DNA of 35,375 nucleotides from NCBI GenBank assembly GCA_005887995.1, contig VBJD01000086.1:1-35375 (forward strand), read 5' to 3'. Position 1 is the first letter of the stretch; each line of letters opens with the position of its first letter. This document shows positions 1 to 35,375 of this stretch, one piece after another. The position numbers were made by a program, and so were the translations under genes. The notes under the pieces are model-generated. The model saw nothing but the letters and a program-made list of their open reading frames with translations, made no database searches and was not told the origin of the DNA. Origin of the DNA: Chloroflexota bacterium (GTDB taxonomy: Bacteria; Chloroflexota; Limnocylindria; P2-11E).

Positions 1-452
1 CCCAACGTCACCGCCTCAGCGAGCGCGGCATCGCGCGCGGATTGATCCCAGTCCACGAAGTCGCGATCGACGCGGATGACCGTGCCCGACGCGACCGCGC
101 GCACGGCTGTGCCCGCGCGCGCCGGAAAGTCGATGCCCTCGTGCCAGCCCGCGCGGAAGTCGCGCGGCGCGTTCGGCAGCAGCGACGGATCGGTCGGCAC
201 CTCCGCGCCTTCGATCGGCACCATGAGACCGCGGACCGCGGGTCGCGTTCGCACCGAGCGATCGTCGTCCGCGAGCCGTCCGCGCTCCGCGTTGGGATCG
301 ACGCGTGACGTCACCGCGGGATCGGCGGTCCACAGCGGCGCAGCCGTCGCCAGCGCGGCCGGGATCGTGCGAGAGGCGGGCCGCAGGGTCACGGCCGCGA
401 TCGAGATGAGGAGGAACGTGATCGCGCCGGTCGCCGCGAGGCCCAACCGCAT
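1..452 (-). CDS. M23-family metallopeptidase-like protein, partial (runs off the window start)
   Basis: Reverse-strand translation MRLGLAATGAITFLLISIAAVTLRP...FRAGWHEGIDFPARAGTAVRAVASGTVIRVDRDFVDWDQ; the HEGIDF...AVASGTV pattern is typical of M23/LytM domains. Signal/TM-like N-terminus. Not in the ORF track because it has no stop in the window. Confidence 0.7.
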   Translation of the reverse strand, partial: MRLGLAATGAITFLLISIAAVTLRPASRTIPAALATAAPLWTADPAVTSRVDPNAERGRLADDDRSVRTRPAVRGLMVPIEGAEVPTDPSLLPNAPRDFRAGWHEGIDFPARAGTAVRAVASGTVIRVDRDFVDWDQSARDAALAEAVTL

Positions 453-459
453 CGTCGGC

Positions 460-468
460 TAGACTCTA
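460..468. promoter_or_regulatory. Overlapping divergent -10 elements in palindrome TAGACTCTA (TAGACT on +, TAGAGT on -)
   Basis: Lies between the divergent M23 gene (ATG at 452-) and pyrR; TAGAGT ends 10 nt before the - strand ATG. Confidence 0.45.
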
Positions 469-490
469 CGGAGCGCGCCACCTTTAACGA

Positions 491-513
491 CCGGTCCTGA
501 GAGGCCGGGAAGG
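491..513 (+). promoter_or_regulatory. PyrR-binding RNA loop overlapping the pyrR ribosome-binding site
   Basis: CCGGTCCTGAGAGGCCGGGAAGG matches the PyrR-binding consensus (UCCNGNGAGGYU...AAG), closed by a CCGG/CCGG stem; the AAGGAAA SD is adjacent, 5' of GTG 524. Confidence 0.8.
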
Positions 514-523
514 AAATCACTGA

Positions 524-1096
524 GTGGGCACGCGAAGCTCTGGGGGCACGCCCCGCACCGTCCTGCTCGGCGCCGACGACGTCCGTCGTGCGGTCTCCCG
601 CATCGCTCACGAGATCGTTGAGCGCGACCGCGACCTCTCCGCGCTCGCCATCGTCGGCATCCGCTCGCGCGGCGACGTCCTCGCGCAGCGCCTGCGGGAG
701 GCGCTACGCGTTCACGAGCACGTCACAGTACCGCTCGGCGCGCTCGACATCACGCTCTACCGCGACGACCTCACGCGCATCGGGTACGCGCCCGTCGTGC
801 ACGAATCCGCGCTCGACTTCTCCGTCGACGACAAGGTCGTCGTGCTCGTCGACGATGTGCTCTTCACCGGCCGGACGATCCGCGCCGCGCTCGACGCGCT
901 CGTCGACTACGGCCGGCCGCGCGCTATCCGGCTCGCCGTGCTCGTCGATCGCGGTCACCGCGAGCTGCCGATCCGCGCGGATTTCGTCGGCAAGAACGTA
1001 CCGACGCGCGCGACCGATGACGTACGCGTGCATCTCGTCGAGGTGGATGGCCGCGATGAGGTCGAGCTTGTCGCGAGAGAGCAGGTGATCGCATGA
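524..1096 (+). CDS. pyrR: Bifunctional pyr operon transcriptional regulator/uracil phosphoribosyltransferase PyrR
   Basis: [16 protein letters not shown] and PRPP-binding motif [22 protein letters not shown]; operon context; GTG start. Confidence 0.95.
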
Positions 1097-2064
1097 CGGT
1101 GCTGGAGCAAGCGAAGGCGCTGCGCTGGACGCGCCGCCACGTGCTCGACACCGACGACTGGACGCGCGACGAGATCGAGGCAGTCCTCGAGACGAGCGGT
1201 GCGATGGTCGAGATTCTCAAGCGGCCCGTGCGCAAGGCGCCGCCCCTGCGCGGGAAGACGGTGATCCTCTTCTTCGCCGAGGCGTCGACGCGCACGCGTG
1301 TGTCGTTCGAGCTCGCCGCGAAGGCGCTCTCCGCGGACGTGACGACGATCAGTGCGAGCGGCTCGAGCGTCGAGAAGGGCGAAACGCTCCTCGACACCGT
1401 GCGGACGCTGCACGCGCTCGGCGGTGATGTCGTCGTGATGCGACACGCATCGTCGGGCGCGCCGTACTTCGTCGCGGAGCGCAGCGACGCCGCCGTCATC
1501 AACGCCGGCGACGGGTGGCACGCGCACCCGACGCAGGGGCTGCTCGACGCGTACACGCTGCGCGGCGCGCTCGGAGATCTGCAGGGAAAGCGGATTGTCA
1601 TCGTCGGCGATGTCCTGCACAGCCGCGTCGCGCGTTCCGACATCCACACCCTGGTACCGCTCGGCGCGCGCATCACGCTCTCGGGCCCGCCGACGCTCAT
1701 GCCGCTCGCGTGGCGGCGCGGGCAGCTGCCGGCCTGCGTGACATACGAGGCCGATCTCGACCGCGCGCTCGAGGACGCCGACGGCGCTATCGCGCTGCGC
1801 CTTCAGAAGGAGCGACAGGAGGGCGGTCTGCTCCCGTCACTGCGTGAGTACAGCCGCGTGTGGGGGCTTACTGAGGCTCGAGTGCGCCTCATGCGTCCGA
1901 ACGCGCCGGTGATGCACCCCGGGCCGATGAACGAGGGCGTGGAGATCGACGCCGCCGTCGCGCACGGCGCGCGATCGCTCGTCGAGCGACAGGTGACGAA
2001 CGGTGTCGCGGTGCGCATGGCCCTCCTCTACCTGCTCGTCGGGACGCCGCTGGACGAGCATTAG
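1093..2064 (+). CDS. pyrB: Aspartate carbamoyltransferase catalytic subunit
   Basis: [45 protein letters not shown] motifs; 4-nt overlap with pyrR. Confidence 0.95.
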
Positions 2065-3305
2065 TGGACAGGCGAGAACTGGAGCGCCAGGGCCACCTCG
2101 TCACGCGCGGCTTCATCGATCTGCACGCGCACCTGCGCGAGCCGGGCTTCGAGGAGTCGGAGACGATCGCGACCGGCGCGCAGGCCGCGCTGCGCGGCGG
2201 GTTCACGACGGTCTGCGCGATGCCGAACACCGAGCCGGCGATCGACTCGCCCGGACTTGTCGCGGAGGTCATCGCGCGGGGCAAGGCCGCCGGTGGCGCG
2301 CGCGTCTTGCCGATCGCGACGGTCACGCGCGGCCGCAAGGGGAAGGAGCTCGCCGACCTCGTCGAGCTCGCCTCCGCCGGCGCGGTCGCGTTCTCGGACG
2401 ACGGCTCACCCGTCGACGACGCGCGGCTCTTCCGCAGCGCCGTCGAGTACGCGAGCGTTAAGGGGCTTCTCGTCATCGAACATCCGGAGGACCTTGCGCT
2501 GTCCGGTAAGGGCGTGATGAACGAGGGTAGGGTGTCCGCAGCGCTCGGCCTCCCCGGCATCTCGAACGCGGCGGAGGAAACCGCCGTCGCGCGCGCGATC
2601 CTCGTCGCCAGCGAGCTCGACGCGCACGTCCATCTCACGCACATCTCGACTGCCGGTTCGGTCGACATGATCCGGGCGGCGAAGGAACGCTCCATACCCG
2701 TGACGTGCGACGTCACGCCGCATCACCTCGCGATGACCGATGACTGGGTGCGCGGACGGCGAGCGTTCGCGTGGGAACAGGGGCTGAAGGGGGAGCAGAT
2801 CTCGGGCGCGCCGGCCGATGGCACGCCGTTCGACGCGAATACGAAGATGAACCCGCCGCTGCGCAGATTGCACGACGTGCGCGCGCTCTGGATCGGGCTC
2901 GCCGACGGCACGATCGACGCGATCGCTACCGATCACGCGCCGCACGCGAGCGTTCGCAAGGACGTCGAGTTCGATCAGGCGGCGTTCGGGATCAGCATGC
3001 TCGAGACCGCACTCCCGCTGGTCCTCGGTGGAGTGCGCGCCGGTTGGTGCGATCAGGACACCGCGCTGCGGGCACTGACCGACGGACCGGCACGCGTGCT
3101 CGGCATCACACCGAACGCCGACGACTGGATCGCCATCGACGTTGGCGCGACGTGGACGGTGAGCGCGGACGCCCTCGCAACGCGCGGAAAGAACACACCG
3201 CTTCTCGGCCGCGAGCTTCGCGGGCGCGTCGTCGCCGCGGCCGTGGGCGGTGATGTCCGGTTCGACGGAGGTGCGCGTGAGGAGATACGTGCCGGGGTCC
3301 GCTAA
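2064..3305 (+). CDS. pyrC: Dihydroorotase
   Basis: FIDLHAHLREPGFEESETIATGAQAALRGGFTTVCAMPNTEPAID; IDAIATDHAPH; GTG start. Confidence 0.95.
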   Translation: MDRRELERQGHLVTRGFIDLHAHLREPGFEESETIATGAQAALRGGFTTVCAMPNTEPAIDSPGLVAEVIARGKAAGGARVLPIATVTRGRKGKELADLVELASAGAVAFSDDGSPVDDARLFRSAVEYASVKGLLVIEHPEDLALSGKGVMNEGRVSAALGLPGISNAAEETAVARAILVASELDAHVHLTHISTAGSVDMIRAAKERSIPVTCDVTPHHLAMTDDWVRGRRAFAWEQGLKGEQISGAPADGTPFDANTKMNPPLRRLHDVRALWIGLADGTIDAIATDHAPHASVRKDVEFDQAAFGISMLETALPLVLGGVRAGWCDQDTALRALTDGPARVLGITPNADDWIAIDVGATWTVSADALATRGKNTPLLGRELRGRVVAAAVGGDVRFDGGAREEIRAGVR

Positions 3306-3344
3306 GCACAAGCGCGCGGACGGCCGTGTCCTCGCGGAGCGCCA

Positions 3345-3383
3345 ATTGCATCTTTATTCATCCGCAACGTATAGTTATGCACC
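3345..3383. promoter_or_regulatory. Tandem ArgR/AhrC-type ARG boxes overlapping a carA-proximal promoter
   Basis: Box 1 core TGCATCTTTATTCA (reverse complement gATGAATAAAGATGCAAtt, nearly the AhrC consensus); box 2 core CGTATAGTTATGCA starts exactly 21 bp later. A -10-like TATAGT (3370-3375) lies 9 nt before ATG 3385. Confidence 0.75.
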
Positions 3384-3384
3384 T

Positions 3385-4554
3385 ATGAGCAGGGCGGCCG
3401 TGCTCGGCCTCGAGGACGGCAGCGCGTGGTGGGGAGAGGCGTTCGGCGATGCGGCGTCGGCGTCCGGTGAGGTCGTCTTCAACACCGCGATGACCGGTTA
3501 CCAGGAGATCGCCTCCGACGCCTCGTACAACGGGCAGATCGTCGTCCTCACGTATCCCCTCATCGGCAACTACGGCACGTTCGATCGCGCCTCCGAGTCA
3601 CGGCGCCCGTGGGTCGAAGCGCTCGTCGTGCGCGAGATCGAGACGACGTGTCGCGACGACACGCTCGACCTCGACGCGTATCTCCGCCAGTACGGCGTCC
3701 CCGGCATCGCCGGCGTCGACACGCGCGCGCTCGTGCGACGTCTGCGCGCGAAGGGCACGCTGCGCGGCGCGCTGCTTCAGGTGCCGCCGCACCTCGCGCA
3801 CGATCCCGGAGTGGCGCAGGAGGCCGTCGCGAAGGCGCGCGCCTCGGCACCGCTGCAGGCGAAGCCGCTCGTCGTCGAGTCCACCGGTCTGGGGCGTCAG
3901 GTCGGTACGCAGACCTATTGGTCTGCTAAACAGGGGCCCCTGCCCCTGGGTCCGAAGGTCGCGCTGCTCGACACGGGCGTGAAGGAGAACCAGGTGCGCT
4001 GCCTCGTCCGGCGCGGCGCGACCGTGAAGGTCTTTCCCGCGACGGTGAGCGCGCGCGACGTCCTTTCGTGGTCGCCCGACGGCATCGTCATCACGAACGG
4101 TCCCGGCGATCCCGCGGCCATCCCGCAGATCGCGCAGAACGTGAGGCTCCTGCTCGACGCGGCACTCCAGCGCGGCGCCTCGCGTCCGCTTCCGATCCTC
4201 GGCATCTGCCTGGGCCATCAGCTCGTCGGCCGCGCGATCGGCGCGACGACGTCACGACTGCCGTTCGGCCATCACGGCGCCAACCATCCGGTGAAGGACT
4301 TGCGGACCGGTCGCGTGGTCATCACGAGCCAGAACCACGAGTTCCAGGTCGACGAATCCTCGATCCCCGCCGATTCGGACTTCGTCGTCTCGGCGCGCAA
4401 CCTCAACGACGGGTCCGTCGAGGGTCTCGCACACACGCTGCTGCCGATCCGCACCTATCAGTACCACCCCGAAGGCGCGCCCGGCCCGCGCGACAACGAG
4501 GCGGTGTTCGACGCCTTCCTCGACGACGTCCGGAGCGCGGTGGAGCGGCGATGA
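3385..4554 (+). CDS. carA: Carbamoyl-phosphate synthase small (glutaminase) subunit
   Basis: MSRAAVLGLEDGSAWWGEAFG..., EVVFNTAMTGYQEI, GICLGHQL, SQNHEF, QYHPE. Start placed at 3385, not at the track start 3250, which is inside pyrC. Confidence 0.95.
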   Translation: MSRAAVLGLEDGSAWWGEAFGDAASASGEVVFNTAMTGYQEIASDASYNGQIVVLTYPLIGNYGTFDRASESRRPWVEALVVREIETTCRDDTLDLDAYLRQYGVPGIAGVDTRALVRRLRAKGTLRGALLQVPPHLAHDPGVAQEAVAKARASAPLQAKPLVVESTGLGRQVGTQTYWSAKQGPLPLGPKVALLDTGVKENQVRCLVRRGATVKVFPATVSARDVLSWSPDGIVITNGPGDPAAIPQIAQNVRLLLDAALQRGASRPLPILGICLGHQLVGRAIGATTSRLPFGHHGANHPVKDLRTGRVVITSQNHEFQVDESSIPADSDFVVSARNLNDGSVEGLAHTLLPIRTYQYHPEGAPGPRDNEAVFDAFLDDVRSAVERR

Positions 4555-5378
4555 CGCGCCACGAGTACGCGCTGCTCGACGTATTCAGCGACAAGAAGTT
4601 TGGCGGCAACCAACTCGCGGTGTTCCGCGACGGCCGCGGTGTCCCAGAGAGCGCGATGCAATCGATCGCGAAGGAGCTGAACCTTCCCGAGACGGTATTC
4701 GTCCTCCCGCCCGCGAACGACGGCGACCACTACCTTCGCATCTTCACCCCGGCGCGCGAGCTTCCGTTCGCCGGGCACCCGACGGTCGGCGCCGGCTTCT
4801 ACCTTGCCAAGGGGAAGGACGCGACGCTGCGTCTCGAAGAGAGGGTCGGCACGCTTCAGGTCACCGTGCGTGCCGGGTTCACCGAGATGGAGCAGCCACT
4901 CCCGCACTTTGCGCCTGGCCCGAATCGGGCGAAGATCGCATCGGCCCTCTCGCTGCTCGAGTCGGATATCGATCCGTCACTGCCGATCGAGATCGGGTCG
5001 AGCGGCAACGAGTTCATCTTCGTCCCGGTCCACGGCATCGACATGGTGAGGAAAGCCGCGCCGCGCGGGCTGACCGACGCCGCGTTCATCTTCACACGCG
5101 AGACGCTCGCGCCGTCGTCGACCGTGCATGGCCGGATGTACGCCGGATGGCAAGGCGTCGCCGAGGATCCCGCGACCGGATCGGCGTGCGGTCCGCTCGG
5201 CGCGTACCTCGTGCGCCACGGGCTCGCGGACGGCAAGCGCATCGTCGTCGAGCAGGGATACGAGATGGGCCGCCCGTCGCTCCTCTACGTCCGCGTCGGC
5301 GGCGATCGCGACAAGATCACGAGCCTGCACGTCGGCGGCCACGCCGTGATGACGGGGGGCGGATGGATCGAGCTGTGA
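4551..5378 (+). CDS. PhzF family (phenazine biosynthesis-like) isomerase/epimerase
   Basis: YALLDVFSDKKFGGNQLAVF...LNLPETVFVLPP...LRIFTPARELPFAGHPTVGAGFYL...GRMYAGWQGVAEDPATGSACGPLGAYLV; ATGA overlap with carA. Confidence 0.88.
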   Translation: MTRHEYALLDVFSDKKFGGNQLAVFRDGRGVPESAMQSIAKELNLPETVFVLPPANDGDHYLRIFTPARELPFAGHPTVGAGFYLAKGKDATLRLEERVGTLQVTVRAGFTEMEQPLPHFAPGPNRAKIASALSLLESDIDPSLPIEIGSSGNEFIFVPVHGIDMVRKAAPRGLTDAAFIFTRETLAPSSTVHGRMYAGWQGVAEDPATGSACGPLGAYLVRHGLADGKRIVVEQGYEMGRPSLLYVRVGGDRDKITSLHVGGHAVMTGGGWIEL

Positions 5379-5394
5379 CGAGGAAGGGCGAGCC

Positions 5395-5527
5395 AGCGGC
5401 GCGCCGCGAGCGGTGTCTCGCGCGCGGAGCGGGACGGATGGCCGCAACTGTCCGCCGACGTAGTGCGTGCTGGTCGGCGGCTACAGGGACCCGCGAGCAC
5501 GCGAGACACCCGAGAAGGCGCGCCGCT
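5395..5527 (+). repeat. Nested inverted repeat / structured leader between the phzF-like gene and carB
   Basis: Perfect 11-bp outer arms AGCGGCGCGCC (5395-5405)/GGCGCGCCGCT (5517-5527); perfect 11-bp middle arms GGTGTCTCGCG (5412-5422)/CGCGAGACACC (5500-5510); CGCGG/CCGCG; inner hairpin CTGTCCGCCGAC (5448-5459)/GTCGGCGG-ct-ACAG (5473-5486). Confidence 0.7.
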
Positions 5528-5544
5528 GCCGAGCGGACCAGGGC

Positions 5545-8500
5545 ATGAAGGTCCTGATCATCGGCTCCGGTCCGATCGTCATCGGCCAGGCCGCCGAGTT
5601 CGACTACGCCGGGACGCAGGCGTGCCGGGCGCTTCGCGAGGAGGGCGTCGAGACGGTCCTCGTGAACTCGAACCCCGCGACGATCATGACCGACGCCGGC
5701 GTCGCGGACGTGACATACATAGAACCGCTCACGGTCGACGTGCTCGAGCGGATCATCGCGAAGGAGCGGCCCGACGGCTTGCTGCCCACGCTCGGGGGGC
5801 AGACCGGCCTCAACCTTGCGGTCGCGCTCGCGGAAGCGGGCGTCCTCGAGCGCTACGGCGTGCGCCTCCTCGGAACGCCGCTGCGCGCGATCCAGCAGGC
5901 CGAGGACCGCGAGGCATTCAAGCAGTTGCTCATCTCGATCGGCGAGCCCGTACCGGAGTCGATCACCGCGCGCAATGTCGACGACGCGACCGTGTTCGCC
6001 GAGCGGATCGGCTTCCCGCTCGTCATCCGTCCCGCGTTCACGCTCGGCGGCACAGGTGGCGGCTTCGCGCACGACAGCGACTCGCTGCGGGCGGTCGCGC
6101 AGCGCGGCATCAGCGCGTCGCCGATCGGCCAAGTCCTCGTCGAACGATCGCTCATCGGCTGGAAGGAGATCGAGTACGAGGTCATGCGCGACGGCGCGGA
6201 TACCTGCATCACGGTCTGCAACATGGAAAACCTCGATCCGATGGGCATCCACACCGGTGACTCGATCGTCGTCGCGCCGTCGCAGACGCTGACCGACAAG
6301 GAGTACCAGATGCTGCGCAGCGCGGCGCTGCGCATCATCCGCGCGCTCGGCATCGAGGGCGGCTGCAACATCCAGTTCGCCTTGGATCCCGAGCGATCGC
6401 CTGTCAGCGACGCCGAGGCGCAGGTCCCGTATTACGTCATCGAGGTCAATCCCCGTGTGTCGCGGTCATCCGCGCTCGCGTCGAAGGCGACCGGCTATCC
6501 GATCGCACGCGTCGCGGCGAAGATCGCGATCGGCAAGCGCCTCGACGAGATCCCGAACGCGGTGACGAAGAAGACGACCGCCGCGTTCGAGCCCGCGCTC
6601 GACTACGTCGTCACCAAGATCCCGCGCTGGCCGTTCGATAAATTCGCGGGCGCGGATCGCACGCTCGGCACCCAGATGAAGGCGACCGGCGAGGTGATGG
6701 CGATCGACCGCACCTTCGAGGCGAGCCTGCAGAAGGCACTGCGCTCGCTCGAGGTGAAGGGGCAGGGCCTCCTCTGGGAAGCGCCCGCGTGGGTCGAGGT
6801 CACCGATCCGAAAGCGTTCATCGCGCGCTTCCTCACCGGGTCCGCGACGGACGATCGCCTCTGGCGCGTCTTCGCCGCGCTGCGCCGCGGCGCGACGGTC
6901 GACGACGTACACATGGAAACCCGGATCGATCGCTGGTTCCTGCGCAAGATGTCGAGCATCGTGCGCTTCGCCGAGGATGAGCTGCAGGGCAAGACGCCCA
7001 CGCCGGATCTGCTCCGCCGCGCGAAGCGACTTGGATTCGCCGACTCGGATATCGCGACGCTCGTCGGCATGTTGGCCGCCGACGTGCGCCGCCTGCGAGT
7101 GCAGTGGGGGATCCGGCCCGTCTACAAGATGGTCGACACGTGCGCGGCCGAGTTCGAGGCGGTGACGCCGTACTTCTACTCCACGTTCGAGCAGGAGAAC
7201 GAGGCGGCGCCGCTCCTCGGTGAGAAGGCGGTGATCATCGGCAGCGGTCCGATCCGCATCGGCCAGGGCATCGAGTTCGACTGCTGCTGCGTGCAGGCCG
7301 CGTCGAGCCTGCGCGAGTTGGGCGTCGCGCCGATCATGGTGAACAGCAATCCCGAGACGGTGTCGACGGACTTCGACGCGTCCGCGCGCCTCTACTTCGA
7401 TCCGCTCGACGAGGAATCGATCGCGAGCGTGTTGGAGAACGAAGGAAGCGATAGGGGAGGCAAAAGCGACACGCAGGTGCTCACGCAGTTCGGCGGGCAG
7501 ACCGCGCTGAACGTGGCGGAGAAGATCGCGGGCATCGGCGGCCGCATCGTCGGCACGTCGGCGGACGCGATCGCGCTCGCGGAGGATCGGCGCCGATTCC
7601 ACGACCTCGCGGACGCGCTGGGCATCCCGCAACCGCCGGGCGGGACCGCTGCATCGCTCTCCGAGGCGCTCGCGATCGCGAACGAGATCGGCTACCCGGT
7701 GCTGGTGCGTCCTTCGTACGTCCTCGGCGGACGCGGCATGGAGATCGTCTACGCGCCGGAGGACCTCGAGCGCTACTTCCACGCCGCGCTCGAGGCAGGC
7801 ACCGGCCGCGTGCTCGTCGACAAGTACTTGCGCGGCAAGGAGGTCGAGGTCGACGCGGTCTCCGACGGTATCGACACGCTCGTCGCCGGGATCATGGAGC
7901 ACATCGAGCGCGCTGGCGTGCACTCCGGCGACTCGTACGCGGTCTACCCCGCACAGAACCTCCTTCCCGCGGAGCGCCGACGCATCGTCGAGCTCACCGC
8001 GCAGATCGCGAAGGCGCTGCCGGTGAGAGGCCTCCTCAACATCCAGTTCATCGTCGAGGAAGGCCGCGTGTGGGTGCTCGAGGTGAACCCGCGCAGCTCG
8101 CGCACCGTGCCGTTCCTCACGAAGGTCACCGGCGTGCCGCTGGTGCGCCTCGCGGTCGCGATCTCGCTCGGCTCGACGCTCGCGACCGAGGGCTACGTCC
8201 GCGACGAGGGCATCTGGCCGGATCAGCCGCTCGTCGCGCTGAAGGCGCCGGTGTTCTCGATGGCCAAGCTCCTCGACGTCGACACGTATCTCGGCCCCGA
8301 GATGAAGAGCACCGGCGAGGTCATGGGCGTCGATCGCTCGTTCCCGCCGGCGCTGTGGAAGAGCCTCGTCGCCGCCGGGCTCGCCCCGATGCCGAGCGGC
8401 GACGTGCTCGTCACCGTCGCGGACAAGGACAAGGAGGAGGTCGTGCCGATCATCGAGGGCTTCCACTGGCTCGGATACGACCTCGTCGCGACACGCGGGA

Positions 8501-8814
8501 CCGCGGCGCTCGTACGGTCACTCGGCATCGACGTTCGCGAGGTGGGCAAGCTCTCCGAAGGCGCCGACGAGATCCTCAAGGTCATCCGCTCGGGACGCTG
8601 CGCCGCGGTCGTGAACACGCCGACGCTCGGGAAGACCGTCGATCGCGACGGCTTCCTCATCCGCCGCGCCGCCGTTGAGGCGCGAGTGCCATGCCTCACG
8701 TCACTCGACACGGCGCTTGCGGTCGTGCAGGCGCTGCGCGCTTCCGCGGTCAGCTACGACGTCGCACCGCTCGCGGACTACCGTTCGCCCGAGCGCGCTA
8801 CCGCGGCGGAATAG
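5545..8814 (+). CDS. carB: Carbamoyl-phosphate synthase large subunit
   Basis: [34 protein letters not shown]; duplicated ATP-grasp halves (second begins [27 protein letters not shown]); C-terminal MGS-like domain. ATG 5545 preferred over 5467. Confidence 0.97.
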
Positions 8815-8825
8815 AGGAGGGGAGC

Positions 8826-9437
8826 ATGTCCGTCATCTACCACGAGGGGAACCGCGACCTTCAGCAACGATTCGACACGACGAGGATCGCCGATCGCATC
8901 GAAGAGGTCCTCGTCTCAGATGTCATCTCCGTTCATGACCGATCCTTCATCGAATCGCGGGACATGTTCTTCCTCGCCACCGCTGACGACGCCGGTCTGC
9001 CGAACTGCTCATACAAGGGCGGCGAGCCGGGATTCGTGCGCGTCATTGACGAGCACACTGTCGCCTTCCCGAACTTCGACGGCAACGGCATGTACCTCTC
9101 GATGGGCAACGTCCTGGTGAACCCCGCCGTCGGCATGCTGTTCATCGACTTCGAGCGCGGCCACCGCATGCGACTCAACGGCAACGCGACGATCGACGCG
9201 AACGATCCGCTCATGAGCGAGTACCCAGAGGCGCAGTTCATTGTGCGCGTGCGTGCGCGCGAGGTGTTCCCGAACTGCCCGCGCTACATCCATCGGTACA
9301 AGCTCGTCGAGCGTTCGCGGTTCGTCCCGAGGAAGGGCAAGACGACGCCGGTCCCGGCGTGGAAGTGCGCGGAGTGGTCCGCGGACGCGCTCCCCGAGCG
9401 AGATCCCGCGCGCGATCCGACGCGCGAGGTGCTCTGA
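8826..9437 (+). CDS. Pyridoxamine 5'-phosphate oxidase-like FMN-binding split-barrel protein
   Basis: RDMFFLATADDAGLPNCSYKGGEPGFVRVIDEHTVAFPNFDGNGMYLSMGNVLVNPAVGMLFIDFE; SD GAGGAGGGGAG. Confidence 0.82.
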   Translation: MSVIYHEGNRDLQQRFDTTRIADRIEEVLVSDVISVHDRSFIESRDMFFLATADDAGLPNCSYKGGEPGFVRVIDEHTVAFPNFDGNGMYLSMGNVLVNPAVGMLFIDFERGHRMRLNGNATIDANDPLMSEYPEAQFIVRVRAREVFPNCPRYIHRYKLVERSRFVPRKGKTTPVPAWKCAEWSADALPERDPARDPTREVL

Positions 9438-10624
9438 TCCGGGCGGAGACCGTAACCCAGCGCGCTGCGCCCGCTCTCGCGAACGCGTTCGTCACCTCGG
9501 CGTCGCTCATCGGCGACACCCTCCTGTACACGGTCCTGCCGGTCCAGGCGAGCTCGCTCGGCGTGTCGCGTCCGATGGTCGGGGTCATCCTGTCGCTGAA
9601 CCGCTGGGTGCGGCTCGGCACGAATCCCCTCGCCGCGCGCCTCTACGAGCGGCTGCCCGCGGGCGCGCTCATCGTCGTCGCGATCCTGCTCACCGGTGTC
9701 TCGACGGTCATGTACGCGCTGCCGGCGGCGCTGGCGCTCTTCTTTTTGGGCCGGATCCTGTGGGGGTTCTGCTGGTCGCTGCTCCGTCTCGGCTCGTTCC
9801 TCGCCGCGCTCGAGGACGCGAGCGCGCACGCTGGGCGGCGCATCGGCAACACGCGCGCCATCTGGGGCATCGGCTATCTCGGCGGCGCCGTGTATGCGCC
9901 GTTCGCCGTCGAGGCGTGGGGTTGGACGAATGCGTGTCTGGTGGCCGCGGCGCTGTCGATCGCGCTCGGGATCGGGCCGGCGCTCATCGCGTCGAGTTGG
10001 CGGCGCCGCGTCGCGATCGATGCCGAGAGCGGTGTGCCCGCGTCCGTCTGGCAATCGCGCTACCTGGTGTTATTCGTCGCTGCGACGATCCAGTTCTCGC
10101 TCTTCGCCGGGATCGTCGTCGCGGCCGGTGGGTTCCGCATCGACGAGCTCTTCCACGGTGGCGCACCGATCGGTGCGACGCTCGTACCCGCGACGTTCAT
10201 CGCCGCGGGCTTCGCGCTCACGCAGCGGATCGCGCAGGTCGCATGGACGCCGATCGCGGGGCGCTGGAGCGATCGCTCGACGTCGTTCGCGTTCGTCGCG
10301 TCGACGCTCCTCTCGCTCGTCTCGATCGCCGCCCTTGTGGCTGAGCCGCCCGCGCTCCTCTTCGTGCTCTTCGGCGGGAGCGCGTTCGTCAACGGACTCA
10401 CTGCGACGATCGCCGTCGAACTCGCCGTCGCGCGGCGGTCGCGAGAGATCGATCGGCCGCGGATCCTCGCCGCGCTCCACACCTGGCAAGACGCCGGTGC
10501 GGCGGCCGGGGCTCTCGCGGGCGGTGTGCTCGCGGCCTTCGGCGCCTCAGCCGCGCTCCTCGCCGGCGCCGCGCTGCTCGCGTTGACGTTGCCGCTCTGG
10601 TGGGCGAGCGTGGTGCGGCCATGA
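9359..10624 (+). CDS. MFS-type transporter (true start uncertain; GTG at 9359, 9365 or 9374, or a later non-ATG codon)
   Basis: Multi-TM hydrophobic protein: NAFVTSASLIGDTLLYTVLPVQASSLGVSRPMVGVILSLNRWVRLGTNPLAARLYERL..., TM-rich to the C-terminus. Confidence 0.8.
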   Translation: MEVRGVVRGRAPRARSRARSDARGALIRAETVTQRAAPALANAFVTSASLIGDTLLYTVLPVQASSLGVSRPMVGVILSLNRWVRLGTNPLAARLYERLPAGALIVVAILLTGVSTVMYALPAALALFFLGRILWGFCWSLLRLGSFLAALEDASAHAGRRIGNTRAIWGIGYLGGAVYAPFAVEAWGWTNACLVAAALSIALGIGPALIASSWRRRVAIDAESGVPASVWQSRYLVLFVAATIQFSLFAGIVVAAGGFRIDELFHGGAPIGATLVPATFIAAGFALTQRIAQVAWTPIAGRWSDRSTSFAFVASTLLSLVSIAALVAEPPALLFVLFGGSAFVNGLTATIAVELAVARRSREIDRPRILAALHTWQDAGAAAGALAGGVLAAFGASAALLAGAALLALTLPLWWASVVRP

Positions 10625-11076
10625 CGACGAAGCGGACCGAGGCACAGAAATGGAGCGTTACCGCGGGTGACTACGGCCGCACGCTCAAAGGGCTCTCGCT
10701 CAACCTGCTCGTGCGCGACATCGATCGCAGCCTGCCCTTCTACACCGAGGTCCTCGGTTTCCGCGATCTGCACCACGATCCCGACTTCGCCGCGCTCGAG
10801 CGCGACGGCGTGAACCTCGTGCTCCACGCCGATCACGCCTACGCCGCGCAGCCGTGGGCGCCACGGCTCGCGGAGCAGGGCAAGCGAGGGTTCGGCGCGG
10901 AGATCCGCATCCTCGGCATCGAGCCGGAAGATGCCGAGCGCCGGGCGCGCGAGCGCGGGCACACCGTGCTCTATCCCACGAAGGAATGGCCGCACGGCTG
11001 GCGCGACGTCGTCCTCGAAGACCCGGACGGCTACACCTTCGCGGTTGGCGTTCCCGTCGGACAATCTGTCCGATAA
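10621..11076 (+). CDS. VOC/glyoxalase superfamily protein
   Basis: SLNLLVRDIDRSLPFYTEVLGFRDLHHDPDFAALERDGVNLVLHADH...VVLEDPDGYTFAVGVP. Confidence 0.85.
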   Translation: MTTKRTEAQKWSVTAGDYGRTLKGLSLNLLVRDIDRSLPFYTEVLGFRDLHHDPDFAALERDGVNLVLHADHAYAAQPWAPRLAEQGKRGFGAEIRILGIEPEDAERRARERGHTVLYPTKEWPHGWRDVVLEDPDGYTFAVGVPVGQSVR

Positions 11077-11095
11077 CATGCCAGATATGTTATCG
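11071..11095. promoter_or_regulatory. Candidate toxin-antitoxin autoregulatory operator
   Basis: Perfect inverted repeat CGATAACAT-gccagat-ATGTTATCG spanning the antitoxin start codon(s). Confidence 0.6.
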
Positions 11096-11368
11096 CCGAA
11101 GCGGACGGCCCGGCGGCGCGTGAAGATCGGGGCAACGCTCGACCCGGATCTCCTGAACGCCGTCGACGCTTACGTCGCTAGCCATCCTGGGAGTGATCGG
11201 AGCGCGGTCATCGATGAGGCGCTGAAGCTGTGGCAGGAGCGCGAGCAGGGTCTCGCGATGGAGCGACAGATCCGCGAAGACGCGAAGTATTACGACGATC
11301 CGGACCGTGTCGCATGGCGAGAGATTCGCGATGCGGCCGCGGCTCGCACTTTCTCGAAGCGTCGATGA
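11078..11368 (+). CDS. Ribbon-helix-helix antitoxin-like protein
   Basis: RRRVKIGATLDPDLLNAVDAYVASHPGSDRSAVIDEALKLWQEREQG matches the RHH pattern; directly precedes a MazF-like ORF with ATGA overlap. Confidence 0.75.
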   Translation: MPDMLSPKRTARRRVKIGATLDPDLLNAVDAYVASHPGSDRSAVIDEALKLWQEREQGLAMERQIREDAKYYDDPDRVAWREIRDAAAARTFSKRR

Positions 11369-11727
11369 CCGCGACGCCATCGCGTGGTGAGATCTGGTCG
11401 TGTCGCCTACCTGGCAAGGCTGACGACCCGCACCAGCCGCGGCCGGCCATGGTCATCTCGGCGGACGTCCGCAATCGTCTGGCCGACGACGTGATCGTGA
11501 TCCCGATCTTTTCGCGCGGTGCTTTCGGTCCAACACACATACCTCTCGCAGCTGGGCAAGGTGGCATCAAGAAGCCCAGCGTTCTGTTCTGCGAGGAGAT
11601 CACGACCATCGACCGAGGGTTCGTCGTGCGCGGCCCTTGGGGCGATCGCGTGGAGGACGACGTCCTGCGCGCGGCGGTTCGCGCGGTCCGCCGCGCGCTC
11701 GGTGAGACTCTACCCGAGCCGCTGTGA
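11365..11727 (+). CDS. PemK/MazF-family mRNA interferase toxin
   Basis: RGEIWSCRLPGKADDPHQPRPAMVISADVRNRLADDVIVIPIFSR... matches the MazF core (RGEIW...RPAVVIS...VVPI). Confidence 0.82.
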   Translation: MTATPSRGEIWSCRLPGKADDPHQPRPAMVISADVRNRLADDVIVIPIFSRGAFGPTHIPLAAGQGGIKKPSVLFCEEITTIDRGFVVRGPWGDRVEDDVLRAAVRAVRRALGETLPEPL

Positions 11728-12548
11728 TCATCGAGGACGGCCGCGTCGTCGCGAGCACGCAGATCGGCGAACTCGGGGCGCTGCTCTCGATTTACGCGCC
11801 GGATGTCGCCTCGCGCGCGAGCGCGGGTCAGTTCGTCCATGTGCGACCGGGCACCGGATGGGACCCGCTGCTGCGCCGTCCCTACTCGTTCTGTCGCATA
11901 GATCGTCGTGGCGGCGAGGTCGAGCTCATCGTGAAGCCGCTTGGGCCGGGCGGCGAGTGGATCGCGACGCGCCACGTCGGCGAGACGCTCGACCTCCTTG
12001 GGCCACTCGGCACCGCGTTCGTCGTCCGTCGCGACACGAAGAACCTGCTTCTGGTGGCAGGCGGCACGGGCATCGCACCGATGCGTGTCATCGCCGAGCA
12101 GGAGGCCGCGCGACGCAGCGTGACGCTCGTCATGGGCGGGCGGAGCGTCGCATACCTCTGGCCCTCCGATCGACTTCCCGCGTCGGTCGAGTACGTCGCG
12201 ACGACGGACGACGGATCGTTCGGCATCAAGGGCCGGGTCACCGACGTCATGCCCGATCTGCTCGGCTGGGCAGACCAGCTCCTCGCGTGCGGTCCGTGGC
12301 CGATGCTCGCGGCGATCGGACGCATGCGCGATGACGCGGCGCGAGGTCCGGTCGTGCCGGGCCGTCAGGCGCTCATCGATGCGCAGATCGCGGTCGAGCA
12401 ACACATGGGCTGCGCGATGGGCGTCTGCCGGGCCTGCGTCATCGTCACCGCGAACGGGAACGCCCGCGTCTGCCGCGAGGGTCCGGTGTTCGCGCTCGGC
12501 GACGTCGCGTTCGAAGCCGGCGAGCCCGCTACGGTGGGACTCACGTGA
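11724..12548 (+). CDS. pyrK: Dihydroorotate dehydrogenase electron transfer subunit
   Basis: GQFVHVRPGTGWDPLLRRPYSFCRID; VAGGTGIAPMRVIAEQ; C-terminal 2Fe-2S site QHMGCAMGVCRACVI...RVCREGPVF; GTGA overlap with the toxin gene. Confidence 0.93.
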   Translation: MIIEDGRVVASTQIGELGALLSIYAPDVASRASAGQFVHVRPGTGWDPLLRRPYSFCRIDRRGGEVELIVKPLGPGGEWIATRHVGETLDLLGPLGTAFVVRRDTKNLLLVAGGTGIAPMRVIAEQEAARRSVTLVMGGRSVAYLWPSDRLPASVEYVATTDDGSFGIKGRVTDVMPDLLGWADQLLACGPWPMLAAIGRMRDDAARGPVVPGRQALIDAQIAVEQHMGCAMGVCRACVIVTANGNARVCREGPVFALGDVAFEAGEPATVGLT

Positions 12549-12573
12549 TACGTCCCGGGACGGGCCTCGTCTG

Positions 12574-13773
12574 ATGCCCTGGCGCCGACCACGTAAACCC
12601 GATCCACGGATGCCGAGCGCGCGCGTCTCGCCCGAGGAGCGCCTCGAGCACGCGGCCGAGGGCGAGGAGGAGCGCGACGCGGTCGAGCTCGCGTCTCTCG
12701 ACGGTGCGACGATCATCGAGGCCGCGACCGGTGAGCCGGAGGAAGCGGTCGCGACGCCGTCGATCGCGATCGATGCCGAGCGCCTCGCCGACGCGCAGAT
12801 CGTCACGACGAAAGAGGAGACGTGGCCGGAGCGCGGGGTCGATCTCGAGGTCGACGCCGCGCGCGGCCTCCGTCTGAAGAACCCCGTCCTCACGGCGTCG
12901 GGGACGTTCGGCCAGGGCATCGAGTACGCCGAGCTCATCGATGTGTCGCGGCTCGGCGCGATCGTGAACAAGGGCACGACGCGCAACCCGCGGCCGGGCA
13001 ACCCGCAGTACCGGATCGCCGAGACGCCCGCGGGCATCCTCAACTCGATCGGCCTCGAGAACCCCGGCGCGGCAGAGGTCGCGCGCGTCTACGGACCGAA
13101 GTGGGCGAAGCTGCGCGTCCCGGTGATCGTGAACGTCGCGGGATACAGCGTCGACGACTATGTCTTCGTCGTCGAGGCGCTCGCGCAGACACCTGGCGTC
13201 GTGGCGTTCGAGCTCAACATCTCGTGCCCGAACGTGGAGGGCGGCCTGCTCTTCGGTCAGGATCCCGCGCTCGCGGCGGAGGTGACGCGCGCGGTCCGCG
13301 AGACGACGGACCTGCCGGTCATCGTGAAGCTCACGCCGAGCGCCACCGACGTGGTTGCGGTCGCCCGGGCGGTCGAGGAGGCCGGCGCCGACGGACTCAC
13401 CGCGATCAACACCGTCCTTGGCATGCGCATCGACACCGCGAAGCGCCGGCCGATCCTCGGCACCGGCAGCGGCGGCCTCTCCGGACCGGCGATACGACCG
13501 ATCGCCGTGCACATCACCTATCAGGTCGCGCAGGCGGTCTCGATCCCGATCATCGGCGCCGGTGGTGTGACGAGCGCGGATGACGCGCTCGAGTTCCTTA
13601 TGGCCGGCGCCTCCGCGGTGCAGGTGGGGACGGCGACGTTCGCGGATCCGGAGGTGCCGCTCCGTGTGATCGAGGGCCTCGCCGCGTACGTCCGTGAGCA
13701 GAAGCTGTCGTCGATCCGCGACGTCATCGGGGCCGCGCTACCGAACGGGGGACGCATGGTGCCGCGTGGCTGA
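12574..13773 (+). CDS. pyrD: Dihydroorotate dehydrogenase, class 1B-like, with N-terminal extension
   Basis: GLRLKNPVLTASGTFGQGIEYAELIDVSRLGAIVNKGTTRNPRPGNPQYRIAETPAGILNSIGLENPG; AFELNISCPNVEGG; adjacent pyrK. Confidence 0.93.
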   Translation: MPWRRPRKPDPRMPSARVSPEERLEHAAEGEEERDAVELASLDGATIIEAATGEPEEAVATPSIAIDAERLADAQIVTTKEETWPERGVDLEVDAARGLRLKNPVLTASGTFGQGIEYAELIDVSRLGAIVNKGTTRNPRPGNPQYRIAETPAGILNSIGLENPGAAEVARVYGPKWAKLRVPVIVNVAGYSVDDYVFVVEALAQTPGVVAFELNISCPNVEGGLLFGQDPALAAEVTRAVRETTDLPVIVKLTPSATDVVAVARAVEEAGADGLTAINTVLGMRIDTAKRRPILGTGSGGLSGPAIRPIAVHITYQVAQAVSIPIIGAGGVTSADDALEFLMAGASAVQVGTATFADPEVPLRVIEGLAAYVREQKLSSIRDVIGAALPNGGRMVPRG

Positions 13774-14725
13774 CGAACTCAGCTTCGGTCCGTTCTTCTT
13801 GCTCGATAGGGCCGCCCGCGAGCGTCTGCGCGCGCTGGCGACGCGGACGACGCTGCAGCAGGGCGACGTGCTCATCGAGGAGAACTCCACCGGTGACGAC
13901 GCGTTCGTCCTCATCGAGGGCGCGGTGCGGGTGCTCGCGCGTGGCGACGAGCGCACGCTCGCGCTGCTCGGCGCGCCCGCGCTCGTCGGCGAGGTGGCGC
14001 CGGTGCGCTCGACGAAGCGCACCGCGACCGTGGTGGCCGACACGCCGTGCACGGTGCTCAAGATCCCTGGCGACGAGCTGCGCGAGCTCATCACGGCGCA
14101 GCCGCTCTTCGGCACGGCGATGCGCGAGCGCACCGATCTCGTCGTCGCGGACGCGTTCATGAAACGTCACAGCCCGTTGCGCGATCTGCCGGCGGAGATC
14201 GTGAGCGCGCTCGCCGGCCGCCTGCGGCCGCGCGAGTTCGCGCCGGATCAGCTCATCGAGGGCCGTGACGACGATCTGTACCTGGTGCGTCGCGGCGCGA
14301 TCGAGCAGCTTGCCGACGGCCATCGCACGCCCGCCGGTGAATTCGTGCAGCGCGAGCGCGACGAGCGTTACTCGGCCGTGGGCGAGACGTGGATCTACGA
14401 GCTGCGCATGGCCGACGTCGCGAAGGAGATCATCGCGCATCAGGAGCGCGTCCGGACCATCGCCGCGCAGCTCGGCGACAAGGTGAAGGTGCGTGCGAAC
14501 CGAACCACGATCGCGGTGCGCGACCCACAACTCGGCGGCGCGCTCGTGCGCGACGCGGGCGAGCATCGCGCGGTCGTGTCAGACAACGTCGGTGCGCTCG
14601 TCGAGAAGCTCGATGGCAAGCACGACGTCGACACCTTGGTGCGCGACTCGAAACGCCCACGCGGCGAGATCGTCGAAGGGCTTGCCATCCTGATCGCCGC
14701 GGGCATCGCGAACATCGAGGAGTAG
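13766..14725 (+). CDS. Cyclic nucleotide-binding-domain protein with a C-terminal PqqD-like segment
   Basis: LQQGDVLIEENSTGDDAFVLIEGAVRVL...LVGEVAPVRSTKRTATVVA (cNBD-like); C-terminal RAVVSDNVGALVEKLDGKHDVDTLVRDSKRPRGEIVEGLAILIAAGIANIEE resembles PqqD/winged-helix domains. Confidence 0.6.
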   Translation: MADELSFGPFFLLDRAARERLRALATRTTLQQGDVLIEENSTGDDAFVLIEGAVRVLARGDERTLALLGAPALVGEVAPVRSTKRTATVVADTPCTVLKIPGDELRELITAQPLFGTAMRERTDLVVADAFMKRHSPLRDLPAEIVSALAGRLRPREFAPDQLIEGRDDDLYLVRRGAIEQLADGHRTPAGEFVQRERDERYSAVGETWIYELRMADVAKEIIAHQERVRTIAAQLGDKVKVRANRTTIAVRDPQLGGALVRDAGEHRAVVSDNVGALVEKLDGKHDVDTLVRDSKRPRGEIVEGLAILIAAGIANIEE

Positions 14726-14747
14726 CGCCTCGTAGTAGCCTCGCGTC

Positions 14748-15338
14748 GTGCCGAGTCCACTCCCACCGGCGAGCGAAGCGTGGCGCAACTCGATCACCGC
14801 GCGCATCACGGCGATCAACGACATGCTCGACATGGCGGCCGCCGATCTCACGCTCGAGCAGATGAACCACGTCGAGCGCAAAGGCGTCCTGCCGATCGCG
14901 TTCAGCCTCATCCACGTCGTCGGCGGCCAGGACCGCAACGTGAGCCGCTTCATCACACGGACGCCGTCGCTCTGGGAGAGCGGCGACTGGAAGCGCAAGG
15001 TCGGCCTGGTCGGCGAGCCGCCGATGCGCGGTACGCCGATGGCGGACGCCGAGAAGATCCGCTTCGGCAACGCCGATGCGTGGCGCGGGTACCAGGCCGC
15101 GGTGTTCGCGAAGACCGAGAACGCCCTGGCGAACGCGCCGCTCGAGGTCTTCGACCGCGACGCCTTCGACGGGAAGCGACCTGATGATCTGAAGGGCGGC
15201 TTCCTCGCCATGCTCGTCCCGTCCGGCACGATCCGCGTGCGGGAGATCATCGAGGCGTACATCTTCCAGCACGCCGCGCGTCATCTCGGCGAGATCGAGC
15301 ACGCCCGCGCGCTCGTCGGGCTCGGGGGACTTTCCTAA
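14748..15338 (+). CDS. DinB-like / DUF664-type four-helix protein
   Basis: ITAINDMLDMAAADLTLEQMNHV...FSLIHVVGGQDRNVSRFI...YIFQHAARHLGEIEHARALVGL; GTG start. Confidence 0.6.
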   Translation: MPSPLPPASEAWRNSITARITAINDMLDMAAADLTLEQMNHVERKGVLPIAFSLIHVVGGQDRNVSRFITRTPSLWESGDWKRKVGLVGEPPMRGTPMADAEKIRFGNADAWRGYQAAVFAKTENALANAPLEVFDRDAFDGKRPDDLKGGFLAMLVPSGTIRVREIIEAYIFQHAARHLGEIEHARALVGLGGLS

Positions 15339-15349
15339 GCCCCGCGCAC

Positions 15350-16165
15350 GTGGACTTTGAGGGGCTTCGTAGCGGGGAAATTTTCGGACGGTTATTCGCG
15401 TTCTTTTACGTCCCACAGTTCGTGGTATTCGCGCTCGCGTATTTCTTGGGGCTCATCCCACCTGCTCCATGGACGACGCTTGCGTCGGCGCTTGGCTTGG
15501 TGCTCGTCATCGCTGCGGTCACGCTCGACGCCCGACGTGCGCACTTACCACCGACCTGGATCGTGATCGGCGCGGTCCCATTTGTCGGCTGGTGGCTTTA
15601 TGGCAGACGGCGTAGTGGAACGAAAGCGTCAGAACTGGCTGGCGGGACCTCCAGCAAGGATTGGTCGACAGTCCTTTTGCCACTCAGAACCGATCGGTTC
15701 GTATTGAGGACGCGCGTGTCGCCGGAGGAGTGCGCTGCGCGATTGCGGGCCAAGACGATGAGCATCAGGTCACCGGCATCGTGGTTCGCGCCGTCGTCGC
15801 GTGTGCCCCTTCAAGGGAGCGCGACAGCGCAGCGGTTTGCTCTGAAGATCAGGCATGTCCTGACCCGTCCTTCGATGCTCGACGAGGCGCGAGGCACGCT
15901 TCGTCGCGAAGGCGATGTGACGACCATTGAGGTCGGGATCGGACTGAACATCTGGGACCGCGTGTTGGCGCTCGCGCTGCTCGTGTTCCTTTCACTCCTC
16001 AGCGCGCCGTTCGTCATGAGCGGTCGCCCAGAGGTGCTCGCCGGGGTCGCGTTCCTTGTCGCGATGTTCGTGTTCGTCACGTTCCTCGTCCGCGCGATCG
16101 GTCGCGGCGATCGCACGCGTCTCCGTCGCATCCTCGTAGAGACCCTCGAAGCGCTCGAGCAATAA
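15350..16165 (+). CDS. Hypothetical membrane protein
   Basis: Several hydrophobic segments (FGRLFAFFYVPQFVVFALAYFLGLI; VLALALLVFLSLLSAPFVM; AGVAFLVAMFVFVTFLV); GTG start; no family recognised. Confidence 0.6.
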   Translation: MDFEGLRSGEIFGRLFAFFYVPQFVVFALAYFLGLIPPAPWTTLASALGLVLVIAAVTLDARRAHLPPTWIVIGAVPFVGWWLYGRRRSGTKASELAGGTSSKDWSTVLLPLRTDRFVLRTRVSPEECAARLRAKTMSIRSPASWFAPSSRVPLQGSATAQRFALKIRHVLTRPSMLDEARGTLRREGDVTTIEVGIGLNIWDRVLALALLVFLSLLSAPFVMSGRPEVLAGVAFLVAMFVFVTFLVRAIGRGDRTRLRRILVETLEALEQ

Positions 16166-16184
16166 CGCGAGCGTCGTTCGCACA

Positions 16185-16994
16185 TCACTCTCTCTGGAGC
16201 GGATGTAGGGCGACAACGAAGAACTCCAGCGCATCGCGGATCAGCTCGCGCGAGCGACCGTCGTCGTCGCGAACATCGAAGCCGTGCTGACCGGTCGGAT
16301 GGCGCTCGACACGAACATGCACACCGATCTCGCGTGCTCGCGCGGAGAACGCATCGGCACCGCTCACGAGCGCAGGGCTGTCGCGGTCCGCGATCGTTAC
16401 GAGGATAGGCGGGAGTCCCTTCGCCGAGCTGCCGAGCGCCGCCGTCGCCGACCATTCGTGGATCTCCTCATCCGTCACCGGCCGCGGAGACTCGTGCATG
16501 AACGCCAGGTCCCAGACCGTGTAGAAGCCCGCGATCGCCCGAACATACGCCGGTCGCTCACGAAGAAGCGGCGCGAGCGCGAACGCGCCAGCCGCGGAGA
16601 ACGCCCACACGCCAATGCGGTCCGGATCGACTCCCAGCTCGGCCGCGTGCTCGCGGACGTAGGTCATCGCCGCGCGCGCCTCAGCGGCGACCTCGAGCCG
16701 ACCCACCGTCCGCGTCGAGCGATGGTTGAACGGGATCCCGACGATGCGACGCGCGGCGAGGTGCTCGCCATATGAGTGATAGACGCCCCAGTCCTTGGCG
16801 TGCGTGATCACTGCTTCGTCGCCGTCACCGTTCACAAGCAGGACCGCTGGCCACGGCGGGTTTCCGGTCGACGGCTGGTATGCGTCGAGTTGGAGGTCGC
16901 CGCGGCTATCGGTCCCGTACACGAGGTCTCGCAGGACATGCGCCGCGGTGGGAGGCGGGAGCACCGTTGGCCTCGCGAGGATGTCGTCGGGCAC
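16185..16994 (-). CDS. Alpha/beta hydrolase (dienelactone hydrolase/esterase-like)
   Basis: PWPAVLLVNGDGDEAVITHAKDWGVYHSYGEHLAARRIVGIPFNHRST...IGVWAFSAAGAFALAPLLRERPAYVRAIAGFY...HPTGQHGFDVRDD; GTG start, codons from 16994. Confidence 0.65.
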   Translation of the reverse strand: MPDDILARPTVLPPPTAAHVLRDLVYGTDSRGDLQLDAYQPSTGNPPWPAVLLVNGDGDEAVITHAKDWGVYHSYGEHLAARRIVGIPFNHRSTRTVGRLEVAAEARAAMTYVREHAAELGVDPDRIGVWAFSAAGAFALAPLLRERPAYVRAIAGFYTVWDLAFMHESPRPVTDEEIHEWSATAALGSSAKGLPPILVTIADRDSPALVSGADAFSARAREIGVHVRVERHPTGQHGFDVRDDDGRSRELIRDALEFFVVALHPLQRE

Positions 16995-16996
16995 GC

Positions 16997-17845
16997 CTAC
17001 CGCCGCAGCACCAGGCCGATCTTGCCAAAGGTCTGTCGCGGCTCGGCGAACACGCGCACGTCGCCCTTGCCGTCGGCCACCTTGTCGGGCGTGTGGTTTT
17101 GAACGCTGAACTCGACGGCCGAGAGTGACGGGAATGTGTTGAGCAAGCGCTGACCCATCTCGTGCACGAGCTCCTGGATGGACTTGCTGTTGAAGTCGTG
17201 GAACGTGCGCTCCAGCGAACGCCGTATCTCGTCGACGCTCGCGTGCCCCGCGCCCTCCGCGGAGAAGGCGCGTGCATCCGCGTACTGCCAGTGCGCGTCC
17301 ATGACGACGGTGAGCGGACGGTCGCCCAGCTCGGGCAGCGTCGTGTACTGGTCGCGCGCGAAGGCGGCAAACGACGAGCCCGTGACCTTCAGCAAGCGCA
17401 TCCCTTCGATGCCACTGCGGGTGTGACTGATCGCAATGTCGCGGCCGTCGCGCGTGAAGTCGGCATGCGCGATGGCCATGTCGCCGCGCGTCATCCGGAA
17501 CACGACGTCGCTCGAACCGGCCTCGGCGTGGCCGGCATCGAGCGGGACCTCGGTTGCCGTCACGCGGATGCGCTCCATCTGCGGATACGTCGTGAGGAGC
17601 CTCCGGCCAACGAACGTGACGTACGCCTCGAGCGTGTGTCCACTGAACTCCGCGGCCGTCGCATACACGAAGTTCTTCATCGTGTCGGTCGCCACGACCT
17701 CGGTGTTGTCGCCCTCGGTGTAGGAGGCCTTGAAGCGCTCGCCGAAGACGTCGATGTCCACCGATGCGGCGAACGGTGGTTCCGAGCGCTTCGCGAGTCG
17801 GAAGAAGACGACGCGAGTCTTGCCGTAGCGGATCTCCATGGTCAT
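16997..17845 (-). CDS. Urate oxidase (uricase)
   Basis: RYGKTRVVFFRLAKRS...VDIDVFGERFKASYTEGDNTEVVATDTMKNFVYATAAEF...VKVTGSSFAAFARDQYTTLPE; adjacent to OHCU decarboxylase and HIU hydrolase. Confidence 0.93.
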   Translation of the reverse strand: MTMEIRYGKTRVVFFRLAKRSEPPFAASVDIDVFGERFKASYTEGDNTEVVATDTMKNFVYATAAEFSGHTLEAYVTFVGRRLLTTYPQMERIRVTATEVPLDAGHAEAGSSDVVFRMTRGDMAIAHADFTRDGRDIAISHTRSGIEGMRLLKVTGSSFAAFARDQYTTLPELGDRPLTVVMDAHWQYADARAFSAEGAGHASVDEIRRSLERTFHDFNSKSIQELVHEMGQRLLNTFPSLSAVEFSVQNHTPDKVADGKGDVRVFAEPRQTFGKIGLVLRR

Positions 17846-18297
17846 CGCGCCTCGGCCCGCGCTTTCCGGAGCCGATCGAGCGAGATCGCGAGGAACGCGT
17901 CGATGCCGGCACGCAGCTCAGCGTGGCGCGAGCGCGTCAGACGTTCGCGAAGCACCGGCAGCAGCTGCTCCTTCGAGCGGCCGGCGACGAACACGACGAA
18001 GCGGAACCCGAATGCGCGCTCGTACTGCGCCTGCAGCGTCATGAGCTCACGAAGGACGCTGGCCTCGGCTTCGGCGCCCTGCTCACGGCGCGACGGCTCG
18101 GACAGCGTGCTCACGGGCGCGCCGATGCGTGGATGCGCCTCGAGGATCGCGATCTGATCCGTTTCCGGCAGCTCCTCGATGATCACGCGCGTCTTCTCGA
18201 CGACATCCTCGGGCGAGTCGTCGGCCGTGAGCCGCGGGATGAGGCGCTCGAGCAGCGTCGGACTGCGTTCGAAGACGCTTCGCAGATCGTCGCTCAC
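17842..18297 (-). CDS. uraD: OHCU (2-oxo-4-hydroxy-4-carboxy-5-ureidoimidazoline) decarboxylase
   Basis: QIAILEAHPRIGAPVSTLSEPSRREQGAEAE...YERAFGFRFVVFVAGRSKEQLLPVLRERL; ATGA overlap with uricase. Confidence 0.92.
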   Translation of the reverse strand: MSDDLRSVFERSPTLLERLIPRLTADDSPEDVVEKTRVIIEELPETDQIAILEAHPRIGAPVSTLSEPSRREQGAEAEASVLRELMTLQAQYERAFGFRFVVFVAGRSKEQLLPVLRERLTRSRHAELRAGIDAFLAISLDRLRKARAEAR

Positions 18298-18303
18298 GCG
18301 CGC

Positions 18304-18618
18304 TCAGCTTCCCCTGTACGACGTGATGCCGAATCGCGACAGCAGCAGCGGCACGTGCGTATGTCCCTCGGGCAGATTCACGTCCAGCGTCACCTGCACG
18401 AAGAACACGTCGGGCGCGTACTCGCGTGTCTCGAACACGATGCGATACACGCCGGGCTCGAGATCGCGCGCGAGCTCGCGGACGCGACCATCGCCATCGG
18501 TCTTGCCCGTCGCGATCACTTTCGCGTCGCGCTGCGTCTCGAGACGCACGCGAAGACCCGCTGCGGGCTTGCCTGTCGTCGTATCGAGCACGTGCGTCGA
18601 GAGCGATCCCTTCGCCAT
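18304..18618 (-). CDS. uraH: Hydroxyisourate hydrolase (transthyretin-like)
   Basis: LSTHVLDTTTGKPAAGLRVRLE...YRIVFETREYA...FFVQVTLDVNLPEGHTHVPLLLSRFGITSYRGS; C-terminal YRGS signature. Confidence 0.95.
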   Translation of the reverse strand: MAKGSLSTHVLDTTTGKPAAGLRVRLETQRDAKVIATGKTDGDGRVRELARDLEPGVYRIVFETREYAPDVFFVQVTLDVNLPEGHTHVPLLLSRFGITSYRGS

Positions 18619-18623
18619 CGGCG

Positions 18624-18636
18624 GCGTATCGTACGC
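18624..18636. promoter_or_regulatory. Symmetric divergent -10 region GCGTATCGTACGC in a 23-bp uraH/DUF3830 intergenic gap
   Basis: TATCGT (+) and TACGAT (-) each end 9 nt from the respective start codons (18642 +, 18618 -). Confidence 0.45.
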
Positions 18637-18641
18637 CCGCT

Positions 18642-19058
18642 ATGCGCATGCTTCGCATCACCGCGGGCAAGTACACGTTCAAAGCGCGACTCGAAGAAGA
18701 GAAAGCACCGAAGACATGTGCCGCGATGCGCGCGATACTCCCGTTCCGAAGCAAGCTCGTGCACGTGCGCTGGAGCGGCGAGGCGACTTGGGTGCCGATG
18801 GGCGACCGGCGCCTCGGCATCGATTTCGAGAATCAGACGAGCCATCCCGCGCCCGGACAGGTGCTCGTGTATCCGGGCGGCATCTCGGAGATGGAGATCC
18901 TCTTCCCGTACGGCTCGACGCTCTTCGCGAGCAAGGTCGGGCAGCTCGCGGGCAATCACTTCGCGACCGTTGTCGAGGGCAACGAGAACCTCGCGGAGGT
19001 CGGCCGGCTCACGCTCTGGGAGGGCGCGCTCGACTTCGCGATCGACGAGATCGCATGA
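18642..19058 (+). CDS. DUF3830 / cyclophilin-like family protein
   Basis: MRMLRITAGKYTFKARLEEEKAPKTCAAMRAILPFRSKLVHVRWSGEATWVPMGD...HPAPGQVLVYPGGISEMEILFPYG; matches my recollection of DUF3830. Confidence 0.65.
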   Translation: MRMLRITAGKYTFKARLEEEKAPKTCAAMRAILPFRSKLVHVRWSGEATWVPMGDRRLGIDFENQTSHPAPGQVLVYPGGISEMEILFPYGSTLFASKVGQLAGNHFATVVEGNENLAEVGRLTLWEGALDFAIDEIA

Positions 19059-19079
19059 CGGCCGCGCCGGGCGGCGCGC

Positions 19080-20426
19080 ATGGCTGACCTTGCTATCCGC
19101 GGTGGGCGCGTCGTCCTCCACGACGCGGTGCGCGAGGTCGACGTCCTCATCCTCGCGGGATCGATCATCCGCATCGTCGCGCCGGGCGAGGGCGACGCGG
19201 CGGAGACGATCGATGCGCGCGGTCTCCTTGTGCTGCCCGGTGTCGTCGACGCGCACGTGCACGTTAACGAGCCGGGTCGCACAGAGTGGGAGGGCTGGGT
19301 CGCCGCGACGCGCGGTGCCGCGCGAGGCGGTGTGACAACGGTCGCGGATATGCCGCTCAACTCGATCCCACCGACGCTCGATGAGGCGGCGTTCGATGTG
19401 AAGGAAGCCGCGGCGTCGGCGGGCGCGCTCGTCGACTACGCGCTCTGGGGCGGTCTGGTGCGCGCCGATCCCGAGGCACTTCGCGCGCTCGCGGAGTGCG
19501 GCGTCGTGGGATTGAAGTGCTTCCTTTGCCCGAGCGGCGTCGACGAGTTCCCGCATCTCGACGATGACGAGCTGTTGCCGGCGCTCCGCGCGGCCACGAG
19601 GGCCGGGCTGCTCGTCGCGGCGCACTGCGAGGACGAGGGCATCGTCGCTCGCGCGACCGCCGAGGCACGCGGACGCGACCTTCGTGCCTGGCTCGAGTCG
19701 CGGCCCATCGATGCGGAGCGTGTCGCGATCGAGCGGTTCGCCGCCGCGGCGAAGGTCACGGGCGCGCGCGTCCACGTCGTGCACGTGTCGTCGGCCGACG
19801 GCATCGCCGCGGTCGCGCGAGCGCGGCGCGCGGGGCTGGACATCACCGCGGAGACTTGCCCGCACTACCTCGCGTTCGACGCCTCCGACCTCGATCTCGG
19901 GCCGCTCATCAAATGCGCACCGCCGATCCGCGCCGGCGCGCGCGCACGCCTGTGGGAGGACGTCCTCGCGGGGCACGTCGATCACATCGCCTCCGATCAT
20001 TCGCCCTGTACAGCGGAGCTGAAGACGCGCGGTAACGATGACGTCTTTGTGGCGTGGGGCGGGATCTCGGGCATTCAGTCCACACTTCCCCTGTTGTTGA
20101 GCGAAGGGATGAACGCTCGCGGCCTGCCCGCCGAGCTGCTCGCGCAGCTCCTCGCGACGCGTCCCGCGAAGCGGCTCGGGATCTGGCCGCGCAAAGGAGA
20201 GATCCGCGTCGGCACCGACGCCGACTTCGCGCTCGTCGATCCCGACCGCGGGTGGACGCTCGAACGCGAGGAGCTCGAGACCCGCAGCGGACTCTCACCG
20301 TACGCCGGCCGTCGGTTCCGCGGCGCGGTCGTGCGCACGATCGTGCGCGGCCGCACGGTCTACGCGGACGGCGAGATCACCGGCGCGCCCGGCGATGGCT
20401 GGTTCGTGCGCAGGCTCGTCGCGTGA
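19080..20426 (+). CDS. allB: Allantoinase
   Basis: VVDAHVHVNEPGRTEWEGWVAATRGAARGGVTTVADMPLNSIPPT; KCFLCPSGVDEFPHL; DHIASDHSPC; purine-catabolism context. Confidence 0.92.
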   Translation: MADLAIRGGRVVLHDAVREVDVLILAGSIIRIVAPGEGDAAETIDARGLLVLPGVVDAHVHVNEPGRTEWEGWVAATRGAARGGVTTVADMPLNSIPPTLDEAAFDVKEAAASAGALVDYALWGGLVRADPEALRALAECGVVGLKCFLCPSGVDEFPHLDDDELLPALRAATRAGLLVAAHCEDEGIVARATAEARGRDLRAWLESRPIDAERVAIERFAAAAKVTGARVHVVHVSSADGIAAVARARRAGLDITAETCPHYLAFDASDLDLGPLIKCAPPIRAGARARLWEDVLAGHVDHIASDHSPCTAELKTRGNDDVFVAWGGISGIQSTLPLLLSEGMNARGLPAELLAQLLATRPAKRLGIWPRKGEIRVGTDADFALVDPDRGWTLEREELETRSGLSPYAGRRFRGAVVRTIVRGRTVYADGEITGAPGDGWFVRRLVA

Positions 20427-20433
20427 GTCAGCC

Positions 20434-21681
20434 ATGATGACGAGCGAGCTCGTCGCGATCGACGAGCGCCGTCTCCTGCGTCGCCTCGACGACCTCGCGC
20501 AGCGCGGAGCACTACCGAGCGGTGGCCTCTACCGCGCGCTCTACACCCCAGCGCACGTCGCGGCGACGGAGTTGTATGCCGACTGGTGCAAGGAGGCCGG
20601 GCTGCTCGTGCGCCGCGACGCAGTGGGGAACGTGTGGGGCCGCGTCGAAGGCTCGCGCGGCGGTCGCGCGATCGTGACCGGCTCGCACATCGACACGGTC
20701 CGCGGCGGCGGGGCGCTCGACGGCGCGCTCGGCGTCGTCGCGGGTCTCGAGGCCGTCGCGAGCCTCGTCGCGCAATTCGGCCGGCCGACGCGCATCCTCG
20801 AGTGCGTCGCGATCTGCGAGGAGGAGGGGAGCCGCTTCAGCACGAACTTCTGGGGCGCACGCGCGATCGCCGATCGTCTCGAACCTGACGAGGCGCAGCG
20901 CGCTCGCGACGCCGACGGCATCACGCTCGCGGACGCGATGCGCGGCGTCGGACTCGATCCGGCGAGGGCGTCGCAGGCGGTGCGCCGCGACATCGACAAC
21001 TTCGTTGAGCTGCACATCGAGCAGGGCCCGATCCTCGACGAGTCGAACGAACGCCTCGGCGTGGTCCGCACGATCGCGGGCACCGCACACCTCGAGGTGA
21101 CCGTGCGCGGCCAGGCGGATCACGCCGGCGCCGCGGCGATGGAGCGACGTCGCGATGCGTTGCTCGGCGCGGCCGCGATGACGCTCGCTATCGCGAAAGT
21201 CGCGACCGACATGGGTCCTCCGGCCGTCGCGACAGTGGGCACGATCGGCGTGGAGCCGGCGCAGGTCAACGTCGTTCCTGGTCTCGCGCGCTTCACGGTG
21301 GACGCGCGGCACAGCAGCGCAGCATTGCGGCTCGAGCTCATCGCCGAGATCGCGAAGGCGTGCAAGGTGATCGGACGCGAGCGCGAGCTCGCCGTAGACG
21401 TTCGCACGCTGCGTGACCGTCCGCCGGTCCAGTTGCATGAGCGGACGACGGACGCGCTGCGTCGCGCGGCGCGGGCCGCCGGCGTCGAGCCGCGTGAGAT
21501 GGTCAGCGGCGCGGGTCACGATTCGCAGATCCTCAGCGCTGCCGCGCACGCCGCGATGCTGTTCGTGCCGAGCATCGGCGGGCGCTCGCACCGCGCGGAC
21601 GAGGCGACCGCCGCGGAGGACGTGGTGCTCGGTACGCGCGTCCTCGCCACGGCGCTTCGCGACTTGGCGTACGCGGCATGA
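20434..21681 (+). CDS. M20-family Zn-dependent amidohydrolase (allantoate amidohydrolase / N-carbamoyl amino acid hydrolase type)
   Basis: VTGSHIDTVRGGGALDGALGVVAGLEAV; CEEEGSRFSTNFWGARAI; ELHIEQGPILDE; GQADHAGAAAMERRRDAL. Confidence 0.9.
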   Translation: MMTSELVAIDERRLLRRLDDLAQRGALPSGGLYRALYTPAHVAATELYADWCKEAGLLVRRDAVGNVWGRVEGSRGGRAIVTGSHIDTVRGGGALDGALGVVAGLEAVASLVAQFGRPTRILECVAICEEEGSRFSTNFWGARAIADRLEPDEAQRARDADGITLADAMRGVGLDPARASQAVRRDIDNFVELHIEQGPILDESNERLGVVRTIAGTAHLEVTVRGQADHAGAAAMERRRDALLGAAAMTLAIAKVATDMGPPAVATVGTIGVEPAQVNVVPGLARFTVDARHSSAALRLELIAEIAKACKVIGRERELAVDVRTLRDRPPVQLHERTTDALRRAARAAGVEPREMVSGAGHDSQILSAAAHAAMLFVPSIGGRSHRADEATAAEDVVLGTRVLATALRDLAYAA

Positions 21682-21697
21682 AGGCGGTGCGCGCCGC

Positions 21698-23047
21698 ATG
21701 ACCTGGAACGTCGCGGCCGGTCCCATCAGCACCGTCATCCGCGGTGCGACGCTGCTGCCGCTCGTCGAGAGCGCGCGGGCACTGAGCGGCGACCTCGTCA
21801 TCTCCGGATCGCGGATCACGCACGTCGGCCCAAATGCGGCGATCCCACCGGGCGCGGACGTCCTCGAGCGTCGGGGGCACTACGTGATGCCGGGGCTCAT
21901 CCAGACGCACCTGCACCTGGTGCAGACGATCTTCCGCGGTCTCGCGGAGGACCTCACGCTCCTCGACTGGCTGCGTCGACGTATCTGGCCGCTCGAGGCT
22001 GCGCACGACGCCGACTCCGTCCGCGCGAGCGTGCGGCTCGGCCTGGTCGAGGTGCTTGGGACCGGGACGACGACGATCGTCGACATGGGCACGACGAAAC
22101 ACGGCGATGTAGTCGGCGAGGAGCTCGTCCGCTCAGGCATCCGCGCGTTGTTCGGTCAGGCGATGATGGACACGGGCGAGGGTGCGCCGCCCGAGCTGCT
22201 CGAGACGACGCGCGCATCGCTCGATGCGAGCGCGGCGCTGCACAAACGCTGGCACAAGTCGGGCAACGGTCGCATCCAGTACGCGTACTCGCCGCGGTTC
22301 GCCCTCTCGTGCACGCGCGAGCTGCTCGAGGCCGTCGGCACGCTCGCGAAGATGAACGACGTCGCAATCCACACCCACACGAACGAGGATCCCGCGGAAC
22401 GCGCCGCCATCCAGGCCGCGACGGGTCGCGCTCCGATCACGTATCTCGCGGAGATGGGCATCGCGTCGGAGCGCACGGTCGCCGCGCACGGCGTGCACGT
22501 CGATGATGCCGAGCTCGCGACGCTGCGCGAGACGCGCACCGCGATCACGCACTGCCCGACGTCGAACCTCAAACTCGGCGCCGGCATCGCAGATGTCGTG
22601 CGATTGCGCGGGAGCCGCGTGACCGTCGGCCTCGGCGCGGACGGGGCGGCGTGCAACAACCGTCTGGATGGATTTGAGGAAGCCCGCATCGCTTCGCTGC
22701 TCGCGCGCAGCCTGCACGGCCAGCGGGCGCTCACCGCGAGCGACGCCCTCCTCATGGCGACGCGTGACGGCGCGCGCGCGCTGCACCTCGACGAGGAGCT
22801 CGGCACGCTCGAGCCCGGTAAGCGCGCCGACCTCATCGTGCTGGACGCCGGCCGCCTCGCCGGTCCGATGGGCGATCCCGCGACGCGCATCCTGTTCGGC
22901 GGTGGTGGACGAGCCGTGCGAGACGTGTTCGTGGACGGGGTCGGCATCGTGCGGGACGGCACGGTGCGCACCATCGACGCCGCCGAAGCGCGCGCGAAGG
23001 CTTTCGAGGCGACGACCGCGCTGATGCAGCGCGCTTCGCTCGCTTGA
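21698..23047 (+). CDS. Amidohydrolase, guanine/8-oxoguanine-deaminase or TrzN-like
   Basis: VMPGLIQTHLHLVQTIFRGLAEDLTLLDWLRRRIWPLEAAH; HTHTNEDPAE; VAAHGVHVDDAELATL; HCPTSNLKLGAGIADV; GLGADGAACNNRLDGFEEAR. Confidence 0.85.
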   Translation: MTWNVAAGPISTVIRGATLLPLVESARALSGDLVISGSRITHVGPNAAIPPGADVLERRGHYVMPGLIQTHLHLVQTIFRGLAEDLTLLDWLRRRIWPLEAAHDADSVRASVRLGLVEVLGTGTTTIVDMGTTKHGDVVGEELVRSGIRALFGQAMMDTGEGAPPELLETTRASLDASAALHKRWHKSGNGRIQYAYSPRFALSCTRELLEAVGTLAKMNDVAIHTHTNEDPAERAAIQAATGRAPITYLAEMGIASERTVAAHGVHVDDAELATLRETRTAITHCPTSNLKLGAGIADVVRLRGSRVTVGLGADGAACNNRLDGFEEARIASLLARSLHGQRALTASDALLMATRDGARALHLDEELGTLEPGKRADLIVLDAGRLAGPMGDPATRILFGGGGRAVRDVFVDGVGIVRDGTVRTIDAAEARAKAFEATTALMQRASLA

Positions 23048-23048
23048 T

Positions 23049-23082
23049 GCCGACCGCGCGTCGCGGGGACGCCACGGTCGGC
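23049..23082 (+). terminator. Candidate hairpin terminator after the deaminase-like gene
   Basis: GCCGACC-gc-GCGTC-gcggg-GACGC-cac-GGTCGGC immediately after the stop at 23047; no T-tract. Confidence 0.45.
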
Positions 23083-23088
23083 CGGCAC

Positions 23089-23094
23089 TAGAGT
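23089..23094 (+). promoter_or_regulatory. -10-like TAGAGT of a probably leaderless xdh promoter
   Basis: TAGAGT followed by 7 nt then ATG 23102; no convincing SD; preceded by a hairpin. Confidence 0.45.
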
Positions 23095-23101
23095 CGGCGC
23101 G

Positions 23102-23980
23102 ATGCCCGTGCAGGTCGTGCGACATCTGGACGAGGCGCTCGACGCGCTCGCAGCGATGCCGCGCGCGGAACCGATCGCCGGCGGAACCGATCTGATGGTC
23201 GAGATCAACTTTGGGCGGCGGCGCGTCTCCGATGTCGTCGCGATCGACCGCGTCGACGAGCTCAAAGAGCTGCGCACCGGGCGAGAGTTTCGCGTCGGAG
23301 CGGGAGGCGACACGCGCATCCGCGTCGGCGGCGGCGTCACCTACACGCAGCTGCTCACCGATGGCGCGGGCTCGGTCGCGCTCTGGGAAGCGTCGCGTAC
23401 GGTCGGCTCGCCGCAGATCCGGAACGCCGGGACGATCGGCGGCAATCTCGCGACGTCGTCGCCGGCCGGCGACACGTTGCCGGTGTTCGCTGCGCTCGAT
23501 GCGACGGTCGTGCTGCGCAGCCGCGAGGGCGAGCGACGCGTGAAGTTCGGCGAGTTCATGACTGGACCGAAGCGCAACGTGCGGAGACGGGATGAGCTCG
23601 TCCTCGCCGCGGAGTGGGACGACGCGGGCCCGGCGCAGACATTCATCAAGGTCGGGACGCGCAACGCGATGGTCATCGCGGTCGCGTCGCTCGCGTTCGT
23701 GATCGACGCTGCGCGCCGTCGCGTCGGCATCGCCCTGGGCTCGTGCGGGCCGACGATCATCCGGGCCGCGGATGCCGAGCGCTTCGCGCAGGGATGGCTC
23801 GAGGAGCGCGGGTGGGACCGGCCGCGGCGTCCGACAGAGGCCGAGCGTGGTGAGCTCGGTCGCCTTGTGGCCGCGGCCGCGCGGCCGATCGACGACGTAC
23901 GCGGCACCGCCGCGTATAGGCGTCACGTGCTCGCGGTCATCGCGGCGCGCGCGTTCGATCGGCTGGCGGTGATGACGTGA
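23102..23980 (+). CDS. Xanthine dehydrogenase-type FAD-binding subunit
   Basis: AEPIAGGTDLMVEINFGRRRVSDVVAIDRV; TVGSPQIRNAGTIGGNLATSSPAGDTLPVFAALDATVVLRS. Confidence 0.92.
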   Translation: MPVQVVRHLDEALDALAAMPRAEPIAGGTDLMVEINFGRRRVSDVVAIDRVDELKELRTGREFRVGAGGDTRIRVGGGVTYTQLLTDGAGSVALWEASRTVGSPQIRNAGTIGGNLATSSPAGDTLPVFAALDATVVLRSREGERRVKFGEFMTGPKRNVRRRDELVLAAEWDDAGPAQTFIKVGTRNAMVIAVASLAFVIDAARRRVGIALGSCGPTIIRAADAERFAQGWLEERGWDRPRRPTEAERGELGRLVAAAARPIDDVRGTAAYRRHVLAVIAARAFDRLAVMT

Positions 23981-24438
23981 GGATCCGCCTGCGCGTGAAC
24001 GGCACCGAGCGCAGCGTCGAGGCGCAGGATCACGAGAGCCTCCTCACGGTGCTGCGCGATGACCTCCGCCTCGCGGGGAGCAAGAACGCGTGCGAGCAGG
24101 GCGAGTGCGGCTCGTGCTCGGTGCTCATGGACGGAGAGCTCGTGTGCGCGTGCCTCGTCCTCGCCGGCGCGGCCGCCGATCGCGAGGTCCGCACCGTCGA
24201 GTCGCTCGGGACCATGGAGCGGATGCATCCCGTGCAGCAGGCGTTCGTCGACGCGGGCGCGGTGCAGTGCGGCTTCTGCACGCCCGGCTTCGTGATCTCG
24301 ACGGTCGCGTTGTTGCGCGCGAATCCCGAGCCGAGCGACGCCGAGATAAAGGAGGCGCTCGCCGGGAACATCTGCCGCTGCACGGGGTACGGCAAGATCC
24401 TCGAGGCGGTGCATCGCGCCGCGGGGCAGCGAGTTTGA
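23977..24438 (+). CDS. Xanthine dehydrogenase-type 2Fe-2S subunit
   Basis: GSKNACEQGECGSCSVLMDGELVCACLVLA and CGFCTPGFVIS...GNICRCTGYGKI, the canonical two 2Fe-2S motifs; GTG start. Confidence 0.95.
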   Translation: MRIRLRVNGTERSVEAQDHESLLTVLRDDLRLAGSKNACEQGECGSCSVLMDGELVCACLVLAGAAADREVRTVESLGTMERMHPVQQAFVDAGAVQCGFCTPGFVISTVALLRANPEPSDAEIKEALAGNICRCTGYGKILEAVHRAAGQRV

Positions 24439-24848
24439 GCGTTTCCGTCCGGGTCGCGACGACGCATGAACGGCAGGCGGCAGAGGCGTTCTACCGCACG
24501 GAGCTGCGCCGCGACGTTCCGCTTCAAGATGACCAGGAGGTGATCGTCGCGTGCGACGGCGACACCGTCGTCGGCGCCTTGAGGTTGTGTCCTGAGGCCG
24601 GGACGCTCCTGCTCCGGACCGTCGTGGTGGCCTCGGAGCGCCGCGGGTCCGGTGTCGGCCGCGCGCTTTTGCGCGAGGCATCCCGGGCGATCGGCCGTCG
24701 CGAGTGCTGGTGCTTTCCCTGGTCGTATCTCGACGAGTTCTACGCGGGGATCGGGCTCGTTCGCGTCCCAGAGACGCGCGTGCCCGCCGCCTTGCGCCAT
24801 CGCATGGACGACGGGTGCATCGCGACGTACCGGGCGGCTCGCCCATGA
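24435..24848 (+). CDS. GNAT-like N-acetyltransferase
   Basis: VIVACDGDTVVGALRLCPEAGTLLLRTVVVASERRGSGVGRALLREASRAIGRRECWCFPWSYLDEFYAGIGLVRVPE; TTG start overlapping the preceding TGA. Confidence 0.75.
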   Translation: MSVSVRVATTHERQAAEAFYRTELRRDVPLQDDQEVIVACDGDTVVGALRLCPEAGTLLLRTVVVASERRGSGVGRALLREASRAIGRRECWCFPWSYLDEFYAGIGLVRVPETRVPAALRHRMDDGCIATYRAARP

Positions 24849-27136
24849 CGCTCGCGCCACCGCGCACAAGGCTTCGCGGCGTCGTCGGCGAGTCCGCGCC
24901 GCGCAGCGATGCACCACCGAAGACACAGGGGTCGTTCGAGTACGCGAGTGACCTCGCGCGCGACGGGATGCTCCACGGCGCAACCGTCCGCAGCCCGCAC
25001 GCACGCGCACGCATCGTGCGCATCGACACGTCCGCGGCGCGCGCGATGCCAGGCGTCGTCGCAGTGCTTACGAGCGCGGATCTTCCAACGGACGAGCTCT
25101 TCGGACTCATGCGCCGCGATCAGCTGGTGCTCGCGCGCGGTGAGGTGCGCTATGTCGGCGAGCCGGTCGCCCTCGTCGCGGCTGAAGACACCGAGCAGGC
25201 TCGTCTCGCGACGAAGGCCGTGAAGGTCGAGTACGAGCCGCTCCCCGCGGTCACCGACCCCGTCGCCGCGCTGCAATCTGGCGCGCCGCAGCTGCATTCG
25301 TTCGGGAACGTCATCGAGGACGTCCGTGTCGTTCACGGCGACCCGAAGGCGAAGGCCGACATTGTCGTGAGCGGCGAGTACGAGATCGGCATGCAGGATC
25401 AGGCGCCGCTCGGGCCCGAGGCCGGACTTGCGATCCCCGACGCGGACGGTGGCGTGACGCTGCACATCGCGACGCAGTGGATGCACGAGGACCTCGGGCA
25501 GATCGCGCCCTGCCTCGGGCTGCCGCGCGAGAAGGTGCGCCTCGTGCTCGCCGGCGTCGGCGGCGCGTTCGGCGCGCGCGAGGACGTGACGCTGCAGATC
25601 CATCTCTGCCTCCTCGCCCTTGCGACGCGGAAGCCGGTGCGCATGGTCTACGGGCGCGAGGAGTCGTTCTACGGTCACGTGCACCGCCACCCCGCGCGGC
25701 TCTGGTACGAGCACGGCGCGAAGCGCGATGGCACGCTCGTCTATGTCCGCGCGACGATCGTCCTCGACGGCGGCGCGTACGCGTCGTCGAGCCCGGCGGT
25801 CGTCGCGAACGCGGCGTGCTTCGGCGCCGGTCCGTATCGCGTCCCGAACGCTGTGATACACGCGGTCGGTGCGTATACCGACAACCCTCCGACCGGTGCG
25901 ATGCGCGGGTTCGGCGCGGTGCAGTCGTGCTTCGCGTACGAGGCGCAGATGGATAGGCTCGCGAAGGCACTCGGCATGGATCCGGTAGAGCTACGTGCGA
26001 AGAACGCGCTGCGTGACGGCGACGAGATCATCACCAGCCAGCCGGTCGAGGGGAGCGAGCCGGTCGCGAACCTGATCCGCCGCTGCGCGGCAATGCGCTC
26101 GCCGGGCGAGCCCGACACGAGCGACCCGGCGGCGATGCCGGGCGGCGTCGGCAACATCACGCGCGGCGAGGGAGTGCGGCGAGGGACCGCGCTGGCGGCG
26201 GGCTTCAAGAACGTCTGCTACTCGCACGGGTTCGATGACTACTCGACCGCGCGCGTGCGTCTCGTCCGGGAACGCGGCGAGCCCGTCGCGTACGTCCTCA
26301 CCGCGGCGGCCGAGGTGGGGCAGGGGATCGTGCTCGTGTGCGAGCAAATCGCTCGCAGCGTCCTCGAGGTCCAGCGCGTCGTCGTGGAGACGCCGAACAC
26401 GAGCATCGACTCGGCGGGATCGTCGTCCGCATCGCGCCAGACGTGGATGACCGGCGGTGCCGTCCTCGCCGCGTGCCGCGAGGTGCGTACCGAGCTCGAA
26501 CGACGGGCGAAGGCGCGCGGCCGCGCGCTCGAGGACTTCGAGGTCGCGGATCTTCTCGATGAGCCCATCGAGCGCACCGTCAAGCACCGCCATCGTCCCA
26601 CGGAGGCGCGCAACGAGACGACGCAGAACCACGGACATGTCGCGTTCCTCTTCGCGGCTCATCGCGCGACCGTCGACGTCGATGTCGAGACCGGCCTCGT
26701 GAAGGTCGTGCAGGTCGCGACCTCGCAGGACGTGGGGAAGGCGATCAACCCTGTCGCCGTCGTCGGCCAGCTCGAGGGCGGCATCGCGCAGGGGCTCGGC
26801 CTCGCGGTCATGGAGGAGCTGCAGCTGCGCGACGGTCAGATCCGCAATGCGTCGTTCACCGACTACCTGCTGCCGACGATGCTCGACATGCCGCCGGTCG
26901 TGTGCGACATCGTCGAGCACCCGCACCGCGACGCACCGTTCGGCGCAAAGGGCGTCGGCGAGCCGCCAACGATCTCGAGCACGCCCGCGATCGTCGCCGC
27001 GATCCGCGCCGCGACCGGTCGCGAGCTCAACCGCGTGCCGGTCCGTCCCGACGACATCGTGTTCGGCACCGTCGCGCGCTCGGGCTGGCGCGTCACGCCG
27101 GGCGACGATCCGCGAAAGGCCGCACGCACCGAATGA
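24845..27136 (+). CDS. Xanthine dehydrogenase-type molybdenum-binding (large) subunit
   Basis: GVGGAFGAREDVTLQIH; DNPPTGAMRGFGAVQ; SSSASRQTWMTGGA; KGVGEPPTISSTPAIVAAI (catalytic Glu region). Confidence 0.93.
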   Translation: MTLAPPRTRLRGVVGESAPRSDAPPKTQGSFEYASDLARDGMLHGATVRSPHARARIVRIDTSAARAMPGVVAVLTSADLPTDELFGLMRRDQLVLARGEVRYVGEPVALVAAEDTEQARLATKAVKVEYEPLPAVTDPVAALQSGAPQLHSFGNVIEDVRVVHGDPKAKADIVVSGEYEIGMQDQAPLGPEAGLAIPDADGGVTLHIATQWMHEDLGQIAPCLGLPREKVRLVLAGVGGAFGAREDVTLQIHLCLLALATRKPVRMVYGREESFYGHVHRHPARLWYEHGAKRDGTLVYVRATIVLDGGAYASSSPAVVANAACFGAGPYRVPNAVIHAVGAYTDNPPTGAMRGFGAVQSCFAYEAQMDRLAKALGMDPVELRAKNALRDGDEIITSQPVEGSEPVANLIRRCAAMRSPGEPDTSDPAAMPGGVGNITRGEGVRRGTALAAGFKNVCYSHGFDDYSTARVRLVRERGEPVAYVLTAAAEVGQGIVLVCEQIARSVLEVQRVVVETPNTSIDSAGSSSASRQTWMTGGAVLAACREVRTELERRAKARGRALEDFEVADLLDEPIERTVKHRHRPTEARNETTQNHGHVAFLFAAHRATVDVDVETGLVKVVQVATSQDVGKAINPVAVVGQLEGGIAQGLGLAVMEELQLRDGQIRNASFTDYLLPTMLDMPPVVCDIVEHPHRDAPFGAKGVGEPPTISSTPAIVAAIRAATGRELNRVPVRPDDIVFGTVARSGWRVTPGDDPRKAARTE

Positions 27137-27160
27137 GCGGCCCCGAAAGGCCGCTCATTC
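27131..27160. terminator. Bidirectional hairpin between convergent xdh and precursor 1
   Basis: Perfect 12-bp arms GAATGAGCGGCC/GGCCGCTCATTC, loop CCGAAA; includes the TGA of the xdh gene. Confidence 0.7.
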
Positions 27161-27182
27161 GCCGATCAGATCCGTCTTCGCG

Positions 27183-27875
27183 TTACTGCTGAAGGTCGCC
27201 GTCGCCGGTCGAGACGTTCTCGGGACCCGCGTTGTCATCGCCGCTGTAGGTGTGCGCCGGCATGGTGCCGTCGTTGTCACCGATCCACGTCGGGGCCACG
27301 TCTCGCGGCTCGCTGCCGCTGGCTGTGAGCGAGTTGAACGATTCCTCGGCCGAGCCATCGATCGGCGCGGCGTGCGTCGCTGCGGCGGTGTCGCCGATCC
27401 AGACAGGCTCGCTGTCGCGCGGCTCTGAACCGCCCGTCGTGTAGGCGAGGTTCCGGTCGACCGCGTCGGGCGATTGCACGCCACTCCCGGTCGCCAGCGG
27501 GTCGCTGATGATCGCGGCATTGCGCTCCGCCGCATCCGGCGTCTGGATGACCTTCGTGCCACCATCGCCGATCCACATCGGCGCGACATCGCGCGGCTCG
27601 CCGGTCACCACGTACGAGTCGCGGAGCGCGCCACCCTCCGAGGTGATCGTCGGGGTGCCGAGCGCTCCCTGTTCGATCGTGAACATCTTGCTCATCCGCG
27701 TGTCGACCCCGAACGCCGTGAGCTTGCCCGCGTCGCGGCTGCGCAGCGCGCCGATCTCATCCGGCGTCAGCGTGTAGCCGCGGAGCGCACTGTCGGCATC
27801 CGTGGTCAGCTGGCGGCGGAAGGCCGCGTCATTGATGGACCGCTGGACCACTTTGACCAGCTCTTGCTTCGACAT
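27183..27875 (-). CDS. NHLP/Nif11-like leader, repeat-rich RiPP-precursor-like protein 1
   Basis: MSKQELVKVVQRSINDAAFRRQLTTDADSALRGYTLTPDEIGALRSRDAGKLTAFGVDTRMSKMF leader; three EPRDxxPxWIGD repeats; no Cys; SD AGGGAGGG. Start at 27875, not 27995. Confidence 0.65.
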   Translation of the reverse strand: MSKQELVKVVQRSINDAAFRRQLTTDADSALRGYTLTPDEIGALRSRDAGKLTAFGVDTRMSKMFTIEQGALGTPTITSEGGALRDSYVVTGEPRDVAPMWIGDGGTKVIQTPDAAERNAAIISDPLATGSGVQSPDAVDRNLAYTTGGSEPRDSEPVWIGDTAAATHAAPIDGSAEESFNSLTASGSEPRDVAPTWIGDNDGTMPAHTYSGDDNAGPENVSTGDGDLQQ

Positions 27876-27956
27876 TTCTTTGCCCTCCCTGTTGCCTTGG
27901 GCGTCAGTCTTCACCCAGACGGGTGAGCCTTCGTCCACGCGGGTATCCCCGCCAAT

Positions 27957-27970
27957 GTCATCGTCGTTAC
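27957..27970. promoter_or_regulatory. Candidate regulator dyad upstream of precursor 1
   Basis: GTCATCGTCGTTAC; weaker copy of the 28956 and 30746 motifs at a near-identical distance from the start codon. Confidence 0.3.
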
Positions 27971-28008
27971 CCAGCGCTGGCTTAACGCCCTCCAACGGCG
28001 CTCCTATG

Positions 28009-28038
28009 GAACGAGCGGCCCCCGAGGGCCGCTCGTTC
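28009..28038. terminator. Hairpin downstream of precursor 2
   Basis: Perfect 13-bp arms GAACGAGCGGCCC/GGGCCGCTCGTTC, 4-nt loop. Confidence 0.7.
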
Positions 28039-28059
28039 GCTGATCAGATCGCTGTCGGG

Positions 28060-28875
28060 TTACTGCTGCAGGTTGCCGTCGCCCGTGGACAGGTCGCCGG
28101 TGCTGTCCGCCTCCGGCGAGCCGTCGATCGGCGCGGCGTGCGCGTCGAGCGGAGCGGCGGTGTCGCCGATCCACACTGGGTCGCTGTCGCGCGGCTCGGT
28201 ACCGCTGCCGGTGAAGGCCGCGTTGCGGTCCATGGCGTCGGGCGACTGCACGGCGCCGGTCGCCGCGTTGCCGAGGTCGCCGATCCAGACCGGGTCGCTG
28301 TCGCGCGGCTCCGCACCACCCGTGAAGGCCGCGTTGCGCTCCATGGCGTCGGGCGACTGCACGGCGCCGGTCGCCGCGTTGCCGAGGTCGCCGACCCAGA
28401 CCGGCTCGCTGTCGCGGGGCTCGGATCCGGTCGAAGAGACCGCGAGGTTGCGGTCGACTGCGTCAGGCGACTGCACGCTCGTGGCCGAGAGCTGCGGGTC
28501 CCCGATGATCGACGCGTTGCGCTCGGCCGCATCCGGTGTCTGGATGGCGCCGTGCGCGGCACCGTCGCCGACCCACACGGGGGCAGCGTCGCGCGGCCCG
28601 CCGCCGGTGACGGCCGCGTTGCCGATGGCGCCGCTCTCGGACGTGATCGTCGCGCTACCGAGAGCTCCCTGGTCGATCGCGAAGACCTTGCTCATTCGCG
28701 TGTCGACCCCGAACGCAGTGAGCTTGCCGGAGTCGCGGCTGCGCAGCGCGCCGACCTCGTCCGGCGTGAGCGAGTAGCCGCGGATCGCGTTGGCGGTGTC
28801 CGTCGTCAGCTGGCGGCGGAAGGCCGCATCGTTGATGGAACGCTGGACCACCTTGATCAGATCCTGCTTCGACAT
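28060..28875 (-). CDS. NHLP/Nif11-like leader, repeat-rich RiPP-precursor-like protein 2
   Basis: MSKQDLIKVVQRSINDAAFRRQLTTDTANAIRGYSLTPDEVGALRSRDSGKLTAFGVDTRMSKVF; four (E)PRDxxPVW(I/V)GD repeats alternating with Q(S/T)PDAxxRN; ends STGDGNLQQ. Confidence 0.65.
   Translation of the reverse strand: MSKQDLIKVVQRSINDAAFRRQLTTDTANAIRGYSLTPDEVGALRSRDSGKLTAFGVDTRMSKVFAIDQGALGSATITSESGAIGNAAVTGGGPRDAAPVWVGDGAAHGAIQTPDAAERNASIIGDPQLSATSVQSPDAVDRNLAVSSTGSEPRDSEPVWVGDLGNAATGAVQSPDAMERNAAFTGGAEPRDSDPVWIGDLGNAATGAVQSPDAMDRNAAFTGSGTEPRDSDPVWIGDTAAPLDAHAAPIDGSPEADSTGDLSTGDGNLQQ
28211..28432. repeat. Two near-identical 111-bp (37-aa) tandem units inside precursor 2
   Basis: gtgaaggccgcgttgcg(g/c)tccatggcgtcgggcgactgcacggcgccggtcgccgcgttgccgaggtcgccga... 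begins at 28211 and again at 28322. Confidence 0.85.
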
Positions 28876-28955
28876 TCGTTGCCCTCCCTAAAGCGTTGCG
28901 GTGCAGTGTTCACCCAGTCGGGTGGGTCTTCGGCCATCGCCGTGGCAGCCGGTGA

Positions 28956-28969
28956 GTGATCCTGATTAC
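28956..28969. promoter_or_regulatory. Candidate Crp/FNR-type dyad between divergent precursor 2 and the crp-like gene
   Basis: GTGATCCTGATTAC (dyad GTGATC-CT-GATTAC with R/Y mismatch). Confidence 0.45.
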
Positions 28970-29095
28970 GCACCTTCCCCACATTTGCGCCGGCGTACCC
29001 CTCATGGATTCCGAGGCGCGCAAGCCTACTCCTTGCGAGGCTCCGCGCATAGCCTTCCGGCGGTCGTCCTTGACCGCGGTGCCAGCATTCCCGCG

Positions 29096-29770
29096 ATGGA
29101 TGTCACGGCCATCGCGGATTACCTTGCGTTCTCGCCTGTCTTCGCCCCGCTGTCGCTGAAGGAGCGGGCCGACCTCGCGAGCCGAATGCGGCCTCGGCAC
29201 TTCGCCCGCAACGAGGTCATCTTCCACAAAGACGACCCGGCGACGCACGTCTACCTCATCGCCTCGGGCACGGTGAAGATCACCGTCGAAGAAGAGGACG
29301 GGCAGGAAGTCGTCATCGCGCTCATGCGCGGCGGCGACGTCTTCGGCGATCTCGCGCTTTTTGACGAGGGGCCGCGCTCTGCGACGGTCACCGCCATGTT
29401 CGAGACGATGACGTTCACCCTCGCGAACCGCGATTTCATGGACGTGCTCCAGCACAACCCCGCCGCGATGCGCCAGCTCCTCGCGCTCCTTGCGCGGCGC
29501 ATCCGCCGCAGCACCGGCCACATCGAGGACCTCGTCTTCCTCGACCTTCCGGGACGCGTCGCAAAGTGCCTGGTCGACCAGAACGAGCTCGCGGGCGGCA
29601 ACGGCCGCGTGGAACTCACGCAGGAGGAGATCGCCTCGTTCGTCGGCGCGACACGTGTCGCTGTCAACCGCGTGCTCGTCGATCTCGAGCGGCGGGGCGC
29701 GCTGAAGCTCGGTCGCGGTCACGTGAACATCACGGACCCCGAGCTGCTGCGCAAGGAGATCCGCCACTAG
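29096..29770 (+). CDS. Crp/FNR family transcriptional regulator
   Basis: HFARNEVIFHKDDPATHVYLIASGTVKITVEEEDGQEVVIALMRGGDVFGDLALFDEGPRSATVTA plus C-terminal HTH LTQEEIASFVGATRVAVNRVLVDLERRGALKLGRGHVNI. Start 29096 preferred over 28901. Confidence 0.92.
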   Translation: MDVTAIADYLAFSPVFAPLSLKERADLASRMRPRHFARNEVIFHKDDPATHVYLIASGTVKITVEEEDGQEVVIALMRGGDVFGDLALFDEGPRSATVTAMFETMTFTLANRDFMDVLQHNPAAMRQLLALLARRIRRSTGHIEDLVFLDLPGRVAKCLVDQNELAGGNGRVELTQEEIASFVGATRVAVNRVLVDLERRGALKLGRGHVNITDPELLRKEIRH

Positions 29771-29790
29771 GTGACGGTCGAATAGACGCG

Positions 29791-29816
29791 ACGAGCGGCC
29801 CCGAAGGGCCGCTCGT
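29791..29816. terminator. Bidirectional hairpin between convergent crp-like gene and precursor 3
   Basis: ACGAGCGGCCC-cgaa-GGGCCGCTCGT, 11 bp perfect; same core as the hairpins at 27131 and 28009. Confidence 0.7.
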
Positions 29817-29838
29817 GCGATCGCCAGAGACGCCTGTC

Positions 29839-30657
29839 TTATGGCGTGATGTTGGGTCCCTCGCCGGCCTCGGCGGGCGTCGTCGCGCCGCCCTCGCCGG
29901 TGCCCATGTTGAGCGCGTTCGTCAGCTGACCCTCGTCGGTGGCGAAGCCGGCGGACGAATCCTGCGTGCCGCCCTCGCTCGTCGAGGCGTAGTTCACGCT
30001 CGGCAGGTAACCCTCGTCGCCTGCGGTGAGCGCGCTGTCGCCGAACGCGCCGCCCTCCGGCGTCTGCGCGCCGAAGGCGTGCGCCGGCTCGCCCGGGATG
30101 ACCGTGCTGAGCGGAGCATCGTCGTTGCCGTCCCACTGCACGACCTGGTGTCCGGCGTTCTCGCCGCCGCTCAGGTCGGCCGATCCGCCGGCGCCTCCGT
30201 CGATCGTCTCGACGCCGTTCGCGGATGAGTTCACTCCGCCCGTGAGCGCTGAGTTGGTGCCCGAGTTCACGCCGGCGGTCAGCCCCGCGTCGCTGCCCGA
30301 GGTGAGCGATGAGTTCGTACCGGAGTTCACGCCCGAGGCGAGCCCCGCGTCGCTGCCCATCGTGAGCGATGAGTTCGTACCGGAGTTCACGCCCGAGGCG
30401 AGCGAGGAGTCCGCGCCTGTCGTGAGCACGCTCTCGGCGCGTCCGTCGGTCGCCGCCAGGCCGAACGCCTTGCTCATGCGGAGATCGACGCCGAGCGATG
30501 AGATGCGACCCGAGTCACCGCTCTTGATCGCGGCGATCTCGGTCGGGGTCAGATCGAAACCACGAAGGGCCGTCGTGGTGTCCCGCGTGAGCTGGTTGCG
30601 GAACGATCCATCACTGATGGCCCGCTGGATGACCTTCGCGACTGCGTCTCTTGTCAC
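29839..30657 (-). CDS. NHLP/Nif11-like leader, Asn/Ser/Thr/Gly-rich repeat protein 3 (RiPP-precursor-like)
   Basis: MTRDAVAKVIQRAISDGSFRNQLTRDTTTALRGFDLTPTEIAAIKSGDSGRISSLGVDLRMSKAF leader paralogous to precursors 1 and 2; core has SGVNSGTNSSLT(M/S)GSDAGL repeats; GTG start with AGGGAGGAG SD. Confidence 0.62.
   Translation of the reverse strand: MTRDAVAKVIQRAISDGSFRNQLTRDTTTALRGFDLTPTEIAAIKSGDSGRISSLGVDLRMSKAFGLAATDGRAESVLTTGADSSLASGVNSGTNSSLTMGSDAGLASGVNSGTNSSLTSGSDAGLTAGVNSGTNSALTGGVNSSANGVETIDGGAGGSADLSGGENAGHQVVQWDGNDDAPLSTVIPGEPAHAFGAQTPEGGAFGDSALTAGDEGYLPSVNYASTSEGGTQDSSAGFATDEGQLTNALNMGTGEGGATTPAEAGEGPNITP
30242..30421. repeat. Three 60-bp (20-aa) tandem units inside precursor 3
   Basis: gtgagcg(c/a)tgagtt..gt.cc.gagttcacgcc... 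starts at 30242, 30302 and 30362; last two units nearly identical over most of their length. Confidence 0.85.
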
Positions 30658-30745
30658 GTTGTCTCCTCCCTATTGCCTCTCTGGCTTAGCCGAGAGACTC
30701 GTCCCCACTGATTCGACATTCGTCCATCTGAATGGCTTGCCGTGT

Positions 30746-30759
30746 GTGATCCTGGTAAC
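30746..30759. promoter_or_regulatory. Candidate Crp/FNR-type dyad upstream of precursor 3
   Basis: tGTGATCCTGGTAACa; fits TGTGA-N6-TAACA, one mismatch from the CRP half-site arrangement TGTGA-N6-TCACA. Confidence 0.45.
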
Positions 30760-30782
30760 AGTTCTCGGCCAAGCCTACCTTC

Positions 30783-30998
30783 TCATTCCAGCTCGGGGAG
30801 CTCTACGGGCTCTCCGCGCGGTCGGCAGACACCACAGTGCAGCGCGTCCTCGACGACGAGGGCGCGCAGGGTCTCATGGGTGCGCCCGCGGAACACATCG
30901 ACGAGGAAGGGATAGGTCTTCGCATGGTCCCTGCAGGTGCCGCGTCCACAGAAGCGACAGGCACCGACCGCGGTCCGCTCGCAGGTCCAGCAGTCCAC
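30783..30998 (-). CDS. Small Cys-rich Zn-binding (B-box/zinc-ribbon-like) protein
   Basis: MDCWTCERTAVGACRFCGRGTCRDHAKTYPFLVDVFRG...LHCGVCRPRG; CxxC pairs; 4 bp after the M50 gene stop. Confidence 0.65.
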   Translation of the reverse strand: MDCWTCERTAVGACRFCGRGTCRDHAKTYPFLVDVFRGRTHETLRALVVEDALHCGVCRPRGEPVELPELE

Positions 30999-31002
30999 CC
31001 GT

Positions 31003-33156
31003 TCACCCTCCCCTTACCGCCTCTCCGAGTCCGGCGCCGACATAATGCGCCGTTCTGGCCCGGAATTGACCCATCGTCTCGCCCGACTCCTTGACGAGCC
31101 AGATGAACTCCCGCCGTCCGAGCGCTGCGAGGATGAGGTCGGTCACCGCCCGGACGGTCGCCGTCCGCGGCCGGCCGGTGAGGAGGGCGATCTCGCCGAA
31201 ACCCGCGCCTTTCCCGAGCCGGCCCGTCGCCTGGCCGCGGATGGACACCTCCGCCTCGCCCTCGCGGATGAGGTAGTAGCGGTCGCCGGGGTCTCCCTCG
31301 TTCACCACCGCGTCGCCGGCAGGCACGCGGACGGTGTGGAGGCGCGGCAGGATCCGATCGAGCTCGACCGGGTCCAGACCCTTGAAGAACGGGAGCGCCG
31401 CGAGCGCCGCCCGTTCTTCCGTCGACGCGCGGATGCGCGCCGAGATCTCGTAGCGGTCCTTGATCCACCGCTCGAAGTGGCCGCGGTCGAGCGACCAGAG
31501 CTCCGCGTCGTCGATCGCGCGGACCGTCGCGCCCCGCGGTCGGTGGTCGAGGAGCGCGAGCTCGCCGAAGCCCTCGCCCGGGCCGATCGTGGCGCGAACG
31601 GAGTCGTCGGCGTTCAGCACCTGCAGCTGGCCAGACCGAACGAGGTAGAAGCGATCGCCGGGCTCGCCGATCGTCACGACCGCCGTCCCCGCCGTCGTGC
31701 GCTCCTCCTGGAGGTGCGACGCGATCGCCATGAGCGACGGCGGGTTCAGCCCGGCGAGGAACGGCACACGGGCGAGCACCCTCGCCCGTTCTTGAAGCGC
31801 GGCCATCCGCGCTCGTCGCGCGCGTTCCGCCGACGCGCGCGCGAACGCGCGCAACCAGCCGATGACGCGGGCGACGAGCGCGAGGAGCAGCGGCCCGATG
31901 AACACGAGCACGAGCAGCGCGATCGCGACGAGGCCCGCGGGCCCCGATCGCAGGAGCTCAGCGGCCGCCGCTGCGACGCGCGACTGCCACAGCCCGAGCG
32001 AGAACACGATCATGACGAGCGACGTGACGATCGCGAGCGCGCCGTACGTCGCAAGGCCCATCTCGCTCGCGGTCCAGCGCTCCCGGCGTCGGAGTTTGCG
32101 CACCGCGATGCCTCGCGCGAAGGCGATCGCGCGCGCACGCAGGAACGGCGCGTCGAGGAGGTCGCAGAGCACGAAGTAGCCGTCGAGCTCGAGGATCGGC
32201 AACATGTTGAACGCGAACTGGAAGATGAAGAGGCTCGCCGCCTTGAACGCGAGACCGCCGACGAACCCGCCCTCGGCGGCCGCGACGAGCGCGCAGATCG
32301 CGCCGATGGTGAGGCCACCGATGGGACCCGCGAGCGATACGACGATGCGTGCCCGGCGCGTCGACATCGTCATGTCGGTGCTGTCGACGTAGACGCACGG
32401 GAAGAAGTAGTACATCGCAAACCCGAGGCGACGCACGCGCCGACCGAAGTGCGTGATGGCGAGCGCGTGACCCGCCTCGTGCACCGACACCGAGAGCACC
32501 TGGAGCACGAGCAGCGCGATGAGCCCGAGGACGACCGAATTGTCGATCGTCACGAGCGCGTGTCGTCCGGCGCGGATCTCGGTGATCCACGCGACGATCC
32601 CCGCGAGGCACAGGGCGATGATGACCGTCGCGCCGACTTTTGTGAACGCGAGACGGCCGCCAGCGCGATAGACCGTGCGCACGAAGCCGTCGGCGTTTGG
32701 CCAGCGCGCGATGTCCCAGATGATCAGCCGGCGGATCAACATCATCATGCGCGTCAGCGGATCGCGCATCGCACGCCGGAGGCGGAGCCGCTCGTACACG
32801 CGCGGCCGTTCCTCGCCGAAGAACCCGTTGGCGGACAGGGCCGCGCTGAGCCGCGCGAGGCGGTCGAGCGCGAACACCCCGGTTCGCTGCAGATGCTCGA
32901 CGAGGATGTCTTGGATCGCGCGCTGGCCGTCCATGAGCTCGAAGAGTGCGACGTCCTCGGGCTCGAGCCGCATGTACAGCCCGGCGCCGCGATCGCCGCG
33001 CGGGTTCTTCAGCGCGGTATACGGCGTTCCGTCGCGGCGGCGCAGGTCAGCGCGCTCGATGTCCGGGATCGGACGCGGCACGAACGTTGCGTACTCGAGC
33101 TTTTGCCGGATCGTCTCCCAGATGCCTTCCATCACCGGCGCCACCGCTTGGCTCAT
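31003..33156 (-). CDS. PqqD-like / M50 peptidase / two cyclic-nucleotide-binding domains
   Basis: MSQAVAPVMEGIWETIRQKL...; PqqD-like VALFELMDGQRAIQDILVEHLQRTGV; M50 VHEAGHALAITHFG and NMLPILELDGYFVL; two cNBD cassettes GFGELALLDHRPRGATVRA and GFGEIALLTGRPRTATVRA; ATGA overlap with the cyclase gene. Confidence 0.85.
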   Translation of the reverse strand: MSQAVAPVMEGIWETIRQKLEYATFVPRPIPDIERADLRRRDGTPYTALKNPRGDRGAGLYMRLEPEDVALFELMDGQRAIQDILVEHLQRTGVFALDRLARLSAALSANGFFGEERPRVYERLRLRRAMRDPLTRMMMLIRRLIIWDIARWPNADGFVRTVYRAGGRLAFTKVGATVIIALCLAGIVAWITEIRAGRHALVTIDNSVVLGLIALLVLQVLSVSVHEAGHALAITHFGRRVRRLGFAMYYFFPCVYVDSTDMTMSTRRARIVVSLAGPIGGLTIGAICALVAAAEGGFVGGLAFKAASLFIFQFAFNMLPILELDGYFVLCDLLDAPFLRARAIAFARGIAVRKLRRRERWTASEMGLATYGALAIVTSLVMIVFSLGLWQSRVAAAAAELLRSGPAGLVAIALLVLVFIGPLLLALVARVIGWLRAFARASAERARRARMAALQERARVLARVPFLAGLNPPSLMAIASHLQEERTTAGTAVVTIGEPGDRFYLVRSGQLQVLNADDSVRATIGPGEGFGELALLDHRPRGATVRAIDDAELWSLDRGHFERWIKDRYEISARIRASTEERAALAALPFFKGLDPVELDRILPRLHTVRVPAGDAVVNEGDPGDRYYLIREGEAEVSIRGQATGRLGKGAGFGEIALLTGRPRTATVRAVTDLILAALGRREFIWLVKESGETMGQFRARTAHYVGAGLGEAVRGG

Positions 33157-34208
33157 GAGGTCGCCGCTGCCGCGACGGCGCGCGTCACACTGAAGGCCGC
33201 GACGGGCCGGGTCATGCCCTTGAGCTCGAGCTCGCCGACCGGCTCCGTTTCGATCTTTCCCTCGAGGGCCGCGTTGAGCCGCTGGCTCACCAGGATCTGG
33301 CCAGCCGCCGCGCGCGCCGACAGCCGCGACGCGAGGATCGTCACGTTCCCGATCGCCGCGTAGTCGTAGCGGCCCTCGTAGCCGATCCGCCCGAGCGTCG
33401 CGTACCCGACCGCGGCGCCGAACCCGAGACCGAGGTCGTAGCCCTTCTTCTTCCATCCGCTCTCGATCTCCGTGAAGCGGTCGCGCATCGCGATGGCCAT
33501 ACGCACCGCGCTCACCTCGTGATCGGGCAGCTCGATCGGGTCGTTGAAGAACACCATCATGCCGTCGCCCTCGAAGTGCTCGAGCGTGCCGCCGTACTGT
33601 GCGATGAGCTCACCCATCGCCTTGTGATACGTGCGCAGAACGGTGAGGACCTCTTCCGGCTCGACGGTCTCCGAGAACGGCGTGAAGCCCCGGAAATCGC
33701 AGAACACCACGGTGACCTGGCGGCGGTGCCCATCGAGGAGGCGTTTGCCTTCCTCGCTCGTGATGAGCTCGGCGATCGCCGGCGAGAGGAAGCGGGTGAG
33801 CTCTTCGCGCTGCCGCTGGACGGTGTCGTAATAGCTCTTCACGCGGATGAGCGACTTCACGCGGGCGAGCAGCTCGTTCTTGTCGAACGGCTTCGGCACG
33901 AAGTCGTCAGCGCCCGCCTCGAGCGAGCGCACGAGGTCCGCGCCGCCGGTCGCGGTGACGACGATGATCGGTAGGTGGCGCCACGCTTCGTCGGCGCGGA
34001 TGGCCTTCGTGACGTCGAGGCCGTTCATGTCCGGCATCACTAGGTCGACGAGTAGGAGATCCGGCCGCTCTGCCGCCAGCCGCGCGAGCGCCTCGCGCCC
34101 TGACGGTGCGGTGACGACGTCGTACCCCGCGGGTACGAGGAGCGCCTCGACGAGGCGGAGGTTCTCCGGCGTGTCGTCGATCGCGAGGACCTTGCGGCGG
34201 TCGGTCAC
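33153..34208 (-). CDS. REC domain-class III adenylate/guanylate cyclase
   Basis: REC: VLAIDDTPENLRLVEALL...LLLVDLVMPDMNGL...PKPF; cyclase: TVVFCDFRGFTPFSE, LEHFEGDGMMVFFNDP, ATLGRIGYEGRYDYAAIGNVTILASRL. Confidence 0.9.
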   Translation of the reverse strand: MTDRRKVLAIDDTPENLRLVEALLVPAGYDVVTAPSGREALARLAAERPDLLLVDLVMPDMNGLDVTKAIRADEAWRHLPIIVVTATGGADLVRSLEAGADDFVPKPFDKNELLARVKSLIRVKSYYDTVQRQREELTRFLSPAIAELITSEEGKRLLDGHRRQVTVVFCDFRGFTPFSETVEPEEVLTVLRTYHKAMGELIAQYGGTLEHFEGDGMMVFFNDPIELPDHEVSAVRMAIAMRDRFTEIESGWKKKGYDLGLGFGAAVGYATLGRIGYEGRYDYAAIGNVTILASRLSARAAAGQILVSQRLNAALEGKIETEPVGELELKGMTRPVAAFSVTRAVAAAATS

Positions 34209-34578
34209 GCACGCCCCTTGGCGATCGCGTCGCGGACCTGCTGGGGGAAGGCGCGCACGTCGATCGGCTTCGTGATGAAGCCGTCGAAGCCCGCCTTATC
34301 GAAGCGCTCGCGATCTTCCTTCATGACCGACGCGGTCATCGCGACGATCGGGATGCGCGACGTGTTCGGATCCCCGCGCAGGTGCTCGAGCGCGGCGACG
34401 CCGTCCATCCCCGGGAGCTGGATGTCCATGAGCACGAGCTTCGGCGAGCGCTCCTTCGCGAGGACGATGCCATCTTCGGCGTTGGTCGCCTCGACTGTCG
34501 TGAAGCCGTGGTACTGCAGGAGGTCGCGCGCGAGCTTCATGTTCTTCTCGTTGTCCTCGACGAGCAGGATGAGATCGC

Positions 34579-34582
<4 letters not shown>
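34205..34582 (-). CDS. Single-domain response regulator (DivK/CheY-like)
   Basis: [36 protein letters not shown]...[21 protein letters not shown]...IPIVAMTAS...[12 protein letters not shown] overlaps on both sides. Confidence 0.93.

Positions 34583-35375
<793 letters not shown>

Follow-up and report, generated by a model that had tools for sequence, protein, structure and literature searches.

Type II toxin-antitoxin (TA) modules are generally organised with the antitoxin gene first and with an overlap of a few nucleotides between the two genes, and repression at the operator is enhanced by the toxin-antitoxin complex (PMC4803016). In the mazEF-rsbUVW-sigB locus of Staphylococcus aureus, a TA pair of the MazF family heads unrelated genes with which it is co-transcribed, and the mazEF promoter is needed for full activity of these downstream genes (PMC4885055). 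A weak terminator follows mazEF in this locus, and MazE is reported not to autoregulate the mazEF promoter (PMC4885055). The role of chromosomal TA modules is a long-standing matter of dispute. A literature search for TA modules in pyrimidine operons, with most subscription journals outside its coverage, returned nothing relevant.

The window studied here, a stretch of 35,375 nucleotides, is a contig of a 3.0-Mb MAG of a soil Chloroflexota bacterium that is 86.7% complete and is labelled G000 in the comparisons below. It carries, on one strand, a cluster with the gene order pyrR-pyrB-pyrC-carA-phzF-carB-PNPOx-MFS-VOC-RHH-mazF-pyrK-pyrD, as assigned with Pfam and NCBIfam (see table), although for pyrK the NCBIfam PRK00054 models score under their cut-offs. 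An earlier note on this DNA had described an RHH-MazF toxin-antitoxin pair within the pyrimidine operon, and such a pair, of type II, is indeed found between the VOC gene and pyrK. The overlaps that it claimed are also present, namely ATGA between antitoxin and mazF (11365–11368) and GTGA between mazF and pyrK (11724–11727). Its statement that the VOC gene ends just before the operator has to be corrected, since the VOC stop codon TAA (11074–11076) falls within both the inverted repeat and the putative -10 element. An assembly artefact or chimera is unlikely, because the mazF-GTGA-pyrK junction was found again in two other MAGs.

Table. Features of the pyr cluster and the embedded TA module in the window.
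Feature	Position	Strand	Remarks
pyr leader	460–523	+	-10-like TAGACT at 460–465; hairpin ACCGGTCCTGAGAGGCCGG at about 490–508, next to the pyrR start
carB	5467–8814	+	Borders the variable interval on its 5' side; NCBIfam carbamoyl-phosphate synthase large subunit
VOC (glyoxalase-like)	10621–11076	+	Directly 5' of the antitoxin; Pfam Glyoxalase, E 7e-8
Inverted repeat CGATAACAT-N7-ATGTTATCG	11071–11095	+	Candidate RHH operator; exact 9-bp arms
Candidate -10 TAACAT	11074–11079	+	7 nt before ATG 11087 (Met4); overlaps the VOC stop codon
RHH antitoxin	11078–11368	+	Start probably at ATG 11087 (Met4); alternative in-frame ATG at 11078
mazF (PemK/MazF mRNA interferase)	11365–11727	+	Pfam PF02452; homologue alignment
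pyrK	11724–12548	+	GTG start; dihydroorotate dehydrogenase electron-transfer subunit; Pfam DHODB_Fe-S_bind
pyrD	12574–13773	+	Dihydroorotate dehydrogenase catalytic subunit; Pfam DHO_dh, E 9e-82; start read from sequence

At the head of the cluster, pyrR begins at 524 and its product exceeds one NCBIfam cut-off. A TCCTGNGAGGCC hairpin is kept in the pyrR leaders of most relatives, and hexamers similar to the candidate -10 of the antitoxin (TATACT, TACCAT, TAAACT, TATAAT) are found before the pyrR leader in relatives. The leader hairpin, with TCCTGAGAGGCC beside the ribosome-binding region, resembles a PyrR-binding loop and is placed where it would be suited to repress translation; a scan of positions 1–14000 against Rfam gave no match at E values up to 1, this hairpin included. 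In addition, a TATAGT hexamer precedes the likely ATG of carA (3385) by 9 nt (window 3365–3387), as a possible internal leaderless promoter.

The toxin gene product matches the Pfam family PemK_toxin (PF02452) with an E-value of 3.2e-16 and a score of 59.9 bits (cut-off 23.1). Its core residues are invariant in the alignment of homologues, and its nearest solved relative by sequence is the mycobacterial MazF7. The antitoxin by itself gave no match in a Pfam search, but a family profile built from seven homologues retrieves Rv0298, an antitoxin of solved structure (E 1e-4), and, more weakly, RHH proteins of the MazE9/CopG type, and four of these seven family members match RHH_1 (best E 0.0007). 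The order of the two genes, with the antitoxin first and overlapping the toxin by ATGA, is that of a type II module. AlphaFold contributed little: the MazF model has a pLDDT of 46 and is unusable, and in the RHH model the helices alone are predicted with confidence.

Members of this MazF subfamily were found in six of the 177 genomes of the class, all six within a single family of 28 genomes. Five of them, spanning three genera, sit in the interval between carB and pyrK, and these five modules form one clade (support 100/99); the sixth (G018) is located away from this interval. The arrangement is VOC-TA-pyrK in the window, carB-TA-pyrK in G014, TA-pyrK in G027 (where the contig stops within the antitoxin), MFS-TA-VOC-pyrK in G012 and VOC-remnant-pyrK in G001 (L054). 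When the search was widened to 400 genomes of the phylum, the subfamily was found in 18 additional ones, with no pyr gene in the stretch surrounding these loci. No other MazF was found beside pyrK in the class when the coordinates of PF02452 and PyrK matches were compared by eye. Soil Chloroflexota MAGs are among the related named records. Across the family, the carB-pyrK interval (L049–L073) varies in length, with about 55 bp in G022 and 4.5 kb in G005 as the extremes, and also in content, its genes including MFS, VOC, PNPOx and methyltransferase-like ones among others.

Several comparisons bear on how the module arrived at this locus. G012 and G013 share 88–89% DNA identity on both flanks of the TA genes, which in G012 lie exactly between MFS and VOC. 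Because this MFS/VOC junction is empty in G013 and G015, and also in the window itself, the G012 insertion is most simply taken as derived, and as distinct from the position between VOC and pyrK. On a pyrK-pyrD-carB tree, the distribution of the module requires at least four changes. Constraining the three pyr-locus copies from the same genus to one clade gave an AU p-value of 0.086, which is compatible with vertical descent followed by numerous losses as well as with transfer between relatives. In the GC-richer G014 the composition of the TA genes is close to that of the host (mazF GC3 93%), and the module has therefore likely been resident for a long time in at least one lineage; in G000, G012 and G027 the GC content of the module is lower than that of pyrK.

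The copy in G001, judged from its sequence, is decaying in place. The RHH domain is gone, mazF lacks the N-terminal RGEIW segment, and downstream of mazF there is a short ORF similar to the C-terminal end of the antitoxin, so that the toxin comes first and the antitoxin second. This remnant is what would favour the idea that the module in the window is likewise an inactive relic on its way out. We regard this as highly improbable, since both ORFs are intact in G000, G012 and G014 and the core residues of MazF are invariant across homologues. Moreover, dN among the intact copies (0.19–0.32) is well below dS (0.98–2.9, with synonymous sites partly saturated), so that purifying selection appears to act on them. 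Any benefit that the module confers is dispensable, as far as the comparison of genomes indicates, because most relatives lack the module and the copy in G001 has decayed. The proposal in the earlier note that the module stabilises the operon is hard to reconcile with this decay and with the persistence of the operon in most relatives, which have no TA module there.

The overlaps by themselves are weak evidence, because four-base overlaps are routine in this cluster (also found at pyrR/pyrB and MFS/VOC) and because relatives without the TA module at that point share the GTGA at pyrK. In such relatives the VOC gene often terminates on this GTGA (e.g. G012, G013 and G002), as the conserved pyrK start is usually GTGA; the overlap can thus not be read as specific for the TA module. 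Chance as the entire origin of the overlaps was nevertheless rejected, as copies of a single TA clade are found repeatedly at this locus. Each of the four intact pyr-locus copies has a mazF that closes with GTGA and thereby overlaps the gene that follows, namely pyrK in G000, G014 and G027 and VOC in G012; among 19 stand-alone homologues, a terminal GTGA occurs in about one. No Shine-Dalgarno-like match was found before mazF or pyrK in the window; the PNPOx gene is preceded by AGGAGG. The suggestion of translational coupling is thus sustained in part: the overlaps and the missing Shine-Dalgarno-like matches fit with it, but the GTGA overlap does not single out the TA module.

These observations are also relevant to the possibility that the module is a selfish passenger in a permissive gap, persisting through addiction and its flush position against a needed gene without any role in pyrimidine control, in which case the overlaps would reflect nothing beyond compact gene packing. 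The varied genes that the interval houses in relatives (those listed above), the lack of the module in most relatives, its decay in G001 and the commonness of four-base overlaps in the cluster all agree with such a passenger. On the other hand, five of the six copies in the family and at least two separate insertion points within one interval exceed what is expected for random sites, and all intact copies overlap the next gene, unlike their stand-alone cousins. We therefore consider a passenger without regulatory role a serious alternative, albeit a somewhat unlikely one.

A putative promoter could be identified directly at the antitoxin start. In 13 of 19 antitoxin homologues, an in-frame start is preceded at a distance of 5–9 nt by a hexamer of the form TANNNT, and in 12 of these the distance is exactly 7 nt; when every ATG of these sequences is taken, the background is 3.0%. 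The true difference is somewhat less pronounced, because one to five starts were considered per homologue and some homologues are close kin and hence not independent samples. Many stand-alone copies read TGCTANNNT, resembling an extended -10, and G014 has TATCAT at the same 7-nt spacing. In G012 the -10 hexamer is absent and the inverted repeat is only partial. In the window the repeat (11071–11095) spans both the hexamer and the antitoxin start, and G014 has an exact repeat, ATCATGTC-g-GACATGAT, with the same centre as that of the window and different arm letters. As 9-bp arms occur in about 1% of random 60-bp windows, the repeat is a suggestive candidate for an RHH operator. A scan for sigma-70 promoters detected no full promoter here, and its single terminator-like match was within chance level; no terminator was seen between the TA genes and the genes downstream. 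The recurrent spacing suggests that transcription of the module probably starts from a leaderless promoter of its own.

Such a promoter has to be weighed against simple read-through from the PyrR-controlled promoter, by which the supply of antitoxin would track pyrimidine demand and an excess of pyrimidines would free the toxin. The common strand, the gap-free arrangement and the hairpin resembling a PyrR-binding loop at the head of the cluster are compatible with read-through alone, but the fixed-spacing -10 hexamer is shared with stand-alone homologues, which cannot use a pyr promoter. Furthermore, G015 (L052) and G005 (L053) have a 12-bp perfect hairpin directly 5' of pyrK, and the cluster therefore does not form a single unit in every relative. 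Read-through as the sole source of TA transcripts is accordingly quite improbable in our view, and an internal promoter is probably to be preferred over plain co-transcription, with the 5' transcript boundary probably being the module's own. In both G015 and G005 the hairpin is followed by a shared CTGCGAGACTTG element, suggesting that pyrK-pyrD begins a new transcript there.

A -10-like element is found 6–7 nt before pyrK in G015, G012, G013, G019, G020 and G022, as well as in the outgroup G154 (background 1.0%). It is absent in all four genomes with mazF or its remnant immediately 5' of pyrK, and also in most genomes of genus g2 in which VOC abuts pyrK. Hence pyrK-pyrD may be a transcription unit of its own in part of the group, which would explain why the carB-pyrK gap tolerates insertions. 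Since a TA promoter is predicted and the pyrK element is missing where mazF abuts, pyrK-pyrD probably depends in part on the autoregulated TA promoter. It could be speculated that the TA insertion displaced a leaderless promoter of pyrK, leaving pyrK-pyrD to be transcribed chiefly from the autorepressed TA promoter. We advance this promoter capture tentatively and consider it rather doubtful; if true, the RHH-to-MazF ratio would tune UMP synthesis and loss of the module would cost pyrimidine prototrophy.

We propose, with moderate confidence, that a type II RHH-MazF module entered the stretch of accessory genes that separates carB from pyrK and became a gap-free part of the operon, bringing its own leaderless promoter (TAACAT, with ATG 11087 as start) covered by the inverted repeat. 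Binding of the RHH-MazF complex to this repeat would result in autorepression. Transcripts from the TA promoter would run through antitoxin, toxin, pyrK and pyrD, with mazF and pyrK translated by re-initiation at ATGA and GTGA, respectively, and pyrK-pyrD expression would stem in part from the TA promoter and in part from read-through from the PyrR-linked promoter upstream. Promoter activity, operator binding, coupling, toxin activity and the effect on UMP synthesis are all inferred from sequence, and the regulatory link to UMP synthesis that the earlier note suggested is a plausible hypothesis.

By regulating itself, the toxin may thus also determine how much of a central metabolic enzyme is made. 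One family offers a natural series in a core metabolic operon, with an empty site, two insertion points, and intact as well as decayed copies, which permits a direct test of TA modules as passengers, as anchors against deletion or as regulators of host genes. It also adds a biosynthetic case to arrangements of the mazEF-sigB type.

The closest published arrangement found is that of mazEF-sigB in S. aureus, where a MazF-family TA pair likewise precedes unrelated genes. The partners there are stress regulators, whereas here they are biosynthetic, the genes adjoin without a gap and a leaderless promoter is predicted. The M. tuberculosis RHH antitoxins Rv0298 and MazE9 and the toxins MazF7 and MazF9 are the nearest solved sequence relatives of the two proteins, albeit distant matches in a different gene context. 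The stand-alone RHH-MazF modules of Chloroflexota (L085–L102, L077–L079 and G018) belong to the same subfamily, with MazF proteins that are about 46–63% identical and the antitoxin gene first, and many likewise have a -10 hexamer 7 nt 5' of the antitoxin start. Unlike the pyr-locus copies, their mazF genes mostly end in TAA, TAG or TGA without a GTGA overlap, and no pyr gene is present in the stretch examined.
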